Positions 1 to 60,374 of a DNA stretch of 60,374 nt are shown piece after piece. This DNA is from Rhodoferax sp. GTDB taxonomy: Bacteria > Pseudomonadota > Gammaproteobacteria > Burkholderiales > Burkholderiaceae_C. The stretch lies in the NCBI RefSeq assembly GCF_011391645.1, contig NZ_JAABQC010000003.1, forward strand, positions 1 to 60,374, in the 5' to 3' direction. The notes below the pieces were generated by a model. The model did not search any database. It worked only from the letters and a program-made list of their open reading frames with translations, and was not told the origin of the DNA. Numbering within the stretch: the stretch's first letter is position 1; each line of letters opens with the position of its first letter. The position numbers and the translations under genes were made by a program.

Positions 1-248
1 GACTTTTGGGCAGTATTGTTGGTCAGAGGTCGTGGCAAATTGATAGAAATCATGGATGCGCGATTTCGTGCCAAGTGACGCGTCATTGGCGTGCAGGACG
101 CGCGTTGGGTTCAGGGCGGTTCAGGACGGTACGATTTCATTCTCCGCACGGACTCGCATCGAAGGATGGCCGATGTTGGAAATAACCGACACCACAGTCT
201 ATCGGGCGGTGCTACCTTCTTGTTTTTGAAATCCTGCAAGGACACACC

Positions 249-1619
249 ATGCCCAAAACCCTGATCGAGCCGTTTCGCATCAAAAGTGTCGAGCCCATCC
301 GTATGACCACGCGCGCAGAGCGCGAGCAACTGCTGGAAGCCGCCAAACTCAATGTGTTCAAGTTACACGCCGAAGACGTGCTGATTGACTGGCTGACCGA
401 CTCCGGTACCGGCGCCATGTCATCAAAACAGTGGGGCGCCATCATGGAAGGCGATGAAAGTTATGCCGGCGCGCGAAGCTTTTACCGGCTGGAAAAAGTC
501 ATTCAGGACATCACCGGCATGCAGTTTTTTGTGCCCACACACCAGGGCCGGGCCGCAGAAAAAGTGCTGTTCACGGCGGTGTGCAAAAAGGGCGATGTGG
601 TGCCCAACAACTGCCACTTCGACACCACCCGCGCCAACCTCGAATACCTCGGCGTGCAGGCGCTGGACCTGGTGATTCCCGAGGGTCTGCAGCCCGCCAC
701 GCTCCATCCGTTCAAGGGCAATATTGACCTGGCGCGGGTGGCGGCGCTGCTTAAGGACCAGGCCGACCAGATTCCGTTTGGCATGGTCACCGTGACCAAC
801 AACACCGGCGGCGGCCAGCCGGTGTCGATGGCCAACATCCGCGCCTACGCCAAGCTGCTTAAAGACCATGGCAAACCCTTCATCATGGATGTCTGCCGTT
901 TTTCAGAAAACGCCATGTTCATCAAGATGCGCGAGCCGGGCTACGAGAACACACCCATCAAAGCCATCGTGCAAGAGATGTTTTCTTATGCCGACGGCGC
1001 CACCATGAGCGCCAAAAAGGACGGCATGGTCAACATTGGCGGTTTCATCGTGCTGCGCAGCGAAGAATGGATGGACGCGGTGCGCAATGTGCTGATCATG
1101 ACCGAGGGCTTTCCCACCTACGGCGGCCTGGCCGGGCGCGACCTTGAAGCGCTGGCCGTGGGCCTGGAGGAAGGCATGCAGGAAGACTACCTGCGTTACC
1201 GCCTGCGCACCGCCGAGTACCTAGGTGAACGCCTGGAGGCGGCCGGCGTGAGTTTTGTCAAACCCACGGGTGGCCATGCGGTCTACATCGATGCCCGCAC
1301 CGTGCTGCCCAATATGCCAGTGGCCCATTACCCGGCCTGGGCGCTGTGCAACGCGCTGTACCTGGAAGGCGGCATTCGCGGTGTGGAAATCGGCTCGGTG
1401 ATGTTCGGCAAGCGCCTGGCCGATGGCACCGAAACCTTCCACAGCATGGAACTGGTGCGCCTGGCCTTCCCGCGGCGCATGTACACGCAAAGCCATTTTG
1501 ACTATGCGGCCGAGGTGATCGACGAGGTCAAGCAAAAGGCCGCCAGCATTCGCGGCGTGCGGATCACCAAGCAGCCGCAATTTTTGCGGCACTTCACGTG
1601 TGAATGCGCCTGGGTGTGA
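249..1619 (+). CDS. tnaA: Tryptophanase (beta-eliminating lyase, PLP-dependent)
   Basis: EPFRIKSVEPI, DLLTDSGTGAM-like N-terminus, THQGRAAEK, PLP-lysine context MSAKKDGMVNIGG. FDTT and GVEIGS positions match tryptophanase (Asp/Ile) rather than tyrosine phenol-lyase (Thr/Arg). Confidence 0.85.
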   Translation: MPKTLIEPFRIKSVEPIRMTTRAEREQLLEAAKLNVFKLHAEDVLIDWLTDSGTGAMSSKQWGAIMEGDESYAGARSFYRLEKVIQDITGMQFFVPTHQGRAAEKVLFTAVCKKGDVVPNNCHFDTTRANLEYLGVQALDLVIPEGLQPATLHPFKGNIDLARVAALLKDQADQIPFGMVTVTNNTGGGQPVSMANIRAYAKLLKDHGKPFIMDVCRFSENAMFIKMREPGYENTPIKAIVQEMFSYADGATMSAKKDGMVNIGGFIVLRSEEWMDAVRNVLIMTEGFPTYGGLAGRDLEALAVGLEEGMQEDYLRYRLRTAEYLGERLEAAGVSFVKPTGGHAVYIDARTVLPNMPVAHYPAWALCNALYLEGGIRGVEIGSVMFGKRLADGTETFHSMELVRLAFPRRMYTQSHFDYAAEVIDEVKQKAASIRGVRITKQPQFLRHFTCECAWV

Positions 1620-1631
1620 GGCGCTGCGTCC

Positions 1632-3254
1632 TTATTTGACCGCGTTGAGCCGTTTCACCCCGGCCACAAACCTGGCCAGCGTGGTCGACAGCACGCCGCT
1701 GGGAATGGTGACTTCGATCAGCTGAAACTTGCCGCGCGTGGCCATGGCCTTGTCCAGCGCGCGCTTCAATTCGCCCCGGGTGCCCACGCGCACACCGTCG
1801 CCGCCCAGGCCGGCGGCCATCTCGGCAAAACCCCAGTGGCCCAGGTCGTTGAAGTGCGACTCGGGCTGGAAGGTGCGCAGCATTTCCCAACTGGCGTTGT
1901 TGAACAGCAGCACGATCGGGTCCCAGCCGTAACGTTTGCAGTTGCCCAGTTCCCAGCCGGTCATCTGGAAGGCGCCGTCGCCGACCAGAATCAGCGGGCG
2001 TTCACCGGTGGCGGCTTGCAGCCCCAGGCCGGCGGGCACGCCAAAACCCATGGTGGCGTAGTAGCCGGGCGCCACCAGCGCGGTGTGGCTGATCTCCATG
2101 GCGGTGAACAGGCAGTCGCCCATGTCGGACGCCATCGGCATTTTGCCGTGCCTGGCCATGAGGTCGTTCACGGCCGTGGCAATGTCGGTCGGCGTGATGC
2201 TTTGGTCGTCCTCGGTCAAGCCGGTGGGAAAACTTTGCGGCGTCACGCTAAAGGCCTTGTCGGGCCCTGGCACACGTTCCAGCATGCGGTTGACCACCGC
2301 AGCCAGCGGCAGATTGGCGTAGGTGTGGTAACCGATGTTGACCTGGCCGTTCAAGGCCTGAATGGTCTTGCGCATGTCGATCTTGGTCTCGGACACCGCA
2401 AAGTTGGTGTCGCAAATGATCTCGCCCAGCAGAAACAGGCCGTCGGAGCTTTCCACCAGCTGCGTCACTTCTGGGAAACCGGCCACACCCATGTAGGTGC
2501 CCACCAGCGGGACGTCCTGGTCGGCCAGCAGGCCGCGGCCCATGAAGCTGGTCACCACCGGCAACCCCAAGCGGCGTGACAGGGTGGCCACTTTGTTCTC
2601 CAGGCCGTAGCGGCGCACTTCCACGCCGGCCATCAGCACTGGCGATTTGGCGCTGGCCAGGCGCTCCAGGATTTCATCGACGCAGGCATCCAGCGCATCC
2701 GGGTCCACCTTGAAGGCGGCTTCCGGCACGACCTCCACGCAGGGAACGGCCACCATGTCGCGCGGAATCTCGATGTACACCGGCTCGGAGTGGCGCAGGC
2801 AACTGGCCAGCACCCGGGCAATGTCGGCCGGGGCGCGTTCGGCATCGTCCAGGCGCACCTGGTCGCAGGTGATTTCCTTGAAGATCTGAAACTGGCTGTC
2901 GAGTGTTTTGGCCTGGTGGTGCAGCAGCAGGCCCGAGCGTGACTCGTTCTTGCCCGGCCCGCCCGAGAGCACCACCAGCGGCGACTTTTCGGCAAAGGCG
3001 GCCGCCACCGAATTGATCATGTTGAGCGCGCCCGCGCCGTAGGTGACCGCGGCAACGCCCAGGCTGCCGTTGATGCGCGCCGAGGCGTCAGCGGCAAAAC
3101 CCACACCGGGCTCGTGGCTCAAGGTGTAGAGCGGCAAGATTTGCGACTCTTCGATGATGCGGAAATAGGGCAGGGCAAAGTCGCCGGGGATGCCAAAAAT
3201 CTGCCGCGCACCGTGCTTTTTGAGCGCGGTCAGCAGTTGTTCGGTGAGATTCAT
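1632..3254 (-). CDS. ipdC: Indolepyruvate/phenylpyruvate decarboxylase (ThDP-dependent, Azospirillum IpdC-like)
   Basis: FGIPGDFALP, LSHEPGVGFAADA, VTYGAGALNMIN, GDGAFQMTGWELGNCKRYGWDPIVLLFNNASWEMLRTFQPES; internal ATG (MNLTEQLL) preferred as start. Confidence 0.85.
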   Translation of the reverse strand: MNLTEQLLTALKKHGARQIFGIPGDFALPYFRIIEESQILPLYTLSHEPGVGFAADASARINGSLGVAAVTYGAGALNMINSVAAAFAEKSPLVVLSGGPGKNESRSGLLLHHQAKTLDSQFQIFKEITCDQVRLDDAERAPADIARVLASCLRHSEPVYIEIPRDMVAVPCVEVVPEAAFKVDPDALDACVDEILERLASAKSPVLMAGVEVRRYGLENKVATLSRRLGLPVVTSFMGRGLLADQDVPLVGTYMGVAGFPEVTQLVESSDGLFLLGEIICDTNFAVSETKIDMRKTIQALNGQVNIGYHTYANLPLAAVVNRMLERVPGPDKAFSVTPQSFPTGLTEDDQSITPTDIATAVNDLMARHGKMPMASDMGDCLFTAMEISHTALVAPGYYATMGFGVPAGLGLQAATGERPLILVGDGAFQMTGWELGNCKRYGWDPIVLLFNNASWEMLRTFQPESHFNDLGHWGFAEMAAGLGGDGVRVGTRGELKRALDKAMATRGKFQLIEVTIPSGVLSTTLARFVAGVKRLNAVK

Positions 3255-3329
3255 GTGGAATTTCTCCTGGGTTGAGGGTGGCTGGATTATCCGTTGGGCC
3301 GGGCTTGCCACGCGTCTTGAGCGCGTCAA

Positions 3330-4493
3330 TCAATGGCTATTGGCGAGCGGTATGTGCCGGGGGTCAAGGCCTCTCAAAAAGCGATCACAGGGCAGGCACA
3401 TGACGCCCCCCATTTTGAGCACTTCATTGCCCATGTACAGCAGGCAAACCGTGGCCTCAGGGTAGTCTTCGCTGAAAGCTTTCAAGGCCCGCAAGTCGGT
3501 GGAGTGCACCTGGCGGGCACGCTTGACCTCGATGGCCACAAACACGCCGGGGCCGTACAACACAAAGTCAACTTCACTGCCTGACTTTGTTCGCCAATAA
3601 AAAAGTTCGGCAGGCTCGCTGTGGTAGCTTGCCCACGCCCTGAGGTGCTGTGCCACCAGCCCTTCAAGCGCCATGCCTTCAATTTCTTCGGGCTTGTCCA
3701 AAGGGCCCTTTGGCCGAATCGAGCGGTAGACACCCGCATCAAAGAAGAAGAATTTGTCATGCGCAACCAAATGCCGTTTGGCGCGTTTGGTGAACACCGG
3801 AATGCGAAACGACAGCAGCAAGTCTTCCAGAATGCTCAAGTAACCCTCTACCGTCTTGCGTCCGATCTGGCATTCTCTGGCCACCTCGGCCAGGTTGAGC
3901 AAAGACCCATGCGAAAAGCTGATGGCTTCCAGAAAGCGGGCAAAGGCGCCGACATCCCGCACCAACGCTTCGGCCTGCACTTCTTCACGCAGGTAGAGCG
4001 AGGCATAGGCGCGCAGCGTGTTTTCGGGCTCAATGGCACTCCAAACCAAAGGTACCAGCCCAATCTCAAGTGAGCGTTGAAGGTCGAAGCCGCCGCCCAA
4101 TTCTGCGGCCATGAAGGGGTGCATGTGCAATTCGGTCAGGCGTCCGGCCAAAAGATTGGCGGCACCGCGGCGCAGCTTTCTGGCGCTGGAGCCGGTCAGG
4201 ATGAACCGCAATGGCCGCTCGCCCTCCACCAGCGAGTGCACCACATCAAGCAGCGCCGGTACCTTCTGCACTTCGTCGATGACCACATTCACGGCTTCAG
4301 GTTGCGCAGCAATACGCTCCAGCAAACGCTCAGGCCTGGCCTGGAATCGGCGGAAAGTTTCCGGGTCGAGCAAATCGACCCAGACTGCGGTGTCGCGCAG
4401 CGCACGCAACCAGGTCGACTTGCCTGTGCCACGCGGACCAAACAGGAAGAAGCTGCCTGCATGAGGCTGTATAAATCTGCCTGATGATTCCAT
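3330..4493 (-). CDS. AAA-family ATPase with DUF4143-type C-terminus
   Basis: Walker A FGPRGTGKST, Walker B-like VVIDEVQKVPALLDVVH, LTGSSARKLRRGAANLLAGR, C-terminal FYWRTKSGSEVDFVL. Confidence 0.85.
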   Translation of the reverse strand: MESSGRFIQPHAGSFFLFGPRGTGKSTWLRALRDTAVWVDLLDPETFRRFQARPERLLERIAAQPEAVNVVIDEVQKVPALLDVVHSLVEGERPLRFILTGSSARKLRRGAANLLAGRLTELHMHPFMAAELGGGFDLQRSLEIGLVPLVWSAIEPENTLRAYASLYLREEVQAEALVRDVGAFARFLEAISFSHGSLLNLAEVARECQIGRKTVEGYLSILEDLLLSFRIPVFTKRAKRHLVAHDKFFFFDAGVYRSIRPKGPLDKPEEIEGMALEGLVAQHLRAWASYHSEPAELFYWRTKSGSEVDFVLYGPGVFVAIEVKRARQVHSTDLRALKAFSEDYPEATVCLLYMGNEVLKMGGVMCLPCDRFLRGLDPRHIPLANSH

Positions 4494-4593
4494 ATTTTCT
4501 TCTTATTTGGAGTTAATAAGAGAATTATGCCAGTTTCGATGTGGCAAATTTCACTCGTTAAGATCAGGTGTTTCAAAATTTGGAGTTTTCTAG

Positions 4594-5442
4594 ATGAACA
4601 TCACAACAGTCGGCATCATTGGCGCGGGCACCATGGGTAACGGCATTGCACAGGCTTGCGCCGTGTCGGGCATCAACGTGGTCATGGTCGATATTTCAGA
4701 AGCCGCAGTGGCCAAGGGCATTGCCACGGTGTCGGGCAGCCTGGACCGTTTGCTCAAAAAGGAAAAGATCACTTCCGATGCCAAAGCCGCCGCCATGGCG
4801 CGCATCAAGGGCAGCAGCAGCTATGACGACCTTAAAGGCGCGCAACTGGTGATTGAAGCCGCCACCGAGAGCTACGACCTCAAGGTCAAGATCCTCAAGC
4901 AGCTCGACGGCTTGCTGGCCCCGGAGGTGATCATTGCCTCCAACACCTCGTCGATTTCTATCACCAAGCTGGCCGCTGTGACCACCCGCGCCGACAAATT
5001 CATCGGCATGCATTTCTTCAACCCGGTGCCCATGATGGCGCTGGTCGAGATCATTCGTGGCCTGCAAACCAGCGATGCCACCCACGCCGCTGTGCACGCC
5101 ATGGCCACCGCGCTGGGCAAAACTCCGATCACGGTCAAGAATGCGCCGGGTTTTGTCGTCAACCGCATCCTGGTGCCGATGATCAACGAAGCCTTTTTTG
5201 TGCTGGCCGAGGGCCTGGCCACGCCCGAGGACATTGATGCCGGCATGAAGCTGGGCTGCAACCAGCCGATTGGCCCGCTGGCGCTGGCCGACATGGTCGG
5301 GCTGGACGTTTGCCTGGCTGTGATGGAGGTGTACCTGAGCGAGTTCGGCGACAGCAAGTACCGCGCCTGCCCCTTGCTGAAAGAAATGGTGGCCGCCGGC
5401 CGCCTGGGACGCAAAACGGGGCAGGGCGTTTACAAGTACTGA
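4594..5442 (+). CDS. 3-hydroxybutyryl-CoA dehydrogenase
   Basis: VGIIGAGTMGNGIAQ Rossmann motif, GMHFFNPVPMMALVEII, PGFVVNRILVPMINEA, GRKTGQGVYKY. Confidence 0.92.
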   Translation: MNITTVGIIGAGTMGNGIAQACAVSGINVVMVDISEAAVAKGIATVSGSLDRLLKKEKITSDAKAAAMARIKGSSSYDDLKGAQLVIEAATESYDLKVKILKQLDGLLAPEVIIASNTSSISITKLAAVTTRADKFIGMHFFNPVPMMALVEIIRGLQTSDATHAAVHAMATALGKTPITVKNAPGFVVNRILVPMINEAFFVLAEGLATPEDIDAGMKLGCNQPIGPLALADMVGLDVCLAVMEVYLSEFGDSKYRACPLLKEMVAAGRLGRKTGQGVYKY

Positions 5443-5525
5443 AGCGCACAGACCGCATCGAGCGCTTGCGGCGACAATGCGGCTCCTATTTTGATTGATG
5501 GCCGGGCTCGTCCCCGGCGCTTGTT

Positions 5526-6056
5526 ATGTCTTTGATCACGCCCACCGAAGTGCGTCCCGCCATCCTGCGCGACGCCAAGTCCATTGCCGAAATCCGCACC
5601 CGCTCCGGCCAGGGTGCCTTCAAGGCCGTTTTTCCCGGCGAGGCCGTGCCCGTGGCCGGCACCCCGGAGCACGGCTTGGTGTATTGGCGCGAAGCCATTG
5701 AGTACAGCGAACCCCAGGTGCTGGTGGCGGTGCAAAAGTCAACCGTGGTGGGTTTTGTCGGCTTTGACCGCTCGCGCGATCCCAAGACGCCCAACACCAT
5801 GGGCGAGATCTGGGCGCTGTATGTGCAGCCTGAGCAGTGGGGCCAGGGTGTTGGCCTGGCACTGTGGGATGCCGCCCGTGAAGGCCTGATTTACGAGGGC
5901 TGCACCAAGGTCAGCGCCTGGGTGCCGCTGGGGTTTGAGCGCGCCCTGCGCTTTTACGACATGGCCGGCTTCAAGCGCGAAATGACCAGCATCAAAACCG
6001 TGCCCATGGGCAATACACGGGTCGAAGAAATACGCTTCAAGCGCGACCTGAACTGA
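5526..6056 (+). CDS. GNAT family N-acetyltransferase
   Basis: IWALYVQPEQWGQGVGLALWDAA acetyl-CoA binding motif. Confidence 0.85.
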   Translation: MSLITPTEVRPAILRDAKSIAEIRTRSGQGAFKAVFPGEAVPVAGTPEHGLVYWREAIEYSEPQVLVAVQKSTVVGFVGFDRSRDPKTPNTMGEIWALYVQPEQWGQGVGLALWDAAREGLIYEGCTKVSAWVPLGFERALRFYDMAGFKREMTSIKTVPMGNTRVEEIRFKRDLN

Positions 6057-6061
6057 TCAAG

Positions 6062-7180
6062 TCAGGTGCGCCGCAGCACCGCGCTGCCAATCGAATAACC
6101 CGCGCCAAAAGAGCAGATCACACCCACATCACCGGTTTTGAAGTCGTCGTGGTGGCGGTGAAAGGCAATGATCGAGCCTGCCGACGCGGTGTTGGCAAAC
6201 TCGTTCAGGATCACCGGCGCTTCATCGGCGCTGGCATCGTGCCCGAGCAACTTGCGGCCAATCAGCTGGTTCATGGCCAGGTTGGCCTGGTGCAGCCAGA
6301 AGCGGCGCACATCGCTCGGGGCGAACCCCAGCTTGCTCAGGTGGCTGCTGATGTGCTCCGCGGCAAGAGGGCAGACTTCCTTGAACACCTTGCGCCCCTC
6401 CTGGTAGAACAGCATGTCGCGGTCTTCCGGGTTGCGGTCTTCGCTGCGCCACATGTAGCCCGCGTTGTTGCGGATGTTGTTGGAAAACGAGGTGACCAGC
6501 TTGGTGTCCAGCACCTCAAAGGCGCCGGCCGGCGCGTTGTCCAGCCGCTCGATCAGGATGGCGGTGCACACATCGCCAAAAATGAAATGGCAGTCGCGGT
6601 CTTTCCAGGCCAGGTGCGGCGAGGTGATCTCGGGGTTGACCACCAGCACGGCGCGCGCGCTGCCGCATTTGACGGCATTGACCGCCAACTCGATGCCGAA
6701 GGTGGCCGACGAGCAGGCCACGTTCATGTCAAAACCATAGCCCTGGATGCCCAGGCCATTCTGAATTTCCACTGCCAGTGCCGGGTAGGGGCGCTGCATG
6801 TTGGCCGCCGCGCAGATCACGGCGTCGACATCGCTGGCCTGTTTGCCGGCCCGGGCCAGCGCGTCCCGGGCGGCGGCAATGCTGACCTCGGCCATCAGCG
6901 ACACCTCGTTGTCGGGCCTGATGCGCAGCCGCGGCCGCATGCGGGTCGGGTCGAGCACACCCGACTTTTCCACCACATAACGTTGTTGAATCCCGGAAGC
7001 CTTCTGGATGAACTCGACGCTCGAATACGGCACGGCGGCACGGGTTCCGGCTGCAATTTCACCGGCATGGGCGGCATTTTCCAGATCGGCAAACTGGTTG
7101 AACGCGACGACCAATTCGGCATTCGTGATGACTTCTGGCGGGTTATACAGGCCGGTGCTGCTGATACAAACGCGATGCAT
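6062..7180 (-). CDS. Beta-ketoacyl-ACP synthase III family protein (FabH-like)
   Basis: Cys in NVACSSATF, HQAN in WLHQANLAMNQ, Asn in NEFANTASAG, terminal CSFGAGYSIGSAVL. Confidence 0.85.
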   Translation of the reverse strand: MHRVCISSTGLYNPPEVITNAELVVAFNQFADLENAAHAGEIAAGTRAAVPYSSVEFIQKASGIQQRYVVEKSGVLDPTRMRPRLRIRPDNEVSLMAEVSIAAARDALARAGKQASDVDAVICAAANMQRPYPALAVEIQNGLGIQGYGFDMNVACSSATFGIELAVNAVKCGSARAVLVVNPEITSPHLAWKDRDCHFIFGDVCTAILIERLDNAPAGAFEVLDTKLVTSFSNNIRNNAGYMWRSEDRNPEDRDMLFYQEGRKVFKEVCPLAAEHISSHLSKLGFAPSDVRRFWLHQANLAMNQLIGRKLLGHDASADEAPVILNEFANTASAGSIIAFHRHHDDFKTGDVGVICSFGAGYSIGSAVLRRT

Positions 7181-7325
7181 AAAGGTTCTCTTTCAGGGAG
7201 GGATGACGTTCAAGAAGGCATGACGATGCGCCATTATCCAACCTATCAGCGCGGGCCGACAGCGGGAAAGCCGCGACAATGCGTCCTTATGAATTACCCA
7301 TTTTTCAAGTCTGAAGAGGTTGCCC

Positions 7326-8270
7326 ATGGCCAGTAGTCTGTTGGTTTTACTCGACGACATCGCCACGGTGTTGGACGACGTGGCCTTGCTGACCAAGGTG
7401 GCGGCCAAAAAAACCGCCGGGGTGCTGGGCGACGACCTGGCGCTGAACGCCCAGCAAGTGGCCGGTGTCAAGGCCGAGCGCGAGCTGCCGGTGGTGTGGG
7501 CGGTGTGCAAGGGTTCCTTCATCAACAAAGTCATTTTGGTGCCCGGTGCGCTGTTGCTCAGCGCCATTGCGCCATGGTCGATCACGCCGCTGCTGATGGC
7601 GGGCGGCCTGTTTTTGTGTTTTGAAGGTTTTGAGAAGGTCGCGCACAAGCTGCTGCACAAACCTGCTGAAGTTGCCGCTGAGCACGAGCAGCTGGTCAAT
7701 GCCCTGCTCGACCCCACGGTTGACCTGGTGGCGGTGGAGAAAGACAAGATCAAGGGCGCGATTCGCACTGACTTTATTTTGTCCACCGAGATCATCGTCA
7801 TCACCCTGGGCACGGTGGCGGCCAGCCCGTTCGTCACGCAGTTCACCGTGCTGGCTGGTGTGGCGCTGTTGATGACAGTCGGTGTTTATGGCCTGGTGGC
7901 TGCCATTGTCAAGATTGACGACCTGGGGTTGTACCTGAGCCTGCGCAAAACCAGCGTGGCGCAAGCGCTGCAGCAAAAGCTGGGCCGCGGCTTGTTGCTG
8001 GCCGCCCCTTTGCTGATGAAAGCCCTGACCGTGCTGGGCACGCTGGCCATGTTTCTGGTTGGCGGCGGCATTCTGGCGCACGGCTGGCATGACATGGGTC
8101 AGGGTATTGAGCAACTCAGTGCCGCAGCGGGCAGCATGGCGCAGCCGGTGCTGGGAACCCTGCTGAACATGCTGCTGGGCGTGCTGGCCGGTGGTGTGGC
8201 CGTGCTGGTCATGACCCTGGGGCAGAAGCTCAAGGGCAGGTTTTTCAGCCGCGCGGACGGTACATCCTGA
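7326..8270 (+). CDS. DUF808 (YedI-like) membrane protein
   Basis: [42 protein letters not shown]; multiple hydrophobic segments. Confidence 0.85.
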
Positions 8271-8868
8271 ACAACTGCTCAGGCCCCACAGTGAAATAGT
8301 CGGCCGGACCGCCGCCGCGCAAGACATGGTCGGCCCGCGCGGTGTCATACATACCGTCGATCAGCAGGCGTTGGGCAATGTGCACTGCCACCACTTCGCC
8401 CAGCACCAGCCAGGTGGGCAGCTTGTGGCCGCAAATGTCTTGTAACTGCACCAGCTGGGTGAGTTTGCATTCAAAGCTGACCGGGCTCTCGGCAATGCGC
8501 GGCGGTGCCACCAGGCGCGATGCCACCGGTGTCAAGCCCGCCAGATCGAACTCACTGACCTCAGGCAGAACGGCGGCACAGGTCTGGTTCATCGCCTCGG
8601 CCAGCGGCCGCGTCACCAGGTTCCAGACAAACTCGCCAGTTTGCTCGATGTTGCGCACCGAGTCCTTGTAGCCGATGCTGGCAAATCCGACGATGGGCGG
8701 CGTGTAGTTGAAGGCGTTGAAAAAGCTGTAGGGCGCGGCATTGAGCCCGCCCTGCGCGCTGCGGGTTGAAATCCAGCCAATCGGACGCGGCCCGACGATG
8801 GCATTGAACGGGTCATGCGGCAGGCCATGGCCCAGCCGGGGCTCGTAAAAGTAGCTGCTCTCAGGCAT
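8245..8868 (-). CDS. Flavin reductase family protein
   Basis: [46 protein letters not shown]; overlaps the DUF808 3' end convergently by about 26 bp. Confidence 0.85.
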
Positions 8869-8887
8869 GGGAAGGCCAGCTGGATGG

Positions 8888-9358
8888 TTAAACCTCGCCG
8901 CCAAAGTGCAGGGTGAGGTTGTCGATATATTGCTCCACCAGTTTCTCGAACTCGGATTCGACCAACGGGGCGATCATTTTTTTCATCAGGCCCGGCAGGG
9001 GCAGGGTGAGCTCGCCTTGGAGCTTGAGCACCAGATGGGTGGACTTTTTCTTGTCGGTGATTTGCCAGGAGCCTGACACCAGCGCGTTGCCTTCGCCCGC
9101 CACGGGGGTCCACACCACGCTGCCCTTGGCCTTGTTGGACACATATTTGGAGGCGTAAATGGTTTGCAGACTGATCTGGGCAATGCCGATCTTGGCCATT
9201 TCCCAGCGGTAAACGCCATCGCCCAGATCCACCAACTGGTCTACCTTGGGAAAGAAACTGGCCGACTTCGGCACGTCAGACAGGGTGTCAAAGCAAGTGG
9301 TGTAGTCGGCCTTGACGGCAAATTCGTAACCCAGATCGATGTTGACAATGATGGCCAT
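8888..9358 (-). CDS. SRPBCC (polyketide cyclase/START-like) family protein
   Basis: Start reassigned to MAIIVNIDLGYEFAVKADY; beta-strand/long C-terminal helix pattern. Confidence 0.65.
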   Translation of the reverse strand: MAIIVNIDLGYEFAVKADYTTCFDTLSDVPKSASFFPKVDQLVDLGDGVYRWEMAKIGIAQISLQTIYASKYVSNKAKGSVVWTPVAGEGNALVSGSWQITDKKKSTHLVLKLQGELTLPLPGLMKKMIAPLVESEFEKLVEQYIDNLTLHFGGEV

Positions 9359-9478
9359 GAGCGGATTTCCGTTTGTGTTTAAAAAGGGGTGACTGTAGGG
9401 TTTGGCTCCGATTCTGTCAAAACGAAGCCAAGAGCCCGACAATTCAGGCCCTATTGCACCTTAACCGCTGACCTGCCC

Positions 9479-10438
9479 GTGACCCGACCCACCCTGCTTC
9501 TCGCCCCCATGGAGGGCTTGCTCGACTTTGTCCTGCGCGACATCCTGACGCGGGTGGGCGGGGTTGACCGGTGTGTGTCGGAGTTCATCCGGGTCACCGG
9601 CACGCTCTTTCCCGAGCGCGTTTTTTTGCGCTATGTGCCGGAACTGCTGCAGGGCTGCAAGACCGCATCGGGCGTGCCGGTGCGGCCGCAGTTGCTGGGC
9701 TCGGATGTGGCTTGCCTGGCCGACAACGCGGCGCGACTGGCCGGCATGGGGGCCGAGGGCATTGATTTGAATTTTGGCTGTCCGTCGCCGGTGGTGAACC
9801 GGCATCGCGGCGGTTCGGCCCTGCTTGAAGAGCCTGAACTGCTGTTCCAGATTGTGTCGGCCGTGCGGCGGGCCGTGCCGCCGCACTTGCCGGTGTCGGC
9901 CAAGATGCGGCTCGGCCTGCATGACGATCTCCGCGCCGAAGCCTGCGCTCTGGCGCTCGAGGCTGGTGGCGCGTCCGAACTGGTCGTGCATGCGCGCACC
10001 AAGGCCGACGGATACCGGCCACCGGCCTATTGGGAGCGTATTGCCGACATCCGCCAGGTGGTGCGCTTGCCGTTAGTAGCCAATGGCGAAATCTGGACGG
10101 TTGCTGACGCCTTGCGCTGCCAAGAGGTGTCGGGCTGCCAGAGCCTGATGCTGGGGCGCGGCATGGTGGCCAACCCGGCACTGGCACGCGGCATTCGGGC
10201 AGCTTTGGGGAGCGACTCTGAGTCGGCAAGCCTGAGCTGGCCGCAGCTGATGGTGCTGATCGCTGAATTCTGGCGTCTGGTCTGCGCCCACCTGGAGCGC
10301 GACCAGCAAACCGGGCGCCTCAAGCAGTGGCTCAACCTGTTGCGACGGGTTTATCCGGAAGCCCAAACGGCCTTTGCCGAGGTGCGCACGTATCATGACC
10401 CGGCCGATGTGGAACGCTGGTTGGGTGCGCAGGCATGA
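9479..10438 (+). CDS. dusC: tRNA-dihydrouridine synthase C
   Basis: LLLAPMEGLLDFVLRDILTRVGGVDRCVSEFIRVTG, GIDLNFGCPSPVVNRHRGGSALL, VVHARTKADGYRPPAYWE; GTG start. Confidence 0.9.
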   Translation: MTRPTLLLAPMEGLLDFVLRDILTRVGGVDRCVSEFIRVTGTLFPERVFLRYVPELLQGCKTASGVPVRPQLLGSDVACLADNAARLAGMGAEGIDLNFGCPSPVVNRHRGGSALLEEPELLFQIVSAVRRAVPPHLPVSAKMRLGLHDDLRAEACALALEAGGASELVVHARTKADGYRPPAYWERIADIRQVVRLPLVANGEIWTVADALRCQEVSGCQSLMLGRGMVANPALARGIRAALGSDSESASLSWPQLMVLIAEFWRLVCAHLERDQQTGRLKQWLNLLRRVYPEAQTAFAEVRTYHDPADVERWLGAQA

Positions 10439-10507
10439 CGGGGTGTCCAGATTTGAATGGCTGATTTTTGGATAAAATTTTTAGACCTCATTCATCTGGA
10501 GAAACCA

Positions 10508-11956
10508 ATGCGTTATGTCAGCACCTTGGTACTGCCCGCCCTCTTCATTGCGACCGCACACGCGCAGACTCTGGAACCGATCGAAATGGTCCGGATCACT
10601 GACAATGACCTGAGCTGTCAGCAAATCTTCGATGAGCGGGGTGGCATGGACAAGGTGATTGCCGAAGCCAAACAGGCCCAATCCAGCAGTCAAACGACTG
10701 CCACAGCCGGGCAGGCTGCCGGTGTCGCCGCCGAAGTCGCCAGCCGGACCGGCATCTTCGGCGCCCTCGGCGGGCTCGGTGGTCACCTGTTTGGCACCGT
10801 CGCCAGCAAGACTGCAGCCGGTGTCGCCGAACAGCAGGGCCAACAGGGCGCGGCTCAGGCTGCTGAGCGCGAGAAGCAAGCCATGGGCCGCAAGGAGCAC
10901 CTCACCTCGGTATTTCTTGCCAAGGGCTGCTCCGCTAGCGACCCCTCCGCAGCACCGAAGACACCCAATGCGTCCATTGGCACAACGACGCCGCTGACAG
11001 CTGCGCCTGCCCCTGCGCCGGTGACTCAGGCCAGCCCGGAAACGCTGGCTGGCAAGCGGGCCGTACCCATGCCGGTAGCTGTAGAAGCCATTAATCCCGA
11101 GGACTTGCTCAGCTCGAACAAAACCTTAATTGTTCCCACCACTTACGTCACGCTGGTCACTGACGGACGCGTTTCCGCCGCTAAACAATCGGGGTTGCTG
11201 CAGCGAGGCAATGCGAGCGCACAGGCTGCCGCCAACTTCAAGGTGAAGGGCCTCGACAAGGCCTATGCCCAGCTTTTGGCGAAGGCAGCTCAGGACAACC
11301 TGGTCGCGCAATTGCGTGCGGCGGGTTATACCGTGTTGACTTATGCCGACGTCATGGATCGCGATCTCTTCCGCAATGCGGCTCGCGAAAGTGGGCCGAT
11401 AAGCGCCTCGGAAGGTGGATTGAATACCCTCATGGTCGCCCCGACCGACGCGCAGATGTTCAAGAGCTCGCTGGTTGGTGGTCAGTTCAGTGAATTTATC
11501 TCTGGCGGCAAGAACCGTATCCCCGATGCCACGCTGTTGATTCCGCAGTATGTGTTTCACGCACCACAATCCTGGGCCGAGGGCAGTCGCGGGTACAGCT
11601 CCGTTTCGGCGACGACCCACGTGGTGCATGGCATGAACATGGCTCAGGCACGGGTGACTTGGTTAGGACAGCCGGTCTCTCGCATGATGCGCGGCATTCC
11701 CGGTGTTGCTACCACTAAAGCCGTCATCAATGTCGGTGAAAAAGTCGGTGAACTGTCCGCAGGTGCCGACGCCTCGCCAACTACCGCAAACGCGCTGAGC
11801 AGCGCACTCAGCGTATTCGGCGGTGGCAACATACAGCGCAGCGTTACAAATTACGAACTGACCATCAACCGTGAGGAGTTTGCCGCCGCTGTAATGAACG
11901 GCGTGCACAACTTCAATTCCGAGGTCGCCAAAGTCGCGGCCGCGGCCAAGCCCTGA
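10508..11956 (+). CDS. Secreted protein of unknown function with glycine-zipper-like segment
   Basis: N-terminal signal peptide MRYVSTLVLPALFIATAHAQ; GIFGALGGLGGHLFGTVASKTAAGVAEQQGQQGAAQAA. Confidence 0.7.
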   Translation: MRYVSTLVLPALFIATAHAQTLEPIEMVRITDNDLSCQQIFDERGGMDKVIAEAKQAQSSSQTTATAGQAAGVAAEVASRTGIFGALGGLGGHLFGTVASKTAAGVAEQQGQQGAAQAAEREKQAMGRKEHLTSVFLAKGCSASDPSAAPKTPNASIGTTTPLTAAPAPAPVTQASPETLAGKRAVPMPVAVEAINPEDLLSSNKTLIVPTTYVTLVTDGRVSAAKQSGLLQRGNASAQAAANFKVKGLDKAYAQLLAKAAQDNLVAQLRAAGYTVLTYADVMDRDLFRNAARESGPISASEGGLNTLMVAPTDAQMFKSSLVGGQFSEFISGGKNRIPDATLLIPQYVFHAPQSWAEGSRGYSSVSATTHVVHGMNMAQARVTWLGQPVSRMMRGIPGVATTKAVINVGEKVGELSAGADASPTTANALSSALSVFGGGNIQRSVTNYELTINREEFAAAVMNGVHNFNSEVAKVAAAAKP

Positions 11957-11967
11957 GCGCCTGCCAC

Positions 11968-12021
11968 GAATTGGCCAGCCCGAGCTGGCCGCAGCCTAAG
12001 GTGCTGTCCGCTGAAGTCAGG
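11968..12021 (+). repeat. Degenerate copy of a dusC 3' segment (compare 10220..10273)
   Basis: gaattggccagcccgagctggccgcagcctaaggtgctgtccgctgaagtcagg matches about 43 of 54 positions of the dusC segment; encodes ELASPSWPQPKVLSAEVR versus dusC ESASLSWPQLMVLIAEFW. Confidence 0.75.
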
Positions 12022-12100
12022 GTTTGAATTCGGCTTTGAGCTGGCTTAAGAGTGCATTGGATAACATGCACTCTGATTTGAATTTTTGAGCTTGTCCTGA

Positions 12101-14221
12101 ATGTCTGAACCCTTGTCCCTGGCCGTGAGCGACGCTTCCGAGCGTCTGCGCCCCGGCACGTTTGTGCGTTATCCCGACTCGTCCTTTGAGCTGTACCAGC
12201 CCTATCCGCCCGCCGGCGACCAGCCCGAGGCCATCAATCAGCTTGTGGAAGGTGTCAACGACGGCGAGGTGTTCCAGACCCTGCTGGGTGTGACGGGCTC
12301 GGGCAAGACCTTCACCATGGCCAATGTGATTGCGCGCCTGGGGCGGCCAGCCATCGTGTTTGCGCCCAACAAGACGCTGGCGGCGCAGCTCTACAGCGAG
12401 TTCCGCGAATTCTTTCCGAAAAACGCCGTTGAGTACTTTGTCAGCTATTACGACTATTACCAGCCAGAGGCCTATGTGCCACAGCGCGACCTGTTCATCG
12501 AGAAGGACTCTGCGATCAACGAGCACATCGAGCAGATGCGCCTGTCTTGTACCAAGAGCGTGCTGGAGCGCCGCGACGTGGTGATTGTGGCCACCGTGTC
12601 GGCCATCTACGGCATTGGCCAGCCCGAGGCCTATCACAAGATGGTGATGACGCTGCGCGCGGGCGACAAAATGGGCCAGCGCGACATGATTGCGCAGCTG
12701 GTGCGGATGCAGTACCAGCGCAACGACGTCGATTTTTCGCGCGGGGCCTTTCGGGTGCGCGGCGACACCATCGATATCTTTCCGGCCGAACACAGTGAGA
12801 TGGCCATCCGCGTTGAGTTGTTTGACGACGAAATTGAAAGCTTGCAGCTGTTTGACCCGCTGACCGGGCGCATCCGCCAGAAGATTCCGCGTTTTACCGT
12901 TTACCCCAGCAGCCATTACGTCACGCCGCGTGAGCAGGTGTTGAGTGCGGTGGAAGCGATCAAACTTGAGCTGGCTGATCGCATCAAGGAATTTGTGTCA
13001 CAAGGCAAGCTGGTGGAAGCCCAGCGCATTGAGCAGCGCACCCGGTTTGACCTGGAAATGCTCAGCGAGGTCGGGCACTGCAAGGGCATCGAAAACTATT
13101 CACGCCACCTGAGCGGATCGCCACCCGGCGCGCCGCCCGCCACGCTGACCGACTACCTGCCCAAGGACGCGGTCATGTTTCTGGACGAGTCGCACGTGCT
13201 GATCGGCCAGTTTGGCGGCATGTACAACGGCGACCGTTCGCGCAAGACCACGCTGGTCGAATACGGTTTTCGGCTGCCCAGCGCGCTGGACAACCGGCCG
13301 CTCAAGTTCGAGGAGTTCGAGACCAAGATGCGCCAGGCCATTTTTGTTTCGGCCACGCCGGCCCAGTGGGAAAAAGACCATACCGGCCAGGTGGTGGAGC
13401 AACTGGTGCGCCCCACCGGGCTGGTGGATCCCGAGGTGGAGGTGCGCCCGGCCACCAGCCAGGTGGACGACGTGCTGCAGGAGATCCGCATCCGCGTCGA
13501 CAAACACGAGCGGGTGCTGATCACCACGCTGACCAAGCGCATGGCCGAGCAGCTGACCGATTATTTGAGCGACAACGGCGTCAAGGTGCGCTACCTGCAC
13601 AGCGACATCGACACTGTGGAGCGGGTCGAGATTTTGCGCGACCTGCGCCTGGGCGCCTTTGACGTGTTGGTGGGCATCAACCTGCTGCGCGAAGGCCTTG
13701 ATATTCCCGAGGTGTCACTGGTGGCGATTTTGGACGCCGACAAGGAAGGTTTTTTGCGCTCCGAGCGCTCCCTGATCCAGACCATTGGTCGCGCCGCCCG
13801 CAACCTGGAAGGGCGGGCCATCTTGTACGCTGACAAGGTCACCGAATCCATGCGCAAAGCCATTGACGAAACCCAGCGCCGGCGTGTCAAGCAGGTGGCG
13901 CACAACCTGGCGCATGGCATCACGCCGCGCAGCATTGTCAAGGAGGTGCGCGACCTGATCGACGGGGTCTACAGCGAAAAGGCCGGCAAGGAAGCCGAGA
14001 AGCTGGAGCGCGATGCCATGCAGCGCGCCCAGGTGGAAGACATGAGCGAGAAAGACATCTCGCGCGAGATCAAGCGCCTGGAAAAACTCATGATGGAACA
14101 TGCCCGCAACCTGGAGTTTGAAAAAGCCGCGCGGGTGCGGGATCAATTGGCCATTTTGAAGGAGCAGGCCTTTGGCGCCGGAGGCCACGACAACGTGTTG
14201 GCATTGGTGGCGGGAAAATAA
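12101..14221 (+). CDS. uvrB: Excinuclease ABC subunit B
   Basis: [71 protein letters not shown]. Confidence 0.97.
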
Positions 14222-14246
14222 CCTTATTAAATTACTGATCAGTCTA

Positions 14247-14271
14247 GTTACCCGAGTAAAACGCTAGGTTT
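14247..14271 (-). promoter_or_regulatory. Putative type 1 IscR-binding site in the iscR promoter
   Basis: Minus strand ACCTAGCGTTTTACTCGGGTAACTA contains a good TTTACTCGGGTA half-site; TATACT -10-like hexamer at 14277. Confidence 0.5.
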
Positions 14272-14343
14272 TTGGTTATACTTTGTTCCGTTATCACAGT
14301 TAAACATCAATTTAATCGATAACGAAACAACAGGAGAGTTGCC

Positions 14344-14880
14344 ATGCGTTTGACTACCAAAGGCCGTTTTGCGGTCACTGCAATGATTGATCTGGGCCTG
14401 CGCCAATCGGCTGGCCCAGTCACACTGGCTGCCATCAGCCAGCGTCAACAAATTTCCCTTTCTTACCTGGAGCAACTGTTCGGCAAGTTGCGTCGCAATG
14501 CGCTGGTGGAATCCACCCGCGGCCCCGGCGGCGGCTACACACTGGCGCGCTCACCAGCCGACATCACCGTTGCCGAGATCATCACGTCGGTGGACGAGCC
14601 CCTTGACGCCACCCAGTGCGGCGGCAAGGAAAACTGCCTGGGCGAGGGCGCGCGCTGCATGACGCACGAGCTGTGGGCCTCGTTGAACGTCAAAATGGTC
14701 GAGTTTCTGGACTCGGTCAGCCTGCAAAAGCTGGTTGACGAACAATTGGCCAAGGGCTTTCAGATGGAAGAAAAGCCCACGCTCAAGCGCGCCATTTCCA
14801 GCATGCCGGTGATGCAGCCGATTCGCGTCAACGCGCCCAATTCGGTGTTTGCGCTGGGCAACAGCTACGCCAAGATGTAA
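14344..14880 (+). CDS. iscR: Fe-S cluster assembly transcriptional regulator IscR (Rrf2 family)
   Basis: MRLTTKGRFAVTAMIDL, three-Cys region CGGKENCLGEGARCMTH. Confidence 0.95.
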   Translation: MRLTTKGRFAVTAMIDLGLRQSAGPVTLAAISQRQQISLSYLEQLFGKLRRNALVESTRGPGGGYTLARSPADITVAEIITSVDEPLDATQCGGKENCLGEGARCMTHELWASLNVKMVEFLDSVSLQKLVDEQLAKGFQMEEKPTLKRAISSMPVMQPIRVNAPNSVFALGNSYAKM

Positions 14881-14908
14881 TCCACAAACCTGACAAGAAA
14901 TCCCAAAC

Positions 14909-16129
14909 ATGGACAGCACCCCGCACTTTCCCATTTACATGGACTACAGCGCCACCAACCCCTGTGACCAGCGGGTGGTGGATGCCATGATTCCCTGGCT
15001 CAGAAGCCACTTTGGCAACCCGGCGTCACGCAGTCACGCCTGGGGCTGGGAGGCCGAGGCCGCCGTTGAAAACGCCCGTGAACAGGTGGCCGCCCTGATT
15101 GGCGCCGACCCGCGCGAGATCGTCTGGACCTCCGGCGCCACCGAGTCCAACAACCTTGGCATCAAGGGCGCAGCGCACTTTTACCAGTCCAAGGGCAAGC
15201 ACATCATCACGGTCAAGACAGAGCACAAGGCGGTGCTCGACACCTGCCGCGAACTGGAGCGCCAGGGCTTTGAGGTAACTTACCTTGAGGTGCAACCCGA
15301 CGGCCTGGTCAATCTGGACGCCTTCAAGGCTGCCATCCGCCCCGACACCATTCTGGCCAGCGTGATGTACGTCAACAACGAAATCGGCGTCATCCAGGAT
15401 GTGGCCGCCATTGGCGCCATTTGCCGCGAAAAGGGTGTGGTGTTCCATGTGGATGCCGCCCAGGCCACTGGCCGCGTGGCTTTTGACATCAGCAAAATGC
15501 CCATCGACCTGATGAGCCTCACCTCGCACAAAACCTACGGCCCCAAGGGCATTGGTGCGCTGTTTGTGCGGCGCAAGCCCCGCATCCGCCTGGAAGCCCA
15601 GATGCACGGCGGTGGCCATGAGCGCGGTATGCGCTCCGGCACACTGCCCACGCACCAGATCGTCGGCATGGGCGAGGCCTACCGCATTGCCAAAGAAGAA
15701 ATGGCTGCGGAACTGGTCAAGGTGCAGGCGCTGCACGACCGCATGATTGCCGGCCTTGAAGGCATTGAGCAGGTGTTCATCAACGGCCATCTGACGCAGC
15801 GTGTGCCGCACAACCTGAACATGAGCTTCAACTACGTCGAAGGCGAATCGCTGATCATGGGGATCAAGGGCCTGGCGGTGTCAAGCGGCTCGGCCTGCAC
15901 CTCGGCCAGTCTGGAGCCCAGCTATGTGCTGCGCGCCCTGGGCCGCAGCGACGAGTTGGCGCACAGCAGCCTGCGCATGACCATTGGGCGCTGGACCACC
16001 GAAGAAGAGATTGACTATGCCATAGCCACCATCAAGGAAAACGTGGCGCGCCTGCGCGAACTTAGCCCGCTGTGGGACATGTACAAAGACGGTATTGATA
16101 TTTCCACGATTCAGTGGGCTGCCCACTGA
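14909..16129 (+). CDS. iscS: Cysteine desulfurase
   Basis: [34 protein letters not shown] (PLP Lys), [17 protein letters not shown] (active Cys). Confidence 0.97.
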
Positions 16130-16154
16130 ACCTTAGCAATCAAGGAGAAACAAA

Positions 16155-16553
16155 ATGGCATATTCAGAAAAAGTTGTAGATCACTACGAAAACCCCCGCA
16201 ACGTGGGCTCCTTTGACAAGGGTGACGACTCTGTGGGCACCGGCATGGTCGGCGCGCCGGCGTGCGGCGACGTGATGAAATTGCAGATCAAAGTCAACCC
16301 CGAAACCGGCGTGATCGAAGACGCGCGCTTCAAAACCTATGGTTGCGGCTCGGCCATTGCCTCGTCGTCGCTGGTAACCGAATGGGTCAAGGGCAAGACG
16401 CTGGATCAGGCGGCTGCGCTAAAAAACAGCGAAATCGCTGAAGAATTGGCCCTTCCACCTGTCAAAATCCACTGTTCTATCCTGGCTGAAGATGCCATCA
16501 AGGCGGCCGTCAACGACTACCGCCAAAAGCACGCCGAAGCGCAATCCACATAA
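16155..16553 (+). CDS. iscU: Fe-S cluster assembly scaffold IscU
   Basis: MAYSEKVVDHYENPRNVGS, GAPACGDVMKLQIKV, LPPVKIHCSILAEDAIKAAV. Confidence 0.97.
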   Translation: MAYSEKVVDHYENPRNVGSFDKGDDSVGTGMVGAPACGDVMKLQIKVNPETGVIEDARFKTYGCGSAIASSSLVTEWVKGKTLDQAAALKNSEIAEELALPPVKIHCSILAEDAIKAAVNDYRQKHAEAQST

Positions 16554-16573
16554 ACAAAACCTATTAGTTCATC

Positions 16574-16897
16574 ATGGCTGTGACGCTGACCGATGCCGCT
16601 GCCCGGCACATCACCCGCTACCTGACCAAACGCGGCCAGGGTGTGGGCGTGCGACTGGGTGTCAAAACAACCGGGTGCTCCGGCATGGCCTACAAGCTGG
16701 AATATGTCGACGACATCGGCCAGGAAGACATGGTGTTTGAAGGCTTTGGTGTCAAGGTGCTGGTTGACCCAAAAAGTTTTGCCTATCTGGACGGCACCGA
16801 GCTTGATTTTGTGCGCGAAGGGCTCAACGAAGGTTTCAAGTTCAACAACCCAAAAGAGCGTGACCGCTGCGGTTGTGGTGAATCGTTTCGCGTGTGA
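16574..16897 (+). CDS. iscA: Fe-S cluster assembly protein IscA
   Basis: [22 protein letters not shown] and terminal CGCGESF. Confidence 0.96.
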
Positions 16898-17412
16898 ACC
16901 TCCAGTCTGACGATTTCGAGCTGTTCGGGCTTGAGCGGCGCTTTGCCCAGGACCGCGCGGTGCTCGATGCACTCTGGAAAGACCTGCAGCGTCAGGCCCA
17001 CCCCGACAAGTTCAGTGCCCAGGGCGCTGCGGCCCAGCGCATCGCCATGCAGTGGTCGGTGCGCATCAATGAGGCTTACCAGCGCCTGAAAAACCCTCTC
17101 AAACGAGCCGCCTACCTGTGCGAACTGCACGGCGCGCCAGTCAATGCTGAAAACAACACCGCCATGCCCGCTTCGTTCCTGATGCAGCAAATGCAGTGGC
17201 GCGAAGAGCTTGACGAGGCGCAGGGTGCACCGGACCTTGAGCAGATCGGCCAGCAGTGCCGCCAGGCCGAGCGCGACGTGCTTCATAAAATAGAACAGCT
17301 GCTGGACCAGTCGCACGACTATGCAGCCGCCGTGGCGCAGGTCAGGGCGCTGATGTTCATCGAGCGCTTTGCCGCAGATGTCAATGACCGGCTGGACCAG
17401 ATCGAATCTTGA
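16894..17412 (+). CDS. hscB: Fe-S assembly co-chaperone HscB
   Basis: [24 protein letters not shown] (HPD); GTG start overlaps iscA stop. Confidence 0.93.
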
Positions 17413-17449
17413 GAACAGCGAAAATTGCGTCAATACCGAAGCCGCGAGC

Positions 17450-17478
17450 TGTCATTGCGGACCTGATCCGCAATCCAT
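17450..17478. repeat. REP-like palindrome (ATTGCGGA-CCTGA-TCCGCAAT) between hscB and hscA
   Basis: tgtcattgcggacctgatccgcaatccat; perfect 8-bp arms, 5-nt loop; related copy at 27521..27549. Confidence 0.75.
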
Positions 17479-17494
17479 ATTTACCCAATTGATC

Positions 17495-19351
<1,857 letters not shown>

Positions 19352-19361
19352 TCAATTCATC

Positions 19362-19700
19362 ATGCCCATCATCAAAATTTTGCCCCACGCCGAATATTGC
19401 CCTCAGGGTGCGGAAGTGTCTGCACCCGCAGGCACCTCCATTTGCGAAGCCTTGCTGGACAACCACATCAACATCGAGCACGCCTGCGAAATGAGCCGCG
19501 CCTGCACCACCTGCCACGTCATCGTGCGCGAAGGCTTTGAGTCATTGGCCCCGTCGGAAGAAGACGAAGACGATCTGCTGGACCAGGCCTGGGGCCTGCA
19601 ACCCAACTCGCGCCTGAGCTGTCAGGCCATCCTGACGCAGAAAAACCTGGTGATCGAGATCCCCAAGTACTCCATCAACCATGCCAAGGAAGGTCACTGA
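19362..19700 (+). CDS. fdx: ISC system 2Fe-2S ferredoxin
   Basis: HACEMSRACTTCHVIVREGFESL, LGLQPNSRLSCQA-like motif; start at MPIIKILPHAEYCPQG. Confidence 0.95.
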   Translation: MPIIKILPHAEYCPQGAEVSAPAGTSICEALLDNHINIEHACEMSRACTTCHVIVREGFESLAPSEEDEDDLLDQAWGLQPNSRLSCQAILTQKNLVIEIPKYSINHAKEGH

Positions 19701-20428
19701 TGCGCCAGGTATTTCTGGACACCGAAACCACGGGGCTGTCGGCCGACAACGGCGACCGCATCATCGAGATCGGCTGCGTCGAAATGCTGCACCGCAAGCT
19801 CACCGGCAACAACCGCCACTTCTACGTCAACCCGGGGCGGGACAGCCACGAAGAAGCGCTCAAGGTGCACGGCATCACCAGTGACTTCCTCAAGGACAAA
19901 CCCAAGTTCGCAGAAGTCGCCCAAGACCTGCTGGACTACCTGAAAGACGCGCATGTGGTTATCCACAACGCGCCGTTTGACCTGGGTTTTTTGAACATGG
20001 AACTGGCGCTCCTTAAGCAGCCGCCAGTCAAAAGCGTGGTGGCCAGTATCACCGACACGCTGGTCATGGCCAAGGAGATGTTTCCGGGCAAACGCAACTC
20101 GCTCGATGCGCTGTGTGACCGCCTGGAGGTAGACAACTCGGGCCGCACCCTGCACGGCGCGCTGCTCGACGCCGAACTGCTTGCCGACATGTACATCAAC
20201 CTCACCCGTGGGCAAAATGCGCTGCTCATGGACGAGGCGCCCACCACCGATGCCAACGGTGCGCGAATCATCGCGCTCGATTTAAGCCAGTTTGTGCTGC
20301 CGGTGATTTGCGCCAACGAGCAGGAAATCGCCGCGCACGAAGAAGTGCTGATGCAAATCGACAAGTCAAGCAATGCCAAGACAATCTGGCGTTCTGTAGA
20401 GCAGAAAACACCGGAAAATGTGACATAA
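19700..20428 (+). CDS. dnaQ: DNA polymerase III epsilon subunit
   Basis: MRQVFLDTETTGLSADNGDRIIEIGCVEM, HNAPFDLGFLNMEL, HGALLDAELLADMYI. Confidence 0.96.
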   Translation: MRQVFLDTETTGLSADNGDRIIEIGCVEMLHRKLTGNNRHFYVNPGRDSHEEALKVHGITSDFLKDKPKFAEVAQDLLDYLKDAHVVIHNAPFDLGFLNMELALLKQPPVKSVVASITDTLVMAKEMFPGKRNSLDALCDRLEVDNSGRTLHGALLDAELLADMYINLTRGQNALLMDEAPTTDANGARIIALDLSQFVLPVICANEQEIAAHEEVLMQIDKSSNAKTIWRSVEQKTPENVT

Positions 20429-20453
20429 TCTGCCTCTTTCCTGAACAGGGAAA

Positions 20454-20528
20454 GGGCGGTTAGCTCAGGGGTAGAGCACTGCATTCACACTGCAGGGGTC
20501 ACAAGTTCGAAACTTGTACTGCCCACCA
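20454..20528 (+). tRNA. tRNA-Val (anticodon CAC)
   Basis: Acceptor GGGCGGT/ACTGCCC-A-CCA, D-arm GCTC..GAGC, anticodon stem CTGCA-TTCACAC-TGCAG, T-arm ACAAG-TTCGAAA-CTTGT. Confidence 0.96.
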
Positions 20529-20545
20529 AAAATACCAATTGAATC

Positions 20546-20577
20546 AAGCACTTATCGGAAACGCTAAGTGCTTTTTT
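20546..20577 (+). terminator. Rho-independent terminator after tRNA-Val(CAC)
   Basis: AAGCACTTA-tcggaaacgc-TAAGTGCTT followed by a T-run. Confidence 0.88.
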
Positions 20578-20731
20578 CTTGGCGATGTCTTAAAAGTGTC
20601 CTGAACCGCTCATTTTTGGCGGCTTGCATTTCTACTGGGGTTCTGCGTCCCAACGATGGGATTGTTTTCGTAACTTCGTGGCGATCTCCCCGCAAACAGG
20701 CCCTGCCAACCGCCGCGCAACGTCGCTTTGG

Positions 20732-21181
20732 TCAGCGCCCCACTTCGTCCACCAGCGTCCTGAAGTCGTCAATGTCTTCAAAGCTGCGGTAAACGCTGGC
20801 AAAGCGCACATAGGCGACTTTGTCGAGTTTTTTGAGCTCGTACATCACCAGTTCACCGATGCGGGTGGACAGCACTTCGCGCAGGCCCAGATTCAGCAGC
20901 TTTTCTTCGATACGCTCTACCGCGCCATCCACCTGCTCGGTGCTCACCGGGCGCTTGCGCAGCGCCAGGTTCATGGATGCCTGCAGTTTGGCGCGCTCAT
21001 ATTCAATGCGGCGACCGTCTTTTTTGACAATGGCCGGAAACGTGACTTCGGGGCGCTCGTAGGTGGTAAACCGCTTGTCGCACAAGGCACAGCGGCGTCG
21101 CCGCCGGATGAAGCCCCCGTCTTCAGAAACCCGGGTTTCAACCACCTGGGTTTCGGGATGACTGCAGAAGGGGCATTTCAT
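20732..21181 (-). CDS. nrdR: Transcriptional repressor NrdR
   Basis: [43 protein letters not shown]. Confidence 0.97.
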
Positions 21182-21184
21182 GCT

Positions 21185-21246
21185 TGCTCAGTCAGTTGGG
21201 GACAGAACTGGTTTACTTCGTGTAACTGCGGTCTGTCCTGCGATCA
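21185..21246 (-). repeat. REP-like hairpin element filling the glyA-nrdR gap
   Basis: Minus strand TGATCGCAGGACAGACCGCAGTTACACGAAGTAAACCAGTTCTGTCCCCAACTGACTG: outer GGACAGA/TCTGTCC; the first TGA is the glyA stop. Confidence 0.75.
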
Positions 21247-22488
21247 ACCATAGACCGGGAAGCGCGCCGTCAGCGCATTGACCTTGGCGCGCACGGCGGC
21301 GATGTTGGCCTCGTCGCGCGGGTTGTCGAGCACATCGGCGATCAGGTTGGCTGTCATGCGGGCTTCTTCGTCCTTGAAGCCCCGCGTGGTCATGGCCGGG
21401 GTGCCCACCCGCACGCCGCTGGTCACCATGGGCTTTTCGGGGTCATTGGGGATGGCGTTTTTGTTGATGGTCATGTGGGCTGCGCCCAGCACAGCTTCCG
21501 CTTCTTTGCCAGTGATGTTTTTGGAGCGCAAATCCACCAGCATGACATGCGATTCGGTACGGCCGCTCACAATCCGCAGGCCGCGCTGGGTGAGCGTTTC
21601 GGCCACGATGCGTGCATTTGTCAGCACTTGCTGCTGATATACCTTGAAATCAGGCTGCAATGCTTCCTTGAAGGCCACGGCCTTGGCGGCAATCACATGC
21701 ATCAGCGGGCCGCCCTGCAGGCCGGGGAAGATGGCGCTGTTGATGGCTTTTTCATACTGTGACTTCATCAAGATGATGCCGCCACGCGGGCCGCGCAGGC
21801 TCTTGTGGGTGGTGCTGGTCACCACGTCTGCATGCGGCACCGGGTTGGGATAGACGCCCGCGGCAATCAGGCCGGCGTAGTGCGCCATGTCGACCATAAA
21901 GATGGCGCCCACGTCTTTGGCCACCTTGGCAAAGCGCTCAAAGTCGATGCGCAGGCTGTAGGCACTGGCACCGGCAATGATCAGCTTGGGCTTGGATTCA
22001 TGCGCCTTGCGCTCCATGGCGTCGTAGTCGATGGCTTCATTGGCATCCAGGCCATAAGACACCACGTTGAACCATTTGCCGCTGATGTTCAGGGGCATAC
22101 CATGCGTCAGGTGACCACCTTCGGCCAAGCTCATGCCCATGATGGTGTCGCCGGGTTTCAAAAATGCCAGAAAAACGGCTTCATTGGCCGATGCACCGCA
22201 ATGCGGCTGCACGTTGGCAGCTTCGGCGCCAAAGAGTTGCTTGACCCGGTCCAGGGCCAGTTGCTCGGCAATGTCGACAAACTCGCAGCCGCCGTAGTAG
22301 CGCTTGCCAGGGTAGCCTTCAGCGTACTTATTAGTGAGTTGGGTGCCTTGCGCGGCCATGACGGCAGGTGAGGCGTAGTTTTCGCTGGCAATCAGCTCGA
22401 TGTGGTCCTGCTGGCGCTGGTTTTCAGATTGGATGGCGGCAAACAGTTCGGGGTCGGTTTGCTCAATGAGAATGTTACGGTCGAACAT
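21244..22488 (-). CDS. glyA: Serine hydroxymethyltransferase
   Basis: [59 protein letters not shown]. Confidence 0.97.
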
Positions 22489-22513
22489 GGCAGTCCTTAA
22501 AGACGTGGGTTAA

Positions 22514-22632
22514 GGTGCCCAGGCGAACGGCTGATCACAACACCCGAATTGGTGCTGTGGCACGCTCCCCCGTGGTGTTCCCACTTCGGCAGCACGCCCG
22601 CTTTGGGGGTGATGCCTATCGCCAGTTGCGCA
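22514..22632 (-). ncRNA. ZTP/ZMP riboswitch (pfl motif) in the glyA leader
   Basis: Minus strand GCGCAACTGGCGATAGG...GTGGGAACACCACGGGGGAGCGTG...CAGCCGTTCGCCTGGGCACC matches conserved pfl blocks and lies directly upstream of glyA. Confidence 0.92.
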
Positions 22633-22655
22633 CTGTCAGATTTTAGCTGACGTCA

Positions 22656-23507
22656 TCAACCCATCGCCAGGGTGGCGGCTTTGTCGGGCGTGGCGGGCGC
22701 TTCTGGTGTCTCTTGGGCTGCAGGCGTGAGCACCTTGATGGCCGCAGGGGCAAGCGTGGTTTGCCGTGGTGCCGAGTTGCCGTGCACCACCGACTGCAGG
22801 CGGGCGTACTCGGCCATTACTTTGGCGGCATAGCCACCGTCTGTTTCCAGGTTGGCCGCGCCCACATAGTATTTCAGGCCGCCCTCAATGGAGCCCGCCA
22901 TGCGGATGCAATCCTTCAGCACTTTCACGCCAACATGCAGGTTTGCCAGCGGGTCAAAGGCTGCAAACTGGCCACCAAAACTCTGGTATTTGTCGTGGTG
23001 GATCTTGGTCATGACCTGCATCAGGCCTTGCGCGCCAACCGAGCTTTGGGCGAACGGGTTAAATCCCGACTCCACGGCCATCACCGCCAAAATCAGCGTG
23101 GGGTCGAGCTTGACGCGCGCGCCAACAGCATAGGCTTCGGCCACCAGTGCGCTGATCGGCTCAGGCGCCACGCGGTACTTCTTGCTGAGCCAATAAGCCA
23201 CGGCGGCTTGTTGCTTGGGCAACTCTTTGGGATCGGCCGCAGTGGCGCGTTCGCTGGCGGAGGCGTGGTTGCCAGCGACCAGGTCGCTGACGACGCCGCT
23301 CACCTCTTGCTGGCGCTCTTGCAGCCAGCTAAAGAGCTTGATTTCGCCCACCTGGCGCAGCTCGGGGCGAGCCACCAAAGCCATGGTGCTAAACAAGACA
23401 GCCAGACCGATCAGGGCAAAACTGTTGTGGGTAATCTGAAAAAAGCCTTTGGTCACGGCAGCTAGCGCTTGCCTCAGACCTGAGCTCATGGTGTTAGATG
23501 CTGTCAT
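22656..23507 (-). CDS. Lytic transglycosylase, SLT domain
   Basis: LILAVMAVESGFNPFAQSSVGAQGLMQVMTKIHHDKYQSFGG, N-terminal TM segment. Confidence 0.9.
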   Translation of the reverse strand: MTASNTMSSGLRQALAAVTKGFFQITHNSFALIGLAVLFSTMALVARPELRQVGEIKLFSWLQERQQEVSGVVSDLVAGNHASASERATAADPKELPKQQAAVAYWLSKKYRVAPEPISALVAEAYAVGARVKLDPTLILAVMAVESGFNPFAQSSVGAQGLMQVMTKIHHDKYQSFGGQFAAFDPLANLHVGVKVLKDCIRMAGSIEGGLKYYVGAANLETDGGYAAKVMAEYARLQSVVHGNSAPRQTTLAPAAIKVLTPAAQETPEAPATPDKAATLAMG

Positions 23508-23958
23508 AGCTTTTCCTTCTTGCGCGAGGTCTGATGCAATTTAAAGACACGTCCATAAAGTGCGGCAGGGACCAGGCATGGGTTGTTACGCTATCAATAT
23601 CCTGCGGTTGTTGCGCGTTGGTGCAGAGATTTGATGTTGCCGGGGTCGGCAGCGGGTTAGGGTTATCCCTTGATTTTGTCAAGAGTCCGCGGATTCTAGA
23701 GGCGCTGGATATAACAAGTCAACCATATCAAATAGGTTTGATATTCTAATAATGGTTTCAAGACTGGACCTGCCGAGGGATTTCGCAGGATTTAGGGCGG
23801 GTTCCAGGCCTGATTTTTAACCTCCGGCGAGTGGCAGAGATCATGCTACTTCTTGGGGCTTGATTGTTTTTTTGGGGAGCACGCAAAACCCGGCGAAAAT
23901 ACGCGTTTATTCCCGCCGCCTGCCGGCGGGCACATTTTCACTTTAGTGCGCGACGTCG

Positions 23959-26715
23959 ATGTTCCCTTTTTCTACCCAAAGCAAAGCCAGCCCCACCCCT
24001 GACGCCCCTGTCGTCAGTGCCAAGACCCCCGAGGCCCATCCACTGGATGCCCTGACGCATGGCGCGTTTTCGGCGCAAACCTCGGGTGAGCGCATGGCCT
24101 GCATCCGCGAATGGCTGGCCAGCAGCCCGAGCAGCGAACAGTTGCAGCAGGTGTTCAAGGAACTGAGCGGCAAGGACAAGGGTGCCGCCAAATTGCTGCG
24201 CGAAAAACTCGATGAGATCAAGCGCAGCAAAACCCAGGCCACCATTGCGCTGGAATGGGCTGACAAGGCGCAGGCGCTGCTGGCCCTGGCCAAGCTCAAT
24301 CTGGCCGATGCCCTGGCCTGGCAGCGCGATGCCGCCAAAGCCGGTGCGCCGCTGAGCAAAGAGCCCCTGGCAGGTTTGAAAGCCCAACTGGTCGAGCGGG
24401 TGCGTGCCATTGAAGACTTGCAGCACCGGGTGCAGGTGCAGCGTGAGGCGGCGGTGCTGCTGGCGCAGCGCATTGAGGTGCTCTCCACCAAGCCCTGGAC
24501 CGATGCCCAGTCCACCCAGGAAGCCCTGGCCGCGGACGTGGCCCATTGGCAGACTGAGTCTGATGCCTTGGTGGCCGATGCCAATTGGTCCAGCGTCGAT
24601 GTGCGTTTTGTGTCCCAGTTGAATGATTCCCAGGCCCAGTTGCAACTGGTCTGGCAAGCTTTTCAAGAAGCTCTGGCACTCACCATCGCAGCCGCAAAAG
24701 ACGCGGCCGCGCCGCTGCCCAAGGTGCCGGTGTGGGCCGATGAACTGCGTCTGGCACGCGGCGTTCCGCTGGAGCCGGTGGCAGCACCAGCCAAACCCAA
24801 GGTGGATCCCGAGATTCGCGCCAAGGCCTCCGCGCATGTGGCCGAAGTGCTGGCCAAGTTGGAACATGAAATGGCGCAGGGCCATGGCAAGGCCAGCGCC
24901 GGTGCTGCCAATGCCCTGCGGCAGACGCTCAAGGACAACGGCCGTTTGATTGACGACAAGCTCGAAGCCCAGGCCCATGCGGCGCTGGTGGCTGCGGGCG
25001 AGTTGGAAGGCTGGCAGCGCTGGCGTGCCGACCAGTTGCGCGAAGAACTGGTGACCAAGGCAGAGGCGCTGCTCAAGCGCCCCGAGGGTCAGGCCATTGG
25101 CGGGCGCAAGATGCAGGACCAGTTGCGCCAACTGCGTGAGCAGTGGAAGCTGACCGACCAGGGTGGCGTGCCCAACCACGCGCTGTGGAAACGCTTTGAT
25201 GAAGCCTGCAACGAAGCCCACAAGGTGGTGGAAGCCTGGCTGGAAAAAATCAAGGCCGAGTCGGCGGAGCACCGCGCCCAGCGGCTGGCGCTTATCGAAG
25301 AGGTCAAGGCGTGGGCCGAAGCCAATCGTGTGGCGCTTGACGACGACTGGAAGGGCTTCAGCCGCTTGCTGCACCAGTTTGGCGACCGCTGGCGCGAGGC
25401 GGGTCATATCGGCGAAAAAATGTTCGCTGAATTGCAGCCGCTCTGGAAAGCAGCCATTGACCATGCCGCGGAGCCGCTGGAAACCCTGCAAAAGCTCAGC
25501 CTGGAGGCACGCCACGCCATGATCGATGAGGCCAGGGCGCTGGGCGCCGAGGCCATGCTGCGCATAGATGCCGTCAAGGCGCTGCAGCAGCGCTGGCAGG
25601 CGGAGGCGCATCGCGTGCCGATTGACCGCCGCCACGAGCAAAAGCTGTGGGACGCGTTCCGCAAGCCGATCGACGAAGCCTTCAACCGCAAGACGGTCGA
25701 ACGTGAGAAAGCCCAGAGTGCCTTGAGCGACCGCGACCGTATCGTGCTGGAGGCTTCCAAAGCGCTGCAGGCCGCCAATGCCTCGGGCGATGCGCAAGCC
25801 ATTCGCAGCGCCATGAGCGCGCTGGAAGCGGCCCTGAGTGGTCAGCGCCAGGCGCAAGCGGCCGTAGTGGCTGCCGGACCTGCTGAACAGAACGCCGATA
25901 CCCAGACAGACAACGCGCCAGCAGCGCCAGACAGCACCGAGGCTCCCGAAGCTGTCATGGCAGAAGGGGTTGCCAGTGAGGCCGCAGAAACCACAGAAGC
26001 CGCGCCTGAGCCGGCCAAGCCGGTGACACCGCCCAAACGCGTGGTTGCCATGCGCGGTGATGACCGCCCCGGCATGAAAAAAGAAGAGCCTGCCGGCATG
26101 GGCCGCGGCGGCAAGTTTGGTGACCGCAAAGACAGCGGTCGTCCGGGTGGCCGCGATGGCGGGCGTGATGCGCGCGGCCCTGGCCGCATGGACGAGCGTG
26201 GCGGGCCGCGTGGCGAGCGCTCAGACCGTCCGGCGTTTGGCGAGCGTCCTGACGCGCCACGCTTGGGTGACGCAGCCTTCAGGGCCCAGCGCGATGCGCT
26301 GGAACAAGCGCAGTTTGCCTTGCGCAAGCTGGCGGCTCAGGCCCATGGCGAGGCCCTGACGCATTTGCTGGCCGCCTGGGAGTCGCGTGATGCAACCCAA
26401 GTGCCAACAGTGCAGGAATTGGGCAGTCGCGTCAATCCGGCGGTTCGGGGTGCCTGGGTCAAGGCGGTGTCAGAGCCCGCAGCCGGTGACGCAGCGACGG
26501 CGCTTTTGCGGCTTGAAATGGCCGCTGAAGTTCCCACACCTGCCGAGCAGTTGAGCGCGCGGCGAATGTACCAGTTGCAGTTGCTGACCAAGCGCAACGA
26601 CCCGGCACCGGCGCAAACCTGGGGTCAGGACACCGCCACGGTGCTGGCATCTGCCTTTGATGCCGCTCAGGTGCGCCGCCTGCAAAACGTGCTCAAAGTC
26701 TTGTTAAAGCCCTGA
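23959..26715 (+). CDS. DUF349 domain-containing protein with RG-rich low-complexity segment
   Basis: Repeated LWKRFDEACNEAHK.., LWDAFRKPIDEAFNRK DUF349-like repeats; GRGGKFGDRKDSGRPGGRDGGRDARGPGRMDERGGPRGERSDR. Confidence 0.85.
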   Translation: MFPFSTQSKASPTPDAPVVSAKTPEAHPLDALTHGAFSAQTSGERMACIREWLASSPSSEQLQQVFKELSGKDKGAAKLLREKLDEIKRSKTQATIALEWADKAQALLALAKLNLADALAWQRDAAKAGAPLSKEPLAGLKAQLVERVRAIEDLQHRVQVQREAAVLLAQRIEVLSTKPWTDAQSTQEALAADVAHWQTESDALVADANWSSVDVRFVSQLNDSQAQLQLVWQAFQEALALTIAAAKDAAAPLPKVPVWADELRLARGVPLEPVAAPAKPKVDPEIRAKASAHVAEVLAKLEHEMAQGHGKASAGAANALRQTLKDNGRLIDDKLEAQAHAALVAAGELEGWQRWRADQLREELVTKAEALLKRPEGQAIGGRKMQDQLRQLREQWKLTDQGGVPNHALWKRFDEACNEAHKVVEAWLEKIKAESAEHRAQRLALIEEVKAWAEANRVALDDDWKGFSRLLHQFGDRWREAGHIGEKMFAELQPLWKAAIDHAAEPLETLQKLSLEARHAMIDEARALGAEAMLRIDAVKALQQRWQAEAHRVPIDRRHEQKLWDAFRKPIDEAFNRKTVEREKAQSALSDRDRIVLEASKALQAANASGDAQAIRSAMSALEAALSGQRQAQAAVVAAGPAEQNADTQTDNAPAAPDSTEAPEAVMAEGVASEAAETTEAAPEPAKPVTPPKRVVAMRGDDRPGMKKEEPAGMGRGGKFGDRKDSGRPGGRDGGRDARGPGRMDERGGPRGERSDRPAFGERPDAPRLGDAAFRAQRDALEQAQFALRKLAAQAHGEALTHLLAAWESRDATQVPTVQELGSRVNPAVRGAWVKAVSEPAAGDAATALLRLEMAAEVPTPAEQLSARRMYQLQLLTKRNDPAPAQTWGQDTATVLASAFDAAQVRRLQNVLKVLLKP

Positions 26716-27516
26716 GATTAGCGGCAGGCGCTGGGGCGCGTGCCCTGCCTGCAGCCGCAGCACCTGCAGCCGTGGCGGCTGAGCGGCTGCGTCCCAGTCG
26801 CTCAGCACAAGACGACGCAGCGGCGGCTGCGTGGTGGTATCCAGCACATGGTCATTGGGCAGATGGGTGTGGCCATGAATCAGGGTGCTGGCGCTGGCCT
26901 CAATAAGCAAGGCTTTGGCGGCTGCTGCATCGACATCGGCATAGACCGAGCCATTTGCCTTGCGCGACTCGCTCTCTGAGCGCAGCCCGCGGGCCAGCAA
27001 CTGACGCTCTGTCAGCGGTTTTGCCAGCAAAGCCTGTTGCCATGCCTGGTTACGCACCAGTTGGCGAAACTTCAGGTAATCCACGTCGTCCAGGCACAGC
27101 GCATCGCCATGCGACAGCAGCCAGCGCTGGCCGTCAAACGTCAGCACCGTCGGGTCAGCTAGCAGCGTCATGCCGCAGGCACGGGCAAAGTCTTCGCCCA
27201 ATAAAAAATCGCGGTTGCCGTGCATGAAATACACCGGCAAGCGCCTGGACGTGGCGTGCAACACCTGCTGGCACTGCAGCGCGAAAGACCCATCGGCGTC
27301 ACTGGCGGCCGTGATGTCGTCGCCGACCCAGGCGTCAAACAAGTCGCCAAGGATGAACAGGGCGTCGGCCGGCGTGCTGGCCATGTAGCGCTGCCAGGCC
27401 GCAAAAGTGGCGTGCTGGCTGGCCTGCAAATGCAGGTCGGAGATGAAGTCCAGCGCGCGCCAGGCGGGGGCAGCCCTGACCTCAGGCACTGGCGTTGGCA
27501 AAGGTTCCGCTGCCAC
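26704..27516 (-). CDS. lpxH: UDP-2,3-diacylglucosamine diphosphatase
   Basis: FISDLHLQ, FILGDLFDAWVGDD, FMHGNRDFLLGEDFA, LLSHGDALCLDD, LIHGHTHLP. Confidence 0.93.
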   Translation of the reverse strand: MAAEPLPTPVPEVRAAPAWRALDFISDLHLQASQHATFAAWQRYMASTPADALFILGDLFDAWVGDDITAASDADGSFALQCQQVLHATSRRLPVYFMHGNRDFLLGEDFARACGMTLLADPTVLTFDGQRWLLSHGDALCLDDVDYLKFRQLVRNQAWQQALLAKPLTERQLLARGLRSESESRKANGSVYADVDAAAAKALLIEASASTLIHGHTHLPNDHVLDTTTQPPLRRLVLSDWDAAAQPPRLQVLRLQAGHAPQRLPLISGL

Positions 27517-27520
27517 AGTC

Positions 27521-27549
27521 TGTCATTGCGGGTCAGGCCAGCAATCCAT
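27521..27549. repeat. REP-like palindrome, second copy of the TGTCATTGCGG..CAATCCAT family
   Basis: tgtcattgcgggtcaggccagcaatccat. Confidence 0.65.
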
Positions 27550-27573
27550 GAGGCTTCAAAAGTAGCACTTGCC

Positions 27574-28080
27574 TCAAAGCGCAACGGCTTTTTCGATCAC
27601 CACGTCTTCCAGCGGCACGTCATCGTGGTGGCCCTTGCGGCCGGTTTTGACGGCCTTGATCTTGTCCACCACATCGGTGCCAGCGACCACTTTGCCAAAC
27701 ACGGCGTAGCCCCAGCCTTGGGCGCTGGGTGCTGTGTGGTTCAAAAAGGTGTTGTCGGCCACGTTGATGAAGAACTGGGCGGTGGCCGAGTGCGGGTCGC
27801 CGGTGCGCGCCATGGCCACGGTGTAATTCAGATTTTTCAGCCCGTTGTTGGCCTCATTTTGAATCGGCGCATCGCAGGTTTTTTGCGCCATGCCCGGTTC
27901 CATGCCGCCGCCCTGCACCATGAAGCCGGGAATCACGCGGTGAAAAATGGTGTTGTCGTAATGGCCCTTGTTCACATAACTCAGAAAGTTGGCGGCGCAC
28001 TTTGGCGCTTTGTCAGCGTCGAGTTCTAGTGTGATGGTGCCGTAGTTTTTGACGTGGAGTTCGACTTGTGGATTGCTCAT
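27574..28080 (-). CDS. ppiB: Peptidyl-prolyl cis-trans isomerase, cytoplasmic cyclophilin
   Basis: [54 protein letters not shown]. Confidence 0.93.
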
Positions 28081-28083
28081 GAT

Positions 28084-28680
28084 TTATTTCACCAGGGTTG
28101 CAGAGTTGATAAGAAGGGGGGTTTTGGGGACGTCGGAGCCAAACGGGCCGCCGGGGCCGGTGGGCACCGCCTTGATGGTGTTGACCACATCCATGCCGGA
28201 GATGACTTTACCAAAAACCGTATAGCCAGGCGCCTGGGCGCTTGGGTCGAGAAAGGCATTTTCCTTGACGTTGATGAAAAATTGGGCGGTGGCAGATTGG
28301 GGGTCGTTGGTGCGCGCCATGGCCAGGGTTCCATTTGTGTTGCGCAGCCCCTTGTCAAACGCCTGGCGGCCTTCGTGAACTACCGGTGCGCGGGTGGGCC
28401 TTTGCTGGTAGTTGGCATCAAAGCCACCGCCCTGGACCATGAAGTTGGCAATCACCCGGTGAAAAATCGTGCCATCGTAGTGCTTGTCTTTGACATACTG
28501 CAAAAAGTTCTCTACTGTTTTTGGGGCTTTGTCGGGGTACACCTCAACCACAAAGCTGCCTGCCGAAGTGGTGAACTTTACCTGCGGCGCGGCTTGCGCC
28601 AGCGCCAGTTGGGCGGCGGTAAACAGCACTGTGGCGGCGATCGTGGCACGGGCCAGCTTGCCTGATGTCTTGAAATTCAT
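28084..28680 (-). CDS. ppiA: Peptidyl-prolyl cis-trans isomerase, exported cyclophilin
   Basis: Signal peptide LARATIAATVLFTAAQLALAQA then [35 protein letters not shown]. Confidence 0.92.
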   Translation of the reverse strand: MNFKTSGKLARATIAATVLFTAAQLALAQAAPQVKFTTSAGSFVVEVYPDKAPKTVENFLQYVKDKHYDGTIFHRVIANFMVQGGGFDANYQQRPTRAPVVHEGRQAFDKGLRNTNGTLAMARTNDPQSATAQFFINVKENAFLDPSAQAPGYTVFGKVISGMDVVNTIKAVPTGPGGPFGSDVPKTPLLINSATLVK

Positions 28681-28746
28681 CCGTTGACTCCTTCGTGAAA
28701 ATGGGTTTGTTCTGCCATCCGGGCAGCCATTGTGACTTGCCGGGGC

Positions 28747-29316
28747 TTAAGGCTTGACCGCCGGGGCCACCGATGGCAGTCCCGGATTGGCGAGGTTGAG
28801 CTTCAAAACCTCACGGATCACCGCCAACTTGGGTGGCGCGGAGGTGTTGCCTTTGTCAAGTTGCAGGGTTTTGTTGTAGGCCTGGCTGGCCAGCAGGGCA
28901 TAAACATCACCCAGGTTCTCATGGGCAATGGCGTAGTTCGGATTGGTGCGGACCGCCATTTCAAGCGCTGCGCGAGCCTGCTCAAGCTGACCCTGAGCCG
29001 CATAAAGCGCGGCCAGGTTGTTGTACGGCTCGGCCAACTCCGGGTAGTCCTGGGTAAGGCTGGTAAAGGTGGCAATGGCATCCGCCGGCTTGCCCAACTG
29101 GCGCTGGATCACGCCCTTGATAAAGCGCATTTGCGGGTCGGCAGGTTTGTTGACCAGATAGCTGTCGGCCTTTGCCAGCGCCTCGGCAAGCTGATTGGTG
29201 CGCACCAACTGGTTGACATCCGTGATTTCATCGGCCCGGCCTGGCATGCTCAAACAGGAAGCAGCCAGGGTGAGCCAGAGCAAAAATTTGTAAATGACTG
29301 AGCAAGCCTGTTTCAT
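28747..29316 (-). CDS. Exported TPR-repeat protein
   Basis: Signal peptide plus PELAEPYNNLAALYAAQGQLEQARAALEMAVRTNPNYAIAHENLGDVYA. Confidence 0.85.
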   Translation of the reverse strand: MKQACSVIYKFLLWLTLAASCLSMPGRADEITDVNQLVRTNQLAEALAKADSYLVNKPADPQMRFIKGVIQRQLGKPADAIATFTSLTQDYPELAEPYNNLAALYAAQGQLEQARAALEMAVRTNPNYAIAHENLGDVYALLASQAYNKTLQLDKGNTSAPPKLAVIREVLKLNLANPGLPSVAPAVKP

Positions 29317-29505
29317 GGGGGGACGGGGCGAATGGGGTGATCTGGCGTGCCAACAAGCAGGTCAGGGCGGAGCCTTATACTGGCAAGAATTGTAGCTGAG
29401 GGGGTGTTTTTGAGGTGTTTGCCCACCGCAGGCCGCCTTGCCCAAAGACCGGATTAGCCCCCTTGGCTGGCCAACTCTAAATTTGACACTGGATTTGAAC
29501 GACTC

Positions 29506-30882
29506 ATGAGTTTGCGCATTTACAACACGCTGTCGCGTGTTCTTGAAACTTTTACGCCGCTTGAGCCCGGCCGTGTTCGCATGTATGTCTGCGGCATGAC
29601 CGTCTATGACCTGTGTCACCTGGGCCATGCGCGTGCCATGGTGGCCTTTGATGTGGTGCAGCGCTGGTTGAAGTGCACTGGCTTTGATGTGACATATGTC
29701 CGCAATGTGACTGATATTGACGACAAAATCATCAAACGCGCACTGGAAAACGGTGAAAGCATCCGCTCCCTGACCGATCGCATGGTCGCCGCCCTGCATC
29801 AGGACGCCGATGCGCTGGGCATTGAGCGGCCCACCTATGAGCCGCGCGCCACTGATCACGTGCCCGCCATGCTCAAACTTATTGGTCAGTTGCAACACAA
29901 GGGTCTGGCCTACCAGAGTGGTGATGGTGACGTGAACTTTGCGGTGCGCAAATTTGAGGGTTACGGCAAGCTCAGCGGCAAATCGCTCGACGAATTGCGC
30001 GCCGGTGAACGTGTCGCGGTGGATGATGGCAAGACCGATCCGCTGGACTTTGTGCTGTGGAAATCCGCCAAACCCAGCGAGCCTGCCGATGCCAAGTGGG
30101 ACAGCCTGTACGGCGCGGGGCGCCCGGGCTGGCATATTGAGTGCTCGGCCATGTGCGGCGAGTTGCTGGGCCAGACGGTCGATATTCACGGTGGCGGTGC
30201 CGACCTGCAGTTCCCTCATCACGAAAACGAAATCGCCCAGAGCGAGGGCGCCAACGGGCAGGCGCTGGCGCGTTTCTGGATGCACAACGGTTTTGTCACG
30301 CGTGACAACGAGAAGATGTCCAAAAGCCTGGGCAATTTCTTCACCATCCGCGAAATTCTGGCCCGTTTCGATGCCGAAACGCTGCGTTTTTTCATTGTGC
30401 GTGCGCATTACCGCAGCGCTTTGAATTACAGCGATGTGCATCTGGAGGATGCCCGCCAGTCGCTCAAGCGTCTTTACACCGCGCTGGATGCCGTGCATCC
30501 GCAAGCGCTGGACATTGACTGGAATGATCCTTTTTCCGCCCGCTTCAAGGCGGCGATGGACGAGGACTTTGGCACGCCGGAAGCCGTGGCGGTGTTGTTC
30601 GATTTGGCCAGCGAAGTCAACCGCAGCCGCTCGGTTGCGCTGGCGGGCCTGCTCAAGGCTTTGGGCGCTTGCCTGGGGCTGTTGCAGCAAGACCCGAAAG
30701 GCTATTTGCAGTCGGGTGCCGGCTTGAGCGAGGCCGACATTGCCCAGCGCATCAGTGCGCGGGCGGCCGCCAAGGCCAGCAAAAACTTTGCCGAGGCCGA
30801 CCGCATCCGCCAGGAGTTGCTGACTTTGGGCATTGTGCTGAAAGATTCCGCCGCTGGCACCAGCTGGGAAGTGGCCAAATGA
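29506..30882 (+). CDS. cysS: Cysteinyl-tRNA synthetase
   Basis: [54 protein letters not shown]. Confidence 0.97.
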
Positions 30883-30895
30883 AGGCGACCAGGTG

Positions 30896-31543
30896 ATGGC
30901 CACAGCAGCAACGGCGGAGTGCATCGCCACACCGCACTATTGGGAGGAAGCCTGCAAGCATCTGATCAAGAAAGACCGCGTCATGAAGCGGCTGATCCCG
31001 CAGTTTGGCAAAGCGCGCCTGCAGAGCCGGGGCGATGCCTTTGCCACCCTGGCGCGCAGTGTGGTTGGTCAGCAGATCTCGGTCAAGGCGGCACAAACCG
31101 TGTGGGACCGTTTTGCCAAGCTGGCGCCATCGATGAACCCCGGGCAAGTGCTCAAGCTCAAAATCGACGACATGCGCGCGGCGGGCTTGAGCGCCCGCAA
31201 GGTGGAATACCTCGTTGACCTGTCGATTCACTTTGACAGCGGCCTGGTGTGCGTGGACGACTGGGCCGCGATGGATGACGAGGCCATCATTGGTGAGCTT
31301 GTGGCCATTCGAGGCATTGGCCGCTGGACCGCCGAGATGTTTTTGATTTTTCATTTGATGCGCCCCAATGTGCTGCCGCTCGACGACGTCGGGTTGATCA
31401 ATGGCATCAGCAAAAGCTATTTTTCGGGTGAGGCGGTCAGCCGCAGCGACGCGCGTGAGGTGGCGCTGGCCTGGGCGCCTTACCGCACCGTGGCAACTTG
31501 GTATATTTGGCGCTCGTTGGATCCGGCGCCGGTGGAATACTGA
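30896..31543 (+). CDS. DNA-3-methyladenine glycosylase, AlkA/HhH-GPD family
   Basis: VVGQQISVKAAQTVWDRF, LVAIRGIGRWTAEMFLIFHLMRPNVLPLDDVGL (catalytic Asp). Confidence 0.88.
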   Translation: MATAATAECIATPHYWEEACKHLIKKDRVMKRLIPQFGKARLQSRGDAFATLARSVVGQQISVKAAQTVWDRFAKLAPSMNPGQVLKLKIDDMRAAGLSARKVEYLVDLSIHFDSGLVCVDDWAAMDDEAIIGELVAIRGIGRWTAEMFLIFHLMRPNVLPLDDVGLINGISKSYFSGEAVSRSDAREVALAWAPYRTVATWYIWRSLDPAPVEY

Positions 31544-31600
31544 AACCTTGCGGGTCAGATCAGGAATTGCGCAGCAATTTTGCTCTGACCCCAACTGATT
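31540..31600 (+). repeat. REP-like double-hairpin element, family A copy 1
   Basis: C-TGA-AACCTTGCGGGTCAGATCAGGAATTGCGCAGCAATTTTGCTCTGACCCCAACTGATT: outer GGGTCAGA/TCTGACCC, inner AATTGC-GCA-GCAATT; TGA is the upstream gene's stop. Confidence 0.8.
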
Positions 31601-31619
31601 GTCGGATGTTGGATGTCGA

Positions 31620-31655
31620 CCTTGCAGGTCAGATCTTTAGCTCTGACCCCAACCT
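31620..31655 (+). repeat. REP-like element, family A shortened copy, directly upstream of accA
   Basis: ccttgcaggtcagatctttagctctgaccccaacct: outer GGTCAGA/TCTGACC kept, inner hairpin missing. Confidence 0.7.
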
Positions 31656-31668
31656 ATAAGGAATTTGT

Positions 31669-32646
31669 GTGACTAAAAAAACTTTCCTCGATTTCGAGAA
31701 CCCGATTGCCGAGCTGGAAAACAAGATTGAAGAGCTGCGCTACGTGCAGACCGAGTCGGCAGTTGATATTTCGGCTGAAATCACCCAGTTGGCCAAAAAG
31801 AGCCAGCAGCTCACCAAGGACATCTACAGCGACCTGACGCCCTGGCAAATCACCAAAATTGCCCGCCACGCCGAGCGCCCCTACACGATGGATTATGTGA
31901 ACGAGTTGTTCACCCATTTTGTTGAGTTGCATGGGGACCGTCATTTTTCTGACGACCTCAGCATCGTGGGCGGCCTGGCCCGGTTCAACGGCACACCCTG
32001 CATGGTGATTGGCCAGCAAAAAGGCCGCGATACCCGCGAGCGCGCCACCCGCAACTTTGGCATGAGCAAACCCGAGGGGTACCGCAAAGCGCTGCGTTTG
32101 ATGAAAACAGCAGAAAAATTCAAGCTGCCGGTATTCACTTTTGTCGACACGCCCGGCGCCTACCCTGGCATCGATGCCGAAGAGCGCGGCCAGTCGGAGG
32201 CCATTGGTCGCAATATTTTCGAGATGGCGCAACTGGAGGTGCCGGTGATTGTGACCATCATCGGCGAGGGCGGCTCGGGTGGTGCGCTGGCAATTTCCGT
32301 GGGCGACCAGGTGCTGATGCTGCAGTACTCCATCTACTCGGTGATCAGCCCCGAGGGCTGCGCCTCCATTTTGTGGAAAACCTCCGACAAGGCGCAGGAG
32401 GCGGCCGACGCGCTGGGCATTACCGCACACCGCCTCAAGGCCCTGGGCGTGATTGACAAAATCGTCAACGAGCCGGTGGGCGGCGCGCACCGCGACCCCA
32501 AGCAGATGGCTGCCTTCCTCAAGCGCGCATTGACCGAAGCTTACCGCCAGGTCAGTGACCTCAAGCTTGCAGACTTGCTGGACCGGCGCTATGAGCGGCT
32601 GCAAAGTTATGGCCGCTTCACCGACACCAAAAACACGGGTAAATAA
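31669..32646 (+). CDS. accA: Acetyl-CoA carboxylase carboxyltransferase subunit alpha
   Basis: [58 protein letters not shown] start. Confidence 0.96.
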
Positions 32647-32660
32647 GCCGTTGTGATGCC

Positions 32661-33620
32661 ATGACACGCTCCTTTGAGCAGGCCATGGCCAGTTTTGAGC
32701 CAGCACTGCCCCTGGCGGTGGCTTACAGCGGCGGCGCAGATTCCACGGCCTTGTTGCTGGCCTGCGCGCGCGCATGGCCGGGGCAGGTGATGGCCGTGCA
32801 TGTGCACCATGGCCTGCAGGCCGCCGGGGACGACTTTGAGCGCCATTGCCGAAGCTGTTGTGCCGACCTGCAGGTGCCGCTGGTGGTGCAAAGAGTCAAT
32901 GCCGGCCACGCTCCCGGCCAAAGCCCCGAAGCGGCGGCGCGACACGCCCGCTACAACGCCATTGACGCGCTGGTGCTGGCCGAAATCGGGCCAGCCACCA
33001 TTCAAACCATCGCCATTGCCCAGCACGCCGACGATCAGGCTGAAACCCTGCTGCTGGCGCTGAGCCGCGGTGCCGGCCTGCCGGGCCTGAGCGCCATGGC
33101 GGCGCAGTGGCAGCGTGGCGGCTTGACGTATTGCCGTCCCCTGCTGCAGGTCAGCAGTGCGGCGATTCGGGACTGGCTCAAAGCGCAGGGCGCCACCTTC
33201 GTTGAAGACCCCAGTAACCTGGATGAGCGCTTTACCCGCAACCGCATCCGCGCCCGTCTGTTGCCGGCGCTGCAAGCCTGTTTTCCGCAGTTCCGCGACA
33301 CCTTTGCCCGCAGCAGCCGACATGCGGCGCAGGCTAAAGGCCTGTTGCAGGAGGTGGCGGCTGAAGACCTGCAGCGCATCGGCGTGCCGCCCGATATCAA
33401 GGCGTTGCAGACCCTGAGCCGCCCGCGATTGGCCAATCTGCTGCGCCACTGGCTGCTGAGTGTTCATCAGGCGACGCCCAGCAGCGCCCAATTGGAAGAA
33501 TTATTGGACCAACTGGCGGCTTGCCGCACCCGGGGCCATCAGTTGCACCTGAAGGTGGGGCACGGCCTTTGTGTCAGGCGGGGGAAAGTACTCGATTGGT
33601 ACAATCCGCAGCTTTTGTAA
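32661..33620 (+). CDS. tilS: tRNA(Ile)-lysidine synthetase
   Basis: LAVAYSGGADSTALLLA PP-loop, AQHADDQAETLLLALSRGAGLPGLSAM, PSNLDERFTRNRIR. Confidence 0.93.
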   Translation: MTRSFEQAMASFEPALPLAVAYSGGADSTALLLACARAWPGQVMAVHVHHGLQAAGDDFERHCRSCCADLQVPLVVQRVNAGHAPGQSPEAAARHARYNAIDALVLAEIGPATIQTIAIAQHADDQAETLLLALSRGAGLPGLSAMAAQWQRGGLTYCRPLLQVSSAAIRDWLKAQGATFVEDPSNLDERFTRNRIRARLLPALQACFPQFRDTFARSSRHAAQAKGLLQEVAAEDLQRIGVPPDIKALQTLSRPRLANLLRHWLLSVHQATPSSAQLEELLDQLAACRTRGHQLHLKVGHGLCVRRGKVLDWYNPQLL

Positions 33621-33638
33621 CCCACCTCGACCCCCCTC

Positions 33639-34907
33639 ATGTCCTTGATTGTTCATAAATACGGCGGTACCTCGATGGGCTCAACCGAGCGCATCAGCAA
33701 TGTCGCCAAACGCGTCGCCAAGTGGGCCCGCGCCGGCCACCAGATGGTGGTGGTGCCCAGCGCCATGAGCGGCGAAACCAACCGCCTGCTGGCGCTGGCC
33801 AAAGAGCTGGCGCCATCCACCTTGACCGATTCCTACAACCGCGAACTCGACATGCTGGCCGCCACCGGCGAGCAGGCATCAAGCGCCTTGTTGGCCATTG
33901 CGCTGCAAGCCCAGGGGCTGGAGTCGGTGAGCTACGCCGGCTGGCAGGTGCCCATTCGCACCAACAGCGCCTACACCAAGGCCCGCATCGAATCGATTGA
34001 TGACGCGCGTGTGCGCGCCGACCTGAACGCCGGCCGCGTGGTCATCGTGACCGGTTTCCAGGGCCTGGACGAATCTGGCAACATCACCACGCTGGGTCGC
34101 GGTGGCTCCGACACCTCGGCCGTGGCCGTGGCGGCCGCCATGAAAGCCGATGAATGCCTGATCTACACCGACGTGGACGGCGTTTACACCACCGACCCGC
34201 GTGTGGTGCCCGAGGCACGGCGCCTGCAAACGGTGAGCTTTGAAGAAATGCTGGAGATGGCCTCCATGGGCTCCAAGGTGCTGCAAATCCGCTCGGTGGA
34301 ATTTGCCGGCAAGTACAAGGTCAAACTGCGTGTGCTGTCGAGCTTCACGCCGTGGGACATCGACATCAACGAAGAAGCCAAATCCGGCACCCTGATCACT
34401 TTTGAGGAAGACGAAAACATGGAGCAAGCCATCGTTTCAGGCATCGCATTCACCCGCGATGAGACCAAAATTTCTGTATTGGGCGTGCCCGACAAGCCCG
34501 GCATTGCCTACCAGATTCTGGGTGCCGTGGCTGATGCCAACATCGAAGTTGACATGATCATCCAGAACATCAGCAAGGACGGCAAGACCGATTTCAGCTT
34601 TACCGTAAACCACAGCGACTTCGCCAAAGCTATGGATTTGCTGAAAAACGTGGTGGTGCCCAAGCTCGGCGCGCAGGAAGTGGTGGGCGACACCAAGATC
34701 TGCAAGGTGTCGATCGTGGGTATCGGCATGCGCAGCCATGTGGGCGTGGCCAGCACCATGTTCCGCGTGCTCGCTGAGGAAGGCATCAACATCCAGATGA
34801 TTTCCACCAGCGAAATCAAGACCTCGGTGGTCATTGATGAGAAGTACATGGAACTCGCCGTCAAGGCGCTGCACCAAGCTTTTGGCCTGGATCAGGTGCC
34901 AGCCTGA
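33639..34907 (+). CDS. lysC: Aspartate kinase
   Basis: [55 protein letters not shown]-terminal ACT domains. Confidence 0.95.
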
Positions 34908-34950
34908 TAAAAGCCCCGAAGTCGTGACATAATCGCGGCTCTGATTTTCA

Positions 34951-35043
34951 GGAAACGTGACCGAGTGGCCGAAGGTGCTCCCCTGCTAAGGGAGTATGGG
35001 GTGTAGAGCCTCATCGAGGGTTCGAATCCCTCCGTTTCCGCCA
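34951..35043 (+). tRNA. tRNA-Ser (anticodon GCT)
   Basis: Acceptor GGAAACG/CGTTTCC-G-CCA, anticodon stem CTCCC-CTGCTAA-GGGAG, long variable arm, T-arm GAGGG-TTCGAAT-CCCTC. Confidence 0.95.
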
Positions 35044-35125
35044 AAACTTATAAATCAACGACTTACGAGCAAGTTAAGCTGCAAATAGGTTTTTTGATGT
35101 TACCCAAAGAAACCCACCAAGACCC

Positions 35126-35156
35126 ACCAATCAACGGTGTTTTGGTGGTTTTTTTT
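35126..35156 (+). terminator. Rho-independent terminator downstream of tRNA-Ser
   Basis: CCACCA..atcaacggtgttt..TGGTGG followed by TTTTTTTT. Confidence 0.7.
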
Positions 35157-35235
35157 CGTCCAGTTGAACCTTCAAGACAGCAAATGGACCCCGCTTTTGT
35201 CCTCTCTCATCTGCATAACCGTCAAGAGGTCCACC

Positions 35236-35451
35236 GTGCCAGAATCCATTTTTGAAATTGCTCAACTTTTGACACCCGATGATGCCGAGGCTGTGATGTT
35301 CGAATTACAGGACTTGCCGTGTGTAAACCAGGCTGACGTTGACATTGTCAAACGCCAGGCCTGGGTGAGCCACACCAGCATGATTTCTTCCGAAGACATC
35401 GCTGCAGCGTTGGAGGACGCCGGCTACACCAGCAAGCTCCTGGAAAAATAA
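35236..35451 (+). CDS. Small HMA-like (ferredoxin-like fold) protein lacking CxxC
   Basis: GTG start with RBS-like aagagg; LTPDDAEAVMFELQDLPCVNQADVDIVKRQAWVSHTSMISSEDIAAALEDAGYTSKLLEK follows the HMA secondary-structure pattern. Confidence 0.5.
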   Translation: MPESIFEIAQLLTPDDAEAVMFELQDLPCVNQADVDIVKRQAWVSHTSMISSEDIAAALEDAGYTSKLLEK

Positions 35452-35714
35452 GAATCCATGCTTTGGCGAGGTAAATTGTGCCGGCGTTCCCGCCACCAAC
35501 TGACGCACTGAAATTTATCCGGTGTGATCCGGCTCGATTTGCCCTCAGGGCTAACCAGACAACCAGCGACTTTCCCGGGGGCGGGTATTTGTGTCAGGTG
35601 GCAACAATCCCGCAAATTATGGTGACGAGGCTAAAATGCTCGCTCGGCCTGGTCATCTTCACCACCATTGCCTACCTGTCGTGAGTTTTCTTGCCACGTC
35701 CTTTTTTACCGGCA

Positions 35715-36452
35715 ATGCCAAATGAACCCCGATACATGCACATCAACAACACTGCAAACGCCGCTTCCATCCAGTCAGGCAAACGAGCGACTCGAAGACT
35801 GACGCTTGGCGAACTTCGAAGTCTCATGGTTGTCTTGTTGTGCAGCCTGTGGGTCAGTGCCCCGGTTTGGGCGGCAGAGGAGTCGGCCAGAGCGCAGAGC
35901 CTGAGTTCGGCAGCCAGCGCAGCAGTTGAATCCAATGTCTTCCCCGCTGCAGTTCCTGTGTCTGCGGGCGAGCCGCAAAACACGGTGCCGTTGGCCGGCA
36001 CAGAAGCGCTGACTGGCGCCAATAAGCCCCTTGAGTCCATCATGAATGCAACCTCAAATGCGGTGGCATCGGTCAACGCGGTTGCGTTGGCGGTGGCTTC
36101 GGCGGGCTCAGAGGCGTCCGGCAAGGTCCTCGACGCGGCCGGTGTGCTCCAGCAGGGCATTGCGTCATGGTACGGAGCGAAATTCCACAACAAGCGCACC
36201 GCCAACGGTGAGCGGTTCAATATGAACGCGCTCACCGCTGCCCACCCCACACTCCCATTTGGCACCAGGTTGTGTGCACATTCCCCCGTGACCGGGAAAT
36301 CAATCGTTGTTCGCATCAACGACCGTGGTCCATTCGTCAAAGACCGGATTATTGACCTCAGCAAGGCTGCTGCCCAGGCGCTTGGCATTCTGCAACGGCC
36401 CAATGTTGTGGCGCTCCTGCATTTTTCCGACAAGCGCTGCTCGTTGGGGTGA
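35715..36452 (+). CDS. RlpA-like double-psi beta-barrel (septal ring lytic transglycosylase) protein
   Basis: GIASWYGAKFHNKRTANGERFNMNALTAAHPTLPFGTRL, VVRINDRGPFVKDRIIDLSKAAAQALG. Confidence 0.88.
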   Translation: MPNEPRYMHINNTANAASIQSGKRATRRLTLGELRSLMVVLLCSLWVSAPVWAAEESARAQSLSSAASAAVESNVFPAAVPVSAGEPQNTVPLAGTEALTGANKPLESIMNATSNAVASVNAVALAVASAGSEASGKVLDAAGVLQQGIASWYGAKFHNKRTANGERFNMNALTAAHPTLPFGTRLCAHSPVTGKSIVVRINDRGPFVKDRIIDLSKAAAQALGILQRPNVVALLHFSDKRCSLG

Positions 36453-36491
36453 GTTGTTTGCTCTGGCCAGCAGCGCCGGACTCAAGTTTTC

Positions 36492-37331
36492 ATGCGCATT
36501 CAACTGCTGTCTGACCTGCACCTGGAACGCCATCCCGAGTTCATGCCGCAGGCTGCCGCCAACGTGGATGTACTGGTTCTGGCCGGCGACATTGGCTCGT
36601 ACCAAGCCGGCTCAAAATTGGACAGCGACGACTTTGGTCTGTCCCGGTTCTCACCTTTGCGCTCACATGCTGCCTGGCCCAGGGTGCTGTTCACGCCCGG
36701 CAATCACGAGTTTGATGGGTTGGATTTCGGCGACACCTACGCCAGGCTGCGCGAGCTTTGTCAAACGCTGGGAATTGAATGGCTTGAGCGAGAAATCATC
36801 ACCATTGGCCGGGTCCGCTTTGTGGGAACCACTTTGTGGAGTGACTTTGACGCTCTTGCAACGTCAGAAAAGACCTTCACAAAACAAATGCAGCAACGAG
36901 AAAAGGCATTCAGGGCGGCCAATCATTACCTGTCCAAAAATACCACCCTGAGCCAGGGGCAGCTGATGCTTGCAGGCGCCATCCGTGAGATGTCGCTGGA
37001 ATGCCAGGCTTGGCTGCGCCGCGCCCTGGCAACTCCGTTCAATGGCACGACTGTTGCCGTCACCCACTTTGCACCCACCCTTGCAAGCGCCGACCCAAGG
37101 TACGGTCATCAGCCCGGCACCGCTGGATTTTGCAATGCCATGGATGACCTGTTGCCCTTTGCGCAGGTATGGATGCACGGCCATTTGCACTGCGCCAACA
37201 ATTACACGGTGCGCGGAACGCGGGAGGGGCGTGACTTTGCCTGCCATGTCATGGCAAATCCCATGGGATACCTGGCCAAAGATGAGCAAATGGCCTTTGT
37301 CGAAGGATTTTTCGTGGACGTGCCGGCCTAG
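36492..37331 (+). CDS. Metallophosphoesterase
   Basis: LSDLHLERHPEF, VLAGDIGS, FTPGNHEFDG, VTHFAPTLAS, HGHLHCANNY. Confidence 0.88.
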   Translation: MRIQLLSDLHLERHPEFMPQAAANVDVLVLAGDIGSYQAGSKLDSDDFGLSRFSPLRSHAAWPRVLFTPGNHEFDGLDFGDTYARLRELCQTLGIEWLEREIITIGRVRFVGTTLWSDFDALATSEKTFTKQMQQREKAFRAANHYLSKNTTLSQGQLMLAGAIREMSLECQAWLRRALATPFNGTTVAVTHFAPTLASADPRYGHQPGTAGFCNAMDDLLPFAQVWMHGHLHCANNYTVRGTREGRDFACHVMANPMGYLAKDEQMAFVEGFFVDVPA

Positions 37332-37408
37332 ACCGCGAGCGCCGGGGTTGGCGCGGTCCGGGCGCAGAGCGGAGTAATATATTGCCCTAACAACAAGGTT
37401 CATCCAAC

Positions 37409-39157
37409 ATGCTCAATCGACAAATTACCCAGCCTGAAGGGGCTGAAAGTACCGGCTTGGCTTCGCTTGAGGCCGCCATCCGGGCCATCAACAAACAGGC
37501 CGACCCCTTTGGCATCATCTCGTCCCAAATCAACGCCCAGGTGGCCTTGCTGATGCACCCGCAGGAGTTTTTGAAGGCCGTTGACGACTTGTCCTCGGAC
37601 TGGGTTGCCCTGTATGACCATGCGCTGCGCCGCATGCTCGGCATGCCCACCCATGAAGTGTTTGAGCAAAACCCTGAAGATGCCCGTTTCGCCGACCCCA
37701 TCTGGACCGAGTCGGCCACCTGGGACATCTACAAGGAGTGGTATCTGACGTTTTCGAACCGCCTGCAGAAAATCTGCCTGGAAACGCCCGGCTTGTCTGG
37801 CCACGCGCGCCGCCAGGCTGCTTTTTGGCAGCGCAATTGGCTCAACAAGGTGTCGCCCACCAATTTCTTCTGGCTCAATCCGCAGGCCATGGCCCGCGCG
37901 GTTGAAACCAAAGGGGCGAGCCTGCAGGCGGGGCTGAAAAACTTTTTGCGAGACGCAGAGGCCAAAAACATCCGGATGGTCGAGCCGGATGCTTTTACCG
38001 TGGGCAAGGACCTGGCCACCACGCCCGGCAAGGTGATTTTTCGCAACCGGCTGGTGGAGCTGATCCACTATGCGCCCACCACCAAAGAGGTGCGCGCCAT
38101 GCCCATTCTGATCATCACGCCATGGATCAACAAGTTTTACATTCTGGATCTGACCGCGCAAAAGAGCATGGTCAAGCACCTGACCGACCAGGGCTTCTCG
38201 GTGTTCATCAGCAGTTGGAAAAACCCTACCGCCGAGATGCGCGATGTGCGCCTGGACGATTACCTTCATGACGGCATTCACGCGCTGGTGAGCGCCACCA
38301 CCGAATTCTGCAAAGTGCCTCAAGTGCATCTGGTGGGTTACTGCATTGGCGGCACGCTGGCGGCCACCTACATGGCCTGGGCCAACAAGCGGTACGGCGC
38401 AGACAACATGCCGGTGGCGCACTGGACGCTGCTGACCTCGCTGACCGATTTTTCGCACCCCGGCGAGATTGAGGTTTTTATTGACGAAGCCTGCATCAGC
38501 GCGCTGGAAGACCTGATGGCCAAAAAAGGCTATCTCGATGGCGAGGAAATGGCTAGCTCGTTCCGCTTGCTGCGCTCCAACAGCCTGATCTGGCATTACT
38601 GGGTCAAGAGCTATTTGCTGGGCGAGAGCCTGCCGCCGTTTGATGTGCTGTTCTGGAACACCGACACCACACGCATGCCGCAAGCCATGCATTCCTATTA
38701 CCTGCGCGAGATGTACCTGCACAACAACCTGGTCAAGCGCGACCAGCTCAGCATTGCCGGTGAGTCGATTGACCTGAACCGCATCACCCAGCCGCTCTAC
38801 GCGGTGACCGCCGAGGAGGATCACATCGCGCCGTGGCAACAGTGTTACCTGATCCGCCGCGACGTGAATGGCGCGGCCCCCGTGCGCTTTGTCCGGTCGA
38901 CCTCAGGGCATATTCTGGGCATTGTCAACCCGCCGGTCAGTCCGCCCAAGCGGGCCTTCTGGGTGGCCGAACCCGGGAGCAATGATGATGCCGAGCGCTG
39001 GCTCAAGCTGGCCGAGAAAAAGTCGGGAAGCTGGTGGCCCGACTGGACTGCCTGGCTGCATGCGCGCACCGGCAGCATGGTGCCGGCCTATGCCACGACC
39101 AGCCGGCAATTCCCGGCGCTGGCCGATGCGCCCGGCACGTATGTGATGGAGAAATAG
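37409..39157 (+). CDS. phaC: Poly(R)-hydroxyalkanoate synthase, class I-like
   Basis: VHLVGYCIGGTLAATYMAW lipase-like box with Cys, TPWINKFYILDL, HIAPWQQCYLI, GHILGIVNPP. Confidence 0.9.
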   Translation: MLNRQITQPEGAESTGLASLEAAIRAINKQADPFGIISSQINAQVALLMHPQEFLKAVDDLSSDWVALYDHALRRMLGMPTHEVFEQNPEDARFADPIWTESATWDIYKEWYLTFSNRLQKICLETPGLSGHARRQAAFWQRNWLNKVSPTNFFWLNPQAMARAVETKGASLQAGLKNFLRDAEAKNIRMVEPDAFTVGKDLATTPGKVIFRNRLVELIHYAPTTKEVRAMPILIITPWINKFYILDLTAQKSMVKHLTDQGFSVFISSWKNPTAEMRDVRLDDYLHDGIHALVSATTEFCKVPQVHLVGYCIGGTLAATYMAWANKRYGADNMPVAHWTLLTSLTDFSHPGEIEVFIDEACISALEDLMAKKGYLDGEEMASSFRLLRSNSLIWHYWVKSYLLGESLPPFDVLFWNTDTTRMPQAMHSYYLREMYLHNNLVKRDQLSIAGESIDLNRITQPLYAVTAEEDHIAPWQQCYLIRRDVNGAAPVRFVRSTSGHILGIVNPPVSPPKRAFWVAEPGSNDDAERWLKLAEKKSGSWWPDWTAWLHARTGSMVPAYATTSRQFPALADAPGTYVMEK

Positions 39158-39179
39158 CGATTCAGGTTAGCGGGGCCCC

Positions 39180-39222
39180 GTGGGAGCGGCTGTAGTTGTG
39201 GGAGCGGCGCCCTCGCCGCGAA
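39180..39222. repeat. REP-like sequence (GTGGGAGCGG..CGCCGCGAA type)
   Basis: gtgggagcggctgtagttgtgggagcggcgccctcgccgcgaa; GCGGCG-CCCT-CGCCGC hairpin. Confidence 0.6.
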
Positions 39223-39244
39223 TGCGTTCAGAGGCACATACGAT

Positions 39245-40558
39245 TCAGGCCGTTGCGCTGACCACCCGTTTTGGCAGGCCCCGTGACGGCGTCGCATGGC
39301 TGTAACGGTCCAGCGCCAAACCCTCGGTGCTGATGGCGGGTTGCCGGCCGGTAACCAGATCAGCCAACAACTGCCCGGAGCCGCTGGCCATGGTCCAGCC
39401 CAGCGTGCCGTGACCGGTGTTCAAAAACAGGTTGGGGTACTGGCGGGTGGCGCCGATGATGGGGGTGCCATCGGGGGTTTGCGGGCGCAAGCCGGTCCAG
39501 AACTCGGCCTTGGGCAGGTCGCCGCCGGGAAACAGGTCGGCAGTCACCATTTCCAGCGTCGCGCGGCGTTTGGGGTTGAGCGCCAGGTCAAAACCGCACA
39601 GCTCGGCCATGCCGCCAACCCGGATGCGTTTGTCAAAACGGGTGATCGCCACCTTGTAGGTTTCATCCAGCACGGTCGATTGCGGCGCCAGGCTGGCATC
39701 CAGCAAAGGCACGGTGAGAGAATAACCCTTGACCGGGTAAACCGGCAGGTCAAGGCCCAGCGGCTGCAACAGTTGGCGGGTGTAGCTGCCCAGCGCCAGC
39801 ACATACTTGTCGGCCTTGACCACTTCGGCCTCGGGCCCGGCCAGTTGCACGCCTTGCAGGCTTTGTCCGTCGTTCAGCAGTTGCCTGACATCGACACCGT
39901 AGCGGAACTGCACACCCAACTGCTGTGCTTTTTCGGCCAGTTGCTGGGTAAACATGAAGCAGTCACCGGTTTCATCCTGGGGCAGCCACAGGCCGCCCAG
40001 CAGCCGGTCTTGCGTGTGGGCCAGCGCGGGCTCCACCCGGGCCAGCCCGGCGCGGTCGAGCACTTCATGGGCGACACCGCAGGCGCGCAGCACCTCCAGG
40101 TCACGCGCCACGGCGTCAAGCTGTGCCTGCGAGCGAAACACCTGCAGCGTGCCGCCGGTGCGCTGCTCGTAGGCGATGCCAGTGTCCAGGCGCAGTTGCT
40201 GCAGGCAGGCGCGGCTGTATTCCGACACGCGCATCATGCGTTCCTTGTTGACCGCGTAGCGCGCCGACGTGCAATTGCGCAGCATGCCGGCCAGCCAGCG
40301 CAACTGGAACAGCGAGCCATCAGCACGCAAGGCCAGCGGCGCATGTTTCTGAAACAGCCATTTGATGGCCTTGAGCGGAATGCCGGGAGCGGCCCACGGT
40401 GTTGAGTAGCCGGGCGACACCTGGCCGGCGTTGGCAAAACTGGTTTCCAGCGCCGCGCCTGGCTGCCGGTCAAGCACCGTCACCTCGGCCCCCGCACGCG
40501 CCAGGGCGTATGCCGTTGAAACACCAATCACCCCAGCGCCCAAAACAACAACTTTCAT
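39245..40558 (-). CDS. dadA: D-amino acid dehydrogenase small subunit
   Basis: [77 protein letters not shown]. Confidence 0.95.
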
Positions 40559-40687
40559 GAGAACCTCGTGTTAAACAATTGATTCGTGAAGTTTAGTGAA
40601 GCTAGTGCAGTTACTTTTATTGTTTTTGGCCATCTTTTCAGTGGAAAATACAAATAAGCACTCAAAAACCCAACTCAAACCAAAAAT

Positions 40688-41155
40688 ATGGCTGAACTCG
40701 ACCGCATTGACAAGAAAATCCTCGACATCCTGCAGCGCCAAGGCCGCATTTCGATGACCGAACTGGGTGAGCAGGTCGGGCTCTCAACCTCGCCTTGCGC
40801 CGAGCGGGTGCGGCGCATGGAGCGCAACGGCGTCATTACCGGCTACCACGCCCAGGTCGATCCCAAATCGGTCGGCAAAACGCTGCTGGTGTTTGTTGAA
40901 ATCACCCTCACCACCAAGTCGGGCGACGTGTTTGACCAGGTTCGCAAGGCGCTGTTGCACATGCCCGAGGTGATGGCGTGTTATTTGGTGTCGGGCAACT
41001 TTGACTACCTGGTCAAAGCGCGGCTGAATGCCATGCCCGACTACCGGGAACTGCTGAGCAGCATCCTGCAAAAAATCCCGGTGCCGTCGCAGTCGCACAG
41101 CTACGTCGTGATGGAAGAAGTAAAGGACACGGCCATCATGAACATTAAGTTCTAA
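40688..41155 (+). CDS. Lrp/AsnC family transcriptional regulator
   Basis: LDRIDKKILDILQRQGRISMTELGEQVGLSTSPCAERVRRMERNGVITGYHA; divergent from dadA. Confidence 0.93.
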   Translation: MAELDRIDKKILDILQRQGRISMTELGEQVGLSTSPCAERVRRMERNGVITGYHAQVDPKSVGKTLLVFVEITLTTKSGDVFDQVRKALLHMPEVMACYLVSGNFDYLVKARLNAMPDYRELLSSILQKIPVPSQSHSYVVMEEVKDTAIMNIKF

Positions 41156-41210
41156 TCAGTTGGGGTCAGAGCACGTCGCTGCGCGAGTGGTCTGACCCGC
41201 AAAGTTTCAG
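41156..41210 (-). repeat. REP-like double-hairpin element, family A copy 2 (inverted)
   Basis: Minus strand C-TGA-AACTTTGCGGGTCAGACCACTCGCGCAGCGACGTGCTCTGACCCCAACTGA: inner TCGC-GCA-GCGA; TGA is the stop of the S4 gene. Confidence 0.8.
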
Positions 41211-41623
41211 CTTTTGAGGCTGGCGCTCCAGCGCGCGTCCCAGCCATGCTGGCGCAGTTGCTCGGTGTCGCGCCGGTCGCGTTTGGTGGGGCGGCCCTGG
41301 CTCAGACTCAGGGCTGGTTCGGGGGCCAGGCGCCGCTGCTCGGCTGCCTGTTGGCGCTGGCGAATGGAGTCTTCGGTTTCCTGGTAGAGCAGGGCGGCGA
41401 CCGGCGCCGGGCCCCGCTTGTCGCTGATCGCCAGCACGGTCACGGTGCGGCTGACGGGCCCGCTGCGCAGCAGCACACTGTCGCCCGCTTTGAGCTCGCG
41501 TGCCGGTTTGGCCACCACGCCATTCACCTGCACCCGGCCCTTGTCGATTTCTTCGCTGGCCAGCGTGCGCGTCTTGTAGAAACGCGCCGCCCAAAGCCAC
41601 TTGTCAAGGCGAAGTCGTTCCAT
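41207..41623 (-). CDS. S4-domain RNA-binding protein (Hsp15/HslR-like)
   Basis: MERLRLDKWLWAARFYKTRTLASEEIDKGRVQVNGVVAKPARELKAGD. Confidence 0.9.
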   Translation of the reverse strand: MERLRLDKWLWAARFYKTRTLASEEIDKGRVQVNGVVAKPARELKAGDSVLLRSGPVSRTVTVLAISDKRGPAPVAALLYQETEDSIRQRQQAAEQRRLAPEPALSLSQGRPTKRDRRDTEQLRQHGWDARWSASLKS

Positions 41624-42098
41624 TTGGTGCTTTGGGTTTAAACGGTGGGCCGCTCAGCTTGAAGCCCGCCTTGATGCCTTTTTGGGCAAACCAGCCCTGG
41701 TTCATTTCCAGCACAAAGCGCACCGGCTTTTCCGAGCAATGCGAGTCGTCGGTTTGGGGTTTCATGTCGACCAGGTTGACGATGGTGCCGTCATCGGCGA
41801 CAAAGGCAGCGGTCAGGGGCAGCAAGGTATTTTTCATCCAGAAGCATTGCTCGCCGGCTTGCTCAAAGACAAACAGCATGCCCTCGGCCTGCGGCATTTG
41901 GCGGCGAAACATGAGACCGGTGGCGCGCTGCTCAGGAGTGGCCGCCACCTGGGTGTCCACCAGGTACATGCCTGCCGTGAGCTTGACGCGCGGCAAATCC
42001 AGTTGCGGCGCGCCTTGCGCAAAACTATGACCGCCCAAGAGCAGCGAGACGGACAAGACGGCGGTGGCCAGATGGTTCATGGCTTGATTTTGACGCAA
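41604..42098 (-). CDS. DUF192 family exported protein
   Basis: Signal peptide; VAATPEQRATGLMFRRQMPQAEGMLFVFEQAGEQCFWMKNTLLPLTAAFV. Confidence 0.88.
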   Translation of the reverse strand: MRQNQAMNHLATAVLSVSLLLGGHSFAQGAPQLDLPRVKLTAGMYLVDTQVAATPEQRATGLMFRRQMPQAEGMLFVFEQAGEQCFWMKNTLLPLTAAFVADDGTIVNLVDMKPQTDDSHCSEKPVRFVLEMNQGWFAQKGIKAGFKLSGPPFKPKAPNGTTSP

Positions 42099-42263
42099 AA
42101 AATATCGGCCGGTTTGAATCCGGTTTTTGACGTCCGGTGAGTCGCCTGCAAGGCTGTATTCGGCAAAATATTGGGACTAGAATCAAAAAGTCTAAAAAAC
42201 ACGGGTCGGTCTGATCGCTGGCCTGTTCCCCGACCATTGATCAACTACCGGAGACACAAGACC

Positions 42264-43517
<1,254 letters not shown>

Positions 43518-43544
43518 TGGCACGGCCAGCATCGGGCCCCGCGC

Positions 43545-44609
43545 TCAGCAAATGCGCGGCAACGGCTCGCTGGTCAGCCAATCCACCATGCGCCGACCAC
43601 CAAAGGCGGTGGTGAGCTGCACAAAATGGTGGTCGTCGACGATCACTTCGCCAATCTGGGCGGCATCCAGGCCCAGCGGATGCGCGCGCATCACGGCAAG
43701 CAACTGCGGCGCATCGGCAACGGGGCAAATCACAATCAGCTTGCCCTCGTTGGCCACATACAGCGGATCCAGCCCCAAAAACTCGCAGGCGGCGGCCACC
43801 ACCGGTTTGATCGGAATGGCCTTCTCATGCAGCATCATGCCCACGCCCGACTGGGTGGCAACTTCGTTCAGCGCCGTGGCCAGGCCGCCGCGGGTGGGGT
43901 CGCGCAGGCAGCGAATGTCGGCCCCGGTGGCCAGCAGCGCGGCGATCAGGCCGTGCAACGCAGCCGTGTCGGATGTGATGGCCGCCTCAAAGGTGAGGTT
44001 TTCGCGCAGGCTCATGATCGCCACGCCGTGGTCGCCCAGGGTGCCTGAGACCAGCACCACGTCGCCTGGTCGAACCCGCGCACCTCCGAGTTCAAGGCCC
44101 TCGGGCAGCACACCGACGCCGGTGGTGGTGATGAAAATGCAGTCGCCCTTGCCACGCTCCACCACCTTGGTGTCGCCGGTCACCACCGGCACCCCGGCGT
44201 GCCTTGCGGCCCGGGCCATCGACTCGACAATGCGCGCCAGCTCGGCCAGCGCAAAACCTTCTTCCAGAATAAAACCGGCGGCCAGGTAGAGCGGCGTGGC
44301 GCCCATCACCGCCACGTCATTGAGCGTGCCGTGGATTGAGAGGCAGCCGATGTCGCCACCCGGAAAAAACAGCGGCGACACCACATGGCCGTCGGTGGAC
44401 ATCACCAGGCGCGCCGGCTTGCCGTCCAGCAGCGCTGGCGGCAACACCGCGCCGTCATTGCCCTGGCCCAGGTACTGGTTTCCCAGGTGCAGGCAGAACA
44501 GTTCCGAGATCAGTTGCGCCATGGCGCGGCCGCCCGAGCCGTGCGTCATGTCCACCCGGCCGTGCTTGATGTCGAGCGGGCGCGCGTAACCGCGTTTGAC
44601 GCCACTCAT
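43545..44609 (-). CDS. hypE: Hydrogenase maturation protein HypE
   Basis: MTHGSGGRAMAQLISELF, DGAVL, VSGTLGDHGVAIM, RDPTRGGLATALNE, C-terminal PRIC with the conserved terminal Cys. Confidence 0.96.
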   Translation of the reverse strand: MSGVKRGYARPLDIKHGRVDMTHGSGGRAMAQLISELFCLHLGNQYLGQGNDGAVLPPALLDGKPARLVMSTDGHVVSPLFFPGGDIGCLSIHGTLNDVAVMGATPLYLAAGFILEEGFALAELARIVESMARAARHAGVPVVTGDTKVVERGKGDCIFITTTGVGVLPEGLELGGARVRPGDVVLVSGTLGDHGVAIMSLRENLTFEAAITSDTAALHGLIAALLATGADIRCLRDPTRGGLATALNEVATQSGVGMMLHEKAIPIKPVVAAACEFLGLDPLYVANEGKLIVICPVADAPQLLAVMRAHPLGLDAAQIGEVIVDDHHFVQLTTAFGGRRMVDWLTSEPLPRIC

Positions 44610-45736
44610 GTCGCCATGTCCTTGTAGCGGCCGTAACTGTAGTGCGCCGCGCAGGCGCCCTCGCTGCTGACCATGCACGAACCCACCGGGTTTTCGGGAG
44701 TGCAAACGGTGCCGAATATCTTGCAGTCTTGCGGCCGTTTGACGCCGCGCAAGATGGCACCGCACTCACAAGCCTTGTTGTCGGGCACCGATGCATATGT
44801 CAGCAGGAAGCGGCGCTCGGCATCAAAACTGGCGTATTTTTCCCGGATCATCAGGGCCGAATAGGGCACCATTGACAGGCCGCGCCACTCAAAGTCTGGG
44901 CGCAATTCAAACACCTCGGCGATGCGGTCTTGCGCCTTGCGGTTGCCGTCGCGGCTCACTGCGCGGGAGAACTCGTTTTCAACCTCGGCGCGGCCGTCGT
45001 TAACCTGGGCAATCAGCATCAGAATGGCCTGCATCACGTCGAGCGGCTCAAAGCCGGCGATCACCACCGGTTTGCGGTAGTTGGCGGCAAACCGTTCGTA
45101 GGGTCGGCTGCCGATCACGGTTGACACATGGGCCGGGCCGATGAAGCCGTCAATTGGCACCGTGCCCCACTGCCGCACTTCGGGTGATTCGAGAATCTGG
45201 GTGATCGCGGCGGGCGTGAGCACATGGCAGCAGAGCACGCTGAAGTTGGCCAATTGCTCCTGGGCCGCGTGCAATATGGCCAGCGCGGTGGGCGGTGTGG
45301 TGGTCTCGAAGCCAATGGCAAAGAACACCACCTCGCGGGCCGGGTTGTCGCGGGCAATTTGCAGTGCATCAAGGGTGGAATAGACCATGCGAATGTCGCC
45401 ACCGCGCGCCTTGGCTTTGATCAGCGACAAGCCATCGGAGGCGGGCACGCGCAGCATGTCGCCATAGGTGCACAGGATCACGTCTTGGTGCAGCGCCAAA
45501 TCAATCGCCATGTCGATGCGGCCAATCGGCAGCACACATACCGGGCAGCCCGGGCCGTGCACCATGCGCACGTTGGGCGGCAGCAGGTCCGGCAGGCCGT
45601 AGCGGGAGATGGCATGGGTGTGGCCGCCGCAAAATTCCATGAAGCTGTAGGTGCGCTTAGGCTGCACCAGCCGGGCGATTTTGATCGCCAGCGTCCTGGC
45701 GAGATCGCCGTCGCGGAACTCGTCGATGTATTTCAT
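44606..45736 (-). CDS. hypD: Hydrogenase maturation protein HypD
   Basis: FMEFCGGHTHAISRYGLPDLLPPNVRMVHGPGCPVCVLP, CECGAILRGVKRPQDCKIFGTVCTPENPVGSCMVSSEGACAAHY. Confidence 0.97.
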   Translation of the reverse strand: MKYIDEFRDGDLARTLAIKIARLVQPKRTYSFMEFCGGHTHAISRYGLPDLLPPNVRMVHGPGCPVCVLPIGRIDMAIDLALHQDVILCTYGDMLRVPASDGLSLIKAKARGGDIRMVYSTLDALQIARDNPAREVVFFAIGFETTTPPTALAILHAAQEQLANFSVLCCHVLTPAAITQILESPEVRQWGTVPIDGFIGPAHVSTVIGSRPYERFAANYRKPVVIAGFEPLDVMQAILMLIAQVNDGRAEVENEFSRAVSRDGNRKAQDRIAEVFELRPDFEWRGLSMVPYSALMIREKYASFDAERRFLLTYASVPDNKACECGAILRGVKRPQDCKIFGTVCTPENPVGSCMVSSEGACAAHYSYGRYKDMAT

Positions 45737-45972
45737 GCCGGCGGGGCTGACTCAGACAGTTCAGCAAACAGCGCCAGCGTGCGCGCGGCCTCGTCGGGGT
45801 CGAGCCTGGACAGCGCGTAGCCCACATGCAAAATCACATAGTCGCCCACCTGCACATCGTCGAGCAGTGCCAGCGAGATTTCTTTCTTGACGCCACCCAG
45901 GTCCACCCGGCCCATGTCGCCCGCCGGGCCGCAGCCCACTTGAATCACCTTGACCGGTAGTGCCAGACACAT
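45733..45972 (-). CDS. hypC: Hydrogenase maturation chaperone HypC
   Basis: MCLALPVKVIQV..VDLGGVKKEISLALLDDVQVGDYVILHVGYALSRLDPDEA; start set to the MCLA motif. Confidence 0.95.
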   Translation of the reverse strand: MCLALPVKVIQVGCGPAGDMGRVDLGGVKKEISLALLDDVQVGDYVILHVGYALSRLDPDEAARTLALFAELSESAPPA

Positions 45973-48290
45973 CAGTTTGTCTCCAGGTAATGCAGGGCCA
46001 CCCATGCCTGCCCAAGCGCTATGCTGCCATCGCCCGGCGGGGTCAGGCTGGGCGCCAGCACCATGATGCCATGTTGTGCCAGATTCTGCCGCAAATGCAT
46101 TGACAGCAGGGTGTTGCAAAAGCAGCCGCCGCCCAAGGCCACGGTGGTCAGGCCGCTTTGCGCGCAGGCCTGCAGCACCCATTCGGTCAAGGCCGCCACC
46201 AGGGTGGCGTGAAAGCGTGCCGCCGCCCGAGGAACATCATGGGCATCAATCAGTGACGCCAGCAGCGCCAGCAGGTTGAGCTGACCGTCGTTGCCGATTG
46301 AGTAACCGCCGGGCATAGGTTCTGGCCAGCCATGGGCCTGTGAAAAAGTAGTAGCCGCCTGCTCCAGCAGCATGGCAGCCTGGGCTTCGTAAGCCATGGT
46401 GTGGCAAATACCAAGCAGGCCCGCCGCGGCATCAAACACCCGGCCCATGCTTGACGTGCGCGGGCAGTTGAACCGGCGCGCCAGCATGGCGGCCACGGTG
46501 CGGGCAGCTGGCTCCCGAAAGCGCTGGGCGATGTCGGCGTTGCGGCCCAATTCATGCAGCGCGGCGGCGGCCATGCGCCAGGGCGCGCGGGCGCTGCTGT
46601 TCCCACCCGGCATGGGCAACGGGCGCAGGTGGCCCAGCCGCTCAAAGTGTGCGCCATCAACCCTGAGCAGTTCGCCACCCCAGGCTGTGCCGTCGCTGCC
46701 CAGACCCACGCCGTCAAGCGCCAGCCCCAGCACTGGGGCCTGCCAGCCATGCTCGGCGCAGACGGCGGCAATGTGGGCGTGGTGGTGTTGCACGGCCAGC
46801 GTGGCAAGGTTGTGGTGGTGGGCATAGGCGATGGCGGCGCGGGTGCTGTAGTCGTCGGGGTGCAGGTCGTGCGCCACAAGGTGCGGCCTGACGGCGATCA
46901 GATCGCACAGACGCTGCACCGTTTCGTCCTGAAAGCCGCAACTGGCCGCGTTGTCCAGGCTGCCAATGTGCGGCGACAAAAAGGCTTCGTTGCCGCGCGT
47001 GATGCAGACGGTGTTTTTCAGGTGGCTGCCAAACCCCAGCACTGATGGCCCGGCGCTGGCCAGCCGGATGGCAGCCGGGGCGTAGCCGCGGCTGCGCCGG
47101 ATGAATTGCGGCGTGCCGGCCATGACCCGCAGCACGCTGTCGTCGCAGCGCGCCACAATGTCGCGGTCGTGGTCGAGCACTGCATCGGCAATGTCCGCCA
47201 GCCGGGCCTGGGCTTCTTGACCATCGCGCACGATGGGTTCGCCGCCCGGGTTGGCGCTGGTCATTACCAGCACCATGGGCTGGGGTTCATTGAGCCACGC
47301 CGTGGCCGCAGGGCGGCCTGCGGCCTCATGAAACAGCAAGAAATGGATCGGCGTGGCGGGCAGCATCGCCCCCAGGCTCAGCAGACCGGGGGCAATGCCG
47401 GGCAAAGCATTCTCGCCAACCGGCAGGGCGCGCAGCAGCACGATCGGCCGCTCGCGGCTTTCCAGCAGCGTGCGATCGTTCCTTGCGGCCTGCGCATAAG
47501 GTGCCAGGCTGGCCACATTGGCCAGCATCACGGCAAAGGGTTTGGCCTCGCGGGTTTTGCGATCGCGCAACCGCGCAACTGCCTGCGCGTTGCGCGCGTC
47601 GCAGGCCAGATGAAAGCCACCCAGGCCCTTGATGGCGACGATTTTTCCAATCTGCAGCAGGTGCAGGGTTTGCGCAATGGGGTCGCCCGCAATGGGTTGT
47701 CCTTGCGCATCAGACAAGCTCAAGCGCGGCCCGCACTGCGGGCAGCAGGTGGTTTCGGCATGAAAACGCCGATCCTCTGGCGCGGTGTATTCAGTGCTGC
47801 AACTCGGGCACAGTGCAAAGGCAGCCATGCTGGTCTGTGGTCGGTCATAGGGCAGGGCGCGGGTGATGGTGTAGCGCGGGCCGCAGTGGGTACAGGTGAT
47901 GAAGGCGTGGCGATAACGCCGGTTTGACGGGTCAAACAGCTCGTGCAGGCAATCGGCACAGACCGCCACGTCGGGGCCGATCGCGGTGGCGGCCTGGCCC
48001 GACTGGCTGGCAATGATGCTGAACGCGGTGAAGGGCTCGGCCGCGAGATTCTGCGCCTGCACGTTGTCAACACGTGCCAGCGGCGGCGCGTCCAGACGCA
48101 AGCGCTCCAGCAACTCGGCCAGACGGGGCTGGCTGCCCTGGGCCAGGATTTCGACACCCCGGGCATCGTTGCGCACCCAGCCGTGCAGGCCTAGTTGCTG
48201 CGCCAGACGCCAGACAAAGGGCCTGAAACCAACGCCTTGGACAATGCCGGTGACGCGGATATGCTGCGAAAGCACGGCCAATGCTGCCAT
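45972..48290 (-). CDS. hypF: Carbamoyltransferase HypF
   Basis: GIVQGVGFRPFVWRLA acylphosphatase motif, CADCLHELFDPSNRRYRHAFITCTHCGPRYTI zinc fingers, QHHHAHIAAVCAEHG. Confidence 0.96.
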   Translation of the reverse strand: MAALAVLSQHIRVTGIVQGVGFRPFVWRLAQQLGLHGWVRNDARGVEILAQGSQPRLAELLERLRLDAPPLARVDNVQAQNLAAEPFTAFSIIASQSGQAATAIGPDVAVCADCLHELFDPSNRRYRHAFITCTHCGPRYTITRALPYDRPQTSMAAFALCPSCSTEYTAPEDRRFHAETTCCPQCGPRLSLSDAQGQPIAGDPIAQTLHLLQIGKIVAIKGLGGFHLACDARNAQAVARLRDRKTREAKPFAVMLANVASLAPYAQAARNDRTLLESRERPIVLLRALPVGENALPGIAPGLLSLGAMLPATPIHFLLFHEAAGRPAATAWLNEPQPMVLVMTSANPGGEPIVRDGQEAQARLADIADAVLDHDRDIVARCDDSVLRVMAGTPQFIRRSRGYAPAAIRLASAGPSVLGFGSHLKNTVCITRGNEAFLSPHIGSLDNAASCGFQDETVQRLCDLIAVRPHLVAHDLHPDDYSTRAAIAYAHHHNLATLAVQHHHAHIAAVCAEHGWQAPVLGLALDGVGLGSDGTAWGGELLRVDGAHFERLGHLRPLPMPGGNSSARAPWRMAAAALHELGRNADIAQRFREPAARTVAAMLARRFNCPRTSSMGRVFDAAAGLLGICHTMAYEAQAAMLLEQAATTFSQAHGWPEPMPGGYSIGNDGQLNLLALLASLIDAHDVPRAAARFHATLVAALTEWVLQACAQSGLTTVALGGGCFCNTLLSMHLRQNLAQHGIMVLAPSLTPPGDGSIALGQAWVALHYLETN

Positions 48291-49231
48291 CAGGCCGCTG
48301 CGTTGGCGCTGGCTTGAAGTTGCGTTTCGAGATGCGCGATGCGGGTTTTCAGGCTGGCCATGGTTTGTGCTTTGGCCGCATGGGCCTGGGCCATATTGGT
48401 GCGCAGATAGGCCAGCCACTCACCCATGCCCTCGCCGCTGGTGGCGCTGAGCTGGATCACCCTGATCTGCGGATTGACCCGGCGTGCATAGGCAATGGCC
48501 GCATCCACGTCGTAGGTCAGGTGCGGCAGCAGGTCAATCTTGTTGAGCAGCATCAGGCTGGCGGCCCGGAATATGTCGGGGTACTTGATGGGTTTGTCCT
48601 CGCCCTCGGTCACCGACAAAATCACCACCTTGTGCGCCTCGCCCAAATCGAACGCGGCCGGGCACACCAGGTTGCCCACGTTTTCAATCAGCAGCAGGGT
48701 GTCATCCGACAACTGGAGTTGCGCCATGGCGTGGCCCACCATGTGCGCGTCCAGGTGGCAGCCCTTGCCGGTGTTGATCTGGATGGCCTGGGCGCCGCTG
48801 GCGCGAATGCGGTCGGCGTCCAGGCTGGTTTGTTGGTCACCCTCGATCACGGCCACCGGGCTCGCGCCCAGCAGGTCGATGGTTTTGCACAGCAGCGAGG
48901 TCTTGCCCGAGCCCGGGCTTGACACCAGATTAAGGGCAAAAATACCGCGATCGGCAAGCAGTTGCCGGTTGCGCGCGGCATAGGCGTTGTTCTTGGCCAG
49001 GATGTCCTGCTCGATTTGCACCATGCGGGTGGGCGACACGCCAGGGGCATGGGAATGCGCAGCTACTGAGTCATGGGTGCGTTCGTGCGTGTGCGCATGA
49101 TCGCGCCCGTGGTCATGGGGGTGTTCATGGGAATGGCGCGTGCCATCGGCGTGGACATGCTCGTGCGCGCGCGACGGTTCCTCGCCTTCGATTCTGACGT
49201 CACCTTCACCACAACCACATGTCACACACAT
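48290..49231 (-). CDS. hypB: Hydrogenase nickel incorporation GTPase HypB with His-rich N-terminus
   Basis: [71 protein letters not shown]. Confidence 0.96.
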
Positions 49232-49273
49232 CGCTTTTCTCCTCGTTGAAGTCGGTTGTAAGCACCTCGACGC

Positions 49274-49615
49274 TCAGCTTACCTCAAGTTCCTTGACCCG
49301 CATTTCGGTGCCGCCGATCACTTGCAGCGGGTAACCCCCGCAACTTGGGCATTCGGCAAAAAGCTCGGTCATGGGCACGGTTTTGGCGCAGGTCGGGCAC
49401 CAGCCCTGACCGGGGGTGGCAATGATTTCCAGCCGGGCACCCTCAGCTACGCTGCCGCGTGTGACAGCGTCAAAACAAAAGGCCATGGCCTGGGGCTCCA
49501 CGCCCGAGAGCTGGCCAATTTCAAGCCAGACGGTGCTGACCTGGTTAAACCGGTCCCGGCGGGCTGCGTCCTCGATGAGTTGCAACACGCCCTCGGCCAG
49601 CGACATCTCGTGCAT
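49274..49615 (-). CDS. hypA: Hydrogenase nickel incorporation protein HypA
   Basis: MHEMSLAEGVLQLIEDAA, WCPTC..CPSCGG zinc site. Confidence 0.95.
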   Translation of the reverse strand: MHEMSLAEGVLQLIEDAARRDRFNQVSTVWLEIGQLSGVEPQAMAFCFDAVTRGSVAEGARLEIIATPGQGWCPTCAKTVPMTELFAECPSCGGYPLQVIGGTEMRVKELEVS

Positions 49616-49645
49616 GGCGCCGCCTGATGCCAGCCAGTGGGCAGC

Positions 49646-51946
<2,301 letters not shown>

Positions 51947-52189
51947 GGTGACACCTCAAAAACAATAACGACAAAAAGGACTAACGCTTTTGCAGCCAGC
52001 GTTGGGCAGGACGAGGAAGAAACGGGTCAGACAAGGTGTGCGGGCGAACATTTGGTGTGCAGTCCTTGCGGTAGGTTGGCCGGATGAAAGGTAGCTCATC
52101 GATTGGCCGGGCCCGGAGGTGCTGCTGTCGCGCTTGTCGGAAAGTGCCGGATTATACCTTTTGTCAGCAACCTGACACGCCCTGCGGAT

Positions 52190-54049
52190 TCAGGTGGCGG
52201 CTTCCAGCAGCAGGCGGCGCGCCTGCAACTCGCGGTAACGCAACAGCGCGCCAGGCTCCACCTTGGCGGCTTCTATGGCCAGTGTTTCTTCGGCTTTCAG
52301 ATGCTCAATCAGCATGCGATTGATCAAATGGCGCAGCTCGTTGAGCTCCTCGGCGGCGTCGCTGTCCGCGCCCAGTTCGTAGCCGGCCATCAGCTTGAGC
52401 GCAAAGGGCTCGCTCTCATGCCCTTGCAGCCCCTCACGCAGGGCAACCCAGGGGATCGAGCCGTGCTCATGGAGCTGGCCCTCCAGCCAGGTGAACAGCG
52501 GGCCATGGGGCGCAGGCAAGGCGCACAGCAGGGTGTGGTCTTCGGCCGAAAGAGACTCCAGCGCGGCCATGTTGTCGAGCAGAATGCGCGCGGCGTGGTC
52601 GGCCCGGCTGGCGGGCAAACGGCTGACCGATAGCCGCTCAGGCGCCTTTTTGCGGTAATTTGCGGGGCTGTACTGCGGGTAGTCCTGGCGCGCCGCAGCG
52701 TCTTTGGCATATCCCGCAGAGCGTTCGCGCTTGGCCTTGGCCGGGGCCGGGTGCCAGATGTCGGTGAGCTCGCGCGGACTCAGTTGCACCAGGTCGGCGA
52801 TTTCCGCCAGCAGTTGCTGCTTGAGGGCGCCGGCGGGCAGCGTTTCCCATAGCGGTTTGGCGTTGCTGGCCAAGTGGGCGCGACCCTCGGCGCTGTGCAG
52901 GTCGCAGCCGTCGCGCGCGGCATCGATCAAAAAGCGGCTCAAGGGCACCGCCTCGCTGACATAGCGGGCAAAGGCGTCCTTGCCGTGCTTGCGGATAAAG
53001 CTGTCGGGGTCGTGCTCGGGCGGCAAAAACAAAAACTTGACCGAGCGCACGTCGGTGGCCAGTGGCAGCGCGGCATCCAGCGCCTTGCGCGCCGCGCGCC
53101 GGCCCGCGCTGTCGCCGTCAAAGCTGAACACCACCGAATCGGTGAAGCGAAACAGCTTGTGCACATGCTCGGGGGTGCAGGCGGTACCAAGCGTGGCCAC
53201 CGCGTTGGGAAAGCCCAGTTGCGCCAGCGCCACCACGTCCATGTAGCCCTCGGTGACCAGCGCATACCCCAGCTCGCGTAGCGCGTTGCGCGCCTCGAAC
53301 AGGCCGTAGAGTTCGCGCCCCTTGCTGAACACCGGCGTCTCGGGCGAGTTGAGGTATTTGGGTTTGTCGTCGCCCAGCACGCGGCCGCCAAAGCCGATGA
53401 ATTCGCCCTTGATGTTGCGAATCGGGAACATCACCCGGTCACGAAAACGGTCGTAGCGCTTGGCCTCCTGGCCTTCTTCTTCGCTCAAAATCACCAGACC
53501 GCTTTCCACCAGCAGCGGGTCGTCGTAATTGGGGAACACGCTGGCCAGGCTGCGCCAGCCCTCGGGCGCGTAGCCGAGCCCAAACTGCTTGGCAATCCGC
53601 CCCGACAGCCCGCGTCCCTTGAAATAGGCCACCGCGCGCTCGGAGCCCTTGAGTTGCTTTTGATAGGCCAGGCAAGCCTTTTCCAGCACTTCATTGAGCG
53701 TGCTCTGCTTCTGGCGCTGCTCGGCGGCGCGGGCCCGGTCCTGCGGGCTGGCATCGTCCTCGGGCACCTTCATGCCAAATTGCTGGGCCAGGTCTTGCAC
53801 CGCCTCGACAAAGCTCATGCCGGCGTGCTCCATCAGGAAGCCGATGGCGTTGCCGGTTTTGCCGCAGCCAAAGCAGTGGTAGAACTGCTTGGTCGGGCTG
53901 ACTGAAAAGGAGGGCGATTTTTCGCTGTGAAACGGGCACAGGCCCATAAAGTTGGCGCCGCCCTTTTTAAGCGGCACATAGCGCCCGACAATTTCCACCA
54001 CGTCAGCGCGGGCGAGCAGTTCCTGGACAAAGGTCTGGGGGATGGACAT
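52190..54049 (-). CDS. dnaG: DNA primase
   Basis: [65 protein letters not shown]. Confidence 0.97.
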
Positions 54050-54099
54050 GCCCGGATTGTAGGAAGCTGCCGCCCGACCCCGTGCGGCCGGGGTATCGG

Positions 54100-54858
54100 T
54101 CAGCGCGGTGCCAGTCGAATCGCGCCGTCGAGCCGGATCACCTCGCCGTTGAGCATGTCGTTCTCAAAAATATGAACGGCCAGCTTGGCGTAGTCTTGCG
54201 GTGTGCCCAGGCGCGACGGAAACGGCACGTTGGCCGCCAGCGCGTCTTGCACCTCCTGCGGAAAACTGAACAGCATGGGCGTGCCAAAAATGCCGGGCGC
54301 AATGGTCATGTTGCGAATGCCGTTGCGTGCCAGATCACGCGCAATGGGCAGCGTCATGCCCACAATGCCGCCCTTGGAGGCGCTGTACGCGGCCTGGCCA
54401 ATCTGGCCGTCATAGGCAGCCACCGAGGCGGTGGAGATCAGCACGCCGCGCTCCCCGGTTGACTCGGGCGCGTTTTTGCTCATGGCGTCCGCACTCAGGC
54501 GGATCATGTTAAAACTGCCGATCAGGTTGACCGAGATGCACTTGCTGAACAAGGCAAGAGCGTGCGGGCCGGCCTTGCCCACGGTTTTTTCGGCGGGCGC
54601 AATGCCGGCACAGTTCACCAGCCCCATCAATTTGCCCAGCCCGGTGGCGCAATCGACCACGGCCTGGCCGTCGGCCTCGCTGCTGACATCGCATCTGACA
54701 AACGCGCCGCCAATGGCCTTGGCCACGGCTTCGCCCTTGTCAACCTGCATGTCGGCAATCACCACCCGGCCGCCCTTGCTGGCGAGCATGCGGGCCGTGC
54801 CCTCGCCCAGCCCCGAGGCGCCGCCGGTGACGATGAATACCTTGCCTGCAATCTCCAT
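54100..54858 (-). CDS. SDR-family 3-hydroxyacyl-CoA dehydrogenase (HSD10-like)
   Basis: [78 protein letters not shown] at 54858 preceded by ggag. Confidence 0.9.
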
Positions 54859-54876
54859 GTGTTTCTCCAAAAATGA

Positions 54877-54898
54877 TTGACGTTGACGTCAACGTTAA
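54877..54898. promoter_or_regulatory. Palindromic operator-like site TTGACGTTGACGTCAACGTTAA
   Basis: Perfect 16-bp core palindrome ACGTTGACGTCAACGT upstream of the SDR gene; contains TTGACGTnnACGTCAA. Confidence 0.6.
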
Positions 54899-55000
54899 TT
54901 ATGGCGCAAGCCATGGGTGTGAATTTTGAAGCCCGGGGCCTCGCGGCCTCGGAACGGCGCGATATTGCGGCTATACTCACGTTCTCTTTTTGAGACCCTT

Positions 55001-55077
55001 AGGCGCGTAGCTCAGCTGGTTAGAGCACCACCTTGACATGGTGGGGGTCGTTGGTTCGAGTCCAATCGCGCCTACCA
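55001..55077 (+). tRNA. tRNA-Val (anticodon GAC)
   Basis: Acceptor AGGCGCG/CGCGCCT-A-CCA, anticodon stem CCACC-TTGACAT-GGTGG, T-arm GTTGG-TTCGAGT-CCAAT. Confidence 0.96.
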
Positions 55078-55094
55078 AATTTGGTAGATAAATC

Positions 55095-55128
55095 AAGCAC
55101 TTAGCAGTTTTGCCAAGTGCTTTTTTTT
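55095..55128 (+). terminator. Rho-independent terminator after tRNA-Val(GAC)
   Basis: AAGCACTT-agcagttttgcc-AAGTGCTTTTTTTT. Confidence 0.88.
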
Positions 55129-55206
55129 CGTCGGTGTCTGATAAGTGTCTAATTCAATCGCGAATCAAGGCGGTGTCTATTTGCGGGTTGAACTCGATCC
55201 AATCAG

Positions 55207-56907
55207 CTAATCCGCGACCTTAATTGGCCCCACTGGGGTTGCTTCACTGCCGTCGCGAAGTTCGCGGCGCAGAATCTTGCCGATGTTGCTCTTCGGCAGC
55301 GGCTCATTGCGAAACTCGATGCGGCGTGGCACCTTATATCCGGTTAAATGGCGCTGGCAGTGCGCAAGCACCTCGGCCTCGGTCAGCGTGGGCATCTTCG
55401 GCACGATCACCACCTTCACCACCTCACCGGAGCGCTCATCGCGCACACCAATCGCAGCCGCCTCCAGCACGTCCGGGTGCATCGTCAAGACGTCCTCGAT
55501 CTCGTTGGGAAACACCTTGAACCCGGAGACCACGATCATGTCCTTCTTGCGGTCGGTGATGCGGATGCTTCCCTGCTCATCCATCACACCCATGTCGCCG
55601 GTGCGCAGCCAACCGCCAGGCATGAACGCCTTGGCACTCTCCTCGGGCTGGTTCCAGTAGCCCTTGATCACTTGCGGACCGCGCAGGCAGATCTCGCCGA
55701 CCTGCCCCAGCGCGACCGGACTACCGTCGTCAGCGAGAATGACCGCTTCCGTGCTCGGCAGGGGCACCCCGATCTGGCCGCTCCATTCCTGCACGGTGAC
55801 CGGGTTGGCAATGGCCACGGGCGCGCTCTCAGTCAGACCGTAGCCTTCAACCAGTGGCACGCCGGCCCGCGCCTTCCAGCGGTGCGCCACCACATGCTGC
55901 ACCGCCATGCCACCGGCCACTGCCAGCTTCAGCGAGCGCAGATCAACCGTGGCAAAACCCGGTGCATCCAGCAACAGGCGAAACAACGTGTTGACGCCAA
56001 TGATCGCGGTGAAGCGCGTGCTCACAAGCACCTTGAGAAACGCCGGCATGTCGCGCGGGTTGGCAATCAGCACGGCTTGTGCGCCCTTGCTGAAGAAAGA
56101 CAGCGCCCCCGTGAGGGCGAACACGTGGTACATGGGCAGCGGCAAGATCAGGGTCTCTTCGCCGTCGTTCAGGTTGGGCGACATCCAGGCAGCCACCTGG
56201 AGCACGTTGGCCACCATGTTGCCATGGCTGAGCATCGCTCCCTTGGCCACGCCCGTGGTGCCGCCGGTGTACTGAAGAAAGGCCAGGTCGTTGTGGCCGA
56301 GTACCACCGCATCCAGTGTCTGCGATCGTCCCGCCGACAAGGCATGCCTGAAGCTCACAGCACCCGGCAGTTGCCAGGCAGGCACCAGCTTCTTCACATG
56401 CTTGACCACGGTATTTGTCAGCAGCCGCTGTAGCGGCGGCAGCAGATCGCCAACCTGGGTCGTGACCACGGTGCGCACCTGCGTGGCACCGACCACCTGC
56501 TCCAGGGTGTGGGCAAAGTTCTCCAGCACCACGATGGCCCGGGCACCGGCATCTTTCAGCTGGTGCTCAAGCTCACGCGGCGTGTAGAGTGGATTCACGT
56601 TGACCACCACCATGCCCGCGCGCAGCACACCAAACAGCGCCACCGGGTACTGCAGCAGGTTCGGCATCATCAGGGCGACCCGGTCGCCACGCTGCAGGTC
56701 GGTGGCTTTCTGAAGCCAGGCGGCGAACGCGCGACTGGCGTCGTCGAGCTCGCGAAAGCTCATCGACGCGCCCATCGAACTGTAGGCCGGAAGATCGGCA
56801 AAGCGCGCACAACTGTCGGTCAACATGTCAGCCAGCGATGAAAATCGCTGAATGTCGATCTCAGCTGGCACACCCGTCGGGTATTGGCTGAGCCAAGGCT
56901 TGTCCAT
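55207..56907 (-). CDS. fadD: Long-chain fatty acid-CoA ligase (AMP-forming)
   Basis: LQYTGGTTGVAKGAMLSHGN, EGYGLTESAPVA, WLRTGDMGVMDEQGSIRITDRKKDMIVVSGFKVFPNEIEDVL. Confidence 0.92.
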   Translation of the reverse strand: MDKPWLSQYPTGVPAEIDIQRFSSLADMLTDSCARFADLPAYSSMGASMSFRELDDASRAFAAWLQKATDLQRGDRVALMMPNLLQYPVALFGVLRAGMVVVNVNPLYTPRELEHQLKDAGARAIVVLENFAHTLEQVVGATQVRTVVTTQVGDLLPPLQRLLTNTVVKHVKKLVPAWQLPGAVSFRHALSAGRSQTLDAVVLGHNDLAFLQYTGGTTGVAKGAMLSHGNMVANVLQVAAWMSPNLNDGEETLILPLPMYHVFALTGALSFFSKGAQAVLIANPRDMPAFLKVLVSTRFTAIIGVNTLFRLLLDAPGFATVDLRSLKLAVAGGMAVQHVVAHRWKARAGVPLVEGYGLTESAPVAIANPVTVQEWSGQIGVPLPSTEAVILADDGSPVALGQVGEICLRGPQVIKGYWNQPEESAKAFMPGGWLRTGDMGVMDEQGSIRITDRKKDMIVVSGFKVFPNEIEDVLTMHPDVLEAAAIGVRDERSGEVVKVVIVPKMPTLTEAEVLAHCQRHLTGYKVPRRIEFRNEPLPKSNIGKILRRELRDGSEATPVGPIKVAD

Positions 56908-57357
56908 ATGTTCCCTTTTTTACCGCGGAAGGGAGGCACACCTTCTTCGCGTCCGTTGGTCAATATGCCACGGTAAATGAAGCAGGAATTGCGCGAAATC
57001 AAGATCCATGCGCGCCGGCGCCAAAAAAACACCGAAGCGGGTTCATGTTCTTGGCTTGGTCCTCGGGATGTTGCTGCCGGGGCAAAAAATTAATCTTATC
57101 CGCAGCGCCACAATGACTGCATTACGGGCCGCATCGCTTGTTGCGTCCGCTTGTCATTCAATCGGTAGGTGCCCTATTCGTAGCGCAAGTTAATTGCCTG
57201 CGTGCATGAGTTAACCTCCTCATTGCGGCTTTGCCAGCCGCACCACGCTTCAATTTCCACCCTGCAGTCACGGGGCATTTTGAACGAGCAGGAGTGCGCC
57301 AGCAAAAAAGCCGAACTCCTAAGCCGCCTTTAAACCAGGGTCGACAGACGTTCGGGG

Positions 57358-57663
57358 TCAGTGCTCCCGCAATTTTTTCACGGGATCAAAGCCGTAACGA
57401 AGGATAACCTCGGCGTGGCTGCCTCCCGAATGGGCTGAATGCACACGTATGCAAAATACATGATCCTCAGCATGTACCAAAAAGCTGCTGGTGCGATCCT
57501 GGTCACGGAAATACTGAAACTCACCGCTGGCAAGCACTGCGCAGTTTTGCGGGACGGTGTTCTCGGGAATTTCGTGTACCTCAAAAATACTGTCGCTGTC
57601 AGGCATCGTTTGCGTGACCACGCCATGTGGAAACATCAGCGCAACGGTTTCTTGAAGGTTCAT
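57358..57663 (-). CDS. Small hypothetical protein (101 aa)
   Basis: Strong Shine-Dalgarno AGGAGGATCCGATG on the minus strand; no family recognised. Confidence 0.55.
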   Translation of the reverse strand: MNLQETVALMFPHGVVTQTMPDSDSIFEVHEIPENTVPQNCAVLASGEFQYFRDQDRTSSFLVHAEDHVFCIRVHSAHSGGSHAEVILRYGFDPVKKLREH

Positions 57664-57936
57664 CGGATCCTCCTGTGGGTTGGTCTGCAGGTTTTAGAGA
57701 AGCTCGAATCTTTGCGGTGATTGCCGTTCAATCATTTGAATGGTGCAGTGCAGCATAACGCAAAATAACAAGACCATCGACAGGAACAGGTTTTTTTGTT
57801 GCGTTGCAACAACCCTGCTGATTTTGGCTTCCATACCGCGCCGGAGCAGCTCCCGCCACCGTAGACCGGGCACCTTGATCAATGTGTATGCACATAAGGT
57901 GTTAATCTGGATGTCCTTCAGGAGCCCCACACCACC

Positions 57937-58797
57937 GTGACCCAAATTCGAATCAAGCATACGACGATCTATCACTACCGCACCCCGGTCAGCCTGAATC
58001 CGCATCGGCTGATGCTGCGTCCCAGAGAAAGTCGTGAACTGCAACTCATGTCGCACACCTTGAAAGTGTCTCCCGACGCGATGATCGCGTGGGCGCACGA
58101 TGTCTCGGGCAACGCTGTCGCGACGGCGTCGTTCAGCGGCGAGACCGACGCCTTGCGGATTGAGAGCAACGTCGAATTGGACCTCACCGGCAACCCGTGG
58201 CCGATCTTCAATATTGCGGCGACAGCCCTTCATTTCCCTTTCTTCTATTCCAACGATGATCGCGCTGATCTGGGCGCTCTCGCGATCCAGCAGTACCTTG
58301 ACCCGATGGGGCGCCTCCAGAAGTGGGCCCGGTCATTCGTGCGGGGCACCGCACCCGACACGCTGGAATTGCTGAAGGCAATCAGCCACGGCGTGTCCGA
58401 AGCATTGCAGTACGAGGTGCGCGAAAGCGAAGGTACCCAGACGCCGATCGAATCGCTCGACCGTGGAAAGGGGTCGTGCCGCGACTTCGCCATACTGTTT
58501 GCCGAGGCGGTACGCAGCCTGGACATGGGCGCCCGGATCGTGTCGGGCTATCTGTATGATCCGCAAAGCAATGCGACGGGCTCCTCGGGGTCCGGTTCAA
58601 CACACGCGTGGGCGGAGGTTTATGTGCCTGGGGCTGGCTGGATCAACTTTGATCCGACCAATCGCAGTATCGGTGGATTCAATCTGGTTCCGGTCGCCGT
58701 TGCCCGCGACATCACGCTGTTGATGCCGGTGTCGGGCAGCTATGTTGGTGCGACCGACGCGTTCGCGGGGATGGAGGTCGAGGTCCTTGTGAGTTGA
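57937..58797 (+). CDS. Transglutaminase-like domain protein
   Basis: GKGSCRDFAILFAEAVRSLDMGARIVSGYL, STHAWAEVYVPGAGWINFDPT catalytic Cys/His/Asp; GTG start. Confidence 0.9.
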   Translation: MTQIRIKHTTIYHYRTPVSLNPHRLMLRPRESRELQLMSHTLKVSPDAMIAWAHDVSGNAVATASFSGETDALRIESNVELDLTGNPWPIFNIAATALHFPFFYSNDDRADLGALAIQQYLDPMGRLQKWARSFVRGTAPDTLELLKAISHGVSEALQYEVRESEGTQTPIESLDRGKGSCRDFAILFAEAVRSLDMGARIVSGYLYDPQSNATGSSGSGSTHAWAEVYVPGAGWINFDPTNRSIGGFNLVPVAVARDITLLMPVSGSYVGATDAFAGMEVEVLVS

Positions 58798-58814
58798 CCG
58801 ATCTGTGTGGCGAG

Positions 58815-59966
58815 TCATAGTGAACGCGCGATGATTTCTTTCATGATCTCGCTGGTGCCGCCATAAATGCGCTGCACCCGGGTGTCAACATACATTTGTG
58901 CAATCGGGTACTCCAGCATGTAGCCATACCCGCCAAACAGTTGCAGACATTCGTCAATGACTCGACCCTCGGTTTCACTGAGCCAGAGCTTGGCAATAGA
59001 GGCCGTGGTGGCATCCATGCTGCCCTCCACCATGCGGGCAATACAGTCATCCACAAAGGCACGCGCCACCACCGCCTGAGTTTTGACCTCGGCGAGTTTG
59101 AAACGGGTGTTTTGCATCTCGATCAACGGTTTGCCAAACGCCTGACGCTGGCGGGTGTAGTCCACCGTCAGGCGCAGGGCGCGTTCAATCGCCCCCATGG
59201 CAGAAATGGCCAGCATGGTGCGTTCATAGGGCAACTCGCTCATCAGATGGGCAAAACCCAAGCCTTCGACACCGCCCAACAGTGCATCGGCCCCAACGCG
59301 CACATTGTCAAAAAAAAGCTCGCAGGTGTCCTGCCCCTTTTGGCCAATTTTCTCCAGGATGCGCCCCACCCGGTAACCTGGCTGCGCCTGGGTTTCCACC
59401 AAAAAAAGTGAGCACCCCTTGGCTCCCGCCGCAGGGTCGGTTTTGGCGACCACCACCACCAAGTCGGCCAGGTAGCCGTTGGAGATGAAGATCTTTGAGC
59501 CGTTGATCCGGTAGCCGTTGCCGTCACGCTCAGCCCGGGTGCGCACACTCTGCAGGTCTGAGCCCGTGCCGGGCTCGGTCATGGCGATGGCTGCCACCAT
59601 GTCACCACTGGCCAGCAGCGGCAAGTAACGGGCGCGTTGAGCTTCGGTACCCTGGTTGAGCAGGTAATGCGCCACGATGGCATGCACATGCACACCAAAA
59701 GCGCGGTCACCGACAAAGGCAAGTTCCTCAAACAGAATCGCCATGTGCGCGTAATTTCCACCAGCCCCACCATATTCTTCAGGAATATCAGCCAACAAAA
59801 TGCCCAGTGCACCCGCTTTGCGCCACAAGTCCCGATCCACATGTTGCTGTTGCCGCCAGCGTGCCTGGTGTGGATCAACCTCAGCGGCGACAAAGCGACG
59901 CACCATGTCGCGGTAGAGTTCCAGGTCGGGGTCCATCCAGCGTGATGTTGGGTTGTGTGTGGGCAT
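58815..59966 (-). CDS. Acyl-CoA dehydrogenase
   Basis: AIAMTEPGTGSDLQSVRTRAERDGNGYRINGSKIFISNGYLADLVVV, LFGGYGYMLEYPIAQMYVDTRVQRIYGGTSEIMKEIIAR. Confidence 0.95.
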   Translation of the reverse strand: MPTHNPTSRWMDPDLELYRDMVRRFVAAEVDPHQARWRQQQHVDRDLWRKAGALGILLADIPEEYGGAGGNYAHMAILFEELAFVGDRAFGVHVHAIVAHYLLNQGTEAQRARYLPLLASGDMVAAIAMTEPGTGSDLQSVRTRAERDGNGYRINGSKIFISNGYLADLVVVVAKTDPAAGAKGCSLFLVETQAQPGYRVGRILEKIGQKGQDTCELFFDNVRVGADALLGGVEGLGFAHLMSELPYERTMLAISAMGAIERALRLTVDYTRQRQAFGKPLIEMQNTRFKLAEVKTQAVVARAFVDDCIARMVEGSMDATTASIAKLWLSETEGRVIDECLQLFGGYGYMLEYPIAQMYVDTRVQRIYGGTSEIMKEIIARSL

Positions 59967-59979
59967 GGCGTTCTTCCGA

Positions 59980-60374
59980 TCAGGCGGATTGATAAAGAGT
60001 TACCACACAGGCACCACCTAATCCCAGGTTGTGCTGCAAGGCAGTGCGCGCACCCGCCACCTGGCGTTGCTGGGCATTTCCACGCAGTTGCTGCGTCAGC
60101 TCATAACACTGTGCAAGTCCCGTGGCTCCCAGTGGGTGGCCTTTGGACAGCAGGCCGCCTGACGGATTGGTCACCACCTGGCCACCATAGCTGTGGTCAC
60201 CATCGGCGATGAACTTGGCCGCACCCCCCTCAGGGCACAAGCCAAGACCTTCGTAGGTGATGAGTTCGTTGTGTGCAAAACAGTCATGCAGTTCCACCAC
60301 GTCCAGATCCTTTGGGCCAATGCCGGCTTGTTCGTACACCTGATTGGCCGCCTCACTGGTCATGTCATACCCGA
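59980..60374 (-). CDS. Thiolase-superfamily protein (SCP2-thiolase-like), C-terminal part, truncated by window edge
   Basis: [54 protein letters not shown]; frame open to the window edge. Confidence 0.88.

Follow-up and report, generated by a model that had tools for sequence, protein, structure and literature searches.

The members of a family of short palindromic repeats in Rhodoferax lie, at either end, flush with the stop codons of adjacent genes far above chance, and the comparison of orthologous alleles indicates that the stop codon predates the arrival of the element at the loci compared. The starting point was a window of 60,374 nt (the whole stretch of DNA that was analysed), which is contig C101 of a draft genome of 2.74 Mb that is 93% complete. 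Taken as a whole, the observations are probably best explained by a non-autonomous, REP-like mobile palindrome that inserts at or just 3′ of stop codons and depends on a TIRYT-type enzyme in trans.

A hairpin family in Rhodoferax

Three copies of the repeat had been reported in the window by the initial annotation. Both the sequence and the matches to a covariance model (CM) place them about where they had been put, and a fourth copy, in tandem with the first at 31613-31662, had been missed (Table 1). The short-loop form of this tandem copy, with a TCTTTAG loop, is also found at the same site in three loci from the orthology-selected set (L287-L289).

Table 1. Copies of the element and the genes adjoining them in the window
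Feature	Position	Strand	Evidence and remarks
Element copy 1, long-loop variant	31539..31604	+	CM E 3.9e-19; fold z -3.8
TGA of copy 1	31541-31543		Stop of the 3-methyladenine-glycosylase-like (alkA-like) gene
Element copy 1b, in tandem with copy 1, short-loop variant (GGTCAGATCTTTAGCTCTGACCCC)	31613..31662	+	CM E 7.1e-9
Element copy 2, closest to consensus	41150..41211	-	CM E 6.6e-25; orthologous empty sites
5′ TGA of copy 2	41207-41209		Stop of the Hsp15/S4 gene
3′ TTA of copy 2	41153-41155	+	TAA stop of the convergent Lrp-like gene
Diverged GGACAGA-type copy in the glyA-nrdR gap	21186..21252	-	CM E 2.6e-11
DNA-3-methyladenine glycosylase-like gene, upstream of copy 1	30896..31543	+	NF007641 E 8.8e-8, below curated cut-off
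accA, downstream of copies 1 and 1b	31669..32646	+	TIGR00513 above cut-off
Hsp15-like S4-domain gene	41207..41623	-	NF007673 E 3e-30, below curated cut-off
Lrp-like regulator, convergent with the Hsp15-like gene	40688..41155	+	NF008370 E 6e-56, below curated cut-off
glyA (name from the initial annotation)	21244..22488	-	ORF list; conserved junction with nrdR
nrdR	20732..21181	-	TIGR00244 above cut-off

The consensus of the family is ~58 bp long and reads cTTGARACCTTGCGGGTCAGACC-loop-GCTCTGACCCCAACTGATTAG, or, divided into its segments, cTTGARACC-TTG-C-GGGTCAGA-C-CAC-TCGC-GCA-GCGA-C-GTG-C-TCTGACCC-CAA-CTGATTAG. In the window's genome there are 50-70 copies: the 12-mer CTCTGACCCCAA has 36 exact sites, against none for the reversed control, and a covariance model built from 30 copies gives ~57 matches at E<1e-6 and ~70 at E<1e-3. 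At least one copy is present in 79 of 90 Rhodoferax genomes, with 0-67 copies in each relative; one exact sub-family was found in 7 of 61 relatives, and the named relatives with the element are mostly Rhodoferax MAGs. When the elements were merged into arrays, 168 of the 184 arrays were clear of called genes, and within arrays the copies run head-to-tail at a spacing of ~56 bp rather than alternating. Being multi-copy, short, palindromic and mostly extragenic, the element is a REP in the broad sense. A search of phage and plasmid records with the consensus gave no match, and neither did Rfam up to an E value of 1 with copies 1 and 1b as queries. In G086, a near-complete relative from a separate species, the copies are split ~30:19 by replication strand on a coarse GC-skew map, a bias that is not significant.

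The element had been described as a double hairpin, but it forms a single, imperfect hairpin: a C is bulged, and the outer and inner parts nest in one stem-loop. The consensus fold has a minimum free energy of -24.7 kcal/mol (z -5.2) and a hairpin core of 36 bp, and the diverged glyA copy gives a weak hairpin (z -1.4). The earlier proposal that the stems covary is borne out at the genus level. Among 110 copies, pairing is found in 90.7% of cells, and compensatory changes occupy 106 cells as compared with 47.4 in shuffles; the covariation score is 0.163 versus 0.099 for shuffled alignments, none of 500 shuffles reaches the observed value, and the slid controls of the test collapse. An outer-stem change from T-A to A-T (43 and 61 copies) is the strongest of the compensatory swaps. 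Pairs changed on both sides are no more numerous than in the shuffles (315/500), so that the support for covariation comes from the cells and the score. Two other identities of the hairpin were considered: an intrinsic terminator was rejected because no U run follows the stem, the 3′ sequence being CCCCAACTGATTAG, and a candidate integron attC site was dropped on sequence layout alone.

Stop-codon register and orthologous alleles

The stop-codon counts come from retrieved loci on which genes were called with a home-made program, reliable for stops but rough for starts. The orthology-selected loci (L255-L344) were kept out of these statistics to avoid circularity. The pattern matches in loci L002 and L005 are different palindromes and were omitted too. 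By context, 69 arrays lie in sense between codirectional genes (++), 49 between convergent genes, 28 in antisense between codirectional genes (--) and 12 between divergent genes. The initial annotation had the element always in the same orientation; a bias is evident (69 sense versus 28 antisense), but the constancy is not.

On the 5′ side, the stop of the upstream co-oriented gene falls on the element's TGA, exactly 4 nt before TTGC, in 45 of 118 arrays, whereas 4.3 such fusions are expected from uniform placement within the residual gap; stops lie within 15 nt of the element in 97 of the 118 (24/28 in the window's own genome and 73/90 in the others). On the 3′ side, the stop of a convergent gene coincides exactly with the element's TTA, which is TAA on the gene strand, in 36 of 77 arrays versus 3.2 expected on the same basis. 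The fused stops are also distinctive in their identity: TGA makes up 40 of the 45 at the 5′ end compared to a background of 57% (p 9e-6), and TAA makes up 30 of the 36 at the 3′ end compared to 31% (p 2.5e-10). In G086, 12 of 23 upstream stops are at the identical nucleotide. Among element copies in general that do not adjoin a stop, the TGA triplet is present in only ~55%, and it may accordingly belong either to the element or to the target. Because related species contribute arrays that are partly dependent on one another, z-scores overstate the certainty, although the size of the effect does not depend on them. The initial annotation had named three outcomes that would count against it, namely no TGA-stop enrichment, no orientation bias and no covariation, and none of these was observed.

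Within the window, the stops of the alkA-like and Hsp15/S4 genes both lie on the element's TGA, as had been described for copies 1 and 2, and 4 nt ahead of TTGCGGG; for copy 2 that description was incomplete, since its 3′ end also carries the TAA of the convergent Lrp-like gene. The glyA copy is likewise genuine, but it does not share the register attributed to it, because the glyA TGA (21244-21246) abuts the TCGCAGG of this copy directly, at a distance of 0 rather than 4.

In 11 close relatives, alleles with and without the element were set side by side at glyA-nrdR, alkA-accA and Hsp15-Lrp and at 12 more loci, and the element proved polymorphic for insertion there. At glyA-nrdR, for example, most of 30 orthologous junctions are empty and 4 are occupied. 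All 26 occupied alleles with the 4-nt spacing have their stop, TGA or TAA, in the codon that matches the stop of the window's gene, as do 89 of 97 occupied alleles overall. Among alleles without a recognised element, some of which may hold remnants missed by the pattern, the stop is at the codon of the window's gene in 113 of 133. At its stop codon position, alkA keeps TGA, TAA or TAG across orthologues. At Hsp15-Lrp, the two convergent stops of element-free alleles overlap or are 3 nt apart (L324, L320), and the Lrp stop, TGA in element-free alleles, is the element's TAA at an unchanged codon in occupied ones. Since the stop is at the same codon with or without the element, the element appears to land on and merge with an existing stop and to create none. 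The initial annotation, in which the first codon of the element stops the neighbouring gene, does not fit element-free alleles that stop at the same codon. Mobility of the element is supported, and so is the earlier picture of a REP-like, structured and mobile repeat that is non-randomly flush with stops (45 versus 4.3; 36 versus 3.2).

Individual sites add further observations. The element at the alkA site of the alkA-accA junction (L285-L314) differs between species, being of the GGGTCAGA type in some and of the GGGACAGA type in others, which implies that insertion or replacement has recurred at this point and suggests turnover or concerted replacement of the element at this junction. At one stop site (L017), the element is forward, inverted or a remnant, depending on the species. 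Three loci (L439, L452 and L456) have inverted and nested copies at one stop codon, that is, repeated insertion at a single site. In relatives, an unrelated type of repeat with a double hairpin, ~70 bp long and reading GTAGGAGGCCCGCCCTCGGGCC..GCGGCGAGGGCGCCGCTCCTACA, is inserted into stop-flush elements or beside them (L451, L441, L467 and L454).

Transposase genes and known repeat systems

The initial annotation pointed to RAYT transposases as established movers of REP elements, and an association of the repeat with one was not recovered. A PF01797 (Y1) search of the window's genome gave no match, which at 93% completeness may reflect a transposase hidden by MAG incompleteness. Across 61 genomes, element copy number does not correlate with the presence of Y1 (Spearman 0.08, p 0.53), genomes without Y1 holding as many elements as those with it, and no element was found near the 30 Rhodoferax Y1 loci that were read. 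A Y1 gene of ~230-237 aa, with NF047646 above cut-off, is nevertheless present as a single copy in nearly all Rhodoferax (for example, L098-L110). GGGGTCAGATTCCAATT repeats lie downstream of this gene and, in some loci, upstream as well; the border repeats read GGGGTCAGA / TTGGGGTCAGATTCCAATT / GGGGTCAGATTCCAATTA, with inverted copies in some loci. The gene and its GGGGTCAGATTCCAATT borders are a TIRtron in the sense given to that term in PMC3733652. The 11-mer TCTGACCCCAA is common to the border repeats and the element, the shared arm motif amounting to only 8-11 nt. Longer GGGGTCAGA..CTCTGACCCC palindromes were seen at L002 1450-1520 and L005 ~1475-1530, apparently inside genes of the window's genome, and that of L002 resembles the border repeat GGGGTCAGATTCCAATTA.

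TIRYTs, which are subclass 2.1 of TnpA_REP (PMC6006769), were defined by Di Nocera et al. (2013) by their inverted repeats, many of which have the motif GGGGWSAS (PMC3733652; PMC6006769). The outer stem of the element matches this motif in both of its types, reading GGGGTCAG or GGGGACAG on one strand, and the closest affinity of the element is therefore with TIRYT repeats; as judged from the sequence, this kinship is a lead and not proven membership. Like the TIR repeats of TIRtrons, the element has a GGGGWSAS arm (GGGGTCAG, GGGGACAG), units that are self-complementary and occur as dimers and clusters, and a copy number uncorrelated with transposase presence (PMC3733652). Unlike them, its arms make one hairpin and do not border a transposase gene, its sequence outside the 11-mer differs, and its own genome yielded no Y1; it also has a precise stop register, which the relevant portions of PMC3733652 do not report for TIR families.

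GTAG REPs and REPINs resemble the element in size, imperfect bulged hairpin, intergenic position, location at ORF 3′ ends and termini that form a stop (PMC3733652). They differ in that the element has neither a GTAG nor a CGTC tetranucleotide at its consensus ends, which are TTGARACC and CAACTGATTAG, uses TGA and TAA as stop triplets, forms head-to-tail arrays and has no flanked RAYT; no Y1 gene flanked by the repeat, the mark of a RAYT-mobilised REP, was found. REPs hug the 3′ ends of ORFs, and GTAG ends often provide the flanking ORF with a TAG stop (PMC3733652). In E. coli, REPs within 15 nt of a stop, which differ from the element in sequence but likewise put a hairpin directly downstream of the stop, can reduce translation (as summarised in PMC12306157). 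The general phenomenon was thus already known, and the earlier remark that the stop fusion may be undescribed was too strong, given that REP ends providing stops were reported in 2013 (PMC3733652). What is new is the family, the TGA/TAA register at both ends and the orthologous-allele evidence that the stop came first.

Explanations for the register

REP-like repeats are known to cluster at gene 3′ ends. The element could be no more than a common GTAG-type REP that is mobilised by a classical RAYT flanked by REPs and whose proximity to stops follows only from short intergenic space. It is a small palindrome, present in many copies, intergenic, clustered and located at ORF 3′ ends like REPs (PMC3733652); the lack of either tag at its ends, the head-to-tail spacing of ~56 bp, the lack of a Y1 match in the window's genome and of a flanked RAYT among the loci read, and the 4.3 fusions predicted by uniform gap placement against 45 seen make this explanation quite unlikely. 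We consider it quite improbable, too, that the element supplies the stop by inserting into gene tails, so that the frame then ends at its TGA or TAA. The fused stops do carry the element's letters, as with the change of the Lrp stop from TGA to the element's TAA, but the codon is identical in occupied and element-free orthologues (26/26 at the 4-nt distance), alkA retains TGA, TAA or TAG there, and the genes are neither truncated nor extended. At the loci read, the orthologous alleles refute the idea that the element makes new stops, though it may replace the letters of stops already present.

Selection for function, in which a hairpin a few nucleotides past the stop protects the 3′ end of the mRNA, ends transcription or modulates translation termination, would account for the closeness of most 5′-side stops (within 15 nt in 24/28 arrays of the own genome and 73/90 of the others), the preference for sense orientation (69:28) and the compensatory changes that maintain the stem, and it has a published precedent in the E. 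coli REP effect (PMC12306157). It is unlikely, however, because the peak spans a single nucleotide and the identity of the codon is fixed, which is sharper than a spacing role requires, the stem has no U-tract after it, 28 codirectional arrays are antisense, and orthologous sites are often empty, which implies that the element is dispensable.

In the preferred explanation, the repeat would be a non-autonomous REP-like mobile palindrome of ~58 bp that has spread through Rhodoferax, and a TIRYT-type TnpA_REP (Y1/HUH) transposase, the most likely mover since the outer stem fits GGGGWSAS, would move it, or would once have moved it, in trans as a folded single strand. Insertion would occur at or directly 3′ of stop codons, each end of the element offering a stop triplet to a gene that runs into it (TGA on the 5′ side; on the 3′ side TTA, read as TAA on the other strand). 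As these triplets coincide with the existing stop of the flanking gene, termination would be preserved. A target preference for a TGA/TAA-like site, together with purifying selection against intragenic copies, could then give the one-nucleotide register. Several results count against this explanation: the window's genome gave no PF01797 match despite its 50-70 copies, copy number does not follow Y1 presence, the Y1 loci read have no element nearby, the arm motif in common is short (8-11 nt), and TGA is present in only ~55% of the copies away from stops. A stronger proposal, which we regard as rather unlikely, is that the insertion machinery itself recognises gene ends and that the termini merge with stops in frame, on either side, allowing spread without protein change.

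With about 90 related genomes, a register at both ends, codon identity, and both occupied and empty alleles, the family makes the choice between targeting and selection directly testable. It also ties a large repeat set to a group of HUH transposase relatives, GGGGWSAS/TIRYT, that has been little studied. If gene-end recognition were true, a bacterial mobile element would have a safe-site rule specific to stop codons.
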